Part shown: in pieces, positions 1 through 64,000 of the stretch
Numbering within the stretch: position 1 is the stretch's first letter
How the letters are laid out: every line of letters begins with the position of its first letter
Source: Stenocarpella maydis
Lineage: Eukaryota > Ascomycota > Sordariomycetes > Diaporthales > Diaporthaceae
Direction: 5' to 3'
DNA length: 64,000 nucleotides
Assembly (NCBI GenBank): GCA_002270565.1
Contig: NQMI01000118.1
Span: 1 to 64,000, forward strand
Translations under genes and position numbers: made by a program
Notes under the pieces: model-generated
Databases searched by the model: none
The model's input: only the letters and a program-made list of their open reading frames with translations
What the model was told of the DNA's origin: nothing

Positions 1-2126
1 ACACCACACAAACTGAGGGTATTCAGACAGCCACAACTCAATCAATTCTTATAATGCACACCTAGTAGCTATATGAAAATGATTATAAGAAGTTAATCAA
101 TCACCGTATCTAGCCGGACGTCGAATTTTGCGGCCCCCACAGCCGAGTCGCTCCTCCACAATCTCAGGCTCGGATGCATCTTCTTCATCTTCCTCCTCCT
201 TAACTTCAACCTCAACTTGAGCAACTTTATAGCATTTCTGAGGCCGTGGCTCTTCTTCCAGTGCCTCTACTGTAAGGTCTTTCTGCCCTATTTCAAATAT
301 AGTTATGAACTCCGCATTAGGGTTGGGTATAGCCTTGCGGCGTTTTATCTTCTCTCGGACCTCTCTTTCAACTTTAAGGCTGGTATTTTCTCTCTTGAGG
401 ATGGCAACTTGAGATCATAGTCTGTTAATCTCATCGGCAACTTGTTTGGCTCTATATCTAGCCGGGCAATCATCTCTAGAGACTAGTGATATTACATAAT
501 CTCTTGTGATGGCCTCTTTATCCTTAGATGGGCTGCTGGCTTTATTGGAGGCTTAACTGATGGCCTCATCACTGGAATTCTTATAATCTGATTGTTCCGG
601 CTAATTTGGGAGATCTGGTTCTAGGTCTGGGTGTATTTCTGAATACTATATTGCCTTCTCTTATAATATTGGGTATATGCCTATATATCTAAAGGTATTT
701 CTGATAGTCTTCTTAGTAATTGCTTTCCAAGCTTTAAGGAGGCATTTAATAAAGTTGATTTTACCTATAGGAGTTAAATTTATATAGCTAGATAGCTTCT
801 TAATCTCATTATTAAATACTCCTTTAAGCATACTGAAAATGCTGTTATCAAGAGGTTAAAGCCTATAAGAAGTATATGCGGGTAGCTATAACGAGTTAAT
901 ATTATGCCTATAGCATATAGTTATGAACTTAATGCTCCGGTAACTATTATAGCTGTTAAGTATTAAAAGAATAGCCCGGGACTTATCGTTCTCTCGGATC
1001 TTATTTATTACCGGGACAAGGATATTATGGAGCCATTTGATAGCAATCTTATTGCTTGTCCAGCCATTTGAAAAGACCTTAAAACCCCATTCTGGGGGCA
1101 CAATCTTCTTGAATTCTCTCTTAAACCATTGCTGTTAAAGATTAACTCCTTTGAAAATAAGCCCCAGAGGCAAATAGTAGCCCGTAGTAGTTATGAAGTT
1201 AATAACCGTAACTATCGCCTAAGCGGCATTTTCTTTCACGGTAACAGACCGCTTTTCAGCACTTCCTAGTACAAATTTGTTATAGGCTATAAATGCAATT
1301 AGTTAAGAATAGCGTCTCTTAGTAGGTAAATAAGGGATAAGTATACTATTGCCTTTCATGATGCCTCCTTCATTAACATTAACTATTAAGTCGGCTTCAA
1401 CCCATTCAAAGTCCTCCAGCTTATCAAAATACTAGTTAACTGCCTTGGGAGTGAATGAAGAAAACCGCTCGGCTTCTTGCTTCCTACCCATCTTTAAAAT
1501 GACTTCTAGGTGCCTCTTTTTAAAGTTGTCGATCTAATTCTTCCCCAATAGCTTATTATCGCCATTTTCTATAAGAACAGATGTAATAAGGGAATAGATA
1601 AAGGAACCAGTTAGGGTATAGCCCAATTTCTCTTACCGGAGAATCTAATTGGTGATATTATCCTCTTGGGCACGAGATAGGCGTTAAGCAGGCTGGATCT
1701 GCTCATTTGAGGGTCTGGTACCCTCCATTTGCTTCAACAGTATGGTCTTCAGCACACCGAACCGGTTGGCTGCTATATAGGGCATAAGGCCCTCATCTAT
1801 AACTGCATATGCTGCATCGTATATCTGGGACTGTTGATAGTCCTTAGATCTACCGTACGGCTTCTTTTTGGGCGCCATACTGGGCAATTGAGTTGGTGGC
1901 GCTATAGAGAGAACAATCTTCAATTCATGAGGGTGACCATCTCGGAAGGCACACAAGTAGTGCAGGATTCTGCTAGACCACACCGCCAGTGCGCTGCGCA
2001 GTCTATAAATTGACACTCAATATGTATAGATCTATTAAAGAGCTACAGATTGACTATAAAAACATCGTGAGAACTTTAGAATTGAGCGAATGCGTATAAG
2101 CCAAATACCCTCACTTTGTGTGGTGG
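1..2126 (-). mobile_element. Decayed pogo/Fot1-like (Tc1-mariner superfamily) DNA transposon
   Basis: The left edge of the window and 2104-2126 form terminal inverted repeats: CACCACACAAA then one mismatch then TGAGGGTATT reads at 2-24 and again as the reverse complement at 2104-2125. The element may extend slightly past the left edge. It encloses the transposase remnant on the minus strand. Many in-frame stops and AT-rich drift in the middle indicate RIP-type decay. The family call rests on the transposase fragments and TIRs; the exact family (Fot1, Pot or similar) cannot be settled by eye. Confidence 0.8.
97..1878 (-). pseudogene. pogo/Fot1-like transposase, inactivated
   Basis: Reading leftwards from 1878, MAPKKKPYG begins a lysine-rich N-terminus and helix-turn-helix segment as in CENP-B/pogo transposases. 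At 1101-886 an open stretch contains PPEWGFKVFSNGW and a segment LLILNSYNSY, the place where DDE_1 family transposases have a catalytic Asp followed by GHGSH-like residues; here the Asp position reads Asn. The C-terminus near 220-97 is acidic (runs of Glu/Asp) and ends at a TGA at 99-97. Several stops and frameshifts separate these pieces, so no functional transposase is encoded. Confidence 0.75.
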
Positions 2127-5100
2127 CTGTGTGATTTTGTGTGGTCCGAAGGTAGGGGTGACCGAAGGTGTATGGGGTACGGTACAGGTTTGTTGTGATC
2201 ATTACATTAATGTAAAATCTTGCTAATTGTTAAATATTATATAAACCTTTTCAAGTTTACAAAAAGCTTTAGTTACCACAACGTGGCGAGCAGGGTTCCC
2301 CGACCGTCCCAGCCGCGGTCTATGTAGCGCGCGGGCGAGGACTCCGTAGTGAGTGTAGTGCGGATCCCGTGCGTTCGAGTTCGGTCCTCTGGTTCTCGCC
2401 AGCGCGCACTGGCGTCCCGTATTCCCTCCCGCGAGTTCCCCGCCGGCGGGGCGAGCGCCGAGAAGAAGGATTCAGTTGGGGCCGCCTCGGGGATTGTGGC
2501 CCTGGGCCCCCTCTCCACCAGTCCTTGCACGCTCACACGGCACACACGCACACTACAACCTCGCAACAAGTTTTGGACGCGCTAAAACCTGCATGTGGGC
2601 CCGGGTTAAAGCTGGCCAGGGAACGGCGGAGATAAAATAAAAAGACAGCTCAGGCCGAGCACCTGGGTGTCGGGCGTCAGATACCGGGGGTTATCAGCGA
2701 TGCAGATGCAGTGTGTGAGCCTGGGCTCTAGTCTATGGGTTTCCTCGGCGCCGTGGTGTAGTTGGTGGCGCGCATGAATTTATCGGCAGGCGAGACAAGT
2801 TGTCCTACACCGCTGACGGGCCAGGCCTGGCAAATGTGGGGTGCCCGCTGGTCTCAGGAGGGGTGTCGGGCGTGTGCTGCTTCTCGAGTGCTCAGATCCG
2901 GGAGATGGCATGGATGGCGAGACACACGGCGCGGCATATACTCAGATATTACAGCGTAGTAGTGATACTCCGGACATGCATGGAGCACAGCACCCATCCC
3001 ATCACAACCTTGAAGAACAGGATCCCTAATCTTATGTATCGTTCCCCGACTCCCCGCCCACTGATTCTACAATCCCAGGGCTGCCCTCCGATCTGTTCTT
3101 GATGGCGAAACGGCCGACCTCTGAACTAGTGTAGGGTCGACCCGACCGCGCAAGTTGCGTGTCGACGGCTATGAACCCCTTTCGGTTGTCGCTGGGCACC
3201 GCATCGTTGAAGCTGACGGGCTTCGGAGTCTCCTATTTTCCACCCTAGCCGCTACAAGTCAAGCAAACCGCTGGCCAACAGGCAGAAGTGGATGGTGCAG
3301 GCAGGCAGGCAGGCAGGCAATTATTAGACCAGACGGGCATGAGAATCTACTTAGATGAACTTCAGGGGGAATAGATAGGTGGGATGACTCGCCGTGGCGG
3401 CGGGGTTAGTAGTAAAGAAAAAGCCGGCCTGGCAGTTGTCGCCACAGGAGGGATCATGGCGCAGTTACTACAAGGTTGGCAGATAGCGGGTCCGCATTCT
3501 TTTTTGTTCTTCTATGCAGTGACATGTCAGCACGACTCGCCAATTGACCGTGTTGTAACAGAACAGGCCTGGTGGTTTCGACATTCCAGGTGTGCCCAAT
3601 GCAAAGTCGTCGTTCTTGCATTGTCAAACTCGAAGACAAAAGAAACGTGGCGTCCCGGCTCGTCGGGATAATAATGTGCGTGGTAATGGGCAACGAACAA
3701 GACCCATGTGACATCCGATGTGTAGGTTCCCAAGTTCTGTGGCGCTGGTCTGGGCCGTTGGGGGCTTGACCACTTTGGAGGTTGGGACGAGGCTTCGGTG
3801 ATTTGGCCTATTGTTGATACGAACCCGATGGTGCGTGTTTTTAGTAGCAATAGCATGTTCTTTTAGCTTTTGTTCTTTATGTCTCTCTCCCCCATTGAAC
3901 GGCTGGAATGGACTGAATGCGTGCCTGCACTGCCACGTTTCGGCTCCAGGGGACGGGCCGCTGAACGAGTGTTCTTTTGACTGCATCTCCGTTGCTCCTT
4001 TTCTAATCCATGGTTCCCCTTGCTATCCCGATCCGCAGATGCTCAAGTAGGTGTGTGTGTATATCCACATACCTAGTTACATATATACACATATCCATTT
4101 GGCATCTGCCGACCTCGGGAGTCACCGAGACTGATTGATCAAACGGTCGCCCCTTCTTGATGACGAGTCCTGCCCCTTCCCAAGAACAAAGACAGGGAGA
4201 ACTCCATTGTGGGTCGCCACTAAGGACATCTGGACTGTAGCTGCCCACTTCCGTGACTAGTCTGGTGGGGCCCAGCCCAAACTGGGAAGCAGCCACCGGG
4301 GTCAGGGATAAGCGTGCGCAGGGATGGGCTAGCCTGATTGTGTGATTGAGAGATTGTCTCTCGTCTTGTCTGGGCCTGTCTTTTTCTTCCCCGTATTTCC
4401 CAGCTGTAGCCGGTTTGGCCTGCTTTGATCTTCACATCTTCTGGTCGGAGCTGTGGAGCTGCGCCAGCAGACTGGCCTCGAGGATTCATGCGCAGTGAAG
4501 ATCTATACTATGTATGCCGGACATTGTGGAAACAGACGTCAGACCATCATTCAATCAATCCACCAACCCAGCAACGCACCTGAGCCCATTGATACATTGA
4601 TACTTCAATCAAGTGATGCTTTGATACTTTGTTACGGGGATAGCTTGGTGCATTGATGTCTTGCTGGGGAAAGACACACGCTCAATGTACCCCCCACCCC
4701 AACCCCCGGCCCATCAGGCTAGCTCAAATGCTAAACCGGCCAACCCATTCTGGGCCTAGCTCCGTCCCCGCGGTCGTACACCTTCAATCAAATCAACCGA
4801 CCTCGATCCAGTCGTCGCTCTTTTCCTATCTCCTTCACATATTTCTTTCCCCCCCTCCCACCACCTTCAACCCAGCCACTCTTTACTTTTTGCTTCTTCT
4901 CCTCTCTCGCTCCCCTTCCATACCATCCTGCCGTATATAGATTTCCGCCATACAGAGATACCACCAGTTGTCGACCTTGTCTCGGCCTCCTCTCCTTTTG
5001 CCCGGCCACCCAAAACCCGCAAGATTACGTGGAGCTTGGTCCCGACTTGAGTCCACCCGCAAGCGAAGCCCCACACCACACACACACCTACTACATCTCT

Positions 5101-5254
5101 CCAGTCACAAGAAAGACGGTCATACGCTTCCACACGACGAGACCACGAGCAACGACTCCCCACGACGCAACGAACCCTCGTGTCGAGCACGCCCAGCGCG
5201 GCCATACATCGTAGAACGCGACAATCCTCATTCACGTCCAACCAGCTAGCAAAC
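2127..5254. other. Intergenic stretch, no convincing gene
   Basis: Holds a GC-rich patch at about 2270-2640 with an open reading frame on each strand that I do not recognise, a GCAG tetranucleotide run at 3296-3319, a GT-rich microsatellite near 4050-4065, and pyrimidine-rich sequence from about 4780 to 4925 that probably belongs to the promoter/5' UTR of the gene at 5255. The ORFs here overlap in several frames, have no domain I recognise and look like chance ORFs in GC-rich DNA. Confidence 0.5.
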
Positions 5255-5653
5255 ATGGCTCCAGGAATCTTTGAGCGCATCCAGTCCAGGATCGACCTCT
5301 GGCGCCTCGAGCAGCGCTACACCCGCCGCCGCAACAGGCGCTCTACCTTTGTCTCCAATGCCATCTACGTCGACGGCGAGTACATATACCAGACACCGAA
5401 CACCACGGGCTCCTCCAACAACTCCCAATCCTCGTCCTATGACAGCCCCAGCCCATCACCAACACACGCCCACACTTTTGGCCCATCGGCAACATCAGGG
5501 GCCACCACCACCATCACCTCTAAGGAGCGCAAGAAGCTGAACCGCTTCAGCTCCATGCCGGGCTTTGGGTCCATGAGCAAGAAGGACAGCTTCGCAGCCC
5601 CGCCGCCCGCAGATTGGAGGACCCAGAGGGCCAGTTTCGATGCCGCGAGGTAA
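5255..5653 (+). CDS. Small conserved fungal protein of unknown function
   Basis: A 132-residue protein. I chose the ATG at 5255 because of its context (CAAACATGGCT) and because the protein then begins MAPGIFERIQ; an upstream in-frame ATG at 5180 would add 25 residues of low complexity. Residues 1-48 are dense and charged (RLEQRYTRRRNRR, then VDGEYIY) and look like a conserved block. The rest is Ser/Thr/Pro-rich and probably disordered, ending in RASFDAAR. A pyrimidine-rich leader lies upstream. The stop lies inside GAGGTAAAG, which resembles a 5' splice site, so a further 3' exon cannot be excluded. No catalytic motif is visible. Confidence 0.65.
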   Translation: MAPGIFERIQSRIDLWRLEQRYTRRRNRRSTFVSNAIYVDGEYIYQTPNTTGSSNNSQSSSYDSPSPSPTHAHTFGPSATSGATTTITSKERKKLNRFSSMPGFGSMSKKDSFAAPPPADWRTQRASFDAAR

Positions 5654-7324
5654 AGCCGTGCACGGGTCCACTCGCATCGCGACCTGCGGCGCCCTCAGGT
5701 CCAGTCTGGATTGCATTTTCGGTCAATCGTGCCGCCCCCAACATGACGAGAACAACTCCCCAATCTCGGTTATGGATGACGGATGTCCTTCATGTGGAGT
5801 CATGCGACGGCTGAGGGCAATGGCCAATTGCCAAATCCTGCCGATCGCTTCCCGAGGCGTCGCCTACTGGTTATCCCAGGTACACCAACTCCCGTTGCAG
5901 GCCTCCCGGCCCCCACGAGAGTACCCACTCAACAACCCTTCCGAGCGAGTTTTACCCACAGGTACTCGTACCCCTCGCGTTTCTCGCGATATGGCAACAT
6001 TTTTTTTTTGATACCTGCATAGACCACCAGATGACGTCCCTTGGACTTTTTGTCCCGCCATCTCACCAACGGCGCGCGGTTTGCTTGTGTACCAGCCTGG
6101 GATAGATGCTATTACTGTTTTTGTAATTTTTTTCTTCTTTTTCTCTTGCTGGCCGCCCTGGACGGTCTTGCGCCAGCTGTGTGTGTGTCGCCTACGATCT
6201 AGCATGTGCTGATGTGTATATATTTAACTTACATGACGGGTGGGGGGTCCTGGCAGGAACGGCGTGGGGGAATATAAAAAGAATTTATATATTACTTTGA
6301 CCAGTTCGATTTGCCGAAGCATCCTGGCACGTAGTCTCCATGCGACGTTGGCCACTCCTTCATGTAGGACGCCAGTATCACACACCGAGGCTCGCGCTGC
6401 GCAGGCTGCCGACGAGAGTGACGGGCTGGTATTGGACGGGTGTCACACACGTACGCAGGCAGCCGGGCGGCATGCAAAACACAATCAAGATTGTTGTGAG
6501 GTTTATTATAATGTAGGTAGGTATGGACCGCCCTTCGTCGTCCCCTGGCCACCTAGGGGCGCCGTAGCCTATTTTAGCAGAGCAGCATCCTGAAGATTAC
6601 GGTACTTGGTAGGCTCAACTCGACACAGGCACCTGATATCACAGTCACCGCCGCACTCTCCCCCCTCTTGACATAATCTCGCCAGCACTAGCCATATGAG
6701 TCCTCCCTTATGTTGACGACTGGGGACGTACATGTACGTAGTGCATAATCCATGGATTATGTACCACCACCCACACGGGGTCTGCCATAATCAGTGTCTA
6801 CGGATCGGCGGGGGCGGCATTGATACCACCAGTGCGGTTGGCAATTTCTTAAAAAGGTGGTCGAATACTCCGTACACAAGCACACGCGCACGCACACACA
6901 CACACACGGTCACTGTTTGCACGGCCCACCCCTCACTCTTCGTCCTGCTCGTCGGGCAGCCGTGCCCGGAGTGGGTAGGCATCCAATACGTTCAAGTGTA
7001 CAGTGGTGCTGTGTGGCCGCGTGGGACGCTGTTTGCTGGGTGCCGTCTACCTATATCTCAGACGACCTTGGACGTGTTGGCTACCACCACTGAGGTCGTG
7101 TCCTTTACGCCTTGTGTATACGGCGAGGATATGCTGGGCTAGTATCAGGGAGAAGATTTTACATCCCCAGTTAAGACGATGAGTCGGATCTTCATCGCAT
7201 CGTGGCCGCCATGCGGCAACGCTAGTTAGAGGCTAATGCTGAGAGACCACAGCTGGGTTAACATGGCTGCGAGCAGGACATGCAGGCGCAACTGGTTAAC
7301 CATTTCAGCCTTTTCTGTTATCCC
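5654..7324. other. Intergenic stretch, no gene recognised
   Basis: The first part is presumably the 3' UTR of the upstream gene. It contains a T-run at 6000-6009, a T-rich stretch near 6118-6145 and an AC-dinucleotide microsatellite at about 6880-6908. ORFs such as 6732-7142 span the microsatellite and show no recognisable domain. Confidence 0.4.
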
Positions 7325-10300
7325 TTAACTACTTAATGATGTCCTACTGGCAGACTGTTCCTGTACACCCTTGACCTTCTTTCTCGCCGTTTCTACGAAA
7401 CGCACGACCTTCTTTTTGATAGATTTGCGGCTTTCGCTTGACTGCGAGGGTTCATTGTCTCTCACACTTCTTTTCGGTAGCGGCTCTCTTTCTAGTTTTG
7501 CTCGCATGCTGTCGATCTTTGTCCCGTCAGCCTCCGTGCCGAATCATCAAGCATCGTTTGAGGCAGCTGCCGTATGTGTTTTTGGAGCGACATAAGAATC
7601 AAGTCGTTGCTGTCTGGCAGGGAAGATCCTTTGCTGAAAGAGGGCAGATCTCGTATTCGACTCCGAAGTGAAATTGAATCGGCCGACGCAGTGTACGTGG
7701 CCGGGGGGGATACTCGCGACACCTTATCCCCCTCCATGCCATGTTCGTCCAATATGACAGGTGGCCGTCTGGGCGGTGCTTTTAGGGTACCATATGTCGG
7801 CAAGTGACTTCTAGCGGCGGCCACGAGATTCTCTAAATATGGAAGACGACGTTCTGAGCCGAGGAGATTTAGTTGGTCGTCGAGGATGCCCTCTAAAAGA
7901 TTGACCATCCTGCACTGCACCGCAGCGTACAGGACTGCCGCGTTAACTTGACAGCAGCGATGGGTGCAACGCAATTTAATGACTTCCCATCTCACCTCCA
8001 TATCCACTTCCGCCCCTACGCTTCGGGCTATAGTCTCGCAGTCAGTTAGTGTGGTAGCTGCATGGTTTAGCTCTTTGATGAGGCGCACCCGCCATTCCGG
8101 ATCGCTGAGGACGGCATATTTAAAACCGATCTCCATAGAGTTCAATACGATATGTTCGCCGATGCACGGTACCGACCCATGGTATTGCTCGACACTCGAT
8201 GCCCATTTGATTTCCTGCGGCAGCGCCTTGATCCAGGCAATCTGGGCCAGGCAAAGGCGCAAATTAGGGCTGAGATCCTTTTCGGATTGGACCAGCTCGG
8301 CTGACCAGGAAGAGTGCTTCAAGTAGTCGGCAACCGTCCTGTGAATGAATTCCACGGGCGACCGCGCTAGCGGCACGTATCGCCTTTTTGTTAACTTCCA
8401 ATAGACATTTCGAATAGGCGACGACCCTCCTTCTCGCTAGTTCTGCTCTTGCTTGCTCGATTTTTGGCCTTTGGGGGTTGACTTCTAGTTTGAATGCAAA
8501 CTCCGGGTCGTCTTCCCCTGCGAAGGATAATTGGAGTAACCTTAGTGGTCCGATAGCGGTCTGGGCAATCTGCAGAAGCTCATTTGTCTTCCGGAAGCGG
8601 GCTTCATCCTGACGTAGTGACAGTAGAATTTGGTTGAAAAGTGCCGTGAGCTCACTTGGGAGATCATCCACAAGATGCTGAAGCTCGGAGAGCGGCTGCT
8701 CATCGGATAGTGATTCCGCCAAGAGCCGGACTACCAAGAAGACCCAGAGGAAGACGCCTTGGGCCTTCTGCAAGATATCTCGGAGGAGGATACCCGCGCC
8801 GTCGGCATCGAGCTCCCTCAACGCTTCGAAGCCGGGATGTTTCACGAGCTTGGTTGCCAAGTAACTGTGGATATCCTTGTGTGTGAGCATCTCCATGCAT
8901 AAGCTGGGCTGTTGCGCGAAGGCGTCCTCGAAGACGGGCCAGGGACGGCTGGAGGCGCATATCTTGACATGCTCTCCCTTAAAACTTCGCAGTAGCTCCA
9001 CTAGCTCCAGGGGAGGCCCCTGGAACTCGTCCAGCCCATCAATAAACATGGCGACGCCCATCGATTCGGTAGCCGTCTTGATGAGCCTCCGAAGAAGCCT
9101 CGAGAGCTCAAGACGAGTCCACGGTTCACTCCAAGTGGCAGTGTGACCTAGGATCATATAGGTCTTAAGCCGGTCACGAAATACGGTGGTTGCTAGCTCG
9201 CGGTGCTCGACTAAGGCTATGTATAAGATACGACGGAAAAGGCCTTCCTGGTCCATCTGCCTCTCGGTACAGGAATTCCAAAAATAGAATGACAGGATCA
9301 GGAGCTTTCGTGAGTCGGCTCATGCTTGCAAGTTTCGCGACGTTTCAGGCGCATCGACAACGAATTTCATCAATGTCGACTTCCCGGACCCCGGCTTCCC
9401 AGTCCACCCAGTAAGAGGTGTCAGTCTTGGTTGTCGTAAGCCAATCAACAAAACTTGACCAGTCCTTGTCCTTTCCGGGTTGCTGGAAGATCCATCGCAA
9501 TGTGTCAGCGTGCGCTTGGGGTATATCCTCGTAGCGGTCGTCCATTTCTTGGTAGCAGAGGTTGTCCAGCAAAGCCGTTGTGAACTGACCCATCAAGACT
9601 CTTGCGAAGTTCTCTGATGAGCCGAGTGGTATCTGGGCGTTCCCTTCATCCTGTCCTTGTTTCTGGGCGCCGTTTAGAGCTGCCCGTTCAACGACTCGCA
9701 GCATGGTAGCCTGCCATGACTGATTCTGCTTGATGTTGTCGGCAAGATTCTGAGCCACCGTTTGTATCTCCTGTGCAGTATTGATCGAACCGGTGCGGTT
9801 CTTGGCTTGTTCTTCTCTCATAGAAGCTACTCCCTCCCTAGACGAGCGGGCGGATATGTCAATCAGGTGATGAGCTCACAGAGGCAAGTATATAGATATC
9901 CATGTGGATCCTACGGAAGTGAAAGGCGTGTTACAAGACGGCGGCGTTGATCAAAACCTGGATCTGCCGCTGGATATCCTCCAGCCGCCCACTCATGTCT
10001 GATATCTTACTCCGCGTCCACAACGTGCGCAACGCCTGGTCAAAGCTATCCCACAGCGATGGTTTCTGGATGCCATCGCCGCAGATGTCCGTGATGGCGG
10101 AGACAAGGTCATCGGCAATGTCTCTGCACCTTTGACACAACTCATCGATTTGTGCATCTCTTTTCGACAGACAGGCCGCACGGGCCGCCCGTGGTGGGCC
10201 GTTGATATCGCCGCGCAGGCTCGTCAGACTCTGCGCGACGAGATTCAGGTCGTCACCTGTCGGTCCCAACTGCGAGGAGCCACTGTATACCTTATACGCG

Positions 10301-10377
10301 CCGGTCAGCAGGCCGCCGGCGAAAGTGACGAAGGAGAGAACGGCCGAGGCGGTAGACAGCGCCGACCATGGATCCAT
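7325..10377 (-). pseudogene. NACHT-domain STAND (NLR-like) protein gene, frameshifted
   Basis: Exon 1 (10377-9935) encodes a typical fungal STAND N-terminal domain starting MDPWSALSTASAVLSF. A 97-nt intron (9934-9838, GTAACA...CTAG, branch CTGAT) joins it to EGVASMREEQAKN. The NACHT domain follows: Walker A GKPGSGKST lies at about 9403-9377, but one extra base just before it puts it out of frame with the upstream exon. A TGA follows about 20 codons later where relatives have Trp. From 9256 to 8264 the frame is open again and contains the Walker B-like segment VAMFIDGLDEF and SSRPW. A second shift lies near 8380 (the frame changes before SPVEFIHRTVADYL) and a third near 7500, where a lysine/serine-rich tail takes over. 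No C-terminal repeat array is seen. The product would have acted in non-self recognition or programmed cell death. Three shifts plus one stop argue for a pseudogene; sequencing error at some sites is possible. Confidence 0.8.
9838..9934 (-). other. Intron of the NACHT pseudogene
   Basis: 5' site TT|GTAACA, branch-like CTGAT and 3' site GTCTAG. Splicing joins AAVL to EGVASM in frame, restoring a typical linker between the STAND N-terminal domain and the NACHT region. Confidence 0.65.
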
Positions 10378-11915
10378 GGCGCATACTTATAAAGAGAGAA
10401 GAGATCTGTGCTGCAGTCTAGATCTTTGTGTCACAATCGTGAAGGAGAAAACGTTCGGCGAAGGAGACGGGCACTACGTCGAAATGGCCTGTAGGCATGA
10501 ACTGACTCTAGAATATGTTGGATTCGAGAATCATCTAGCTAAAAACAAGAAAAAAAAAAGAAAAAGAAAAAAAAAAGAAGAAAAAAAAGCTATCGCCAGA
10601 GGCGAAGCTGAATGGAGGGGCTATAAGAAAGGGGCTGGGGCTGCCGGGAGCCTTATTGGTAAGGGCCCCACCGCCGATTTCTGCAAGATGCAGCACAGCC
10701 ATCCATCTCGATAAACCCTTGTAGGCTTTCTGGCTTGCCTATTCGCCATGATTGAGGCACAAACTGCAGGCTAGACTCAATCACAACATTAGGCATCTTG
10801 ATAATCCGTCTATTAGCCTCTCGGGAGCTTTAGGCAGCACTTGTGCTCTGCGAAACATTGAATTTGATCCGTTACCAATTCAGAACCTTCTTGTTCATCT
10901 TTTCCCTATCCTCCTCATCCCATTCTTTCTCCCTTCCCCTTGACTAGGTGGCATGCCTCCTCATTTTTAGCGGACAGCGCTGGGAGGGTAATTCGCGTTC
11001 ATCACCCGTCATGCACCCTTCGTGCACCTTTTCCCAGCTGCACGGTTTCTCTGGCGTTGACAGCTCCGAGAATGAAACGTTTACTATTGAAAACTATTGT
11101 AAGTATACCAGGTGAAAAGCCCCTGCTGGGGCCATGGGAGTATTCCTCTAAGTAGTCAACCTTGAGATCTGGAATAGTAAATAATAGGGGTCAGGGGACC
11201 ACCTGCTTTGTAGCCCCCCCCCCCAACCAGCGGGGCATGCTTTATGGCCCTGCCTCTCAGAACTTAAGGCTCTAGAGATTAGGTTTTGAACCAATTAGAC
11301 ATTATTACCAGTCAGAGGTCGAGAATTTCTGTGAGCCATCTGAGCAGAGTGGTGTGGTAAGATTCCGTTCATAGATTATTCTGGACGAATAGCAAACTGG
11401 CTTCAACTCGTGCGCTGTTCACCACATTCATACTCATTTAGAATCGAGTAATTCCGATTCGTAGCAAACAGATTGTCGACGCAGGGTGTTGCAGGTGGTG
11501 GCAGTGGTCAGGTGGTGGCACATACATAACTAAGTACCAACCGTCCCAAGGGTGAATGCTGAGTGGATATAGTATCTTCGAGGACACAACTTCTATCAGG
11601 TGTGGTGCGGGCCACGGTCGTTTGGTGGGTTTCACGACATAATACAAGGCAGAGTTTGATGTGCTAAGCTAAACAATAACTTAATATCCCAAAGTATGCC
11701 CACCCGCAGCAGAAGGCTCGGTTACGCCCAATGGGAGCCATTGATTTCTTCCACTTGCCACCCAGTGATATATAATAAAGCTGACCTTAGTGTATTCTGC
11801 ATGAATAGACTCCGCAATATCCCCCCTCCAGGATAGAAAACACGTCGGCGATGGAGTCCTCTCCACCTGCAAGCAGTACCAGTCCGTCAGCCCAGCCGTC
11901 AATCGCATTTCCAGC
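10378..11915. other. Intergenic stretch, no gene recognised
   Basis: Includes the upstream region of the NACHT gene, a purine tract (A-runs broken by G) at about 10540-10590, and a C-run near 11213-11224. ORFs are short and unrecognised. Confidence 0.4.
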
Positions 11916-13706
11916 ATGTCTGCTGAACCAAAGTCTGTCACGCAAAAGCCTCCAAAGCTTGATGGCCCCATCAGGCTGAACCGCAGAATCACTGGTCGCC
12001 TTTCTGAGCAAAAAGAAGTCAGGCGAGGGCTTCCAAACATTGACGATCCCAAGGAGGTTTACCACAAAACAAGCTCTCCAACTCCCAGTCTGTGCACTCG
12101 ATGCCTGGAGTTGCGTCTTGATGAAGCCCTGCGTAATATCGAACCCCCATGACACTTCACAGAGCCACGACTGCGAACTGTGCCAATTGCTCTCAGCCTC
12201 GCGTGTCGCTGTCGACCAGCCCAGGGTTAAGCCTCAAGACTTTGAGGATGGGGATGAACTGCATGTCTTCGAAATATGCGAAGACCTTAGCTCGCTTAGG
12301 CCGTCTTTCCATCGGGGTGGAGTGTTGCGTGGGTGAAGCGCCCTGTACTTGGCTGTCGTGCTGTCGGGGTTCACTCGCAACAACGAGCCTTTGGAGCTGT
12401 ATGGGGAGAAGAATGGATTTCTTGCCATCCGCCGGCGAGACACTCCGCAACCGCGAGTATTCGCATCGCGGGTTGCCAGCTCGCAATCGACCTATCGCTA
12501 GCACGCTACTGGCTTCAATACTACAAAGAGAATCACAAAGGAATATGTTCTCCAAAGAAGGAGGCTCCCACCAATCTCCACTTAATCGACTGTCGCTCGC
12601 TCGAGGTGATACCTGCACCGGATCAGGCGAACGATACAGCATTGAGCTACGTGTGGGGCGTGCCTACTACTGGAAACAGGGCATCGAGATCCACTGTTAT
12701 GTCTGAAACTGACTGAATGCCTCTGCCATTACCGGTGCCAGCCGTCGTTACCAATGCAATAGATATAGCACTCGGATTACGCATACATTATCTATAGGGT
12801 GGATAAATACTGCATGAACCAAAACAGCAAGTCCAAACACAAGAAAATCAACCGAGTAAACCTAGTATACCAGTATGCTAAGCTAACGATAATCGCCTTC
12901 GCCAGTAAAACCCCGGACTACGGTATCCCTGGGATAAACTACCAAGAACATTGCGAACAGCATACGATCACAATCGGGTATTTCAACATAATCCCGACAC
13001 TGAGGCACCCGCAAATCACCATACAATCGTCCAGATGGTCGACCTAGGTACCCGAGGGTGGACCTTCCTGGAATCAGTTTTAAGTCATCGAAATTTGGCC
13101 TTCACAGACAACCAGGTCTACTTCAAATGGAAAGCCATGAATTGCTATGAAAGCCTCTGAAGCGATCTCGATACGTTACACACGGAAGACAAGTCGCAGT
13201 TCATGGACGTACTACAGTCTGGTCTATTTAGTCGCACTGAAATGCTTAAATACGGCCATTTTGACGAATCGGATATGCCACTAGACCGTAAGCTTGTTCG
13301 TTTCATGAGAATAGTGGAGCAATACACAGTTAGAAACCAGACGTATGAGGCCGACTCCTTGAACGCATTCATGGGCATAATACGCAGGTTTGCAACAGCC
13401 CACACACGTTTGCACCAAATCTGGGGCGTCCCACTGGCACTCACGACTCAGAGTAACAAGTTTGAGATGAAAAGTTTTGCGATGAACTTTTTCAAATGGG
13501 CTGGCATGGAGCTACAAAGCCTCAGCTTGTGGCGGAGACCAGAATTTCCTTCATGGTCATGGGCTGGCTGGGCTGGTGAAACTCAATATGAAGATGGATG
13601 TCACAACGGCGCTCCAAGGGAGGTTTCAACCGAAGCCGGCTCCGTTTCTATCGAGATCAGCTGTGACTTGGAACTCAGCGTTTATAATTACGTTGAAATC
13701 AACTAA
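11916..13706 (+). pseudogene. HET-domain protein gene, degenerate (copy 1)
   Basis: Pieces of a heterokaryon-incompatibility (HET) protein occur in order in changing frames. They are LCTRCLELRLDEAL (about 12089), a HDCELCQLL zinc-like segment (about 12165), LIDCRSLEVIPA with TALSYVWG (about 12583-12660), VDKYCMNQN (about 12800), KINRVNLVYQYAKLTIIAFA, TRGWTFLESVLSHRNLAFT (about 13045) and a C-terminal FPSWSWAGWAG (about 13547). These match the HET core order: ALSYVWG, then a D-C-NQ block, then RGWT-E. Stops and shifts lie at about 12150, 12714, 12795 and 13158. The N-terminal limit (11916) is only the start of the open frame. Confidence 0.8.
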
Positions 13707-14154
13707 TCATCTATCCGTGGGCATCACTCACCCTGCTCCGATTTATTATGAAGCGCCGGCACTGCCTGCTTCTGCGTTCTCATACCACTCCTTTGCAACG
13801 GGCTCTCAATTATACATCTCCCAGTATCCCGCAAGCTCTGTCTTTGTCGGTCGGACCATGGGATGCTTTGTTCTTTTTTTGTTCTTCACAGAATGTAATC
13901 CAACGGCGATGCTTCTACTAAGGTATTCGGATACCACGTCATTATTGTGGCAGTAGAAGCGGAAGAGGATAGTTGGTATAGGTCGGCTTGATATATCTGG
14001 ATCAAGTCGGGAGCTCAGGGTTTGAAGAGTTTTGGGAAAGCTTCCCGAGGAACTGGTCAGAAGCAGCATCAACGCAATCAAGCCAACGGAACATGTGGAA
14101 GGATTTAACATGCCTTCGAATAATTTCATTATTAAAATCTATTTGGCTACACAC

Positions 14155-14473
14155 TTATGGCTTATAATGTCGAAACCTCTCCTGGTGCCGCGCATCGTAT
14201 ACTGTGGATCTCAACCTATTCAAACTCGCCAGGTTATGGTCCTGCAGGCGGCGAGTCAGCTCGGGAAGTCTCTGCGATGGATGCGGAGATGAGGCCTTTG
14301 TTCGACACGTGTCCCGCTGACAGCAACCAGTTGACCTCGGATGTCTCCTCCAGTGTCTTTGCCGCGTAAACGATGTCCGTGGAACTTGGTCGATAGCCCG
14401 AACAGTCTCCACCGCAAAGCAAGTTCCGGCTATCGTGGCCAGAACGCTCACTGATATGGTAAGAGGGGTCCAT
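14155..14473 (-). pseudogene. Remnant of a fungal STAND/ankyrin-type N-terminal domain
   Basis: From the ATG at 14473 the DNA reads MDP, then after one extra base continues in the next frame as LTISVSVLATIAGTCFAVE, the signature start (MDPLTIS-like) of N-terminal domains found on fungal NACHT, ankyrin and related proteins. A second shift leads into STDIVYAAKTLEE. Nothing recognisable of the NTPase or repeat region follows, so this is a truncated relic. It lies in the same broken-gene cluster as the NACHT and HET pseudogenes. Confidence 0.5.
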
Positions 14474-15146
14474 GCTGATTTTCGAGGTCTCGATACTGCG
14501 AGACTCTATCTTCACGCACGCTCAACCAGGCAGGTCGGTGGGTGCCTAGGTAGGCGTTGTCCGATTCACCGACCAGCTCTCGATTCCGGCCACAACGGTA
14601 GTACAATAGAGAATATCTTTCGAAAGACTATAGAGAGGGTTGTGCTGTAATTCGACGCCTGTTAATGCGGTTGAGTGGGGCCGAGATTGTACGCACGATG
14701 ACTGACGAAATATAAATTTAGAACCCTTGCTTCAGCTGTGCCACGCTTAGGCTGGATAGTTAGACACTCGTGTGGAACATGCAGCCTACTTCACCGGTCA
14801 CGGGTATTACTTGAGCCCTGCAGTTGGTCTTCGATCTAACCGATAGGACAAAGAATTGGAACCGGGACAGTACAAACCACATTGGGGGCGCCCCATTAAT
14901 TTATTAAAACCTCAGAGTGCTCTTGGTGCATCGTCCTCATCACACCAGCAACTTAGAAGCAGGTATAGAAGTTCAAATTTTACAGAATTTGCGTCCCACA
15001 ACATTTATTTATCCCAAACTCGCTCATGATGTGCATGCCACCGCCTTATGAGACCGTGGTCAGAGATATTTTCGCAGATAAGGATCTGATATCTGCAGGC
15101 AGGAATTCCTCGTAATCTCGAGACGTTCAGTGCTGTACGAGGCCGC
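14474..15146. other. Intergenic stretch
   Basis: Short unrecognised ORFs only. The right end is the 3' flank of the secreted-protein gene transcribed leftwards. Confidence 0.4.
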
Positions 15147-16023
15147 TTAGCGGAAGTCGCCGCCGCCGTTGCAACGAGAAAGGGGAATGCTGCTCTGTTG
15201 CTTGATGCAAGCAGTAATGGCACCCCCAACCCAGGTAACACCCTCATAGGAGCCCTCATCGTGGGAGTCGGCCATGAAGGTGCCAGTCTGCCTGAGAGAG
15301 CCAAGGCAGCCCTGGAAGGTGCGGCCGTACTTGCGGTTGGTCCAGGGCTTTGTGACGACGACTCCAGTGTAGCCAGCATCGATAGTGCCGCGGATGAGGT
15401 ACCCCTGCTGGGTGGTCCAAGTGCGCTGGTAGTCGATTTTGAATGTGGCACCGAGCTTGGCATACAGCGAGCTGAGGTCGAAAGAGCCGCCGGCACTGAC
15501 GCTGTTGGAGATGGAGTAAGATTTGGAGATAGTGATATCTATGCCCTTGCTGCCGGCACCGATGACCACAGGGGACATCTGCACGTCCCAGTCGACAAAA
15601 CGTTGTTGCTTGTCAATAACATACTGCAGATCACCGCTGCAGTCACGCTTGCCGAGCGCGATGTCGGTGTGGTTGACGGGGATCTCAGAGAGACCCTCGC
15701 CGGCCTTGATGTAGTCGTAGTCGATCTCGGGAGTCTCGGCCGCGATACCCTCAACCTTGAGGAGGAGGTTCCAGGTCGCCTCAGTTACGATAGCAGCTAC
15801 ACAGCAAAGATAAATTCAGTATGATTAGACACCCCAGATCCCTTGGCGTGAACTCACTGCGACCACCGGCTCCAAAGACAACCATCTCTCCGTTACGGAG
15901 GTTACGGTCCGCAGTCTCGGTAATGTTAAGGGCGGCCTCGCTGTTGTCGAGAACTGGGGTCGGGACGGCGCCGACTGCAGCAGCGAAAGCCGAGAAGAGG
16001 GTGACTGAGCGGACAGAAACCAT
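15147..16023 (-). CDS. Secreted protein with Kex2-type pro-region (effector or lytic-protein candidate)
   Basis: Two exons, 16023-15858 and 15796-15147, separated by a 61-nt intron (GTGAGT...GTGTAG), encode 271 residues. The first ~19 residues (MVSVRSVTLFSAFAAAVGA) form a signal peptide. A pro-region follows with NIT and NHT sequons, ending at LGKR|DCSG, a classic Kex2 dibasic site at about residue 105-108. The mature part (~165 residues) has few cysteines, many alternating Ser/Gly/Thr and hydrophobic residues (SKSYSISNSVSAGGSF, then TWTTQQGYLIRG) and a segment YTGVVVTKPW, suggesting an all-beta fold. Strand alternation of this type also occurs in aerolysin/MTX-like proteins, but I see no decisive motif and do not assign that family. 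Strong reading frame, good splice sites, intact. Confidence 0.75.
15797..15857 (-). other. Intron of the pro-region secreted-protein gene
   Basis: GTGAGT 5' site at 15857, pyrimidine-rich end and TAG 3' site at 15797. Splicing joins GAGGR to TAIVTEATW in frame. Confidence 0.7.
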
Positions 16024-16976
16024 GATGGGCTACAAAGACCAGAGCTGCCAGGAAAGAGAGGAGTAAGTGGGTGAGGTTGAGGATGATAAGAAGTAAGTCC
16101 TACCCAGTGGGAAACTCGAGAGGTTTTATAGTTGTTCTGGCGAGCCACCCGGCCTGGTATTTCGGGCTCGTGAGGTAAGATTCAAGAACCACATCAAATC
16201 AACATCCAGCAAAGTGACACCCGCATGCCCACCGCCGTCTATGTCATCTGGAGTAGCCATTGCCTCCACATTGGGTCCGTTGACTCGGTCGTTGACTTGG
16301 TAGCTAAGTTGTGCACGCTCCAGACAAGCATCTCTGTGCACAACTGCTCACACGGACCTTATCCGCCGGGTGGAGCCAAGTGGATTTGTGGTCCTTTCCG
16401 GTTATGTTCAGAACCCATGATCTTGGTACACCGTCCCGACAACTTGGTCTTGGCAATCTGTATGGGGACTCCCATTGTGCCCTGACCCAGGAACGATCCA
16501 TGTCGTGTCGACATTCTTCATCGAGTTTAGCAGGCCCCGTAACTCACGACTCAGCAACCGTCACGAGTCACTCGACGGGGGGCAAACTTGTGATGTTGGA
16601 GGACGGAGAAATTTCCAACATGACAGAACGCTGGATACTCCCACAAATGCCCCCATGATCGTGGAATGCGACGCCGCAATGAAGGAGTGGAATTTTCAAT
16701 GTTACGGGGTCCCAGTAGAGTGCCTACGTCCCAATGAGGAATAGGAGCAAGCCAGACTGATTATTACGAGATATCATTATCAGTTTTGTACGGATATTTG
16801 TCGAAGTCATTTCTTACTTTGGAAACCCACCAAGTATTTGAACAATCAGTCCCGCTGCTGTATTCCACCGCAGTCAAAGAACACGCCGAATTCTCTTGTC
16901 CACATTATCCCTACTTGACTCAATCTTCAAATCTTCACACAAGGCTCCCCTTCTGCTTGTTCAACGCACAGCCAAG

Positions 16977-17448
16977 ATGCGGATCTCCACGCTTGCCACT
17001 TTTGCGGCTCTCACAACCGTGTATGTGGCCCGTCCCCAGGATCCCTACCATGATTCACAGGCGTACTGATTGAAGCCCAGCACGTTTGCAAGGCTCCACA
17101 GCGCGGCTGTCTGTGTCCAGCACAGATCTTATGGCAGCACTGGTAACGGTACACCTGCTGGCATCGCCTATGGCTCCTACACAGAATACGAGATTGACAC
17201 TGCGGCCACCGAGTGTGCCTGCAACTTCTATAAGGCTCGTAACACTGGAAACAACCAATGGGACAAGTGCCCTGATTGTACCTTTGACGGACTCCAGTGC
17301 CTTTCCAATGGCTGGCACATTGGTGGTGATGAGGTATGGTGTATCTCAGCTTCCCCACCCCCAGGATGCGAGAACTGATCAATTTTTGCTCCAGATGACC
17401 TACTACTGCGAAAAGAAGTGCAGCTCTGAGGGAGCTGAAGCCAACTAG
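16977..17448 (+). CDS. Small secreted cysteine-rich protein (effector-like)
   Basis: Three exons, 16977-17020, 17081-17333 and 17395-17448, with introns of 60 nt (GTATGT...CCCAG, branch CTGAT) and 61 nt (GTATGG...TCCAG, branch CTGAT), encode 116 residues. The N-terminus MRISTLATFAALTTV is a hydrophobic signal peptide. The mature protein has eight cysteines in a paired layout: VCV, ECAC, KCPDC, QC, YYCEKKC. It also has a Gly/Tyr-rich stretch (GIAYGSYTEYE). Without splicing the first exon stops at 17069, so the introns are needed. Size, signal and cysteine number match small secreted effectors or antimicrobial proteins; no named family is recognised. Confidence 0.75.
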
Positions 17449-20400
17449 CGGTGGAGTCCAGTGAAACTGGCGAGGAGGGCAGCATGGCAGACTTTTTCAT
17501 GGATGCTAAGACTTAATACCAAAGTGTAGATGGGTTATCTTTTGGACGTAAATATTTATTTCTACTGTATTCGCTTTAGCTGAACAACATGTTGCTGTTT
17601 AAACAAATCCGTGTTTCGCCTGCGGATTTTATTCCACTTTGCTTGCTCCGCAATTTAAAGTTAGTGTTGTCGCCGCACAAACCTTACATTAAATAATTAT
17701 AGTGAATCTATCTTGCATCAGGAGTATTTGGGTGATACCACAACTGACACTTCCCTAATTATAAGGATCTCGGAATTCATTCTCAAACTTTATTTCCTGC
17801 GTTGACTTCATGATATGTGTCTTCGTTGTTTTGATAGCAAAGCGTACCTGAGTGCTGTTCCAGGTCGTTGCTTCTCACAACCTCCGAAATTACCCCTTTA
17901 AAGTTGCGGGGACATGCACTTAGCTGCAGTGTCAAGCCCTTCGATGCCCATATTCGCCCCACTGCTGACAGCTGGAACGTGCCCCAGTGGCCCAATGCAC
18001 GCGTGCGCAAGGATCAGTCGCAAACATTAAATTAACCTTGGAGATCCCACGTGCCTGTTTACCTCTCCACCGACATGATGAGACTGGGGGCAATTTTATC
18101 AAATGCGGATATTGGTTGAGAGCAGTCCGGCAGCAATGACTCAGCGACGATACCGCTGGTTTCTTCTCATGTACCCTTGAGTATAAAGCACGAGGAGAAA
18201 GACATTGATTTGTCTACTAGTCATGCCCTGGAGAATGTGGTTCGTGAGCGGGTCCAAAAGCCCATCATCGTAGACAAAGAATATCCACAGACCCACGCCG
18301 TAGACTGACAATCTGATAACTTCGAGCTTATTGTTTCGGTGCCAATCGAGAAATGAGGCTGCTACGGATAAACACTCAGGCTGATCCAGTCTTAGCCCTA
18401 CGTGATGAAATTAGATCTGGCAGAATGTACTATGTAGGGCCTGGGGCCTAAAATAGATGTTCTAGACCAAGCTGTTCTGGAAGCCCAGCAGAGGGTTTAT
18501 CAACGCCACTGCCAAGAAACTCCGGCAACTGGAAAATCACAATCAAAATCCCCCCAGCCGTGGATAGCTGGTGTAGAAAAAACCACTGCACTGGCGTAGA
18601 ACATCAAATACTATGAAGTAACACAGGGGCTTGACCCAGCACGGCCGGATTTTTGCTGCGAGTAACGGTTGGGTTAGCCGCCGCTGCGTTGGAGGCATGC
18701 TTGAGGACACAGGACCCAAATAGACTGGAGATAACCGTATAAGCCTTGAAATCCGCGAGTCAGCTTGCAACAAGCGGTGTCACCGAAGATCTCACGGTCA
18801 AGCATCTGCGTCCCTGTCACGGAAATCCACAACTGGGTAGTTCAGGACCCATTGCCCGACCTTTGTTACGAGAACCGCTGATACTGTCGACCACGTACCT
18901 TGATGGGCTATCATCCACCACAATAAGCTGCTGCACTTCCGAAATCGCAGCCTCACATTTGATTTAGGCTGCTGCTCGCATGTGGGCCATATTCCCTGTG
19001 TCGAAGCTTTTCAACAAATAACGTCTCAACCGGAGGAACACGGCTGAGGAAATTGACGCGGACAAGGGCTTCTCTTTTTATCCATTTAACTCAGATTTCA
19101 CACCCAAAAACTTTCAGGAGGGATCAGGAGGTTGCCAGAGGCTGGCAAAGACAAAGGTGTGGGTTTGGCTCTAGGTGTCCAGATGTCACTGAGCGCCAAT
19201 TCAGGCACGCTGGGACCTAACTCGATACCTGTCGCTTGGGATGAGATTCCTCAACTTTTTGAGGCCGCCATGGCTGACTCAAAAGCCATCATGGCTGCTA
19301 CGGGTCTCACCGCCGCGGGAACCCAAACAAGGGTAAGCCTCTTACAACAGTACGATGATTCCCAAGCTTTCCCGCCAGTATTTATGAAATATCAATGACT
19401 CTTCGCGGTGTTCTAACCAGTTGGTTTAGAAAAATACCTTTGATCGGCCGATCCAAGAACGTATACGTCAAAGATGCCTAACCGGTGCTCTTAATATTAA
19501 TTTCGAATTAGATTCGGCCACAATTGGGTATCTAGAGACATGGCAATATAGTGGCCACATAATAAAACCTGAACAATACACAATGGAAGGCTCAGACCTC
19601 ACCACCCAGGACTCTCTCTTCAGGCTCACATCAACGGACTTTGTCTGACGAGTAGCCGAGGCCAGACCGGGGGCTCTTCATGACTTACCATCCGTTGATA
19701 ACCGCTTGAGAACTGTGTTGATCGCGAATTGCAATCCCATCTTGAATTTGCCACTGATATCCCTGGAGTTCTGGCGAGTTTCATGGTCGCCGCTCAATGA
19801 CCGATTTCCGAGGCTACTGCGAGGAGGGCAAACCGGTCGCATCCGGTACTCCACCGTCCTGCAAAATTGGCTCTTTACTTGTTTTGGCTGTGCTTGCGAT
19901 TAGGACACTTGGAAAACGCTAGCTGCTCTGTGTTAATCTACCCAACGTCTTCATCATACTTCCAGTAGACCTCGACACAGAATATCAGACTCACCAAAAG
20001 AATTCTAAAGCCCCACAAACCACGACTCCCTTCAGGGCCTAACCTTTCTTGCCTGGACCACCATCTCCCCCTTTCCTTCATTATCCCATCACATCAAAGT
20101 CCCATGCAGGTAACACGTTTGACCCCGGCGTTGAAGCTGTGGGGTCTCCAACTGGCGCATAGGGAGACGGGCTACCGCCTAGATGTAGACCTGCCAGAGT
20201 CGTAGAGCAAAAGGTGGTCAATATTGTCCAATAAAATTTTAACAATGTAGCCGCCCAGAAGAGTCTTGATTATAAGAACACCAGCAAACATGCTACGGAA
20301 CTGCGTGGTCACGCGGTAAACATTCAAAATATCTCTCAGGCTGCCGATCTGAACCGTCCTTAATGCCTATCTACGTAACGTGCAAGGTCTGTCGTTTGAT

Positions 20401-20849
20401 GACGGTTCTTTTTCCACGCGAGGAGCCCAATCAAAAAATGGCTTTCATTTCAGATCATGACTGGTGCTCCAGACGTAGCTATGCGATCAGAATTAGAATT
20501 AAGCAGGTTGAGCCCGCTACCTAGGTATGTAATCTCGTTAATACAGCTCTTGTTCTCTAGACCGCCGGGCGTCCAATTGTCAATTTTGCCATCCCCGCGG
20601 ACACCAGATTGTCCTCAACCTTCATATCACCGGCGAACCCCGTCACTATTGCCCAGCATACACAGTGAATAGTACCTAGGTACAATCAGATGATTCCAAA
20701 CCAGCCACATGGATGGCAAAGTGCTGACGCTGAGAATACACGGCAGTAAACCCGCAGGAAAAAGCACAACGACAAAAGAAAAAGAGAGACCAGGGCACTA
20801 CGAGGTCCAAAACGGGTCCCTGAGGTTTGGCGAATGGATATTCCACTAA
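17449..20849. other. Long stretch without an intact gene
   Basis: No intact gene recognised. At 19132-19398 an open frame (GLALGVQMSLSANSGT, then VAWDEIPQLFEAAMAD) looks protein-like in composition but is bounded by stops and I cannot assign it; it may be the relic of a gene. The rest is ordinary-composition DNA with short ORFs. Confidence 0.4.
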
Positions 20850-22555
20850 CTAGAATCGGTGAGCCACCCTCCTCGGTAAGGTCACAATATCCTCCATGGC
20901 ATGGACGTGACTTGGTCTCGGAGCTATCCCGTCATCGGTATCCAGTTGGGTCGGCATGCGTCCAACGCTGTCGCCCGTCCCAGCCAGGTTGCACTCCTCC
21001 ACGACAACGGTGGTGGTGGTCCTTGTTGTGATGCCATCCAGCCTCTTCTTATCCGACTTCCCCAGGGATTCCCATCCGACACCGTTCTGCCGGCCCCTTA
21101 TGGACCCCCCCTTGAACATATGTGTCAGCGGCTGGAGCCCCGGTAGGCAACCCGCCGACTGCCCGCCGTGGGACCCACCGCGGCCTCCGCTCAGCCCGGC
21201 CTCGACCCACACCATGTTGCCGTACTCGACGGACGGCGTCCGGAGGAACTTGAAGTCCGACAGCCCGGCCTCCCTGATGTCGGCCGGGGCGAGGAAGATC
21301 ATGGTGCAGCTCCAGAGCACGACGTCAAGCCAGCCGTTGCTCGCGATCATGGCGCCCGCCCACAGGAAATATCCCCGCTGGATGTCGACGCCGGACGCGA
21401 GGATCATGGGCCCGATCGCCATTGGCGCGCAGCACACAAAGTATACGAGCGGGTATATGAGGAACGCCGGGTGGTGGCCTGAACGGCGCGGGTTGCGCAG
21501 ATCGAAGCGCACCCGTCCCAGTCGGCGGAGGATTCCTGGTCGTGAGCGCCCGTCTGGCCGGGGCACGCGTATCTTGATCGCGGTGCCAATTAGCCCTAGG
21601 ACTATGATACCCATCATGGGTAGGACCCAGCCGAAGTGTGTCCAGATGCGGTACCCCGCGTACTCCTGGCTGATCCAGCACTACATGTGGCGAGTTGATA
21701 CCGTCAGCAGGCTTGACTCACAGGCCGGTATTGTAGGACAAGACAGCAATTTATCAAGGAAGCTACTCTTACCCATGTATCAACCCTCACGAAGTACCCG
21801 CCATGATCCTTCCCATTGTTCGAGGCCCAGACCCCAGCCGCCACGATGATGAAGCTAAATGACCACACCGTGGCTACAATCAGCCGCAGGGCCTTGGACG
21901 GCATGGTATATCGGTGGACAACGAGCAGGTAAGTGTTGATGGAAACGGCGGCAGCGAAGATGGCACTCGCCACGTCCCCCTGCGACCGCAGCCAGCCCTG
22001 CGCCCAGCAGGATTCCGACCGCACATAGATGGCGTTGTGTTCCACCCAGGCGAGGTTAGGAATATACGAGGCGGACTGGATGATGTCGGCGATGAGGAGC
22101 ATGTAGATGAGCACCAGGAGGGGGTTGTAGCCCTGGTAGCGGCTGCGGATGTTCGGCACGGTGCCGGCTGCGGGCTCGCCGGCGCCATCTGCGTGCGAGG
22201 CATGGTCTGGCTGGTATGGGTCGCCGCCGGGAGGCAGTGGAGACGGATTTGACTTGGGTGCTCCGGCAAGGGTGTTGGTTGAGGTCCGCCGGAAGAGGCG
22301 GTGCTCTTCGCACTGGGACCGTTTCGGTCGTGGTCTGAGCCGGCGAGTGAATAGTCGGCCCCGGTGTGGTGATTTGAACTGGCTCTGGATGACGCGGTAT
22401 GTGATGAAGGAGAACAGGCTCGTGCATAGGACAAGAGAGACAAGGGCAAGTGCGCCAATTACAGCGAGACCTGTCCTGAGGTCGTCGTCCAGAGGCGAGG
22501 GGTCCTCGGTCCCCGGTGGTTGTGTTGGCCCGTGATTGTCCCCAACATCAGACAT
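20850..22555 (-). CDS. Seven-transmembrane G-protein-coupled receptor (Git3/cAMP-receptor-like fungal class)
   Basis: Exon 1 (22555-21773) and exon 2 (21680-20850), separated by a 92-nt intron (GTAAGA...CATGTAG, branch CTGAC), encode 537 residues. Hydrophobic helices: TM1 about residues 28-55 (TGLAVIGALALVSLV), TM2 after residue 143 (LLVLIYMLLIADII), TM3 (GDVASAIFAAAVSIN, followed by VVHRY like a DRY region), TM4 (LRLIVATVWSFSFI). After the intron come the conserved CWISQEY...RIWTHF, then TM5, TM6 (FLIYPLVYFVCCAP) and TM7 (AMIASNGWLDVVLWSC). The extension CW at the splice junction is typical of fungal receptors in this class. The N-terminal loop 1 and the C-tail are long and disordered. Likely at the plasma membrane, coupling nutrient or external cues to a G-alpha subunit. 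Ligand unknown. Confidence 0.85.
21681..21772 (-). other. Intron of the GPCR gene
   Basis: GTAAGA 5' site, CTGAC branch point and ATGTAG 3' site; phase 0, joining VRVDTW to CWISQEY. Confidence 0.8.
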
Positions 22556-24365
22556 CGTGTACTGTCCCTCCCAGCGTGCTACCGAGCCACGGGTGCAATG
22601 GGGTTAGGGCTCCTTATTAGTCCCTCTGTGTTGTCGTATTCACTCGGCTGGATGTGCGGCGATATGTACTACATATCTGCCGTGTGAAGTGGCGAGCTCA
22701 TGTTAATCAGACAGCTCAAGTTTCACCCGCTTACGCATCTGCGAGGGGGGGATGCTGGGGTACAAATATGCACCATGTGAGGAAGGGAGAAATGATCGTC
22801 AGCGCTCTGATCCACGACTCCGCACACCGATGGTAGGTCGTGCTGAATCTTGGCTCGGCTGTCCTCCGCCGAGCTGGGCCAGGGCGTGACTCGCAGGGCG
22901 CAAAGCTTCCTATGGGGGCCGTACCGGTATATTAAGCTTTTTCCACGTGCGCAACGCCTGCTGGAAGTAAGGAGCAGAACCGCACCAGACAGCCAGCTTG
23001 TGTGACGGTCGGGCCCCCGATGCCAAGAGCTCACCTAGTCCGTTAAGAAACGCGATCCTATGCTATAGCCCACAAGTGTGGCCATCCATATTATTCATAT
23101 CCAGACGGGTGGGCCGTCGTGTCCTGCGCGCACCATGTCAGGCCCTTGTGACCAAGCTTCCTGGTAATGGCCAAGACGTGGAGGATAATCTATCTGTAAT
23201 GCCTGTGGTGCGGTCCGCGCTGCCGCTTTCTTGATTGGCTAGGTCAGCCGCGCCGCACTGCCAGCCTTGTGGGTCCTGAGTGATTGGTATCTGGTCGACA
23301 AGCCTGAAGGTACCTTTCCTCACTGCCGGACAGTGATCAGGCACTCGTGCGCACTGTAGCCCCTTTACAGTACTATCGTGACTGGTATCGGGTGGGGGCT
23401 TACAAACGACATTACAGTTCAGCAGAGCTCTATCTCAAACCAAATGTTTTGGGCGAGATTAATCATAAAAAATTGAGTGATATCATAGAACTTGCCTAGA
23501 GCTAGGTTTCTAAATGATTACTGTCGACTGTCGATGTGACTTTCTAAGCACGACACTACGTCCTATATCCTAGTTATATGCAACTACGCGAGGTGGGATA
23601 GTCGATGTGTTTGCATACTTTAAATGTTGGGGATTTTTTAGTAGTTCAGAGGGAGAAGCAATACTTATAACGTTACGTTTAATCTGTGACGACAGCGTAG
23701 AATGTTGAGATTCCTGTTCTTATTCGTCACGAATTAGTTGAACCGGCCTGTTCCATGTACACTACTCCAATACAGTCGCGGGCTCGGAGTGACGCTTCGT
23801 ACAGCCTTGATTAATTACTGAGAAATGACATTTCTCCCTAGTACTTGGGGAGGCTGCTCTTTACTAGGCAATTCAAGACCAGTCGTAGAGAAGTCGCGCT
23901 GTACCAAGTACTTTCCGTTCTAGCTCATCTGCACGATTGCGAAGTTGATAGACAGTCGTCCTTCGGACAATTCAAGGTTGACCACTGTCTACCACTGTCT
24001 TGGTACTCAGATCTCCGGGCGTGAGCGTTCATTAATACCACTCTGCGTCCAAAAGAAATTGGCATTAGTATCTCATCTACAATAAATTGTGGTCAACTGG
24101 TTATCATTCATCCACCATCTACCAACACCCAACTGCCCACGCTAAAAATGCTTCCAGGATTGAGGCACGTGCTAGGCTCAGGGATTAAGATAACCCTAAC
24201 CCGTGAAGCCAAGCCTGATTTCTGTTTAAAACACGCATCCACACCTCTCCACTCAATTCTTGCTCTGCTCTTTCGTTGTTTTCCCGATGAGACCACGAAT
24301 CGCAAACACTAAGCAGTTTCCTTCGCTCTACGCCACTTCCTTTACACGCAAAGGAAGACTTCACA
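22556..24365. other. Intergenic stretch with one copy of a ~160 bp repeat
   Basis: Upstream region of the GPCR, then DNA of moderate AT content. Contains repeat copy A (23202-23363). No gene recognised. Confidence 0.4.
23202..23363 (+). repeat. Direct repeat, copy A (~160 bp)
   Basis: Matches 25828-25986 along its whole length at roughly 80 percent, with shared blocks such as GCTGCCGCTTT, GATTGGCT, CCGCACTGCCAGCC, GTACCTTTCC and ACTGTAGCCCC. Most differences are C/T or G/A. The two copies flank a kinase-like pseudogene. It could be a solo LTR, MITE or other short dispersed element. Confidence 0.7.
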
Positions 24366-25566
24366 ATGAGTTCTCAATCATTAACGGACTCATCGCCGCC
24401 ATATCCTGCTCATGGCATGCTCACCATTACTGGTAATGACGCATCTGAGGATGTTACAGTCTCAATAAGATATCACGACAGACTATTTGTTATCGATCTA
24501 TCGGTCTCTAACTTTCGCAACTCACCAAACGCTACCAAGGAGTACCTAAAGCACATTGAACCACTTCTTCCAGATAATAACGGCGAATATAACGGCATTA
24601 CGGAAACCGATATATTTGACTGGTTAGCAAACATATTTAATCCTATCTTTTCTCAACTTACACCGGTGTGTCTAGCTTCTTTTAACCCGGTTAAGATTAA
24701 AAATGGATTATCCAAACCACTACTCTCTGAATACTCATTCCCTGAGACTTTTGGTTGCAGATTGGAGGCCAGAGATGAGGAGTTTATCCCACTCCATATC
24801 GATAATCATGGTAGTCTTGTTACGCCACGCTCTTTTCTTGACTGCGATCTTTTGGATGAACTCGAGACCTGGGCACGCTTTATTGAGCCCTCGGAGCTTG
24901 AGGTTGTTTTTCACCGCCCCAAGCAGGCACTCTATCTGACGCCTGAGCTTGTGCTTGCCGACCTGGATAAATCTGGCAACAAGACATTGTGTTTCTTTAA
25001 GCACTATGGTCTTGCGTCAGAAATACCAATGATGCTTGAGCTTACGGTGCACAAGAAATTACACAATGCGCAGTTAGGGCCAGAGGTGCGCGTGAGCCAG
25101 TTACAAGGCATCGTTCACACACAGGATGAAGATGCTACGCTGGGTCTGCTTCTATGGTCGGTCGATCATGAAGAGGGAATGACTTTAGAACCTGCTCTAT
25201 ACGACAATCCACCTCAGCATTTCAGAGAACGTTGGGCAAAGCAGGTCAGCCAAGCAAGTACCATCCTTTCCCTGCAAATCCCCGTCCTTCATGTTCTGCA
25301 ATGCTATAGAATGCATGACTTCAGGATCCACAGCAAGTAACAAACACCTAATAGATAGTGAAGGAACTCCATAGGGTTGAGGCTGTCCGGGGGGATGCAA
25401 AAACTGATAATATTCTCATTGGTAAAGATAGCAACGCCTAGGTTATTGATTTTGAAGGTGGGTATACTGAAGGTTGGTTAGGTGAGGACAGGGCTAGGAC
25501 AAAAAAGGGGACTTACAGGGGATGGAGAAGATACTGGATCGAATCTTCAACACCTGTGCCGAGTAA
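24366..25566 (+). pseudogene. Kinase-like fungal protein gene, disrupted
   Basis: Residues from 24366 run open for about 297 codons of N-terminal domain and N-lobe (ending RERWAKQVSQA). A probable 101-nt intron (25258-25358, GTACCA...GATAG) joins QA to MKELHRVEAVRGDAKTDN. That is the catalytic-loop region of a divergent protein-kinase-like family common in fungi (D...N pattern, usually WGDAK..N). Then NA*VIDFEGGYTEGW follows, with TAG at 25439-25441 where relatives have Trp, and Glu where a DFGGG-type metal-binding motif is expected. A one-base shift in the A/G run near 25501-25510 moves the tail GDLQGMEKILDRIF into another frame, ending at 25566. Originally it probably resembled the fungal kinase-like proteins of unknown substrate. 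Confidence 0.75.
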
Positions 25567-25827
25567 GCTATTATTGGTTCCACATTGAAGGTATACTGCT
25601 ACAGAAGTGGAGTATCAAAAGCAATATCTTTAATACGCAGCCCTCGAGTAGAATGATGCAAGTTACAAGATTAAACTCATCAAGGTAGGTTATACTGCTA
25701 ATTAGGGTAGAAAGTGTGGCCATATATGTGCCTGCTGCTTGCCAGACAATATAGTTCTAGCACCGTTTCCTTAGTTGCCTTTGCAGCAAAGACCACAATC
25801 CCACAAATGTTTAAAGACTTCGAAAAA

Positions 25828-25986
25828 CCTGTGACGCGGTCCACGCTGCCGCTTTAATGATTGGCTTTGTCAGCCGTGCCGCACTGCCAGCCTCGTAGGG
25901 TCATGAGTGGTACCTGGGCGGCGAGCTGGGCAGTACCTTTCCCAACTGCCGGATAGTGGTTAGGCAATTGTGCGTACTGTAGCCCC
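25828..25986 (+). repeat. Direct repeat, copy B (~160 bp)
   Basis: Second copy of the 23202-23363 repeat in the same orientation, starting CCTGTG and ending TGTAGCCCC. It carries T where copy A has C at several sites (for example GCCGTGCCGC against GCCGCGCCGC), compatible with RIP-type change. Confidence 0.7.
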
Positions 25987-26179
25987 TGGCTGAGGGAGCC
26001 GTGCCGTGATGACGAGCTGGGACTATCTTGCCCTATAGCACTTAAGCATCGCTCCTCGCATATTCCCCTCGTGAGAGTCTGGTAGTTGTTTGCTTCTATC
26101 TAATTCAGCCACTATCTGCCTCTATATACAAATGAAAGAGTGCAAAAATTTACAGGACAAATATCTTACAGGTTGCTAC

Positions 26180-26761
26180 CTAAACTTTCTGTTTAAACGC
26201 ATCTGGTTTAAAGTACAACTGATATCTTTCCAGTGAAAACTCTCCATCCTTAAGCTCACTACTCCCTGGGTCACCGGCCCACACAAATATTAGCCCATCA
26301 TTAATAGTTCTCCTACTCTTCTCAATATAGATAGAACACCTTGCTAGCTTATATCGGTGTGTCTCATGCCGCTGGAGTAAGCCTAGTTGCCGGTCATTCT
26401 CTGCTTGCCAATATACTCCATGGACTATATCCTCGGCATCTCCAGGAATCAGAGTCGGGTAGAAGCCCCACATCTTTAGTTTGAAGCCGTAGATCCAAGC
26501 TTTGTGTACCTCTGGTTCGGTTGATGTCTCTGCAATTACTCGGATGACACCGGGGTCCATAAGGGACCCGTAGAAGAACAGGTCCTTAGGCTTCGATTCT
26601 GGGTTGGGCTGACGATAGAGATGCATGATTGTATTCATGTATTCGTGGTTGGATTCTGGCATCTTCATTACGGCTTCTTTCATAGCTTCCTGTTCTTCTA
26701 GAGTTGGGATATTCAGTGGTGGGGATGCCCTGTCCGGCTGGCCATGCGTACTGTTATCCAT
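26180..26761 (-). CDS. Gamma-glutamylcyclotransferase/AIG2-like family protein
   Basis: Intact single-exon ORF of 193 residues. After a ~58-residue leader it shows LFFYGSLMDP (residues 61-70), the nucleotide-loop-like YGSL motif that defines the GGCT/AIG2-like fold, then FKLKMWGFYPTLIPG, the segment HGVYWQ and RHETHRYKLARC. The family includes enzymes that cyclise gamma-glutamyl groups (glutathione breakdown), but many fungal members are uncharacterised, so substrate is not assigned. The N-terminal leader has no signal peptide, so it is probably cytosolic. Lies 194 bp from repeat copy B. Confidence 0.8.
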   Translation of the reverse strand: MDNSTHGQPDRASPPLNIPTLEEQEAMKEAVMKMPESNHEYMNTIMHLYRQPNPESKPKDLFFYGSLMDPGVIRVIAETSTEPEVHKAWIYGFKLKMWGFYPTLIPGDAEDIVHGVYWQAENDRQLGLLQRHETHRYKLARCSIYIEKSRRTINDGLIFVWAGDPGSSELKDGEFSLERYQLYFKPDAFKQKV

Positions 26762-29524
26762 GTCCTCGGATAGGCGCTCTCTGATTAATTTTGCGATGAT
26801 GTGAAATTAGTCGTAAAGGGCTTGAAGCCTCATTTGTGGTAGGTATTTCCTAGGATGGGTTGCTTGGTTTTGTATGCTGGTGAAGTGGCTGGCGGTTGGT
26901 GTTGGGAAGATTAGAATTGTGCCAGGATTTTCGCTAATGAACCAACCCACCAATGTACTTACGTAATGGTATAGTACGTACAAGTGCGTGAGTTGTTGTG
27001 CTGGTATACGACTTGATTTGCACCTTCACATCGGTGCAAATCCCTAAGCATTTTCAATGGGAAGAAAGAACAATTTACAAAGATAATGTAAACTATCTAT
27101 TTATAGTTAGAAGTACTCTTGCCTTTGCTTAATCAAGAATTCGGACACATGGAATATAGACATCGCGTAGTACAAATAGACATGGCTCGAGGACTTCCGT
27201 GGCAATCTTGCACAGGTCTCATTTCTAGCCCCTTTGCAATTTGAACTAGCCTGAGTTAAAAGACAATAGCTTTAAATGCATCTCTCTATCCTGTATTGTC
27301 CAGAAGCCTGGCCACTGTAATTTACCCCGTTTTACTGTGCCTGAATACTGGCCAGACCACAAAAGAAACGGTGCAAAGGTACTTCAGGCCTATTAATACG
27401 GCCGTTTCCGAGTGCCTTTTTCTTCAGTAGCCTAGCTATCGGACAACGCACCTGAAACTCTCTCACGACTCTTAATATTGTAAGCGTCAGATTGCTGCTT
27501 GGCAGGGCTGCATGGGTACCTGTCATTGGCCGCGCACGGGTAAAAAAGAAGAAAGGCTACCAGAAGGTTGGAGAGAGCTGTTGAATTTACTTTTCCGCGG
27601 AGCTTGGACAGTGGTTTAGGTGCACTCAGTTCCGCCAGCATGTCTGCCCAGGTGAACAGGACTGAGGTACAGTTGCTCATTATCTGCATATTCGTCCGAT
27701 CTGAGAAGAATCAAACCTGGAAGCTCTGACCTCGGAGAATCAGTTCTCCGCCGCACAAACACTCCCAAGGCCACCCGGCTGCCGTTTCCGAAGTCTCAGC
27801 TGAAGGGCAAAATACGACTTTACTCACTCCAGACCAGGATCTTGAGTACTGTCAGAGAGCTGCCGCCATACTCAAGTACCAGCTATACTGACAGACCAAA
27901 TATCAAACAAACATCTGGCGGGTCCGCCTAAAGCCTAGGGTGCAAACATCTCTGACAAGTACCAACGCTCTGAAGCTTGCCTCTAAAGCCCTCGAGTTTA
28001 TATTAAGCTCGAACCTTGGGCCGTATGATGGCCTCGCCCGGCGGCAGCGCACGTGCCATCCGTTCTTTCCGAACATGACGTTGCTCAGTAATGCTTGAGC
28101 TATGGGAAAGGATAAACCCGCCCACCACGAAAGATCCGGTGTGTGCGACGGAATAGAGGCCGGGTGAGGCCGGGTGAGGCCGCTCAACGGTGTGGGGTAG
28201 AAATGCATGTAATACACGAAACCGGGAATCCATGGCAATATACTCGATACGTGCCACACGCAGAACCGCCTGAGGACGAAGCCATACATCCTTGGTAATG
28301 CTTGGGGCGTACGAGTCACGCCAAGGACTGCAACCTGCTGTCGGAGCTTGGCAACATGGCGGTTCCAAGCAAGGCAGCAACCGGAACAAGATTTACTAAG
28401 AGGGATGATAGTTCCCAAGTAGTGCTAAACTGACGTTTATGGCCAGACTAAACCCGATGTTCTGAAAGATTCCAAACTGTTCTGACAGCTTGTCATGCCA
28501 GGAAGACTTTATGACCTGATTCGCAAACCGTATGATTATATGCCTAGGTACCTATGTAGAAAAGCATTAACAATATTTGTTTCACATTTGTCTTAGACAT
28601 TATCACAACCTGAAAACCCCTGCTTTCTTCCCCACTGAGTATTGAAATATGTTCTCGGAGGTCTTAAATGTGGAATAGTTGGAATTTAGCCATTTTTGAC
28701 TATTTGAGTTAACAGCTGTGCATCTGGCTTCAGGCCATAATGGGTGCTTACTCTTGGCGAGGGCTTGTTTCGCAAGCTTGGGCGTGTACGTGTGTGTATG
28801 TGTGGGGGGGGGGGTTGTGCGTTGCGAAGGGAAGCCGGGGAGGGCTTCGGTCTCTCTCGCGTCACCATTCTATATACGAGGCCAGGTTTCTTTTCGCCAT
28901 ATAACTGTTCGCAGGTATAAGTTAGCCTTTGGATATTTATCGTAACGGGTTCTAGTCTACACGCGGCCTAAAGTCGGTCTCAACTAGCCTTATCATAACA
29001 TTGGCTAGCCCGAGGCTCCCGTTGTGTTTGTCACCCTTGCACAGTGGTTGGAATATTATTGTCCAATATTTAGTTATCGCGGAATTAGCTTAACTTCACA
29101 GAACTTAACAAATCCTAATTGTGACCCTGTGCGTGTCTCTCCATAAAAAATTGTCGTGAATCTGGGCTGGGTGCCTAGGTTGTCTGAACAACTTCATTGG
29201 CTCGTGAAGTCTGTGCACGATACGCCTCCAATACGATGGATGGCGGGAGGAGTGGGGGAGGGGAGAGGGGGAAGGAATATTATAAGATATAAAGAGAAGA
29301 GCTTCCACAGCGATACTGTATCACTCATTGAATGAAGGAATCCACTCTGTAATCCGTGTTGTCACGATATTCCTGTTCGACGGTAGTGGAGCGTTGGCGG
29401 CTAGATTTGAGTTTGAGCGATTTCACGAGCAACAGCAAGCCGGCAACATTTGAACGAAAGCATCATCCAGCCCCTGCGCCAGCTCAGAGTAGATGATTTT
29501 GTAGTTTGGCTGAAAGGCCTAAAT
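26762..29524. other. Long stretch without a convincing gene
   Basis: ORFs at 27903-28418 and 28003-28389 (minus) overlap in two frames and are unrecognised. A GT-rich microsatellite followed by a G-run lies at about 28785-28815. No other structure seen. Confidence 0.4.
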
Positions 29525-29797
29525 TAGCTAGTGGACACTGGCCATCTCTTGGAGCGTCAGCGCCAGCTACTGTGCATCGCCGGGTTTATGCTGGCGGGCA
29601 AGGGAGTCATTCTAATCGATGAGCCGAGAAACAATGCCAATAAGCAGTCCGAGAGTGTCATAAGGGACGCCATGCTTGAGCAATTCGCCAGCTGCACCGT
29701 CATCGCAGTTGCCCATCGCCTCGTCGGCGTCGATTGTGTTATGCGATGGGCGATGGCCGGCTCCGGGAATGGGATAGCAGTCGTCGCGCCCTCCTGA
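29525..29797 (+). pseudogene. ABC transporter (ABCC/MRP-type) C-terminal ATPase fragment
   Basis: The open stretch contains ERQRQLLCIAGFML (signature/C-loop region), VILIDEPRNN (Walker B with the catalytic Glu) and CTVIAVAHRL (H-loop). These are in the order and spacing of the last nucleotide-binding domain of full-length ABC exporters of the MRP/ABCC group. The Walker A and the membrane domains are not found upstream, and a stop lies immediately before it at 29528. It is a short relic. Confidence 0.65.
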
Positions 29798-30699
29798 GAT
29801 GAGATGGCGTGTTCAAAGAGGCTTCAGGGCCTTGGGAATGATCAGGGTAGTGGTTAGAGTTATAGGCGTTGTGCCTCTGGCTACATCAACCTTGAAGCTT
29901 AAGATGGGGTTCAACATCACCCAGGAGGCATTTGTCATAGAATTCTGCAAGACCTTAAGCACCAAACTAGGTGCACTTCATATAAATATACATATGTTTA
30001 TTATAGGAAAGAAAGTAAGCTTCTACATGCGAAATCAACTATCTTGCTGTGTACCTAGGTACCTAGATATCTTATGCAGCTCTACTTAAAGCTGTCGGAT
30101 GGTTTACAGTATAACACGGAAGAATGCTTCAATTTGTCTCCAGTTAATGGCGTACTTCCACATATCATGGGATTCCTCTGTCAGTCTATTAGCCTGAGGT
30201 ATACTTGTATTTCTGTTGTCCTTGCACATTTTCTTTGGAAGATCCCGCAGCTCATGAACATAGTTTCCCGGGCCTCGAGGCTATAAATACCTCTTTTCTG
30301 CCCCGCTGGCTGGTCCGGGGCTCTGAGCATCGGGGGCTTGACAGCAGTACACCAACAAAGACCGAATACCTGGCTACGCTGCTCTTATGCTTATCATGGC
30401 ACATTTGATTATTGGCTTCTAGTGGTGATGACCCATATATCTTGACCGGGACGACCCTAAAAGAAGAGCGCATGGGTACGGAGTTGAGCTGGCTTTCCCG
30501 TCCGCCAGCTGCGCTTCCTTGTTTTGCGCTTGATTTAAATGACATTTAACCATCGTCGCTGGGTGCATTGGGGCCATAGGCGGTATAGCTCTCATGTTGT
30601 GGATTCCTAGATACCTTCTTCTGTCAAGAAGCCGCCGTCACATCCCGCCAGGATCTTGGGCGATCTCCTCGGACCGCAAGACGTTTGAGGGCATCTAGG
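29798..30699. other. Intergenic stretch
   Basis: Short ORFs only, none recognised. Includes the palindrome TACCTAGGTACCTAG near 30051. Confidence 0.35.
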
Positions 30700-30701
30700 A
30701 C

Positions 30702-31292
30702 GTGCTATCCACAGCCTTCGAAATGGCGCGACACACCCTGAAAAGGCCTCGAAAACAGGCCCTGAGGGAAGCCAGCTTCCACGTCCCATACGAGGTCGCT
30801 CGTCTCACCTCTTCTGTCGCTCGGCACTTCCGGGTCCAGGACATCGGCGCCATGCCTTCCCTGCCGGTTAATTGGCATCAAAAGCTCGGCCTAGAGACAG
30901 GCTCAAGCCCAGGTTCCGAATTTCTAACCTTTAATATGGCACAGGAGGCGCGTGTTTTCCTGTACCGGCCTGATGAATTAGCTAGGGCAACTGCCGCCTT
31001 CGTAGCCATGAACTACGAGAGGTTGGAAATCAACGAGAATACCTTAGAAGTGGTACTTGCGCGTGTGCGGTGGCTCACACGCGTCGCCACGGCTGCCTGA
31101 CGTCTTCTTTACGAGGACTGGTGCAAGTATCAGTCCAGCATCCTCGACCAGATCGAACCCGGAAACTACCAGTTATCTACTGCTCCCGCGGTAAGACCAC
31201 CGGCCTCATTTATGACCAGCAAAGACGGAAGTTTCTCGGGCCAAATTCAAACCGGGCTAAGTTTGAAGTTTACAGAGTTACTAGGGAGTAGG
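30702..31292 (+). pseudogene. Unrecognised coding remnant, frameshifted
   Basis: The open frame 30702-31100 (FHVPYEVARLTSSVARHF, then FLYRPDELARATAAFVAMNYE) has coding-like composition. It appears to continue after a shift at about 31095 as LYEDWCKYQSSILDQIEPGNY and SFMTSKDGSFSGQIQ up to a TGA at 31290-31292. I do not recognise the family. The continuity of protein-like sequence in two frames suggests a recently broken gene. Confidence 0.35.
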
Positions 31293-31748
31293 TGAGCTGT
31301 TATAACCTGGTCCTGCAGTCCCATGCTGAACCGGACGCAGGGGTCGTGCTCACGAGGGAGAACTGGCACGCTCATATGGGAGACTTTCAGGGAGTCCAAC
31401 TATGAATGTTAAGGGCAGAGATACCTGTGGGGACATGGTATGGAACGCAAGCCAATGGCTATGTTCTTATAGCCAGGTGAATAAATCAAAGTCTTCGGGG
31501 ACGATGCAGCTAACTACCAAATACAATGACCCGAGCAAACATGGTGACCAGTTACATAATTCTGGTATTGATGTCTATTCCATGCAGATAGCTTGGTCCG
31601 GCCATTATGGCGACAACTGAGAAGAATCAGAAGGGAGGCTAAATACATATGCATGCCCTGAAAGTTGTTCTCATTTCGGAAGATTGGAATAACAGGCCTG
31701 CAGGCCACAGATCCTCAGACTAGACTCCGTGTAGTTCACATCAACCAG
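31293..31748. other. Intergenic stretch
   Basis: Nothing recognised. Right end is the 3' flank of the zinc-finger gene. Confidence 0.35.
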
Positions 31749-32060
31749 TCACAATGATGCAGGGTCATTAGAGACGTCAATATGCCCGTCCAACGCTGTA
31801 CTCTCGTGCTTCCCCTGTTCGCCCAGAGTTTTTTCTTCGCTTGCTGAAGCCAAATCCACAGGAGACTCATATATGGGTGATCCGACAGTGCCTTCCAAGA
31901 GAAGCGATCTTTGGTGGTCGGGAATACCGAGGATTGATCCCCACTCCTCTGCGTTGCCGAACTCACCAAGCGGGTTGGAAAAAGTATAGTCTACCCCAAA
32001 GGCTCCGTACTGCAGGTCGTCGGCCAAGGCAAGGGAGCTGTGGTCGGCGTATTCCAAACC
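31749..32060 (-). other. In-frame open extension behind the TAG of the zinc-finger gene
   Basis: Reading continues in the same frame after the TAG as GLEYADHSSLALADDLQYG and on to SNDPASL with a stop at 31749. The composition (acidic, Ser/Leu-rich) matches the C-terminal part of the upstream protein. It may be the true C-terminus, reached by readthrough, by removal of a 39-nt GTAATT...CATAG intron that would also keep frame, or lost by a recent nonsense mutation. Confidence 0.5.
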
Positions 32061-33938
32061 CTATGAGTCTGCGGGGAGCCATTGGGGTTGGTCAATTACG
32101 AGGTCGATACCACCGTCATGGAGTTGGCGCGGCGGCAGCTGGTCCTCCTCGTCGACCTTGCGCTCTTCAAGCTCGAATCCGGTGATAACAAGCGCCTCAG
32201 ACGATACTACATGCGTCTCTTGGCCTTGTTCTTCTTCAGCAAAAGCTGGAATCGTTGACTTAAGGTTCGCTTGAAACGATGATTCCGAAGCTGATGAATA
32301 ATTGTTCTCAACTAATCTTGTCCCAGGCGTAGGACAAGGAGCGTTGCCGTCTCCGTTTGTGGAACGAGTAGACGGTGTTCTGGGTGCTTGAGAAGGGCTC
32401 CAGACAGTGGGCGCCTGGTTGCGACCACGGTGGTGCGCTGCTGCCCATCGCCAATATATCTGATCCAGACCGTAGAAAAGGTCAGGACTAAAGATTGACT
32501 CCAATTCTGACGTCCAGATAGGGTTGTTGCGCACCCTTTGCAACAGTATATCTTGTGCTGCAGTTGAACTGATGTACTCCCTGAATTCGACCAAGTCCTC
32601 GGAGAACGCAGTGTCGTTATACGCTGAGCGCGGAAGAGGGTGGCCGGGGAATAGAAACTCAAAAACACGGAACCATTGTTGCTCTTCAGTCAGATTTCGT
32701 GGTCCTCGCTGATGTAGCCAATCCCGTTGTTCTGAGGTGATGCCATCAGGCGCGGCCGCGTCCTCAATTGCTTCACAGCTCCTTGCCCTGCTATGATCGT
32801 TGCGTAGCTGAACGTTGTCAAATGCCTCGTGGCAAACCGGGCAATAGACTGGGATTGTGTGATTGCGGTATAGATGTGTTTTCATGTAGCTAAGCTTCAT
32901 GAAGCCAATGCCGCAACATGCTCTGTGACGCCGTGGATCTCTCTTGAAGTATGGGCAAGCAAGTTGTTTGTGAAGTGGCGTGAGTTTTCGAGATCGTTTG
33001 TGGGCAAGTTTCTTGAATCTGCGGTCAGGGCCCTCGTCCTCCGTATTGTCAACTCTTTTCCGCTTTGACTTCGGCGGTTGTTGACCCTTTGAGCGCGCAG
33101 TAGGTGATAAGGAGGATGAGGACGTGGTGCTTTCCTCCCCACCAGTATGATCACAAAAAGCCCCTTCAACCCACTCTTGGAAAAGTACATCAAGGGGAGC
33201 TTTAAACACCTCCATCAGTGTTTCTGTGGCGGTGTATTGGGTCTTCAGTTCTGAATCATCCTCCCAGTACCCCCACGACTCGGATTCTGGGGTCGGACCA
33301 CCTGATGATGGGTACTCATCACTCTCGTTTTTTCTGTCCTCACATTCTCCTGGGGAATGTAGTCGCAGTGATGGACTACCCTTGGAGTTTGGCTTTTCGG
33401 TTTCAACTTCAAGCGCCGCAAAGGCTTTTGACATCGACTGAGTTGCGTCCTGCAATAAACTGAGCTGCGCTGGCGCAACCACTGCACTGGCAGGGTTCCA
33501 GCGTTCCCCGTCATCAGGAAGAACAGGGCGAGCACCATAAAGTCCTCTGCCATTCTCAGATTCTGTGGCTGGAGCAGGATCGGCAGACGAATTTTCCAAC
33601 AACAGCCGTGGCTGAATATATGGCGTTGGCTCGGGTGGAGCAAGAACGTCCATGACTTTGTGCATCTCCGTATGGCAACTCCCACATCGCCTCGAAGAGC
33701 AGCTAACGCAGCACGGAGTGGTGATCGCGTTCATGCCCCCATGGCCGCAATAACACTGAGAGAATAATAGTTAACCTGAGCTCTGCGGATAACACATATA
33801 GATGTTTGAGGCAGCATTTGAGATCCTCTTAAATCGCAGTGAATAAGCCAAAGAGTATCAAGGTCTCGTAAGGCGAGATTCACTTACGCAACACCAAATA
33901 TAGACTTTAGGCATTACTCTATTATGGGAGGAAGGCAT
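32061..33938 (-). CDS. C2H2-like zinc-finger protein of an expanded fungal family
   Basis: Exon 1 (33938-33888) encodes MPSSHNRVMPKVYIWCC. A 132-nt intron (33887-33756, GTAAGT...CTCAG, branch-like TTAAC) joins it to CYCGHGGMNAI in exon 2 (33755-32061), giving 581 residues. The N-terminus then has the usual W-C-C..G..N...C..C..RC..C cysteine cluster of this family. An acidic/Ser-rich middle with a basic KSKRKR stretch (probable nuclear signal) follows. The core ACPYFKRDPRRHRACCG, MKTHLYRNH, YCPVCHEAF and HSRARSC forms two C2H2-like zinc sites, followed by the conserved LTEEQQWFRVFEFLFPGHP. Nuclear role, possibly transcriptional, is inferred. An in-frame TAG at 32063-32061 ends the frame, but 102 further codons stay open downstream. 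Confidence 0.85.
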
Positions 33939-35487
33939 TATCACCTCTTATGTATGAGGTGCCGCGAAAGGGGGAAGGTTAGAAGCGAGTGATGCAATCA
34001 ACAGCGGCGCTGCAGCAGAGCGGCACAGGGTGGGCGGCAGGATACGGCACACGAAAATCGTGAGCGAGGCTTTCAGCGACACTGCTTAATTATATAAGAG
34101 GTCGACGTATCAATTCAAGCACAAGAAATGAGCTAGTGTGTCTCAGAGCAAAGATATGCTCGACGATGTTCACAGCGATATACGCTCATTGCGCATGTGG
34201 GCCAAGGGCCTCACCTTTGCAGCGCCTCTACAAGAGCATACCCTGGCTTGTGGGCGTAATTGTGCTTTCAGCTCTGGCTGCTTAAGGTCAGCAGGGGCCC
34301 AGCATCGTGCATTAGTTTCTTGTTGATATTACCGGGGAGAGAAACCGAGCCATAGCAGCTCTCCAACCACTCATAAGGGGCCATTTGACAACAGATACAG
34401 TAAGTTGGAGAATAGTTTGTGAAACCGGAGTTGGCCGACAGGTACCTTGCTTTGTGCCCAATGATAAGTGCTAAATACCGTCGTCTTTGTCAGCACAGCT
34501 CTTGCCCCCAGAGTTTGTTCAAGAACATAATTACACATTGTGCATTAGGCTGACTTAAGAAGATTGTTCGTAATCTTGTGTCTCCAACCCACCACGTCTG
34601 GGCCAATATCTTCAACTCTTGCTTCTAGATATATGGCGCCATAAGCCTGCCTGGCAAACTTTGTTTATGCGACGTTCCTGCAAGGTGTCACAGTTAACAG
34701 GACTCAGAATTTGGCCTCAAACAGAATGAAAGCATTCTCGCAAAATCAGTTTAGAAAGGACCAAGATATCGTTCTGCAATTAAGGTGGGGTTCTGAAGCC
34801 ACAGTGCACGATGAGTTGGAGACAACTCGGCCCCATCCACTTAATTGACACCAGCGGATATCGGATTTGCAAAAAAGGAACATGAAATTTGGATATTCGG
34901 GATTTATCTCGCCATGCCGTCCAGAGTTTGCAGGCAGGATAAATCACAAGGGTGGTGGAGTCAAGTGAATCGAGTATAGGCCCATGCCATCAACCTTGGA
35001 ATCTTCGATCTAGCAACAGGCTGCGAATGGGATGTGACTTCCGCAGTCTTGTCCAGTATTCCACATGAGCATTCCAATAATTTCCTGGCTCAGATTGACC
35101 TATGCAGGCAGTGATCATTGTAAAACGCAGAAAGCCCAAGCACAGCTTGGGGTGTTGTCTCATGCAAGTGGGATATGGGAAGGTTTATCTCACGTGATCA
35201 GATACGGCCCACCAAAGACAAGCCCTCAGCATTGATATAAAAGAGTAGCCTTAACGACCTGAAAGAAGCACCACTGCTCGAAAGACGAAAGCGGACGAAA
35301 AAGATCAGGCATGACTTTTTCATCTCATCAATATTAAAGAATCTTTTGTTGGAGTGCCATTTGGGCACCCGAGAAACACCGGTCACTTCGCGACCTCTTC
35401 AACTTCCAGTTTCAATTTCGCGTCGTCAAAAGTTACCTTGAACCCGAAAGCCATCGTGGAAGTTTAATCGATTGCAAGTACGACAAA
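33939..35487. other. Intergenic stretch
   Basis: Divergent promoter region between the zinc-finger gene and the gene at 35488. Short unrecognised ORFs only. Confidence 0.4.
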
Positions 35488-36168
35488 ATGACTGCCTCAA
35501 ATTTCAAGTTGCGTTGGTCACTTTCAATTGCACAGACTTTCGGACTAGTGTTGAGTGGTAAGATAATAGTCCCTTCCCCTTACCTTCCTCCGAGAACCTT
35601 TGATCCTCCCTCCTCGCAACGAAGACCAAACACACATGTCAATAAAGCGATGTGGGATAACCAAGAAAAACTCATAGGCGCAATGCTAGCATTAGCGTTG
35701 AACTACGAGACAAGTCTGTTCGATTACACCGCCAAGAAAGTTGTCCCGGAAATCATGAAATACCCAGAAGTCCAGAGAGTTCTCACGGAAAGGAATAACC
35801 CGAAAAACACCGGCACGAATTATTTAATACTGATTTTGAGAACTGTGGCAGTCGCTATGTATCTAGAGAGCGCATATTTGGCGTCTCATGGACGGATGCA
35901 ACTGGTCGCTCTGGCATTATTCCATACCTTACCGATCAGCGGTTTCCCCATTGAACAGACGAAAGACCTAATACAGACAGGGACGGAGGAGTGCTACTTA
36001 TTTTGCCTTCTGAATCTCGACAAAATGAAAGGCGTAGTAGGCATGGTTGAGGTATTGAACATATTATATCTTGCCCGGGCGGCTGAGCCTTTGATATGGT
36101 GCTGGTGGTCATCGAAAATCCTGCAGGCACACGAGAAGGGGGCGGGCTTGGACGACATAGATGAGTGA
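35488..36168 (+). CDS. Hypothetical protein, unrecognised
   Basis: 226-residue ORF starting ATG in ACAAAATGACT. It has several hydrophobic stretches (LIGAMLALALNYE, LILILRTVAVAMYLE, LVALALFHTLPI) but none is long or clean enough to call a membrane helix with confidence. Residues 24-53 (from GKIIVPSPYLPP) are encoded by a segment that looks like a 90-nt intron (35558-35647, GTAAGA...AATAAAG). Removing it keeps frame and gives a 196-residue form joining VLS to AMWDNQ. I cannot say which form is real. No family assigned. Confidence 0.5.
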   Translation: MTASNFKLRWSLSIAQTFGLVLSGKIIVPSPYLPPRTFDPPSSQRRPNTHVNKAMWDNQEKLIGAMLALALNYETSLFDYTAKKVVPEIMKYPEVQRVLTERNNPKNTGTNYLILILRTVAVAMYLESAYLASHGRMQLVALALFHTLPISGFPIEQTKDLIQTGTEECYLFCLLNLDKMKGVVGMVEVLNILYLARAAEPLIWCWWSSKILQAHEKGAGLDDIDE

Positions 36169-38761
36169 AAATATTGCGACCTAGAACAATTTTGCAACCA
36201 TGGTTTATATGTTGCCGCAGTCTAATACTCAAGTGCATGTGAACGACTTGGCTGCACTGGCGGGGTTGACCGGGCTGCATCAAGAAGACTACCCCCGGGG
36301 ATAATAATTACAACTGAGAACGTGGAATTGGAATCAGTCTTAAATCTATTGTATCTATTCTGATGAAGTAATCCGGATTAGCCTCTCACCTCCCATGACG
36401 GTTTATTGCCACATTCACCCTTATCGACCCTCTAGAGCAGCTCACGGGCAAGCTCTCTGGTGCAGTGATTCGCGTAGAGCCAGCCCAACGTCATCACCAT
36501 AATCTTTGAGTTCAGGGTATCATGAAATACCGCAGCGATTTAGCACTAGCCAAATCCCTATTGCCGAGAGCTTTCACCAAATAAATCATTTGGTGCGGGG
36601 CATTCGTCTCAGCCGTTCCTCAACCTCCCGCAGACGACTCGCCATCATGTCTGCGGCCCAGCAAAGCCAGCAGCGAGATGTGACCATCATAGACAGCGGG
36701 CATAATCGGCTGCTTTACGGCGTATCTTCGCTCGCGCCGCCCGCCGTGCTCAACTCAAGCTCACCACATCACGCTCCCGGAAGCCGCGCGCACCAACAAG
36801 GGCGACCGTGCCGACGGCAGCCTCACCGACCCAGCACCCCTCGCCGACACATGGAGAGGGCACAGAAGCTCAGTCTCGCGCACAATGGCATCGGGCAGTG
36901 CTGCCGGTGATGACAAGCCGCGAGGCCGTCAAGAGGCCCGCACAAAAAAACACAAGAAGGCCATCGGCAAGAATAAAGACGCTCGATGCGCCGGAGGATC
37001 TGGACTGGCTTGATACGGAGAACCCACTGGCGGCCTGGCCTGGGTCAGCATGGGCAAACCCAAGGACACACTGCCTGGATCCACCCTGAGCCCTTAACGC
37101 GCAGCACGGCGTAAGGTCGCCGGGGAGGCGGGCGTCGGGATCACAACTGATGCGAGGGTCACGCCAGTCACCAGCGGCAGCAACGGCCATGTTGGGAGGT
37201 GCGATAAACACCAAGGGCGACGCGAAGGACACCCAACACCTCACGACCGCGGGACTTCATCGTCTACGCCGCGCGCCAATGGACCCCCAGGCTGCTGCTC
37301 CCCAACGCGCCCGTTACTTCGTCAGTGAGCACCACCCCTGTTTTTTTTTCCCCCGGCGGCAGGGCTGTTGGCGCGCGGCTAGGGAGGGTGTGATCCCTTA
37401 TGTTAGGTTGATCTGAGCATGTGGTACCGCAGAAGTTCGGAGATATTACACGGTTGCCTTGGGACGGTGAGTTATCTACAGGGCCCACGCGGCGGCAGCA
37501 CTTTTGTTCAGCACTGCTGGGAGCCACGGTCCCCCGAGGTCCCTTGCTCGACATGCCCAGTCCGTTATTAGAATGATAGACAATAGTTAGATGTCTTCTC
37601 AGCAGATGCGAACCAGGGGGCGCGCGAGCTAGGTTTCCTCCAGCAGGCAGGGAAAAGCGGCTGTGGCTAGATCGTAAGGATCCCTCCTGCAATTTGACAC
37701 CGGTGAGTATGTGGCTGCCAATGCTTTTTTTTTCTTAGACAGAAGCAGCGACAGCTTGCAGTGAAACCAGGGGAAAACGAATGTTTTGGCAGAGATTTGA
37801 GGACAAGACGTGTTTTTTTTTCTTCTTTCGTTCAGAAGAAATCAACTTCGGCGATCAAGCGTTGTACTTCACTATTGCGACTCGGCGAGGATTCCAGCGA
37901 CTCTTCCAGGCTGTGCTGCGATGTCAATTTTGCTTAGTGTGATGTGCTCATATCACCAAAATGTTGGAAAAAGTCCAGCAGGCGAATTATACGTCAAATG
38001 CCACACTGAGCCGGCGTCAATGGAGAGCCTCAGGGGTGGTACACAACCAGAACATCCTTGAACCTGAGACCCGGAGTTGCTGCACAGTAAGCACCTCTGG
38101 TGAGAGACATGGGCCAGAGACGTCGTCCATGACGGCACACCAAAACCCACATGTCAGAAATATTAACCCAACAAAAAGTAGCTGACCTACCTCCCCAGGC
38201 ACGCACTTAACTTCCGGACCTGTAAAATGTGCCATGCTTATCCGGAAGATTGGGAGGCGCCCGGGTGCACCCCATCTGCTTCCGCCCTAGTGCAGGACAA
38301 CTTAATCGGTAAAGTGTACTGCTCACAACAGTGTCAGACCTCTGATCAGGCTTGCCAGAACGCAGCTGAGCCCAACCGACCCTGTACTTTTTTGTTTCTT
38401 CCCCCCTTCTTTTCAGCGCCCCCCTCCCCCCTTTCGGACCACCACGGCTGCGCCAAGTCCTGCATGTCTTATGGTGTGTAACAGAAGACGTGGAAATGCA
38501 GCAATCTCGAGGGGTGCATGCTCCTCCCCCCACCTCCCCCCCCCCCCCCGACCACATTGTAAGCAAGCAAGCCAGTGAGGCTTCGCAAGGGCAAGGGGAC
38601 CAGACAAAAAAAAAGAGCCCAGTGATCTCCTCCACCTAAGACGAGAGACACCAACTTGTGCCCACCGGCTACTGTTCCTGTTACATAACGCAGGGCCAGA
38701 CTAGCAAGCAGCCCCAACACCGCGCGCGCCCCTGAACCGTGCTGTGTTCCTGTCGCGCTCC
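36169..38761. other. Long stretch without a convincing gene
   Basis: A GC-rich part (about 36600-37350) has open frames on both strands with no recognisable domain. T-runs lie at 37342-37350, 37724-37733 and about 37811-37820, and a C-run at about 38535-38549. The last few hundred bases are probably the promoter/5' UTR of the multi-domain gene at 38762. Confidence 0.4.
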
Positions 38762-41700
38762 ATGGCCGGGCCTACCCCCGAGGTCCAGCCTTGCCAGACC
38801 TGCGGCATCACGGGGGAGGAGAAGAGGTTTACTTGCGTGCAGGTGCGGGGCCGCCCCTCCCTCCTCTTTGTTGGGCATACTGGGAAAGGTGTGATTTGAG
38901 AAGGGTTTTGAGGCTGATTTGTGTGGCAGTGTAATAACCTCGCCTTCTGTGAGACGTGCTGGCCGAAATGGGTCCTACACGCCCCTGGAGCTGTTGGTTG
39001 GTGAGTCGAGATGCGATGGTGTGGTCGATCTTGAAAAGTTGGACACGGTCTGATGGGGTTTCGCTACCAACAGGAACGGGAAACCACATGAGAGGGCGGA
39101 TCTAACCGTGGTGCATACCCTGCGTCAGATCCTCGAGCCGGCGCGGACCGAGGAGGAGCATGCCTTTGAGCTGCTGGAGGACGAGGATACCACCTGGTTT
39201 GGCTTCGGGCGGGACTCGTCGGGCCAGTCCGTGTTCTACGACTATGGGCGGTTCGCCGCCATCATGGGTGAGCTGGTGGCGAACGGGTCATCCGAGATCT
39301 ACCCGCAGCTTGTGTCCGTGATCGGAGAGACGGGTAAGTAAGCCAGGATATCACCAGAGATGGGTGAGAGGTCTTAAGAATCTGATGTGCCTATAGGTGC
39401 CGGAAAGAGCACACTGATCAAGATGCTCATCGACCGCCAGGCCTCGGGCTCCCAGGACGCGCCCAGGTACTACTCCCCAGTGACATCGTCCAACCAGGAC
39501 CGCACCGCAACCACGGGCGACGTGCACATCTACGCGGACCCGTCGAGCGCCTTCACCACGACGCCGCTCCTCTTCGTCGACTGCGAGGGCCTCAACGGCG
39601 GCGAGGCCCTGCCGAAACAGCTGAGGCACCGCCAGGCCCAGGACCCGAGGCCTCCTGCCCGGCCGTCACCCCCGGCAGGCCCACCGCCCTATGAGCCAGC
39701 GGCGTTTGGTGATGATGACCACGGGAGGAGGCACCTCCGGCCCCGCCACGGCGCAGCGAGGCCCATAGCCTGGGCCAGGACCCCGCAGACGCGCAAGAGG
39801 GAGTTCGCCGTCTCTCAGCTCTACCCGCGCGTCCTCTACACCTTCTCTGATGTTGTGATCTTCGTCCTGCGCAACCCCCGCGCCTTCGAGTCGACCGTCC
39901 TGGAGCTCCTGGTCCGCTGGGGAGCGCAGAGCATCGATGCATCGCTGAACCAGCCGGCGCTCCCGCACGCCATCATCGTCCTGAACGCGACGGAGCCGGG
40001 CGTCGACAAGGCTGAGTGGGACGTCGGTCCCGCGACGGCGATGCTGCTCTCGGACGTCCGGGACGCTGTGACCCGCGAGCCGGCGCTGCGGTCGTACGCG
40101 GACGCCTGGGCACGGCGCGGCACAAAGGTCGCCACCACGGCGGAGCTGCTGGCGTGTTACTACGCGTCCGTGAGCGTGGTGCGCGTTCCGCACAAGGGCG
40201 GCTCCTACATGCGAATGGACGAGCAGGCGGGGAAGCTGATGGGCCTGGTGAGGGACCGGTGCGCGGCTTCGCACGCGGCCAAGAGGAGGCTGCGGATGCT
40301 GGCAACGGCGGAGAGGCTGCAGGTTTATCTGCAGGCGGCGTATGACCACTTCACCAAGAGCCTCGACGCGCCGTTTGACTTTGTGCGCGAGGCGCTGCGC
40401 AAGTTCCCCATCGCGAGGAACTTCCAAGGCAACGTTTTGAGTCTGGCGCTCTCGATCAGGGATAACTCGACCCACGAGGCTTTGAAGGAAGATGGCCGGC
40501 GGATCTTCGTAGCGATGGCGCCGATGATAGCATCATGCATCATGCTGGATGCAGTCCGCCAGAACCTGCTCGGGACGGCTACCAGGCTGCTGGACGACAA
40601 GTACTCAAAGCCATGCGCCGCGGCGCTGCAGAACTTTGCGGACATGTACTGGCCATGCAGCTTCTGGAACCCTGCGTTTGGCGACGCCGGCAGATGTTGC
40701 AATGTGAGGTAAGTCTCGAATTGCCCTGAGGGTGGTTTGAGCTACAGGAGACCGCTGAACCAGGCATGAATAACAGATCAGGTCACAACCCAAAAGGCCA
40801 CCAAAACGCCCGAGGAAAAGTCATAGCCAACGGCAGCTACCAGTCCACCCTCAACCCGGAGGCCTTCCAGCCGGAGTGGATCTCCCTGATCCGCCGCAGC
40901 CTCGAGGCCGTCGAGGCGAGCATGTCTGAGCTGAGCCAGGCGTTCCCGGCCAGGACGGAGCTCGCGCGGGCGGCGATGCTGCACCGCGAGCGCCTCAACG
41001 AATTCTACCGCGTCCTGAGTGCCGGAGGGGCCAGCGGGGCCACCGCTTTCGTTAGCCACTCGGCCTGCCTGTCGTGCCTGCGCGAGCTGCCCGAGTGCGC
41101 CCTGCCATGCGGCCACGTCCTGTGCCTGCCGTGCTTAGAGCTGTACGGCACGCGCACGTCGCGGACGACCATCGAGATCAGTCGCTGCCCGCTGCATGTT
41201 AGTGACGTGATCGCTGAGCCGCCTTGGGTGGTGGCCGTCAAGCCGGCGCAGGCCGGCGTGAGGGTTCTCTGCCTCGACGGTGGTGGTGTCAGGGGGGTAA
41301 CGCAGTTGCGGGTGCTTAGGGAGATTGAGAGGATGCTTGGGCCGGGGCTGCCGATCCAGCTGTTCTTTGACTTGATGGTTGGGACTAAGTAAGTCTTTGT
41401 GTGTGTTTTTGAGATAATCCGGAAGCCCCAAGACCGATTGACCTCTGACCCCCCATGCGTGGTTTAGCACCGGTGGGATCATCGCAATCGGCCTGGGAGT
41501 AAAACGATGGACCGTCGAGGCGACCATGGAAAAGTTCAAGGATATTTGCACGGAAGCATTCACGCCACGCGAGATGCAGAAAGTGCCCGTGATCGGGACA
41601 TTGTCCAAGATGTACCATGGCAGCGTATTCAAGACCCAGCCCCTGGAGAAGGTCCTGAAGAGGTATTTCTCCGAGACTCCTTTCTTTGGTGGCTCGCGGT

Positions 41701-43501
41701 CGCGCCACAACCTGAACACTTCGGTCAAGGTCGCGGTAACAGCCTCAACTGCATTTAAGTCAGTTGTCTTCGCCAACTACAACCGGCCGGACCCGGCGGG
41801 CAAGGCTACCCCGTACCGATTCATCCGCTCAGATATGGCGACCGAAGAGCTGAGGGTCTGGGAAGTGTGAGTAGAGCCTAGCAATATCTCGGAGGCAGGA
41901 TGAGGTGATCCATAACTGACATGACTTCTCCCCAGGGCTCGTGCGACATCGGCATCATCCCCTTTTTTCAAGCCATTCGTTGCGTCAGAGACAAATAGCG
42001 AGTACGTCGACGGATCAAGATCGCACGGGTGCCCAGCCGAGGTGGCCCGTAGCGAGATGCGATCCATATGGTCAGACGTGGCAGGTTTCCCGCCGGATGT
42101 CATGCTCTCGATCGGTAGTGGAAGGGTGGAGGGTGATCAGAGCGCGTCCGAGAACGCGGCAAGGCTGTCATCGCGTTCATCCAGGTCCATCACGAGTACG
42201 GATGTTTCGTCACTCTCGGGGTCCCGGAAGCCGACTGTGCCCAGGAGCGCCACCATGCCTGTCGCCAGCGGGCAGATTGTCCGCTCGGGTCGTGGTGGCG
42301 TGGGGAACTACAAGCGCGTCGACAGCACCTCGACGAGCACATCTGACAGCGCTGGCCTCGTGCAGACTGGGATCTTCGTGCGAGACCCAAAAACACCTCT
42401 GCTGCTCTCCTTGGCCCCCAGACAAGCAACACATGAAAAGACGCAGGGACGCGACCAGGCATCAAGAACGAGTGATGCGTTATATGACCACAGGAAGTGT
42501 GACCAGGCCTGGGATGAGTTCATGTCCGGCAAGAAAGAAGGCCACGACAGTCGGTACATCCGCATATGCCCCGAGCTTCTAGCCTCGCAGATACCGACGT
42601 TCGGGGACGCACAGAGGATGGAGGAGCTAGAGCGGGAGGTCGAGAGGGCGCTTCAGCAGGATCCATTGATGGGGAGTATCACTGTGGCAGCGCACCAGCT
42701 GGTGGCGAGCACGTTCTTTTTTGAGACGGAGGCTGGTTCGGTCAGGCAGAGCCCATCGGGATATACGTGCACAGGTTGGTGTTGTCCTGGGGTGAAGGCC
42801 TGTATCTGAGCATTGCTGACCGCATGGCAGGTGCTATATTCTGCCGCTTCCGCCAGTCATCACCAGAGATCATGGCGCTCGGCTCATTTTTGAGATCGTG
42901 CTGTACGGGCGAGCTCAGGCCTTACTTCCTGATAGAGGACGACACAGACGGCGACATGCGGAGAAAGCATCAGGTCATCCTGTCGGAGGCGTTTATCAGC
43001 GAGATGGAGACCGCGGGATGCTTTGATGTAGAACCCTTGTCCATCACCACAGCAGCTGACAAGATCGACACAAGCACAAATATTTCGCTTTGGCTGCAGA
43101 TGGCGCCGTATTCATCCGGAGTGACGATGACGGGGACGGCCCTGCCTATATCCGGTTTTCCACGCCGGCTGGTGAGTGAGGAAAGCGGGAGCAAGGCAGC
43201 TAAGGCGGATATTACAGTCCCGAGCGCCATAGGAGACCGGTCGTCTGTTCTGGTGGGCGGTGAACAGCGAAGGGGAGGCCAAGTGTCTATCGATGGGGTC
43301 TCGGCCCTGTCGACATCCCCAAGCCCTCTGTCTGCCGACAATGTCAGCCCCGTGACTACCTACACCATCGCGTCGCGGAGCTCCACGGGCAGCATGTCGT
43401 TGAGTGGTATCGGGCTCGAGAAGCCCCGGCGTCCAGTGGAGGACTCGATCGCGGAGCTGCCTGACCACGGCAGCCATGCGGCTGAGTTGCCCTCAAGCTG
43501 A
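38762..43501 (+). CDS. Multi-domain zinc finger - P-loop GTPase - RING-like - patatin protein
   Basis: Eight exons (38762-38842, 38930-39000, 39074-39333, 39397-40708, 40777-41388, 41468-41866, 41936-42774, 42831-43501) splice in phase to exactly 1415 codons (1414 residues). Residues 11-56: a B-box/ZZ-like zinc site (C11, C14, C25, C28, C34, C37W, H44, H56). Residues 135-~450: a GTPase domain with GETGAGKST (P-loop) and VDCEG at ~198-202 (a DxxG motif as in dynamin/GBP-like enzymes), and VLNATEP where a G4 motif would lie. Residues 672-715: CLSC, ALPCGHVLCLPC and CPLH, a RING-like zinc pair. Residues 742-~1000: patatin-like phospholipase domain with DGGGVRG (oxyanion hole), GTNTGG at 777-782 and the YVDGS Asp at 937. 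The nucleophile Ser of GxSxG is Asn779. The C-terminal ~400 residues are Ser/Thr-rich. The layout recalls fungal patatin-NTPase immune-type proteins; function inferred. Confidence 0.85.
38843..38929 (+). other. Intron 1 of the patatin-GTPase gene
   Basis: GTGCGG...TGGCAG, 87 nt, phase 0. It separates the first two cysteine pairs of the zinc-binding domain (FTCVQ joined to CNNLAFC). The 5' site is weaker than those of the other introns. Confidence 0.7.
41389..41467 (+). other. Intron 5 of the patatin-GTPase gene, splitting the nucleophile codon
   Basis: GTAAGT...GTTTAG, 79 nt. The exon ends ...GGGACTAA and resumes CACCGG, so the codon at the catalytic position is AA|C (Asn). No alternative GT-AG choice nearby restores a Ser codon in frame. 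Confidence 0.75.
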
Positions 43502-43798
43502 CAGAAGCCTTGCTGCCGAACGTCGGAACAATCGCTGCTCGCGAGCGCCTTTGTGTTGTCATCGGGGTGTAATGCTGATGGACGGACGGCTCGGACTTTC
43601 GGTAACAAGGAAAAATGGTCTTGTGTGTGTTTTTGAGAAGTGGAAAGTTGGTAGACCGTAATATCCTGTACCCGTAATGGTATCTGCCTTTGTTCTTGCG
43701 CCTATCTCAGTATGATCCATCAAGCCACCTCATGCCCTCAACTCCAGTGCTTGTGCCGGAACAAGTCTATCCCATAATGCGACTAAGCCCCGTCCTCC

Positions 43799-44551
43799 CT
43801 AGAAGTACTTCTGGTCCTTCATGAACTCCATGCCCTGCGCAAAGTGCAGCAACTTCGCCGCGACCACATGTCTCTCCTTGGCCGAGTACTCGAGCAGGGT
43901 CTTGTACAGGTCGGCGAGCGGGACGATAACGCGCGTGATGTGCTCACCGTCCTCGAGGCGCTGCTCGGGCATGTCCTCGCCCTCTGGAAGCTGCGCCTCG
44001 ACCATGACGAGCTGCATGTTGGCGCTGCTCATGCCCGGGTCGGCCGCCTGGGGCGGGCTCACGCTCAGGACCCTCGAGACCTCGTAGCCCGTCTCCTCGT
44101 GGAACTCACGCACCGCAGCGGCCTCGGCCTCCTCGCCGGCGTCGACCAGCCCCGCCGGCCACTCGACCGTGTAGGCGTCGAGCGGGGGCCGGTACTGGAT
44201 GACCAGGACGGTGGAGGCGGGCCTGGTGGCCCTCTGGGAGGGCGGGGGCAGCAGGATGTTGCCAATGGCGACGGCGTCGACGCCGGCCTTGTCGGAGCGG
44301 GTCTTGCGCGCGGCGACCTCCCACGTGCGCGGCTTGCCGGTCTGGTCGGTGTACGAGATCTTCTTGAGGGTGATCCACCTGGCCTCGGTAATGGGCAGGT
44401 CGTCGACTGAGGTGACGACGGGCTCCTGGGTCTTGGTCGTCATGGTGAAAAGGCGGGTGGGCGGGGCCGGGGCGGAGAGGGTGCTGCTGAGTTGATAGAG
44501 GCGCCTGGTTGCGGTGGACGCGAGAGACGAAGGGCGAAGGCGGAGGGGCAT
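43799..44551 (-). CDS. Nudix hydrolase, ADP-ribose/ADP-sugar pyrophosphatase (YSA1/NUDT5-like)
   Basis: The Nudix box GLVDAGEEAEAAAVREF then HEETGY fits GX5EX7REUXEEXGU at residues 134-156 of the 250-residue form. Upstream WEVAARKT and VLVIQYRPPLDAYTVEWPAG match ADP-sugar diphosphatases, which split ADP-ribose to AMP and ribose 5-phosphate. Start choice: the ATG at 44443 (CACCATGAC, strong context) gives a 214-residue cytosolic form close to the usual family length. The ATG at 44551 adds an Arg/Ser-rich leader without acidic residues that looks like a mitochondrial presequence. A still longer frame opens at 44725. I give 44551 as outer limit; both forms may be made. Confidence 0.85.
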   Translation of the reverse strand: MPLRLRPSSLASTATRRLYQLSSTLSAPAPPTRLFTMTTKTQEPVVTSVDDLPITEARWITLKKISYTDQTGKPRTWEVAARKTRSDKAGVDAVAIGNILLPPPSQRATRPASTVLVIQYRPPLDAYTVEWPAGLVDAGEEAEAAAVREFHEETGYEVSRVLSVSPPQAADPGMSSANMQLVMVEAQLPEGEDMPEQRLEDGEHITRVIVPLADLYKTLLEYSAKERHVVAAKLLHFAQGMEFMKDQKYF

Positions 44552-45257
44552 CAACAGTTTGAGAGCAGATTTGTTGCGCAGGGATGTTGGTTTGATTGAA
44601 ATGAGTAGGTGGTGGGATTTGTGCGGCTTCAATTGTCGAGAATGGAAGGTGTGCGTGAGGATTGAAGAGGTGTTGTTTGATGTTGTGATGCGATGCGTCG
44701 GTTGGAAGTTGGAAGAGAAGATCAAGTGCTAACGGAGAATCAACGACGTACACTGCGACGAAACGGTTATCGCGACGGTTATCGCGACGGGTAACAGTGA
44801 CGTTGACGGTGACAGCATTGATTTGACCTTGAGCTGGAGCTACCCCGCCAACCCCGCAATCATGATCCTCATGGCATTTACTTTGGGGTCAAAGCTTCAA
44901 GCAGCTCCGTCTGCCCTCACTTGGTTCTGGCAGTTGGTGACTTGAGCATCGTAAGCTTGTCTCAGATGTGATGGCCTCTCGAGATGTCTTCATGCAGAGC
45001 ACCAACTGGGGTTCATACATCGCCACACCGTGGACAATTGTTTCCACATTGAATGCAATCACTCGTGATCACCATCAATAGGCCTCAGCTTCGCCTCAGA
45101 CACATCACAGCAAGACAGATCGATTTGATCAGCATTGTTTCCTTTATGAACATGCTCTCATCATTTCCTGGTATCCTAACTAGTTATATAGGAAACTCCT
45201 TCTCTCAGTGCATCCTCACGAAATGCTTAGGCACGTACATGCACGCACGCACGACAT
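44552..45257. other. Intergenic stretch between Nudix and dehydrogenase genes
   Basis: Promoter side of the Nudix gene and 3' side of the dehydrogenase. Contains a perfect tandem pair of GGTTATCGCGAC at about 44766-44789. No gene recognised. Confidence 0.5.
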
Positions 45258-48011
<2,754 letters not shown>

Positions 48012-49525
48012 CTACACCGGCTTGATTATGACAAGGTCATGCTTGCACCAAAAGTCCTCGCAAGACTCCTCGTAGTGTTCGCCGCTCCAGGATGTTAGTT
48101 CCGCCCCGCCCAACCGTTCATATTGGCTTGCACCATCAATTTTCGTCAAAAGCAGAGCCCAGCCATCTCTAGCCCTGGCTGTTGTGAGAGATACCGGCGT
48201 CACGACTGGCAGTATGGATAGTGACTCTAGATCGTCTATATAATCTGAAGAAAAGTCGAACTCAGGATAGAGTGAGAAGATGTCAATTTCCTTCTCTTCC
48301 TCGCCTTCTTCATGGCTGTGGCATACGTGGTCATCCTTGTCTTCTCCGGCACCCAATTTCTTCAAAATAACCCAGTGGCCATCTAGAGATGTAGTCTTGG
48401 CCACACGCCCCCCAAGAATTATGGTGTGGTTGTCTGCATCCGGTTTTCGTGATACCGTCACTGCGATGTTTTTGCGATCGATACCATGATCCCACTCCTT
48501 TGTACCAATGTTGCTGAACCATGACCAAGACGCTGTAAGTTCCGAGGACGGACGATGGGATCCCACTCCATGCGTCCACATGAGCCCTGGAATCAAACCC
48601 GATGACCAGGCGCCGCCGGCCAGGTCCCGATCCCTTCTCAGCCCGTGCAGTTGGGCAAATTGGTCCGCAACACCTAGAATCCCAGACAAAAATCCTTATC
48701 AAATGCCATCTGGCAGTTGTTTTATTCCTCCACACCTGCGTACCAGATGTCGTATGGGTGTCCTGCAAGTGACGAAATATCGTTGCGACAGGGTCCTGCG
48801 TTGAGCTTCAGCCCATGGGGATAGAACCGTGGATAATGTACATCATAGGGCAGCATTATGTGTCTGGTGTCATGCTGGTTAGTTGATAAACACTCCCATG
48901 CCGACGAATCTCCTGTGAAATGGAGAATTCGCTGAGAAAGGTATCGTTCCTGTAAACACCATGCTCGTTCGGAAACTCGCCCGCATTCGATATCCTGTCC
49001 CAGCACTACAGCTTTTGTGCCTAGTTCCTTGTAGATATACCAGTCCTCTTCTGTAAAAATAGTATCGCAAAATATTGCAAATATTTTCTAACGGCTCGGC
49101 TACTGCTCTGAAGTAGCCGTTCGTCTGGGGAGTGAGCGCCGGTAGCGGAAATAGTAAGGAACGCGTATGCATAGACTTGTCCTATATGCTCTGCTCTATT
49201 ATTCTAATGACCTATATCATCTTGGATGATACATAAAGCATCAATCTATGGAAAATGAATATGTAAATCGTCATAAACCCTCACTATATCTTGAATTAAA
49301 GGGTTTAGGTCTTCCACAGTAATGTTTCTGAGTTGCTGAGATAGCGATTGCCTTATTGTCTTTAGGAGTTTCAATGTTATCTAGTTGCTTTCCCCAGCAC
49401 CAAGTTAGTGCAGCGTACTTTCCTCGCTTGCCTCGGGTGTCTACTGGTGTAAGTCTCAACTCCTGAGCATCATGCAGTCGGATTAAATCCAGAACGCGAG
49501 TTGGAAGAGGCGAGTCAAGGTGCAT
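48012..49525 (-). pseudogene. HET-domain protein gene, degenerate (copy 2)
   Basis: Colinear HET pieces read leftwards: LPTRVLDLIRLHDAQ and ALTWCWGKQ (49525-49271), then IDALCIIQDD and GQVYAYAFLTISATGA (about 49250-49140), RAWCLQERYLSQRILHFTG (about 48975) and a C-terminal part (48689-48012) with GVADQFAQ and TASWSWFSNIG. TAG stops stand where relatives have Trp, just before IDALC and after QDDIGH, and frame changes occur near 49070 and 48700. G-to-A changes in TGG codons fit RIP or ageing by cytosine deamination. Confidence 0.8.
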
Positions 49526-50206
49526 GCCTGAACCCGAGGCTGTCTTCGTCGCAGGACATTGCTAGTGGTGGTTGCGGGTTGAGGCAGTGTGAATAAAGCA
49601 TGGGACACATGGTGTTGACTTGCCTGTCGAGGCTCAAGTTCTTGCCGATCAGGTTGTACAGTAGGTACGATATTAGATTCAAGGTGCGCAACTAAGCAAC
49701 AAAGCAACCAATTAATGCATTCACTGGTCTTCTATACTATTTGCGGAAGAAGTTCTCTTCACTCAAGTTACTGCAGAAACTTTTTTTCAGTGCTATTCAG
49801 CCCCTAGAAACAACGTCCTTGAACTGCTGAAGTGTAGAGCCTCTTTAGGCATTTATACCCCTATTGAGCAACCCAATTTAACTGCCGGCCTATTCGACCA
49901 GAAAAGTCTAGGGCATGATTATGGAGGGTTACAGCTCTCGGGGATTAGACTTAGGACACATAGGGCTGAGCAAACGAACCAACTACTACGCCGGCAGATA
50001 CAGAGCCTTGAAACCGGCGTAGCTCTGTAGGGTTGCACGGCATTAGCAGAGCTACCTGGAGATTGGTGTTGCCCTCGTGCGAGCCATAGTTGCAGGAGCT
50101 CACGTTCTAGGGCATGTGTCCCATCCCCTCCGTTCATGTTCTGTCACTGCTCCCTGTTTGCGGTGGGAAGAGCTCGGTCAGCCGAGCGAACCGGCCACCA
50201 TCCGAC
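49526..50206. other. Spacer between the two HET pseudogenes
   Basis: The two genes are head to head here, so this stretch holds both former promoters. No other feature recognised. Confidence 0.4.
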
Positions 50207-51446
50207 ATGACGCTCTCTAGTGTCGACGACAACGATAAAACTGGAAGGCTCCGGGTAGATCGACGGGAGGATGTGGACATTACACCCTACTGCCCACAGC
50301 GCCCGTACATATCGCACAAGCTGCATGGGAAGGTGAAGGCTGTGGAGAGCATTACGTTTACCATTGAGTCTCACGACCAAGGGCACTGCAGCAACAAGGC
50401 TCACGGGTCCTGGACCTGGTTCGGCGCATATTTATCGAGGCCGCTGGCACGCAACATCGTTGCGCCCAAGGAGATTTTCGCGAACCAAGTGGCAGACTGG
50501 GCTTTCAATGAAACAACCAGAACGTGGACGGCTACTGATGCCGATTTGGATATCCGTGGCATTTTGGCGAGCCTTGGGGCGAACGACACCATCCACTTCG
50601 TCCCCAAGGCCATGTTCAAGGGGTGGCGGAATTAGGTCCGAAGCGCTTCCATCAGTGTCCTGTACGTTAAGAAAGCCGAACCATTGCAGACAGACTCCGA
50701 GACGCAACCACCTTCGCCGAAACCGTTTTATTACGATCACCTGGATATCGATAGCAAAGGAAATCAGGCTCATCTTCCTTCACCCTGGCAAACATGATGA
50801 TCCCTTGTCCTGCCACCTCCAGACAGTGGCACTTGGGAGCCCCAGCCTCCCGGGCTTCGAAGCCCTCTCTTATTGCTGGGGAAGCACGGAAAAGCCCGGA
50901 TCATTAAGTCCGCGAGCCGCACCAAACGACAGCACCGAAGTGCACACCATGAGCATCACAAACAGCTTGGACGAGGCGTTGAGACGCCTGCGCTGGACTG
51001 ACGCATGTCGCCCCCTCTGGGTCGATGCGGTATGCATCGACCAAGGCGACATGGACAACCGCAGCTCTCAGGTGTAGTTCATGGGCGACATCTACTCAGC
51101 CGCAGCCTCGGTAGTCATCTGGCTGGGCGCCAGCGACGCCCTCGCCCTGCTGGCGGTCGAGGTCCTGAGCTCCGAGTTCACCGAGTACCAGGCCTGGAGG
51201 CTCAACAAGAGGGGCCAGATCCCGCTGACTTACTCGGACCAGCGTCCCGGGGAGGAGTGACTGTCGAGATTCATCGAAATTATGAGGAGCCTTTCGCGGT
51301 TCTTCAGCTCCTCCTGGTTCCGCCGTGTCTGGGTGGTCCAGGAAGCGTCATGTCTGCCTGAACCAGCCCGCCGCCACCCTGACGGTACCCCGACGGCACC
51401 TAAAAAGTACCCGGCCGGGGCTACGGGCCGCCTGGTCTGTGTGTAG
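50207..51446 (+). pseudogene. HET-domain protein gene, degenerate (copy 3), abutting the AT-rich block
   Basis: From ATG 50207 an N-terminal domain with ITFTIESHDQGHCSN and SWTWFGAYL (a module seen before HET domains) is followed by LYVKKAEPLQ. After a frameshift near 50756 the HET core continues: GFEALSYCWGSTE, LDEALRRLRW, PLWVDAVCIDQGD, FMGDIYSAAASVVIWLG and FFSSSWFRRVWVVQEA. In-frame stops: TAG 50633-50635, TAG 51075-51077, TGA 51258-51260. The frame ends at 51446, after the conserved WVVQE; the long C-terminal half usual for such proteins is missing where the AT-rich block starts. Confidence 0.8.
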
Positions 51447-51654
51447 AAACGGCCAGCCGTCCGGTTCTGTTTTTAGGAACCTTATTTCTTATCCGAGCCT
51501 GTTTTATGGAGCCTTGTTTCTTATCTCTTATTTCTTTATATAAGCTATAGGGGTAGATCTGATAATCCTTTAAGCTCTATATCCACTTTTTTTATACCCG
51601 GGATATATTATTTACATTCCCTATATAACTATAGTTAAGGATATTCTTAAAATA

Positions 51655-51960
51655 TAAGGTTACTTTCCCTCCTATAAATTTCCCTCTTATAGATTTCCTT
51701 TAGTAGATTTCCCTCTAGTAGATTTCCCTCTAGTAGATTTCCCTCTAGTAGATTTCCCTCTAGTAGGTTTCCCTTTCCTAGTAGATTTCTATCATATAGA
51801 TTCCCCTCCTAGTATATTCCTTTCCTATATTTCCCTTCTATAGATTTATCTTAGTAGATTTCCCTTTAGTAAAGTTTCCCTTGCCCAGTAGATCTCCTCC
51901 TAATAGATTTTCCTCTAGTAGATCTCCCTCCCATAGATCTTCTAATAGATTCCTTCCCGG
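51655..51960 (+). repeat. Degenerate minisatellite, unit about TAGATTTCCCTC(TAG)
   Basis: Runs of TAGATTTCCCTC recur every ~15 bp, best kept at 51710-51775 (about five near-perfect units TAGTAGATTTCCCTC) and degenerating on both sides. A weaker set continues near 52105-52140. Confidence 0.75.
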
Positions 51961-52188
51961 TAGATTTTCCTCCCCCTCCCTAAGACGGATTTCTTACTCA
52001 CTGCTAACGAAGTGTGCCTCTCTGCTAAAAGACATTAATACTAAGTCCTGCTAACTAATTGTTCTTAGCAGTATATAACCTCTGTACTGTTATACTCCCT
52101 TTACCTCCTAGTAGATTCTTTCCTAGTAGATTTCCCTCCTACCTTAATAAACTTCTCTTTCTTAATATATTTCCTTCTAATAGAATTC

Positions 52189-52680
52189 TGTAATGATCAC
52201 ACCAAACCTTTATGGGGTTCAGTAGGTAAACTGTAGGGTTTATATTAGCAGAGCAGCATAGAGGTAATACTTAACTAAGTTGCAGTATACAAAAACACTA
52301 TTCGCGAAGAGAGTATAATCAGAAGCTATAAGGCTATCTAATTAATAGGACTAAATACTTAGATTAACAACTAAAGAGTCTATTTTATAGAAGCTATCTA
52401 TAGTAGTAATAACCATATCCTGATATATTCTAACTCTTTATCTATCCCTAATAATAGATCATATGAATTGCTTATTAATTTGCATAGTTTAGCCTTATAG
52501 TCAGCTAGATCATTCATCAGTCTTATTAGTTCACCCTAGTTAGTAGGTCCCTAACCCTAACCCTAATCATCTAGTGCATTACTATTAACTTAGGCAGGGA
52601 AATATTCCTGGGTCTCTAATGTGGCTGCCTGGGGTTGTCTTCTACAGTAGTTAGCAGCTAATAGGTGCATATTTATAATA
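52189..52680 (-). repeat. LTR of the chromovirus, left copy (3' LTR in element orientation)
   Basis: Begins TGTAATGATCAC and is colinear over about 410 bp with 58693-59104. Shared blocks are GTTTATA, GACTAAATACTT, AAAGAGTCTATT, CATTCATCAGTC and GGTTGTCTTCT. It differs by a ~78 bp extra segment (about 52547-52625) that carries three CCCTAA repeats. Many CA/TA and TG/TA changes separate the copies. Confidence 0.8.
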
Positions 52681-55600
52681 CTATCTCCATTCTTGATTTC
52701 TTTATCACTAAATGTATTTTTATAAGTATTCTAAATTTATCTATATTTTTATTTATACCTTTCCTAATCCATTATATTGGGCAGGGTTATAAAATCCGGC
52801 TTTACAAAGTCATTTTTTATTGACAAATATAAGATTGCTCTTCTTTCCACTATTACTTTAAAAGGCAGTATCATCCTTATGTCCTGTTTGTATTATGAGG
52901 AGTATAATCTTGGTAAGGACTGCTGAGTTACTAATTTAGAGTCTACTTATTACTAGACTAATATTTATCTTAATTTATTGACTTATAATGTTTAGGGCCT
53001 TACCCCTAGCCAACTGAATAAAGTCACTATAGCATACCATTAGTTCGAGGAGGAGCTGAAGACTATAGAGGAGAGGGCTTAATAGCTAGATAAGAAGATC
53101 TTACAGCTCTATAAGTAGAAGCAGATATAATATGAGAAAATAATATATACAATTCATTAGAGCATTAATAATATAAAGGAATTAGAGCATATAGAAAAGA
53201 AAGAGGCTAAAGCTAAGTAAAGGCAAATTGCTAAGGAATCTGCTAAGGTTGTTAGGTAAGGCTCTATTGAGGAGGCTGGTAATATATTGGTATAGGAGGC
53301 TTAGCTATATTCTAAGGGTAAGGTTAGTATTTTCAACTAAAATTCATTAGTCAATAAAAGTATTAGTTAGTCTGAAATTATAGGTATTAGTAATAATGAG
53401 GTTGTACCTATAGGTAGCTCATTAGGTACTTAAAATCTATTAATAAGAAGGGAAGTTTTTATATTATCTTGTTTAACTAGTTATATAGTATTTATTTATT
53501 TTCATTCTCTTTAACTAGTTACTATTAGGGCAACTCTTTTAGTATAATTAACATTTAGGGTATTAGCTTAAGAGGAGTGACTAGTATTATTGAGTTTTCC
53601 TAAGGGTGTGACTAGTTATAGTTGCTAGTTATTAGTACCATTACTAGTCTTCTATTAGTTATTCCTATTATTTTAGCTATATTAAGAACTAGGGTTTATT
53701 ATATAGCTTCATTATAATATTTTATTATAGCTTGCTATATATAGGGCCTTTAGCTGCTTTTCTAGCTTCTAGGGACTATTTTATAGTGCTTTATGTATAA
53801 TACTACTGTAGTATATTATAGCAGTAGGTTAAATTCACTACTAGCTCCTATGTGTTTTCACTAGAGTTATAGACTTTCCATTTAATAAGGTATTCTATTA
53901 TTCCTTAGTATTATTTTAAATCTATATTTATCTCTACTTTATATTCTTTATTATATTGATTAAGGATTTTAATTTATATTTCAAGTTTTATATTCTAAGG
54001 TACTGAGTCGAATGGTAAAATATAAAAAACTAGGTGCTATTTTATTCCTTAAGGTAATAAAAGTTTATAATTAATATCTGATAGTTTTTCTAAAATCCTA
54101 AAAGGGCTGATTTTCTTATAGTTAAGTTTATTACTAAGTTACTTAATTTCAATATTTTAATATATAAGATAAACTTTATCTCCCTTCTTAAGTATTAATC
54201 CCTTAATTCCTTTCTAGTCTATATATTCTATTATTTATTTCTATATCAAAGAAATGTCTTTCTAAATATCTTGTTAAATTTATCTAATTTTTATTGCTTT
54301 TCATTCTATTAATTCTACCAGTATAGTATCTAGTAATAATTTATAGTATGTCTAAGGCTTATATTTATAAAGTGTCAAGAAAGGTAACTATTTAGTTATA
54401 TTAGAGGTTATACTATTGTAGGCGAACTATACTAGTAGTAGTAACTTAACCTAATTATCCTGTAATTAGTTAATATAGTATTAAAGGTATTATTCCATAA
54501 TTTAGTTAATTTATTCCATTTATCTATTTATTTATAAATATAATATTATTCAGAGCTTATATTTTGTTTTAAGTTATTTTATTAGTAACCTCTAGAAGTT
54601 TAATATAAAGAGCTTATATTTATTTAAGATAATTTTATATAGCGTTATATAAATACTTATAATAANAGTTGCTATAATACCTTAATAGCTATGTTCTAAT
54701 ACTTTATATATTTTTTAGAATAACTAATTTTATTTATCTAAATCTATAGGGGTGCTTTAGGTTTAGAAGTTAACTATAATTATAGTATTAAGTTCTTAGT
54801 TAAGGATAAGGCTTCTATGTTCCTAAGTCTTAAATACTATTTATTCTATAGGTGAATCTTTATCCTAATAGTTAGATCTTCTACTAAGTATACTTACTCT
54901 AGCATTCCTAACTTTATTTATATAAATAACCTTAATATTAAATTAAAATTAGAACTTTATATATCTAATTTATGATTTATTAAAAGTTTTAGTTATTATA
55001 AAAGTTATAAGACTCTTATAATTTATATAAAGCTTAATCTATTTTTTGCTCTAATAAGGTAGTACTAATATTCCTAAAATATATATACTATCATTCTAAA
55101 TTCCTTATCTAGTATAGTATATTCAGTTTCTAGTTTTTTTAACTTTTTACTAAAGTTTATAATAATATATATTTTGCTTTAATTATCTTTTTAAGTAAGT
55201 TTTCTACCTATAGTATTATTCAAGATATTTATATATATTTTGAATTCTTTTTTACGGTTTGCTTTTTCTAATATAAGGTCTTTTATAACTTTATCTTTAA
55301 GTATTCAAAAACCTTATTATTCCATTTTTATCTATCAAAATATAAGATCCTTCATTATAAGATCTATATAGGGTTTTATAATATTACTATGTTATATAAT
55401 AAACTGCTTATAAAAGTTAATATATTTAAGAAATGCTCTGATATCTCTAGTATTAATTAGTATTAGCTATTCCTTAATTACTTCAATTTACTTTCTTATA
55501 TCTTAATCTTTCTTAATTTAATTATATATCTAAGGCAGTTAACCTTTTAAAAGTACTACTTATATTTCTTTAATTTTATAAGAAGGTTTATATCTTGAAG

Positions 55601-58600
55601 CTTCTATAGTACTTACTTAATATATTCCTTATAATCTTTAAGAGTCTTAAAGAAGATGAAAATATTATTAAGATAGGTAATAATAAAGATATTTAGGTAT
55701 TTATATAAATTTTAGTTAATTATTTCTGAAATAAAGGTAGTATATTAGTTAATTTGAAAGGTATAATCATTATTTTATAATATCCATAATATATTCTAAA
55801 TAGTATCTTTCATTCTTCTCCTTCTTTAATTTGGATAAGGTTATATTTATACTTTAGGTTAAGTATTGTAAACTATTTTACTCCTTTGAGTTAATCTTAG
55901 CGTTTTTTAATAAAAAGAAGGAAGTATTGGTTTTTAATTATAATATTATTAACTTATTAATAATTAATATATAAGTATAATTAATATATAAGTATAATTA
56001 ATATATAAGTATAATTAATATATAAGCATAATTAATATATAAGTATAATGTATAATTCTTCTTAAGTATAAAGAAGATTAGGTATCATATTGGTAATTAT
56101 AAGGATCTAATAAACCTTTTTTTGAGGTTCTCATTAAGGTATTTCCTAATTGCCTTAAGTTATTCCTTATTAAGTTTATAAATAGGTTTAAATTATAGTA
56201 TAATTCCTTGTTTTAAGGGTATCTTATAATCTCATTATGTATATTATATCATAAAGGTACCTATTTATTTAGCAGACAGCTGGAAGACAAAGATATTAAT
56301 AATCTTTTAAGTAATACTATATTAAGTCTTTCTTAAAATATTTTCTTGAATTTATAATATTCTTTTAGTATTTATATTAGTCTATTTATATTTGTTTCTG
56401 GTCTTTCTTCTCTAAAGTAGATGAGGTATTCCTATATCTACTACTAGTATATAGTATATTAACTGGTTGGTTAGGGCTTCTAAGGGTTAGTTTGCAGCAG
56501 ACTACTATTTTGCTTCTAGGAGTAATGATCTCTTGATTAAATTTAGCCTTTCTATAAGGTGCTTAAAGGGTTTAATCTTTCTCTATTCTCCTTAAGCTAG
56601 GTCTCTTGCCTACTTATAAAGGTATTTATAGGTTTATTTAAGTAAATTATCTGCTTGCTATTCTTAGTAATATAACTCCTTCTTTTACTATTAATTATAA
56701 GCTTTCTTTAATATATATTATTATTCTAAAAGATCTAGCTAATAGTCTAATTAATTCAGGAGTTTGTAATACATAGTTATAAAAGTTTTAAGATTAGTTT
56801 ATAATATATTATATTATAATATCTAGAGTTATAGAAGTAATATATCTTTAGAGTAAGTTAAGTAGACAATTAGTTTCGATATTAATTATTTTATTTCTAT
56901 ATCCTACTTCTATACCTTCTATAATCTTAAGTTTATAGAGTTCTTCCTTCTAATGCTATAAGATTTAATCTCTATTAATAATTCTTAATAATATAAAGTT
57001 GCTCCAAGCGTTACTATTTAATAATATGTTATATATTTTTCTATTAATTTCTGCTTTTAAATTAATATATATATAGCTTTTATAAGTTCCATATAGGGAC
57101 TGGTGGGCTATAATTAACTATTATCCTTCTATAGGCAATCATTATCTTTTCCCTATTCTTATTATTCAAGCATCAAGTATTACTATTGCTAGTTGCATCA
57201 TCATTCCATCTCTTCATGCTAGAGCAAGAGCTTCTTATTAGGATTTTTACATTTATTAGTATCTTATATATGGTCTTTATTATTTCCTTAGGCATTATTT
57301 ATAGTGCCTAAGTAGTCTAAGTTAGTATTATTTATTATTGTATCATATAATAGTCCTTATCTTCCCAGTACTAATTATCTTTCTTATTAAAGTTATTTAG
57401 GGAACTATCTAGAGGCTTCTTTTTCTAAAAGGTATAGTAAGTACTAGTTATTGAAGCAAGAGGTCTAGTTAAGGGTTCTATACTCCAGGCTAGCATATAC
57501 TTCTTTCTTAGGAATAATTAATAAGTTATCCGGATCTTTAGGCTTATTCTTATTAAGATATATTAGATATTCTATATAAAGATTAGGTTAATAAATATAA
57601 GGTATCTTACCTTCTAAGTATACTAGGTATTTCTTATTAAATAAATAGCTATATTATTTAGGCTATTCCCAATATATAGTTATATTAACCTATTATTATC
57701 CTTCTAGAATACGTCTTCATGATTATTTTCTAAGTTAATAGTATTCCTTAGAGAAGTATCCTAGCTTTCTATAATTATAGTATTTTTTTAACTATTATTA
57801 AAGTATCATTATACTGCATTAAGTTCTATAAATCCTAAATAGATATTATAAGTAGTTCCTTATTATCATTATTAATTATTATAGAAGTTGCCTTTATAGT
57901 AGTACTTTTTCCATTATTATATTAATATTAGGGCTTCTATTAGTTTCTACGATTCTTATATTATTACTCTTATTATTATTTCAATAATTAATTGTTAATG
58001 CATATAGCTATAGCAATATATCTTACAAGTTCCTTAGGTCTATCTGCTTTAGAATGCTTATCCTTTATATTCTCTTTAAGTCTTTTATAGAATTAGCTTA
58101 TAAGTACTTTATGACTCTAACTAATATAGGTAGTAAGTTATTTAAAATCGGTAGTATATTTAGAAGTTAAGCACTACTATTTAGGTTATATAAGCTATTA
58201 TTTAGTACTTTATTTTTCATTTAGATTACTAATAATATCATTTAAGGCTTACTTAAAGTTATTATATTTTTTAAATATAGCTTTAGTTTTATTATTTTAA
58301 TTCTTTTTATTATTCTTTGAATAGTTCTTAAAAGTAGGTTTAAACTAAGTAAGAGTATTTTCCTTAAGCTAATATTTAGTAAAATAATCTTATCATAATT
58401 AGTTCTAAACTAAAGTTTACAATACTTAAAGTAGATATAATACTAAGTAAGGAATCCCTAGAGGGTTTCCTTATCTCCCTTATAGGAGCTGAGGTTATCT
58501 ATTTTATAAGCCTTAGCTTATTAAATTATGGAGAGATAATTAATTTCCTCTTAAAGGGCTTTAATTTATAGGGCTATGTCTTAAGTACTTATGCCCTAGG

Positions 58601-58692
58601 CCTATCTATTATTAAAGGAGATAGTTAATATTATATCTTTATATTACTTGATTAGTTACACATATAGCTATTCTAAATAAGAATTATTAAAA
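52681..58692 (-). mobile_element. Internal region of a Ty3/Gypsy chromovirus-type retrotransposon, RIP-inactivated
   Basis: Read on the minus strand (5' to 3' from high to low coordinates). RT motif PFKLTN...FQ lies at about 55770-55715. The RT active-site region reads YLNN at about 55690-55652, where active enzymes have two Asp. An integrase C-terminal segment KKGDKVYLIY...ISPF lies at about 54190-54090. A chromodomain-like YLIKWKVYNSSENT lies at about 53910-53848, followed by a TAG. The order RT, integrase, chromodomain defines a chromodomain Gypsy element. Stops occur in every frame; nothing can be expressed. The part from 53040 to 53340 may hold another decayed insert. Confidence 0.8.
55960..56048 (+). 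repeat. Tandem repeat, 17-bp unit
   Basis: About five copies of AATTAATATATAAGTAT, nearly identical (one copy has GCAT), inside the decayed pol region. Its regularity stands out against the diverged surroundings, so it expanded after most of the decay. Confidence 0.8.
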
Positions 58693-59104
58693 TATAATAA
58701 TTATACTAAACCTTTGTTGGGTTTAGTAAGTAACCTATAGGGTTTATACTAATAGAGTAGTATAAAGATAATACTGAACTAAATTTATAATATATAAAGA
58801 TACTATTTATAAAGACGGTATAATTAGAAGCTATAAGGTTATTTAGTTAATAGGACTAAATACTTTAATTAATAAATAAAGAGTCTATTCTATAGAAGAT
58901 ATCTATATTAGTAATAATTATATCCTTATATATTGTAACTCTTTATCCATCCCTGGTGGTGGAATATACAAACCGCTTATTAATTTATATAGTTCACCCT
59001 TATAGTCAGCTGGACCATTCATCAGTCCTATCGGTCCACCCTAGTTAGTCGCCTAGGGTTGTCTTCTGCGGTAGTCAGCAGCCAATGGGTGCGTGTTCAT
59101 AACA
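58693..59104 (-). repeat. LTR of the chromovirus, right copy (5' LTR in element orientation)
   Basis: 412 bp, colinear with 52189-52680 and ending TTCATAACA (TG...CA termini on the minus strand: TGTTATGAA...). Its last ~150 bp are less AT-rich than the rest, so decay is uneven. No target-site duplication is obvious. Confidence 0.8.
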
Positions 59105-59139
59105 TTTATCTATAGATATATTTTTAATAAGGGCTTATG

Positions 59140-60180
59140 TTCAACTTTAAGCTGCTTTATTAGTAACTTTTAGAAGTTTAATATAAAGAGCTTATCTCTA
59201 TCTAAGATTATTTTATATAGTATTTATAATTCCTTATAATGATTTATAAGAATATATAAGTCCTTCTGCTATACTATCTTTCTTATAAAGCATAAAGTAT
59301 ATATACTTACTTAGTCTATAGACTATTACTAGAATGCTATTATGTAGTACTTTAGTTAAGAGTTTTTATAAGAGCAATAGCTTAATGACAAAATTTAGAT
59401 TAATGAATAATTATATAACTATTACTATTAATAAAGGCTTTAATAATCAATAAGGCTTATATCTTACTATATTATTCTTATTATAAGAGTTATACTTACT
59501 AATAATCTTTTTAATTTTTTCCTAAAGTTAGGAATCTAGTAGTTCCTTTAAATGCTCTTAATAGTGGCTATTATACTCTAGTATCTATAACCTAGTACTT
59601 TATATATTTCCCTAACTAAGTTATTTTATTCTATTATATTTATAAGTGTCTCTTTAAGTTAGTAGTTAATTCTAAGGGTTATATTAAATTCTTAGTTAAG
59701 GATAATGCTTTTATCCTTCTAGGGCTTAAATATTATTTATTCTATAAGTAAATTTATATTTTAATAATAGGTTTTTTACTAAGCATATTTACTCTAGTAT
59801 TCCTAACTCTATCTATATAGATAACCTTCATGTTAAACTATAATAAGAACTCAATATATCTAACTTATTATTTATTAAGTACCTTAGTTATTATAAAAGG
59901 TATAAGATTCTTATAATTTATATAGAGCTTAATGTACTACTTAGCTCTAATAAAGTAGTATTACTATTTCTAAAATAAATATTATTATTATGAATTCTTT
60001 ATTTAGTATAATATATCTTTTCTTTAGGCTACTAAATTTCTTAATAAAGTTTATAATAATATAGGTTCTTTCATAATTATTCTTTTAGGTAAGTTCTATA
60101 TTTATAGTATTATTTAAGGTATTTATATAAACTTTAAATTCCTTTTCCAGTTCTACTTCTGTAGGTATAGGGTTCTGAGG
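59140..60180 (-). mobile_element. Fragment of a second copy of the same chromovirus pol region
   Basis: Sequence from about 59140 matches about 54580-55260 of the internal region. Shared examples are AGAAGTTTAATATAAAGAGC at 59168 and 54597, and CTAACTCTATCTATAT against CTAACTTTATTTATAT further on. It abuts the right LTR, so two copies were nested or tandem. Confidence 0.65.
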
Positions 60181-61014
60181 AGAGAAATAAAATATTAAAC
60201 TTAAGTACTAATGTAAGAAAAGTTCTTTAATATAAATATAATAATTATCTAGTAACTTATTCCTTAATATAATATAAAGTAGGGCTATACTTTATAAAAA
60301 AGTAAGGTATATAGTTATTACTTTAAAATGAGGGGTATATAGGAATAATTAAAAAATAAAAAATAATAAGTTAGTTTAAAGGTTTTAAGAGGGGTTAAAT
60401 CTATATTCTTTATATTTATAAGATAAATAAAGTCGCTTATATATAAACATTATATTATAAATTCTTAAGTTATATTGGAAAACTGATTTTAATTCGCTAA
60501 ATAATGATTTATAAATAATTTTCAAGATTAAGGCTATTAAGATTATAGGACTAAATATATATAAGGCTTATATAAACCCTTTAATAAATATATTATCTTA
60601 TTAGCCTAACTAGCTTTAAAACTATTTAAAGGCTATATTATAGCTATTCTTAATTGTCTTTCTTTTTAATTATATAATTATAATGATAAATTGATAATAA
60701 TTTATAATTAACTTATATTCTTATTACTATTTAATATAAACTTTATCTTAAAGGCTATGATTAATTATAATATATTTAATTAAAATAAAATTATAAACTA
60801 ATTTAAAATATAATAGCATTTTATTTTATTTAAGGACTAAATGATATACTAAATACACTTAATATACTTAATACTAATGAATATTTAAAACGAATAGCAA
60901 AGTTTATAATTTAAAATACTAGCTTCTTTTTTTTTTTTATTTATAAAAGGATTATAATTACTGTTTAAGCATTTAAAATGAAACTAAAAATATTATTCTT
61001 TTTTATAAATAATT

Positions 61015-61049
<35 letters not shown>

Positions 61050-61349
61050 ATTAATTATAAACCTATATTTCTATATAACTTCTTTTACTAAAATATAAAA
61101 ATAAATATAAAAAAAAAAAAAAAAAAAAAATTTTTTTTTTTTTTTTTTTTTATAATTAAACTTATTAAGATTAATAAACTTTTTAATTTAACAGTTAATT
61201 AATATAAATAATAGTTATATTATATATTATTTTTATATTCTTTATTAAAAATATTTTTAATAAAAGTATAGTATAAGAATATTATTATTTAATAATTTAT
61301 TTTTTTTTTTTTTTTTTTTTTTTATTTTCTTTTACTTTTTATTAGGAAT
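60181..61349. repeat. Extremely AT-rich stretch with long A and T homopolymers
   Basis: Contains A28 at 61019-61046, a perfect A22-T21 palindrome at 61109-61151 and T24 at 61300-61323. No coding or repeat homology seen. These runs are adjacent to the U6 gene terminator. Confidence 0.75.
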
Positions 61350-61356
61350 AAAAAAA
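61350..61356 (-). terminator. RNA polymerase III terminator of the U6 gene
   Basis: Seven T residues directly after CTACCAA, the normal oligo(T) stop of Pol III and the source of the U6 3' oligo(U). Confidence 0.8.
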
Positions 61357-61382
61357 TTGGTAGCTTCTCTTTGATTGAGCGT

Positions 61383-61438
61383 CTAGGGGACAAGTTAGTT
61401 TAGGTTAAGAACTTAAATGTCCCTCTTGGTGTGCTTAC
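61383..61438 (-). other. U6 intron 3
   Basis: 56 nt, GTAAGC...CTAACTTGTCCCCTAG, with a perfect CTAAC branch point. Removal joins AAGGATGAC to ACGCTCAATC, the canonical sequence after the internal stem-loop. Confidence 0.88.
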
Positions 61439-61472
61439 GTCATCCTTAGTGCAGGGGCCATGCTAATCTTCT

Positions 61473-61530
61473 CTGCTGGGAGTCAGCATGAATCGAACTC
61501 GGACCTTTAAGAACATCGGGAACTCTGTAC
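61473..61530 (-). other. U6 intron 2, within the ACAGAGA box, with a B-box-like element
   Basis: 58 nt, GTACAG...CTGACTCCCAGCAG. Contains GAGTTCGATTC (61500-61490), matching the core GTTCGANTC of the Pol III B box. Of the tandem CAGCAG acceptors, only the distal AG gives canonical ATACAG|AGAAG; the proximal AG would leave three extra bases. Confidence 0.85.
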
Positions 61531-61551
61531 CTGTATCGTTTCAAATTGACC

Positions 61552-61603
61552 CTAACAATAATTAGTAATTGAAGTTGACCGCGCGGGCAACTAAGCCACT
61601 TAC
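61552..61603 (-). other. U6 intron 1, with an A-box-like element
   Basis: 52 nt, GTAAGT...TTGTTAG with ACTAAT branch region. Includes TGGCTTAGTTG (61598-61588), an exact fit to the Pol III A-box pattern TRGYNNARNNG. Removal joins GGGCATTT to GGTCAATTTG, as in intronless fungal U6. Confidence 0.85.
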
Positions 61604-61640
61604 AAATGCCCGAAGGCATAATGCTGGAACAAGCATTGCC

Positions 61641-61646
61641 CATATA
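61641..61646 (-). promoter_or_regulatory. TATA-like element of the U6 gene
   Basis: TATATG within GGTATATGGG, about 21-26 bp upstream of the inferred transcript start, the usual distance for the upstream TATA of U6 genes. Confidence 0.6.
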
Positions 61647-62450
61647 CCAGGTCCCACCCTACGCTATAACTTGTATGCACCCTGACTCATGTGCTGTCTA
61701 GGTTCAGTTACTTGCCTCCCTAGAAACTTGCAAAGATTTTAAAGCAGATTGGTTTGCCAATATTACCTGGATTGCTTAGTTGCAACGGCTGCCATAAGCC
61801 TTGCTACATTACCTTGTGAATGATTCTTATGAAAATTTATAACGATCCTATAAAGCCCATAATTCTGCGCAGTCCTTAATTCCCAAGACAAGTCAGCTGT
61901 TCCAAGTGTTTGCCCCTCCCCGGCGCGGCTCAAGCAAATGTCTCACTAACATTTGACCAATCACACCCAACGAACCCATCAAGTAACGCGACTGTTCGCA
62001 ATGCTTTATTCCGTTAAGACTTGCAAAGTGTTGGGGTTGGGGTATGTGTGTGGGTGCGCTTCGTGGCAGAAAGCAGTTCTCATGCATGTGCTCACAAGGA
62101 GCTTGGTCGCCGGTTGATGCTGGAAGATCAGCTGAGCTTGATCAAGCGAATGGTGATTGCGGTCTACTCGAAGTAGCGCGCAAGCTGGAGATCAGTCACC
62201 TATCGTACATCGGAAAATTTTCAAGGATCAATGCATACAGCACCCTGCCCCCCTTTGAAATATTGTAGTCCAGCGTAAGCATGCCAATATCTTGGCATTT
62301 CTTGGATGCATCAGGCTTCACGCGTTTTGATTCCTGCCTTGCGGAGCACGGCGTCCTTCAGACGGCTCCGTATTCAGAAACAGGGATTTCCGAGCGCCAC
62401 TAACGTGGCTCGAAAATGGGCTTCCGTGCGACGATACACGCCCTATAAGT
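61647..62450. other. Island of normal base composition, no gene recognised beyond U6
   Basis: About 800 bp with mixed composition between two AT-rich blocks. Short ORFs only (for example 62044-62268). It may be flanking single-copy DNA spared by RIP together with the U6 gene. Confidence 0.45.
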
Positions 62451-64000
62451 CCTAGTATATGAAATATTTCTTTTTACTAAACTTCTGAATAAAATATATA
62501 TTTAATTATTACAATACCATTCAATATTCTTTTATAACACTATAGTATTGAATGTATTATACTATATTATATTATAATATATCAAAAATATAAAAATAAT
62601 TATTAATAAATGAGACTAATTTAATAATATATATCTACTTTTTTTAATAATTCTTATCTTAGAGTTAAAATAATTTCAAATATCTAATAAAGCTTTTAAA
62701 TATAATTCAATTTAATATAGTTGACTAATAAGTAGACTGTATTAGTAAGTAGATTAATTTTTCAACTTCTATCTTCGTTGATTTAAAAATACATATTAAA
62801 AATATTTAATATATATAGAAAGAAATATATAATTTCAAAACTCATTTAAGTTTTAATTTTATCTTATAATAATATTATTATAGTTACTAATTTACTATAT
62901 AAAGAATTAAAGTCAAACATATAAATTTAATATATAACTAAATAAAAAGAAGAAAAAAGAAAAAGAAATTATTTTCTAATTTCTATACTTTACTTGATAA
63001 TTAATAATATTATTTATAAATTTAATATTATATCAATATCTTTATAAAGAATAATGTCTATATCAAAAATATATATTATATAGAGTCTTAAATAATATAT
63101 GTATATTTAAATTTATTAAGAAAACAACATATAGCCTTTAATATTTCCTAATTGTGATGATTATAGTGAAAACGGGCCAAGAGGGAGAGCAAGGGGACAA
63201 AACCTCTATACACATAAAAAGGCACACGTTCTGCTAGAGCCCTGATTAAGCAACCACCCCAAGAGGAGCGTGGAAGGCAAGAAGAGGAGCTCCTAACGTA
63301 ATAGGAGAGTTATAAGGGGAATAGAGGGTGCTAAAAAAGAGAGGCAGAAAAAGAGGGTATAAGAAATAATTTCATAGTATATATATATATATTAGATAGA
63401 TATAAATTCATAGGGTATAAAAAGATTGATTCTTTAGGATTAGAAATTTCCTAAAAGTAATATAGGAGGGCCCCTTTTTATAGTCTTAGGGGGGAGGGAT
63501 GCTAAGGCTGGTTCTCCTCTGGATTCTGAAATATACCGGTCCCCCTAGACCCTAGAATATACCCCTCTCCAAACCATTATAAAGAATGAGTAATAGTCTG
63601 CCTAAAATAACTAAAATTACTCTCTTCCTTTAATTAGATAAGCTACTTGAATTTAGCTCTATTAGACCCTTTATAGCTCCTGATTTCTAGCCTGCTTATC
63701 CCTACTCTCGTTTTATTATAGCATGCTTAGTCTATAATCCTTCTCTTTTTATTTAACTGCCTTCTTATAAGCTTAGGATTGATGGCTATTATAAATTGCT
63801 AGCATGGGAACCTAGCAATTTGCTTCCTTAGTCCCTACCTACTTGCTTGTATTTTAGTTGTGCTCCTGAATTAATATGATTCTTATTGCAGCGGGTAATG
63901 GGTAATATAGTAGTAGTATAGCTAGAATAGAGGATAGAGATAATAATAATGACCTTGAGATTCTTGATTACTTAGGGATTATCCCATCTATATTTATATT
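62451..64000. repeat. AT-rich terminal stretch, probably decayed repeats
   Basis: 62451-63150 is again almost pure A/T. 63150-63370 is purine-rich and less AT-rich, followed by a TA microsatellite at about 63378-63392. From 63590 to the end it is AT-rich with stops in all frames. I recognise no element. Confidence 0.5.

Follow-up and report, generated by a model that had tools for sequence, protein, structure and literature searches.

The question raised by this locus was whether one short stretch of fungal DNA holds a U6 snRNA gene split by three spliceosomal introns, and whether such a gene could still supply U6. The window (the whole 64-kb stretch of DNA analysed) was searched on both strands by splice-aware alignment to the Rfam U6 consensus, in which GT–AG skips of 40 to 90 nt were allowed and no positions were supplied, and a U6 gene was placed on the minus strand at 61619–61352. 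Removal of three GT–AG segments gave a spliced length of 102 nt, matched 62/63 upper-case (well-conserved) consensus columns, and left the conserved U6 blocks in order: 5′ stem-loop, ACAGAGA, AGC, internal stem-loop, and 3′ U run. The first-pass annotation, which gave no strand, had proposed GT–AG segments of 52, 58, and 56 nt, whose excision would leave a canonical U6; exactly these lengths were returned by the unguided alignment, and the canonical form was recovered with them. The features were as follows (window coordinates, evidence in brackets):

61641–61646, minus strand: TATA-like TATATG, starting 27 nt upstream of the first base of the RNA (sequence)
61352–61619, minus strand: U6 snRNA gene, exons plus three introns (alignment score 95.2; 62/63 columns)
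61604–61619, minus strand: exon 1, 5′ stem-loop AUGCC-UUCG-GGCAU plus UU (alignment; hairpin predicted)
61552–61603, minus strand: intron 1, 52 nt, GTAAGT...TAG, branch ACTAAT, holding an A-box match (alignment; site uninterrupted in C167, C301, and C68)
61588–61598, minus strand: A-box match TGGCTTAGTTG within intron 1, starting 21 nt downstream of the first base of the RNA (pattern match)
61531–61551, minus strand: exon 2, GGTCAATTTGAAACGATACAG, with its 3′ end inside the ACAGAGA box (alignment)
61473–61530, minus strand: intron 2, 58 nt, GTACAG...CAGCAG (tandem acceptor), branch GCTGAC, holding a B-box match (alignment)
61490–61500, minus strand: B-box match GAGTTCGATTC within intron 2 (pattern match)
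61439–61472, minus strand: exon 3, AGAAGATTAGC...AAGGATGAC, with the rest of ACAGAGA, AGC triad, U4-pairing region, and internal stem-loop (alignment; co-fold with U4)
61383–61438, minus strand: intron 3, 56 nt, GTAAGC...TAG, branch ACTAAC (alignment; site uninterrupted in C68, C167, and C301)
61352–61382, minus strand: exon 4, U6 3′ end (alignment)
61350–61356, minus strand: T7 run, Pol III-type terminator (sequence)

The alignment score of 95.2 fell to 57.8 when introns were forbidden in the same 600-nt region; 300 dinucleotide shuffles of this region with introns allowed gave a mean of 12.4 (s.d. 4.4) and a maximum of 27.8, and the next-best place in the window on either strand had a splice-aware score of 28.8. 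The Rfam U6 model gave a partial match at 61408–61478 (exon 3 into intron 3), with 43.3 bits against a gathering cut-off of 44; this value refers to unspliced DNA, and the splice-aware alignment stands in for the covariance model on the spliced form. Rfam includes group I and group II intron families. The unspliced Rfam scan of the whole window returned no family of any kind at gathering level, hence no group I/II match, and ARAGORN found no tRNA in the window. The sub-gathering unspliced score is what a chance resemblance, an assembly error, or a self-splicing intron type could appeal to, but any of these is exceedingly improbable in view of the distance between 95.2 and the shuffle maximum, the small size of the introns (only 52–58 nt), the three branch sites within range, and the uninterrupted sites in the paralogues (see below).

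All three introns (3/3) had GT...AG ends together with a motif fitting RCTRAY within 6–36 nt, the fungal branch motif and its distance from the intron 3′ end as given in an excerpt of PMC5832005; the alignment had required GT–AG ends but not the branch motif. The motifs were ACTAAT (intron 1), GCTGAC (intron 2), and ACTAAC (intron 3), located 10, 10, and 12 nt from the intron ends, respectively, and the branch sequence that had been noted for each intron was thus present. Compared to GTRWGT, the donor GTAAGT of intron 1 fitted, GTAAGC of intron 3 had one mismatch, and GTACAG of intron 2 had three; this weak donor (3/6 positions off) counts against intron 2, and the donor GTAGTA of the intron in the paralogue C167 was likewise three positions off. 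At the tandem acceptor CAGCAG of intron 2, the second AG alone restored ACAGAGA, and the donor GT was likewise the sole choice.

The same assembly (53.5 Mb, 312 contigs; possibly incomplete) was searched for other U6 copies, the C-labels denoting places in it, with C21 as the window copy. Rfam U6 matched at least seven places at E ≤ 10, two of them above the cut-off (C1 with 54.2 bits and C167 with 53.9 bits) and the weakest being C67 (15.6 bits); at the same threshold, 10 of 14 control genomes also gave U6 matches, none over the gathering cut-off. The genome U6 search scored the best 47 of 2976 candidates alone, and copy counts are therefore lower bounds. Four of these places read as follows: (i) C167 had one 56-nt intron at GAT/TAGC and matched 60/63 columns after its removal, but departed from the consensus where the window copy fitted it (GAAUCC for GAAACG and AGAGAGGAU for AGAGAAGAU); (ii) C301 had one 48-nt intron at the C167 site and matched 59/63 columns, having lost one base of ACAGAGA (the C) and some of U4 stem II; (iii) C68 had one 57-nt intron at the C167 site, with its 5′ 27 nt lying about 2.4 kb upstream of its 3′ part and several U6 bases missing at the break (C68:20000–29900), this 5′ half being recovered twice, by the splice-aware search and by a pattern search; and (iv) C67 was a badly decayed U6 in which one block was still identical to a portion of exon 3 and in which visual inspection showed remnants similar to intron 3 and to the beginning of exon 4. 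The exons of C68 differed from those of the window copy at 2/51 positions from TAGC to CUACC, and its 5′ 27 nt matched. The window copy itself was distinguished by CACUAAGG and by its exon 4 sequence.

The sites of introns 1 and 3 were uninterrupted in C68, C167, and C301, whose single intron lay 7 nt from the intron 2 site. The strongest evidence comes from these paralogues: because they are uninterrupted there, the window segments are to be taken as insertions, not as parts of the RNA. The view of the first-pass annotation that U6 is split here by three spliceosomal introns is supported both by the fit of the sequence and by these uninterrupted sites, and we infer from it that the transcript is spliced.

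The first-pass annotation had also pointed to an intronless U6 elsewhere in the genome as something to look for. Such a copy was present (C1:1422323–1422421, plus strand), but it matched 53/63 columns and was not an intact canonical one: it kept ACAGAGA and AGC and had changes in the AGCAUGG and GGAUGAC blocks. C263 (C263:267709–267805, minus strand) was a decayed relative of C1 with 49/63 columns. The C263 copy was flanked by a 12-nt direct repeat, TTATTTCTATAT, as though it had been retroposed.

The assembly was also searched by pattern. AGCATGGCCCCTGCACYAAGGATGAC with up to three mismatches occurred at five places (C21, C68, C167, C301, and C1; reversed control, 0), and the 5′ half without intron 1 was found, with up to three mismatches, in C167 and C68 alone. 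The uninterrupted canonical core GATACAGAGAAGATTAGC had no match in the assembly at zero or one mismatch; with two or three mismatches it occurred at 22 places (reversed control, 15), one being C1 at three mismatches. Seven of the remaining 21 places were scored and look like chance (splice-aware scores ≤27.6); for C258 and C261, two places with two mismatches to the core, the best splice-aware scores were 16.2 and 27.6, respectively. C45, one of five places with up to two mismatches to GATTAGCATGGCCCCTGC (reversed control, 2), was likewise set down to chance, with a best splice-aware score of 27.0. When long introns were allowed, splice-aware alignment of C68, C263, and C67 yielded multi-intron paths that were meaningless. 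Scans of viral and prokaryote contigs with the ascomycete U6 core gave no match.

The divergence among the U6 copies raised the possibility of a mixed-species assembly. The single Prp8 locus argues against it: the Prp8 matches of the genome search, five within 4 kb, fell in one place, which speaks for a single species. The nearest PDB entry to this Prp8 was 9l5r (1215.9 bits; the next entry, 1000.3), presumably from Chaetomium thermophilum. The locus (C111:785500–795400) was interrupted by a long open stretch with a reading frame of 1,073 codons, a putative Prp8 intein. In the window itself, a NUDIX protein at 43799–44725 (minus strand) had Diaporthe helianthi as its nearest named relative (82% over 81% of the query), followed by Cytospora and Cryphonectria (75–79%); from these similarities the fungus appears to be an ascomycete of the Diaporthales, related to Diaporthe.

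The kinship of the introns was addressed by pairwise alignment of six U6 introns (15 pairs, 2000 shuffles each). Intron 2 and the C167 intron, whose sites are 7 nt apart in the RNA, had AGGTCC..GAGTTC.A.TCAT..CTGAC in common, and 1/2000 shuffles scored as high. The values for intron 2 with the C68 intron (43/2000) and for intron 1 with the C301 intron (61/2000) are no more than nominal, and the C167 and C301 introns, which occupy the same site, were without similarity (1458/2000). This suggests that intron 2 and the C167 intron come from one intron that slid by 7 nt; sliding is suggested, not shown, because the best match consists partly of the B box and the branch site. The start of intron 2 repeated TACAG of the preceding exon (GATACAG/GTACAGAG), and its end was CAGCAG (window 61473–61537, minus strand); exon-like sequence at both ends is possibly a trace of intron origin or of sliding. 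In a search for introner-like repeats, the 341-nt gene matched itself alone at E ≤ 0.001, a weak test that missed paralogues with 26 exact shared bases.

The U4-pairing region of the window copy was predicted to co-fold with the 5′ part of the genome's own U4 as stems I and II, at −36.4 kcal/mol against a shuffle mean of −25.5, a value reached by 0/100 shuffles. C167 (−38.7 kcal/mol) and C1 (−36.9 kcal/mol) each beat all 100 shuffles as well, and C301 was equalled or beaten by 4/100. Introns were also found in U2, of which two of three copies were split (C246:290720–290912 and C89:359878–360074, both minus strand). These GT–AG introns of 65 nt (C246) and 72 nt (C89) contained a GCTAAC motif and lay at the same site just 5′ of GGCTTAGATCAAG, which we take to be the U2/U6 helix I region; the U2 consensus scores were 86.6 with and 66.4 without intron removal for the first copy and 84.2 and 66.2 for the second. 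The third copy (C243:219288–219485, minus strand) was uninterrupted, scoring 74.2 either way. Two U1-like genes were noted below the Rfam cut-off (C44:118826–118990, minus strand, 38.5 bits; C301:179194–179351, plus strand, 28.8 bits), differing in their 5′ ends (ATACTTACCT in C44 and ATACTTACAT in C301).

The window U6 was flanked by TATATG at −27 and by the T7 run, which fits the Pol III U6 type (TATA-like element near −30, T-run terminator), and AT-rich elements at about −24 were present in C167 (TTAAAGTAA) and C301 (TATATTAAA). A B box (GWTCRANNC) lay on the sense strand inside intron 2 (GTTCGATTC), and further matches lay in the introns of C167 (GTTCAACTC) and C68 (GTTCGATCC); by shuffling, the chance of a B box in such introns would be 3.5%, 0.9%, and 1.7%, respectively, and the pattern occurred in 21/1820 tiles of 56 nt (window 1–51000). 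It was absent from introns 1 and 3, both U2 introns, and the C301 intron, the last having the degenerate GTCCGATCC. C167 had an additional B-box match upstream of the gene. The intronless C1 carried a match inside its RNA (GATCAAAGC), and a B box thus needs no intron. As for the A box, C167 had an exonic match (TGGTCGAATTG) 57 nt before its intronic B box. In the window copy, the exonic stretch that corresponds to this match (T/GGTCAATTTG) was cut at its start by intron 1 and misses the pattern at one position even when unsplit, and the match inside intron 1 lay 100 nt before the B box, versus 57 nt in C167; this intronic A box is only suggestive, because a match occurred in 4.9% of intron 1 shuffles and in 41/1820 tiles of 56 nt (window 1–51000).

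The promoter architecture and the U4 pairing bear on whether C167, with its one intron, supplies the cell's U6 while the window copy is well preserved but silent. C167 had an exonic A-box match followed by an intronic B-box match, paired slightly better with U4 (−38.7 vs. −36.4 kcal/mol), and reached 60/63 columns once its 56-nt intron was removed. The setting of the window copy points the same way: positions 51500–64000 contained AT-rich tracts (52000–61300: GC 0.23, TA/AT 1.36, and (CA+TG)/(AC+GT) 0.53), which are probably RIP-mutated, and the U6 gene lay just inside the border of a 1.1-kb island (61345–62450) whose composition was normal; genes between such RIP-like AT-rich tracts may be silent. 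This explanation is nevertheless unlikely, since the window copy misses only 1/63 columns and keeps the consensus at the two blocks where C167 has left it.

The upstream region of C1 had similarity to other snRNA genes: TAGAAGGCGGTGA was exact in one U4 gene, and AGGCGGTGAAAAGCCGTCCGC aligned with a U2 gene at 17/21 positions. The numbers of shuffles (of 500) reaching the C1 similarity were 0 for U4_C47, 0 for U2_C89, 5 for U2_C246, 13 for U2_C243, 250 for U4_C268, and 473 for U5. The window copy and C301 reached at best 36/500 and 35/500, respectively, and C167 reached 4/500 (U2_C89) and 11/500 (U4_C268); C1 is thus not fully separable from C167 by shuffle statistics, and it is the long exact matches that distinguish it. 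C1 had its TATA at −59, with the upstream element starting 36 nt before the TATA versus 47–49 nt in three U2/U4 genes, a spacing shorter by 11–13 nt or roughly one helical turn; a similar difference in element spacing separates U6 from U2 genes in plants. C1 ended in a T8 run, and downstream of it U2-like similarity was weak (15/500 shuffles for one U2 copy; the other two at or below the shuffle mean).

These features could make the intronless C1 the main U6 and all split copies relics. C1 exceeded the Rfam cut-off unspliced, kept ACAGAGA and AGC as well as its U4 pairing, and combined the element common to U2 and U4 genes with a B-box match inside the RNA; moreover, its relative C263 has the appearance of a retroposed copy, and C1-type RNA would then have been made at some time. 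Such a role for C1 is very unlikely all the same, given its 53/63 columns and its changed AGCAUGG and GGAUGAC blocks, and 62/63 columns are more than a split copy out of use should have retained.

The window copy is thus most probably a functional, Pol III-transcribed U6 gene with three ordinary spliceosomal introns, a reading of transcription, splicing, and promoter use from sequence. Its 62/63 columns argue for function while C301, C67, and C263 have decayed; the weak donors, a possibly chance A box, the B box of C1, the RIP-like setting, and C167 as an alternative source of U6 could argue against it. Transcription by Pol III would begin some 27 nt past the TATA-like element, run through all exons and introns, and terminate at the T7 run; the transcript would be 3′-processed and then spliced by existing spliceosomes, excision of the three introns rejoining the ACAGAGA box split by intron 2. 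This order agrees with fission yeast, where Lsm2-8 binds both intron-containing and mature U6 and splicing after 3′ processing is what the authors infer in an excerpt of PMC10484740. The introns would probably be retained partly for internal Pol III elements, namely the B box of intron 2 and perhaps the A box of intron 1.

A wider proposal is more tentative, and we regard it as possible rather than probable: internal Pol III promoter elements may have moved into removable introns, the B box in the two intact split copies (the window copy and C167), and the A box in the window copy after intron 1 had interrupted the exonic one. The introns could then not be lost without weaker transcription, C1 would have survived by its U2/U4-type upstream promoter, and the production of canonical U6, and of much of the U2, would require spliceosomes in which these RNAs are already present.

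Rhodosporidium dacryoidum U6 has four introns, Rhodotorula hasegawae is a basidiomycete, and Trichoderma reesei belongs to the same class, Sordariomycetes. An mRNA-type intron in Schizosaccharomyces U6 is said to have been described by Tani and Ohshima in 1989 and by Frendewey et al. in 1990, the latter with introns matching the B-box consensus; multi-intron fungal U6 was reportedly described by Tani and Ohshima in 1991, and an mRNA-type intron in Rhodotorula hasegawae U2 reportedly by Takahashi et al. in 1993. The window gene resembles Schizosaccharomyces U6 in having an mRNA-type intron with a B-box match inside it, but differs from that one-intron gene by three introns, an intronic A-box match, and paralogues with other intron sets; whereas the Rhodotorula hasegawae case concerns U2, in the present ascomycete genome U2 and U6 are both split. 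The multi-intron fungal U6 genes of Canzler et al. 2016, as cited in an excerpt of PMC7827515, likewise have several introns in a single gene, and a fungal U6 with at least one intron is shared with Trichoderma reesei, for which it is implied by the phrase 'U6 snRNA promoter with 1st intron' in an excerpt of PMC9518982. Because multi-intron fungal U6 and intronic U6 B boxes are already in print, the window gene is a new example, not a new phenomenon. In the literature searched, outside which the key U6-intron papers lay, no report was found in which U6 copies of a single genome carry different sets of introns or in which a U6 intron contains an A box.

The origin of U6 introns and the reason for their persistence are long-standing questions, for which this genome is unusually informative. 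It holds three U6 arrangements (three introns, one intron at another site, and none) with near-identical exons in two of them, which makes intron gain, loss, and sliding comparable, and the finding that introns and matches to internal Pol III promoter elements coincide offers a simple, testable reason for intron retention. Split U6 genes escape standard RNA-family scans, as they did here, where the window gave no Rfam match at gathering level. If the organism has no uninterrupted canonical U6, its spliceosome would depend on itself for its own catalytic RNA.
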